Source: J088 sp003695505 [NCBI: Candidatus Dadabacteria bacterium]
GTDB lineage: Bacteria > J088
Reading direction: 5' to 3'
Assembly: GCA_003695505.1 (NCBI GenBank)
Contig: RFIY01000336.1
Span: forward strand, 1 to 5,087
DNA: 5,087 bases
The notes beneath the pieces were generated by a model that was not told where the DNA came from, ran no database searches, and was given only the letters and a program-made list of their open reading frames with translations. Shown here in pieces: positions 1-5,087 of the stretch (positions are counted from its first letter, which is position 1; every line of letters starts with the position of its first letter). The position numbers and the translations under genes are program-made.

Positions 1-318
1 CTGACGCCCGAACAGCATGAGCTTGGCCTTGAACTGGCCGAAACGCTGCTGATGGACATGGCGCCCGCAAAGCGCCGCAAGCTGACGCTGTTTTTTGTCG
101 TCATCAATATGCTGGCGCTGCTCCGCTTCGGGCGCACTACCACCAGCCTGCCGACTGAACAGCGCGCACGCTTGTGCCGCTTCCTGTTCGACAATCCCGT
201 TGGCCTGCTGCGCAAGGGCTTCTGGGGAGTCAACACGCTCGCTCGTCTGAGCGTCTACGGACAGCCCGAGCTGGCGCCGCATTTCGGCTACCTGATCCGC
301 GAGAATCCGGATGACTGA
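1..318 (+). CDS. Small helical protein, probable partner of the downstream GMC oxidoreductase (5' end missing)
   Basis: The reading frame is open from the first base of the window to a TGA at 316-318. The visible 105 residues are therefore the C-terminal part of a gene that starts to the left, and the internal ATG at 52 need not be the true start. The protein has no recognisable catalytic motif. It is mostly amphipathic helix, with a hydrophobic stretch near FFVVINMLALL and a C-terminal block around LARLSVYGQPELAPHFGY. That pattern resembles the small helical proteins encoded beside GMC flavoenzymes, such as the gluconate 2-dehydrogenase subunit 3 type, where a Tyr-Gly-x-Pro segment precedes a Gly-Tyr. 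The stop codon lies inside the next gene (8-bp overlap), which implies co-translation and supports a physical or functional partnership. The gene is clearly real. The family assignment is inference from weak similarity and context. Confidence 0.6.
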   Translation: MTPEQHELGLELAETLLMDMAPAKRRKLTLFFVVINMLALLRFGRTTTSLPTEQRARLCRFLFDNPVGLLRKGFWGVNTLARLSVYGQPELAPHFGYLIRENPDD

Positions 319-1813
319 GCATCACCTCGACTACGACGTCGTCATCATCGGCTCGGGCGCTGGCGGCGGCACGGTTGCCCGCGAGCTCGCCGACCTGGCC
401 GAGCAGGGGCTGCGCGTTGCGCTGCTCGACGCGGGCGGTCGCTTCCGCAAGCGCGACAATACGCGCCGTGAATTCGAAATGGCGCGCAAGTACTACGTCG
501 ACAATGGCGGCTTCCAGACTGCCAGCCAGGACATGACGCTGGCGTTTTGCGAAGCCGTCGGCGGCAGCACCAACGTCTACACCGGCGTCACCTTTCGTCC
601 ACCGGAACGGGTGTTGCAGAAATGGAATGTCCCAACGCTCGACCTGGATGATCTCGAGCCTCGCCTGGAAAAGTTCGAGCAGGAAAACAACGTCCACCTG
701 CAACCGCCCGAGAATATCAACCGCAACAATCAGCTCTTCCGCGAAGGCTGCGAGCGGCTCGGCTGGGAGATTGGACAGTTCCCATTGAATATCCGCGACT
801 GCGCCGGACTGAACACCTGCAATATCGGCTGTGCCCGCTTCGCCAAGCAGGGGACCGCCCAGGTACAGATCCCGTATGCCGAACAACGTGGCGTCGAAGT
901 CATTCCGTTCTGCCGCGTCGACCGGATTTCCCCGGGCCGGGTCGAAGCAAAGATCCGCGAACCGGAACACGGGCTGCCACCGGCGCACTACCCCGCCGGA
1001 GACTATATCATTACCGCACGCAAAATCGTTGTCGCCGCCGGCACGCTCGGCACGACACCACTGCTGATGCGTTCCTTCGGCAAGAAGGCCTGGCCAGAGC
1101 TGGGTCGCTGGTTTACCTGTCATCCGGCACTCACACTGGTCGCCGAACACGACGAGCAGGTCCTTGGCTCGCAAGGCCACCCGAAAAGCTATTACTGCGA
1201 TACGTTCGTGGAATCGGATCACTTCCTGCTGGAAACGTGCTTCTATTTTCCTTTCGTCACATCCAAGAATCTGGTCGGCTTCGGCCCGGAGGTTGACGAA
1301 CTGATGGGACGCATGGATCACCAGCAGCAGATCCTGGTCCTGGTGCTTGACAAGGCAAAACGCGAGAATCGCGTCACGATCGATCGTGCCGGGAATCCGG
1401 TCGTGCATTACGACATCGACGCTTCGATCCGCGACGCAATGATCGCGTCGATCCGCGCGGCCGGGCGGCTGTTCTTCGCATCTGGCGCCACGCGCGCCCA
1501 CCTGCCGGCAACCGGACGGTTTTTCACCTGGGCCAACGAAGTGGACCAGCTCGACGATCTCGTTCGCCCGGAACGGTTCCGCACCGGGCAGGTCGCGATC
1601 TCTGCGGCTCACCTGATGGGTGGATGCCGGATGGGTACCGACCCCGCCAGCTCGGTCACCGACCCGTGGGGGCGGCTGCATGGTCTCGACGGCATCTATG
1701 TAGCTGATGCCAGCCTGTTCCCCGACTCGGCGGAAGTCAATCCATACCTGACGATCATGGCGCTGGCCAGCCGCGTCGCCGATGCCATCCGAGAGGATCT
1801 CGGCGCAGCCTGA
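311..1813 (+). CDS. GMC-family FAD-dependent oxidoreductase
   Basis: This 500-residue protein is a complete glucose-methanol-choline (GMC) flavoenzyme, a family that oxidises alcohols or sugars using FAD. The N-terminal Rossmann dinucleotide motif is GSGAGG (residues 14-19) after a hydrophobic strand, with Asp40 at the usual ribose-binding acidic position. GGSTN (84-88) matches the second FAD-contacting motif of the family. Near the C-terminus, HLMGGCRMG supplies the presumed catalytic His434, and NPYLT supplies Asn477. Their spacing of 43 residues is typical of the His/Asn or His/His active-site pair. A cysteine-rich segment (Cys164, Cys170, Cys174, followed by AKQG) recalls long-chain alcohol oxidase/dehydrogenase-like members. 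No signal peptide or transmembrane segment is visible, so it is probably cytoplasmic. The start at 311 places the Rossmann strand about nine residues in, as usual. The substrate cannot be told from sequence. The overlapping upstream gene is the likely partner. Confidence 0.92.
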   Translation: MTEHHLDYDVVIIGSGAGGGTVARELADLAEQGLRVALLDAGGRFRKRDNTRREFEMARKYYVDNGGFQTASQDMTLAFCEAVGGSTNVYTGVTFRPPERVLQKWNVPTLDLDDLEPRLEKFEQENNVHLQPPENINRNNQLFREGCERLGWEIGQFPLNIRDCAGLNTCNIGCARFAKQGTAQVQIPYAEQRGVEVIPFCRVDRISPGRVEAKIREPEHGLPPAHYPAGDYIITARKIVVAAGTLGTTPLLMRSFGKKAWPELGRWFTCHPALTLVAEHDEQVLGSQGHPKSYYCDTFVESDHFLLETCFYFPFVTSKNLVGFGPEVDELMGRMDHQQQILVLVLDKAKRENRVTIDRAGNPVVHYDIDASIRDAMIASIRAAGRLFFASGATRAHLPATGRFFTWANEVDQLDDLVRPERFRTGQVAISAAHLMGGCRMGTDPASSVTDPWGRLHGLDGIYVADASLFPDSAEVNPYLTIMALASRVADAIREDLGAA

Positions 1814-1838
1814 TTCCTACTTCGAGCACACGCACCGC

Positions 1839-1867
1839 TTGCCGATTCTGCCGATTTATGATTAAAT
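1839..1867 (+). promoter_or_regulatory. Weak candidate promoter for the rplS operon
   Basis: A TTGCCG hexamer (1839-1844, resembling TTGACA) lies 17 bp before TTAAAT (1862-1867) in the only AT-rich island of the gap. An overlapping TATGAT (1857-1862) is a better -10 match but has no good -35 at normal spacing. Transcription would start about 80 bases before the rplS ATG, leaving a leader with two GCCGAT copies. The hexamers are imperfect and the organism's promoter consensus is unknown, so this is a pointer only. Confidence 0.2.
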
Positions 1868-1887
1868 CTATCGGATCGGCACTTTTT
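1841..1887 (+). terminator. Imperfect hairpin plus T-run after the oxidoreductase gene
   Basis: GCCGAT at 1841-1846 is the exact inverse complement of ATCGGC at 1875-1880. Inside it, GATTTA (1853-1858) pairs with TAAATC (1863-1868) around a TGAT loop, and CC (1851-1852) can pair with GG (1873-1874) across small bulges. Five T residues follow at 1883-1887, two bases after the stem. This is the layout of an intrinsic terminator, 27 bp after the oxidoreductase stop codon and ahead of rplS. Against it are the bulged, partly AU-rich stem and the short T-run. The same bases overlap a candidate promoter, so an operator role is an alternative. Confidence 0.4.
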
Positions 1888-1917
1888 GGCAGCCAATCGC
1901 CGATTCGCGCGCCGATC
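1841..1917 (+). repeat. Cluster of GCCGAT hexamers upstream of rplS
   Basis: GCCGAT occurs at 1841, 1850, 1899 and 1911 on the + strand, and its inverse complement ATCGGC occurs at 1875, giving five copies in 77 bp. The first, second and third copies extend to GCCGATT. Two copies are spaced 9 bp apart and two others 12 bp apart. The cluster could be regulatory protein-binding sites or RNA structure in the rplS leader. It could also be coincidence in GC-rich DNA, since the hexamer is a common word at this composition. Confidence 0.4.
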
Positions 1918-1941
1918 TTGCCCATACAAACCGTCAACTTC

Positions 1942-1947
1942 GTGAGG
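1942..1947 (+). promoter_or_regulatory. Ribosome binding site of rplS
   Basis: GTGAGG, containing a GAGG core at 1944-1947, ends 8 bases before the ATG at 1956. This is normal Shine-Dalgarno spacing and supports that ATG as the L19 start. Confidence 0.65.
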
Positions 1948-1955
1948 CCGACGCC

Positions 1956-2339
1956 ATGGCAAACACTGAACTGCTGCGACGTGTTACCGAAGCGCAACTG
2001 AAATCCGACCGCCCCGACATCGAACCGGGCGACACCGTGCGTGTGCACTACCGCATCGAAGAGGGCGGCAAGACGCGCGTTCAGGTGTTTGAAGGCGTCG
2101 TCATCGCGATTCGTGGCGGCGGCATCGACCGTACATTCACGGTCCGCAAGGACTCGTTCGGCATCGGTGTCGAGCGGATTTTCCCTTACCACAGCCCGCA
2201 CATCGAGCAGATCGAAATCAGCCAGCGGGCGAAGGTTCGCCGGGCCAAGCTATACTATCTGCGCGAACTGCGCGGGCGGGCTGCACGCCTCAAGCCACGC
2301 GACCGCTTTCACAGCACGAAGAAAACCGCAAAGGGGTAA
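1956..2339 (+). CDS. rplS: Large ribosomal subunit protein bL19
   Basis: This 127-residue protein is ribosomal protein L19 (bL19), which sits at the 30S-50S interface of the ribosome. Recognisable family segments in order are the N-terminal helix [10 protein letters not shown], the strand [10 protein letters not shown], the core [22 protein letters not shown] (residues about 46-67), then [11 protein letters not shown] and the basic C-terminal [20 protein letters not shown]. Its length slightly exceeds the usual 113-120 because of a basic tail rich in Lys and Arg. A GAGG Shine-Dalgarno precedes the ATG. In many bacteria rplS closes an rpsP-rimM-trmD-rplS operon. Here it instead follows a metabolic gene after a 142-bp gap and heads an operon with an ATPase gene, rnhB and yraN. 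Identification is secure from sequence. Confidence 0.98.
2331..2336 (+). promoter_or_regulatory. Ribosome binding site of the ATPase gene, inside the end of rplS
   Basis: AAGGGG lies directly before the rplS stop codon (2337-2339) and ends 9 bases before the ATG at 2346. The site is thus part of the last L19 codons. Ribosomes finishing L19 will occupy or expose it, which suggests translational coupling and fixes the start of the next gene. Confidence 0.6.
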
Positions 2340-2345
2340 CCATCG

Positions 2346-4184
2346 ATGCAGTATGTGGAGCTTTTGATCCAGGGGGTCAGACGCTTCACGCAATCGCATC
2401 GATTGACGCTTGCCGGTAAACGCGTGTGGCTTGCCGGTGGACTCGACCGTGGACGCACGACGGTCGCGACGCTGTTACGCGCGGCATTCGATCCCGACTA
2501 CTTCGAGGCGGTGCGCGAGAGCCTGATCCCGTGGCAGCCGACCCAGGACGCCTCACGCTTCGCGCTGATCTTCCAGCACGACAACCAGACGTGGCGCATT
2601 GCCTGCGATGCCCGCAGCGGCGGAACCGTTCTGGCGGAGCGCCAGGGGGATCAATTCGTCCCCGTTGCGCAGGGTGGCTTCGATGTCCTCGATGCCTGCA
2701 CGGATCGCTTCGACTTTCCGGCGCCGGGCGACTGGGCGCAGTTGTACTTCTGGACGGATGCGGCCGCGCCGCTGATCGCCGCGGAAGACGATCTCGGACT
2801 GAATACCGATATCGATCCGGAACAGCTCCAGGAGCGCCTGATGGAGCTCCAGACCGAACGTCAGTTGCTTGATGGCATGGGCAACGCCCAGTTTCAACTC
2901 GACGACCTCGAAAACGAGCTCTGGTCCCTCGAGGAAGAAGAAAAGCGCATCGAAGCCATCTTCGCCGAACTCCAAAATGTTGAAGCAGAAATCGAAAAGA
3001 CAGCCGCGCTCGAGAACCTCGATGACAATCTGATTCGCCGCGCAAAGGAGCAGTCGCGGATCGAACGGCAGGAGGAGGAGCAGCGCATCACGCTGGAGCA
3101 GGCCGTGGACGCGGCAAAAGAGGCGCTGGCCGCCGCCGAAGCACGTCCCATGTGGCACCACGACAAACTCTTTCTCGGGATCGCCGGCGGCACCCTCGCC
3201 GGATTCGTCGTCCCGGTCGTGCTCAAGATCTATCCGCTCAGTCTGGTCGGCTTTGCCGGCGCGCTCGGCGGCATTCCCTGGATTCTGCTGCAGTACCGCA
3301 AACACGAACAACATGTCGAACAGCTCAGACAAGGACTCAGCGATGCCGAGTCCGCACTCGAAACGTTCAGCTCAACGTGTGAACGTGAGCGTCGTGAGCT
3401 CGATGAGCTGGTTGGCAGTCTTGGCATTCTAGACGCCAAAGAGATCCCGAAGCGCGTCGAGGCCCGCAGCGGACTGCTGCGCAAGCGCGACGAGCTCAGG
3501 CAGCGCATTGCCGATGAAGGACTGTCCGAGAAGCGCGAAACCATCCGGCAGCAGGCCGAGACGTTGCGCAGTCGGGTCGAACGACTGAACGCGCAACTGC
3601 AGGACGCCGGCACCGGCCAGCGCGACGTCACGCAGATCGATGCGGAAATCGCGCAGATTGAGCGGGCACTGGCGGGTAAGCCCTCCGGTGGCGCCTCCGC
3701 CGCCGTGGCCGCGACAGGGGCGTCACCAGCGCAGACTCCGGAAGCCCGGATCGCCGCGATGCTGACGTCTGCGGCGAACATCGCAAGGCGCGAGTCCACC
3801 GATCTTGCCGGCGTCGTCAATCCGATCCTGACGAAAGTCGTCAACGCCGTCTTCGAGAATCGCTTTCGATCCGTCGAACTGGCTCCCGACGGCACAGCAA
3901 CCTGGATTCCGGCCTCAGGCGTCGAGCCGCTTCCGGAGCGCGCAATCGACCGCAGCCTCGCGCTCGTCACGGCGGCAGCCGCACAGATCGTTCTTGCGAA
4001 GGCGTGCGCGCAGGTACGGAGCTTTCCGCTCGTCTGGGACGAACCGTTTTCGGATCTCGACGACGCACTCCTGTCTCGACTCGGCCAGGTCAGCCATCGG
4101 GCGCTTGGCGACCTGCAACTGATCGCGCTCTCGGGCCGCAAGGCGTTGGGCAGCGCGCTGGGTCCGGCGCAACAATTGCCATGA
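2346..4184 (+). CDS. Rad50/SMC/YhaN-like coiled-coil ATPase with central hydrophobic hairpin and altered nucleotide-binding motifs
   Basis: This 612-residue protein has the split-head layout of the SMC/Rad50/YhaN group. An N-terminal lobe has a P-loop-like GGLDRGRTT (residues 31-39) followed by a beta-rich segment. A long coiled coil (about 159-266) comes next, then two hydrophobic segments (about 275-293 and 298-316) turning at a Tyr-Pro. A second coiled coil (about 317-441), a Gly/Ala/Pro/Thr-rich linker (about 445-468) and a C-terminal lobe complete it. The C-terminal lobe holds a clear Walker B and D-loop, LVWDEPFSDLDD, with Asp565 and Glu566. A membrane-like hairpin at the coil apex also occurs in YhaN-type proteins (COG4717). 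Oddities are that the Walker A lysine is Arg37, no LSGGQ-type signature is visible near 529-553, and the switch histidine is missing (LSGRK at 595-599). It sits 6 bp after rplS and overlaps rnhB by 4 bp. Architecture is confident. Function, membrane attachment and ATPase activity are not established. Confidence 0.8.
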   Translation: MQYVELLIQGVRRFTQSHRLTLAGKRVWLAGGLDRGRTTVATLLRAAFDPDYFEAVRESLIPWQPTQDASRFALIFQHDNQTWRIACDARSGGTVLAERQGDQFVPVAQGGFDVLDACTDRFDFPAPGDWAQLYFWTDAAAPLIAAEDDLGLNTDIDPEQLQERLMELQTERQLLDGMGNAQFQLDDLENELWSLEEEEKRIEAIFAELQNVEAEIEKTAALENLDDNLIRRAKEQSRIERQEEEQRITLEQAVDAAKEALAAAEARPMWHHDKLFLGIAGGTLAGFVVPVVLKIYPLSLVGFAGALGGIPWILLQYRKHEQHVEQLRQGLSDAESALETFSSTCERERRELDELVGSLGILDAKEIPKRVEARSGLLRKRDELRQRIADEGLSEKRETIRQQAETLRSRVERLNAQLQDAGTGQRDVTQIDAEIAQIERALAGKPSGGASAAVAATGASPAQTPEARIAAMLTSAANIARRESTDLAGVVNPILTKVVNAVFENRFRSVELAPDGTATWIPASGVEPLPERAIDRSLALVTAAAAQIVLAKACAQVRSFPLVWDEPFSDLDDALLSRLGQVSHRALGDLQLIALSGRKALGSALGPAQQLP

Positions 4185-4762
4185 ATATCGACCCGCGGTG
4201 GGCTGGTACCGATGAGGTCGGGCGCGGCTGCCTGGCCGGCCCTGTCGTTGCCGCCGCCGTCGTCTTTCGACGCGAACCGAACGATATCGCGCAGTACCGC
4301 GATTCCAAGAAATTGTCGGCGGCGCGGCGCCAACAAATCGCCGCATCGATCGTGCGCAACGAGCAGATCGAATGGGCCATCGCCTGGCGCGACCCCGAAG
4401 CCATCGACGCAACGAACATCCTGCGCGCGAGCCTCGCGGCAATGGCGGACGCCGTCGCACGGCTTTCACCGCCACCGGACGGCGTCTATGTCGACGGGCA
4501 TCAGATGATCCCAACGTCGCTGCCGCAACAGACTGTGATTGGCGGCGACGACCGCGTACCGCAAATTGCGGCAGCCAGCATTCTCGCGAAGGTATTCCGC
4601 GACCGCTGGATGGCCGCGCTCGCCAGCACCTGCCCGGGCTACGGCTGGGAGCGCAACGCGGGCTACGGAACGCCGGAGCACATGGAGGCGCTGGCGAGAC
4701 TTGGTCCGACCCCGCACCATCGCAAGAGTTTTGCCCCCGTACGCCAGATGAGGTTGTTCTGA
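4181..4762 (+). CDS. rnhB: Ribonuclease HII
   Basis: The 193-residue product is RNase HII, which cuts the RNA strand of RNA-DNA hybrids and incises at single ribonucleotides embedded in DNA, acting in the cytoplasm with Mg2+ or Mn2+. The N-terminal GTDEVGRGCLAGPVV gives catalytic Asp11 and Glu12 and the substrate-reading Gly14-Arg15-Gly16. YVDG supplies Asp105, and GDDRVPQIAAASILAKVFRD supplies Asp123 and the conserved helix. The C-terminal GYGT (Tyr162) and HHRKSFAPVR are also family hallmarks. Length is typical and all key residues are present. I chose the ATG at 4181 because it puts the DEVGRG motif about ten residues in and overlaps the ATPase stop as ATGA. The frame extends further upstream, but that part lies within the ATPase gene and has no RNase HII similarity. 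No good Shine-Dalgarno is visible, consistent with translational coupling. Confidence 0.97.
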   Translation: MNIDPRWAGTDEVGRGCLAGPVVAAAVVFRREPNDIAQYRDSKKLSAARRQQIAASIVRNEQIEWAIAWRDPEAIDATNILRASLAAMADAVARLSPPPDGVYVDGHQMIPTSLPQQTVIGGDDRVPQIAAASILAKVFRDRWMAALASTCPGYGWERNAGYGTPEHMEALARLGPTPHHRKSFAPVRQMRLF

Positions 4763-5087
4763 TGCCTTCTGATCGACAGAAATCCGGCTCGGTCGCCGAA
4801 CAGCGCGCAGCAGACTTCCTGAAGAACCTTGGTTTCCAGATCGTCCGGCGCAATTACCGGTCGCGTTTCGGCGAAATCGACCTGATTGCCGTCCGGCGCG
4901 ACCTGATGTGTTTCGTCGAAGTCAAGGCACGCAGCGATGGCCGTTTCGGCAGTGGCGCGGAAGCGGTGACCCGCGACAAACAGCGAAAGTTGATCCGAAC
5001 CGCGCAGATGTACATCACACTGGAACGCAAACATCGCTTTCGCACCCGTTTCGATGTCATCGAGGTCGATCTTTCGGACGATGCGGC
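4762..5087 (+). CDS. yraN: YraN/UPF0102 family nuclease-fold protein (3' end missing)
   Basis: This frame begins at an ATG overlapping the rnhB stop by one base (TGATG) and stays open to the window edge, giving 108 residues with no stop. It matches the UPF0102/YraN family, which is usually about 115-130 residues, so little is missing. Visible landmarks are the N-terminal helix GSVAEQRAADFL with Glu13, then RNYRSRFGEIDLI with Glu38 and Asp40, then FVEVKAR with Glu53 and Lys55, then FGSGAEAV, and finally RFDVIEVD. The Asp...Glu-x-Lys set is the core of a PD-(D/E)XK (Holliday-junction-resolvase-like) nuclease fold. The family's cellular substrate is not firmly established. Adjacency to rnhB is a common arrangement and fits a role in nucleic-acid maintenance. 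Family identity is secure, while activity is inference. Confidence 0.93.
   Translation, partial: MPSDRQKSGSVAEQRAADFLKNLGFQIVRRNYRSRFGEIDLIAVRRDLMCFVEVKARSDGRFGSGAEAVTRDKQRKLIRTAQMYITLERKHRFRTRFDVIEVDLSDDA

Follow-up and report, generated by a model that had tools for sequence, protein, structure and literature searches.

In the window, i.e. the whole stretch of 5,087 nucleotides that was analyzed, the gene behind rplS belongs to an uncurated, rplS-linked protein family with a predicted Rad50/SMC-type head, a coiled coil and a predicted membrane hairpin at the hinge position. We refer to it as family X. It probably represents a membrane-anchored branch of the Rad50/SMC/YhaN-like proteins, and the window copy itself is most likely a membrane-tethered pseudo-ATPase acting as a clamp or scaffold. 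More tentatively, family X could be a widespread protein of the Rad50 type, anchored in the membrane and co-expressed with L19, in which an ATPase has turned into a conserved pseudo-ATPase scaffold on several independent occasions, and the window copy, with its Arg P-loop, missing signature and intact Walker B motif, might have been caught in the middle of such a conversion.

The coordinates of the locus are listed in the table. The open reading frame of X begins with an ATG six bases past the stop codon of rplS; position 2436, given as the start of the gene by an earlier reading of the letters (hereafter the sequence-only reading), is codon 31 of this frame. The GC content by codon position (0.718/0.447/0.742) is similar to that of the neighboring genes, and rnhB and yraN overlap by one base. 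Upstream of rplS the window has a gene for a GMC oxidoreductase, in contrast to trmD/rimM at most loci of the relatives, but the order rplS-X-rnhB-yraN is retained. A search with the window protein found a single copy of X in its own genome.

Table. Features of the X locus in the window. Positions are those of the window, residues those of X.
Feature	Position	Strand	Basis or remark
Partial ORF	1-318		upstream of the GMC oxidoreductase gene
GMC oxidoreductase gene	311-1813		precedes rplS
rplS, ribosomal protein L19	1956-2339	+	PF01245, E 1.7e-46; usual upstream neighbor of family X
Gene X (612 aa) for a predicted Rad50/SMC-like protein anchored in the membrane, P-loop degenerate	2346-4184	+	ORF, relatives, Rad50-like model fold
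X head N-lobe, residues 1-157	2346-2816	+	AF2 strands and helices; Rad50 alignment
X P-loop slot GGLDRGRTT, residues 31-39	2436-2462	+	
X codon 37, CGC (Arg where Walker A has Lys)	2454-2456	+	
X first coiled-coil arm, residues 158-264	2817-3137	+	AF2 helices
X predicted membrane hairpin, about residues 273-315, at the place of the SMC hinge/Rad50 hook	3162-3290	+	hydropathy
X second coiled-coil arm, residues 316-443	3291-3674	+	AF2 helices
X head C-lobe, residues 465-612	3738-4181	+	AF2 model, Rad50 alignment, profile against the Rad50 C-lobe
X ABC signature slot LPERAIDRSL, residues 529-538	3930-3959	+	L008 and L014 read LSEGD here
X Walker B and D-loop DEPFSDLDD, residues 565-573	4038-4064	+	
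X switch slot LSGRK, residues 595-599, without His	4128-4142	+	nearest relative L008 reads FSGRE
rnhB, RNase HII	4181-4762	+	PF01351, E 8e-40; ATG overlaps the X stop codon (ATGA)
yraN (UPF0102)	4762-5085	+	PF02021, E 8.7e-30; start overlaps the rnhB stop codon; runs off the window

Taken alone, window X gave no relevant significant match in sequence searches of Pfam, NCBIfam and the PDB. No Pfam family was reached at E 0.001, and AAA_27, AAA_23 and SMC_N were not reached even at E 1. A scan of genome contigs with this single protein gave no relatives. In 98 bacterial genomes, a search at the protein level revealed five relatives besides the window genome, each adjoining trmD and rplS. With a family profile, 15 of 386 genomes from a broad draw, including that of the window, yielded members at E<=1e-90, and in five small phyla the genomes carrying X amounted to 2/2, 2/2, 3/3, 1/1 and 2/5. 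Among the Myxococcota, 140 of 146 genomes match at E<=1e-3 and 117 of 146 at E<=1e-30 (counted by hand), some of the matches at the weaker threshold being other SMC-like proteins. A profile search of 385 genomes drawn around G432 added no members beyond the known ones. Window X matches the profile over its full length (positions 1-643 of 644, E 1.1e-159), partly by construction, as it is itself a row of the profile; independent of the profile, blastp aligns its residues 1-604 with the relative L014 at E 1.4e-42. The closest relative found is 24% identical to window X. Some relatives with intact P-loops pass Pfam cut-offs, namely for AAA_23 (L009, L011, L012), SMC_N (L008, L011) and AAA_27 (L012). 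Among the members scanned only such generic SMC, AAA or Rad50 models were found and no family-specific Pfam or NCBIfam model, which agrees with the suspicion of the sequence-only reading that the gene belongs to something undescribed. Excerpts of openly licensed PMC articles on YhaN, the rplS/trmD/rnhB neighborhood, M. xanthus rplS, Walker A changes and COG4717 contained nothing on family X.

The neighbors considered were ffh, rimM, trmD, an RNA methyltransferase, rplS, rnhB, yraN, rsmI and the GMC oxidoreductase. At 116 of 123 loci the gene immediately before X, in the same orientation, is rplS; at the remaining loci either the contig ends too soon (three cases) or rplS was not found (L055, L060, L062, L067). 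Leaving the window genome aside, six groups of phylum rank have X next to rplS; the listed kinship of the window genome to these groups goes no closer than the domain. This linkage suggests housekeeping co-expression rather than a defence or mobile system. Downstream, a stretch of 2.5 kb contains yraN or rnhB at 81 and yraN at 77 of 123 loci, many loci reaching only 1.5 kb. YraN was considered as a dedicated partner of X, which is unsupported given 81 loci for yraN/rnhB against 116 for rplS.

The AF2 model of window X has a mean pLDDT of 74.7. Foldseek ranks chains of Rad50, JetC and SMC first for this model, with low TM-scores (0.24 for the first). Superposition on Rad50 (3tho_A) gave a Z-score of 14.4 and 5.9 A over 259 residues, a moderate value near the level which helical models can reach by common arrangement alone. 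The relative from Myxococcus xanthus (L145), a protein without GK[ST], was modeled with a mean pLDDT of 83.6 and superimposes on Rad50 (3qf7_A) with a Z-score of 26.4 and 2.9 A over 277 residues. As the window model is weak in its P-loop confidence, TM-scores and Z-score, the fold argument rests on the M. xanthus model. Searched with a family profile of 20 rows, the PDB gives Rad50 chains at E 7.4e-23. By these models and profiles, window X and L145 are both predicted to have a Rad50-type head fold, a likeness that says nothing about function. The hairpin is predicted from hydropathy, with a peak of 2.2 at residues 274-296 of window X; it is not mentioned in the sequence-only reading. A hydrophobic stretch in the middle of the protein was found in 115 of 120 long family members. 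It is also present in all five outgroups of the tree described below, and among eight non-family SMC-like proteins L124 alone lacks it.

Family X can be compared with several known systems. Similar to Rad50/SbcC, it shows the head fold of the models and the profile similarity. It differs by the predicted membrane hairpin, which occupies the position of the zinc hook of Rad50, and by the lack of LSGGQ. Subunits of SMC, JetC and the SMC-like Lamassu LmuACB type appear as Foldseek matches of the X head, but X is located in a housekeeping locus. The comparison proteins of the Pfam AAA_27/AAA_23 type, known as YhaN and COG4717, share the N- and C-terminal Rad50-type lobes, the coiled coil and the hydrophobic stretch, and all five outgroups pass the AAA_27 cut-off. 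Their C-lobe layout matches as well, and the Walker B motif reads DD in three of five outgroups, as in 13 of the 20 members of X with GK[ST]. In contrast to them, X forms a clade of its own (100/100) behind rplS, carries LSxG in only 2 of 123 proteins and has lost the P-loop in most sampled members. Loss of catalytic residues with retention of the fold is also known from degenerate nucleotide-binding sites of ABC proteins; such sites in type I ABC exporters are the subject of PMC7756269. In X, however, the degeneracy concerns a predicted membrane protein of the Rad50 type and recurs across phyla. X is a real, conserved and uncurated family related to Rad50 and YhaN, which has repeatedly been converted to what is likely a pseudo-ATPase.

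Measured against the Rad50/SMC superfamily, window X has G-x4-G-R-T where GxxxxGK[ST] is expected, lacks both an LSGGQ-like signature and the switch histidine, and carries the Walker B acidic pair (D565-E566). The sequence-only reading had reported the P-loop slot with Arg37 encoded by CGC, the missing signature and a strong Walker B and D-loop, all of which the sequence bears out. It had also listed Asp34 as an alteration, but this residue is ordinary, since among the 20 relatives with GK[ST] the residue is G in 13 and E in 7, and the outgroup L122 has Asp (GDNDTGKST). The lack of the signature, in contrast, is a genuine difference, as the two nearest relatives, L008 and L014, which occupy the same slot between rplS and rnhB and have a GKT P-loop, read LSEGD. 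No aligned signature slot seen contains a literal LSGGQ, and the LSxG form occurs only in these two of 123 distinct proteins. Compared with its nearest relatives, the window lineage has thus lost Lys37 and the LSxG signature, as judged from the alignment.

For the switch histidine the sequence-only reading was correct about its absence but not about its peculiarity, since a histidine is missing from this slot in all 20 relatives with GK[ST] (19 by script, L118 by eye). Histidine was found in this slot in 47 of 96 mapped relatives without the P-loop and in the outgroups L121 and L125. The P-loop-less copies with histidine include L010, L019-L029 and other Myxococcaceae, and all 12 examples listed read H-V-T-x-H. 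A simple account in which all catalytic motifs drift away does not predict this histidine, which slightly lowers the confidence in our preferred explanation. The Walker B motif is a second point against a pseudo-ATPase, because its pristine state would fit a nucleotide site that is still used. Of the 20 relatives with GK[ST], 13 have D as the second letter of this motif, two have E and five another residue, so the Glu of the window (4041-4043) is exceptional; the two relatives sharing it are L115 and L117. Gln591 (4116-4118 in the window), with which the last core strand begins, is invariant: all 118 long members that have a residue in this column carry Gln, whatever the state of the P-loop.

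Arg37 cannot stem from one sequencing error, as neither lysine codon (AAA, AAG) agrees with CGC at any position. A sequencing or binning error in one contig is accordingly hardly credible, although the assembly is a draft of 395 contigs (84.5% complete), and the remaining frame and the operon are intact. SMC_N has eight matches in this genome, and a GK[ST] P-loop is present at or near every one of them, which argues against a general drift from Lys to Arg in P-loops here; one SMC-type gene accounts for two of the eight with its two halves, the P-loop found at the second half (L173) being in a different frame. A substitute lysine within the P-loop was considered as well. K25 is the sole lysine in residues 1-199 of window X and an unlikely candidate, sitting in the model before the strand that leads into the loop. 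The AF2 model is too uncertain at residues 33-35 (pLDDT below 50) to place Arg37.

The sequence-only reading had also raised an ATPase that uses Arg in the P-loop. An active enzyme of this kind, with a new catalytic solution and a strong Walker B motif, appears very improbable. The DE of its Walker B motif, rare among the relatives with GK[ST], could be compensatory. However, Lys occupies position 37 in the nearest relatives, which makes Arg37 specific for the window lineage and leaves a subfamily with an Arg P-loop unsupported, and the signature is gone from the window copy though these relatives retain LSEGD. The other column-37 arginines among those listed (L186, L188, L189) stand in slots without the form GxxxxG[KR][ST].

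Across the family, GK[ST] is kept in only 20 of 123 distinct proteins of a sample rich in Myxococcaceae; 102 have an N-terminus without GK[ST], mostly from Myxococcota, and one lacks the N-terminus. Within the Myxococcota, the only members among the 20 intact proteins belong to the myxobacterial family with the code f101, where nine of nine sampled members keep the motif. For the phylogeny 48 rows were used and the motif columns were left out. Family X is separated from the outgroups as a clade with 100/100 support, and the window groups with L008 and L014 at 99/97, its placement being uncertain to the extent that end branches are long (1.68 for the window). A single origin of all losses was considered, but a tree with the 29 rows without GK[ST] as one clade was rejected (AU test, p 4.4e-5; branches are long). 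Parsimony gives four changes of the P-loop state, which makes several losses probable, a regain being unlikely. Within the limits of the tree, these results show that the P-loop was lost separately in the window lineage, in the Myxococcota and in the phylum of G323. Homologues in the same slot with normal motifs, named by the sequence-only reading as evidence for an isolated mutant, do exist for the P-loop (GKT or GKS in L008, L014, L009, L012, L118, L119 and others), but the literal LSGGQ occurs in none of them, the two nearest carrying LSEGD. The window copy does not appear as an isolated mutant, since the loss recurred on other branches and the gene was kept.

Selection on copies without the P-loop was analyzed at 16 loci of Myxococcaceae. 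The dN/dS values range from 0.11 to 0.57 in the 15 pairs with the lowest dS, and for pairs with dS under 1.5 the median amounts to 0.45, which indicates purifying, though not strong, selection. The former P-loop slot has a mean identity of 73.5% compared to 68.6% for the whole protein. Together with the model of L145, these values indicate that the Myxococcaceae have conserved the protein in its form lacking GK[ST], with a head predicted to be of the Rad50 type, and that it is not debris. We infer the same retention for the window copy. Slow gene decay in the window lineage, where an ancestral ATPase is no longer needed and the frame has stayed open by chance, is improbable. It would be in line with the long end branch, with the loss of both Lys37 and LSxG against the nearest relatives and with the origin from one draft genome for which no close relatives were found. 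On the other hand, a frame of 612 codons is open with a codon-position GC like that of the neighbors, the spacing to rplS and the overlap with rnhB are tight, hairpin, Walker B motif and C-lobe are retained, and the P-loop-less relatives in the Myxococcaceae are under purifying selection. The view of the sequence-only reading that a coiled-coil protein of the SMC/Rad50 type with a degenerate ATPase is encoded in an operon and is probably no simple case of decay is supported by these findings.

For the tethered pseudo-ATPase which we favor, the following picture can be drawn. The polypeptide is predicted to fold back at a two-helix membrane hairpin, so that the N- and C-lobes would come together in a head of the Rad50 type, which the coiled-coil stalk keeps at a distance from the membrane. 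The ancestral head presumably had a normal P-loop, as suggested by intact relatives on several branches and by the outgroups. In the window lineage, as the comparison shows, Lys37 has been replaced by Arg, and the LSxG motif that L008 and L014 retain has disappeared. The protein most likely works without ATP turnover, as a tethered head dimer or scaffold, and would at most bind nucleotide without hydrolyzing it. Its cargo may be DNA, ribosomes or another protein.

A nucleotide switch without hydrolysis, in which Arg37 and the intact Walker B motif bind ATP and lock the heads together without turnover, seems rather unlikely to us. In its favor, the DEPFSDLDD motif and the spacing G-x4-G-[KR]-T are retained. 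However, window X lacks the signature and the switch histidine, both of which contact ATP in ABC proteins, and relatives without a recognizable P-loop are retained regardless. According to PMC6254361, Walker A exchanges of K to R in related ATPases often, but not always, permit ATP binding without hydrolysis; in Msh2-Msh6 the exchange impairs binding.

Rad50 and SMC proteins are usually viewed as ATP-driven machines. In family X, by contrast, the heads appear to drop the ATP site repeatedly and to retain the fold, the stalk, the hairpin and the place behind rplS. The family can therefore be regarded as a natural test of what Rad50/SMC heads do without ATP. Since it occurs in the genetically tractable M. 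xanthus (L145), this can be tested directly.

Some minor observations were made on individual records. YraN of the window (4762-5085) also matches nuclease-type models of NERD, Mrr and Hjc. At the locus L009, trmD (2758-3531) is interrupted by one in-frame TAA. The phylum with 146 genomes was recognized as Myxococcota by 19 X proteins that have an identical counterpart at a named locus; among them, the X proteins of L010 (G028) and L137 (Citreicoccus inhibens) are identical. The record L135 (BNCN01000016.1), labeled Comamonas sp. KCTC 72670, contains a myxobacterial X locus whose protein is identical to that of L040, and it is probably a mislabeled or contaminated genome.
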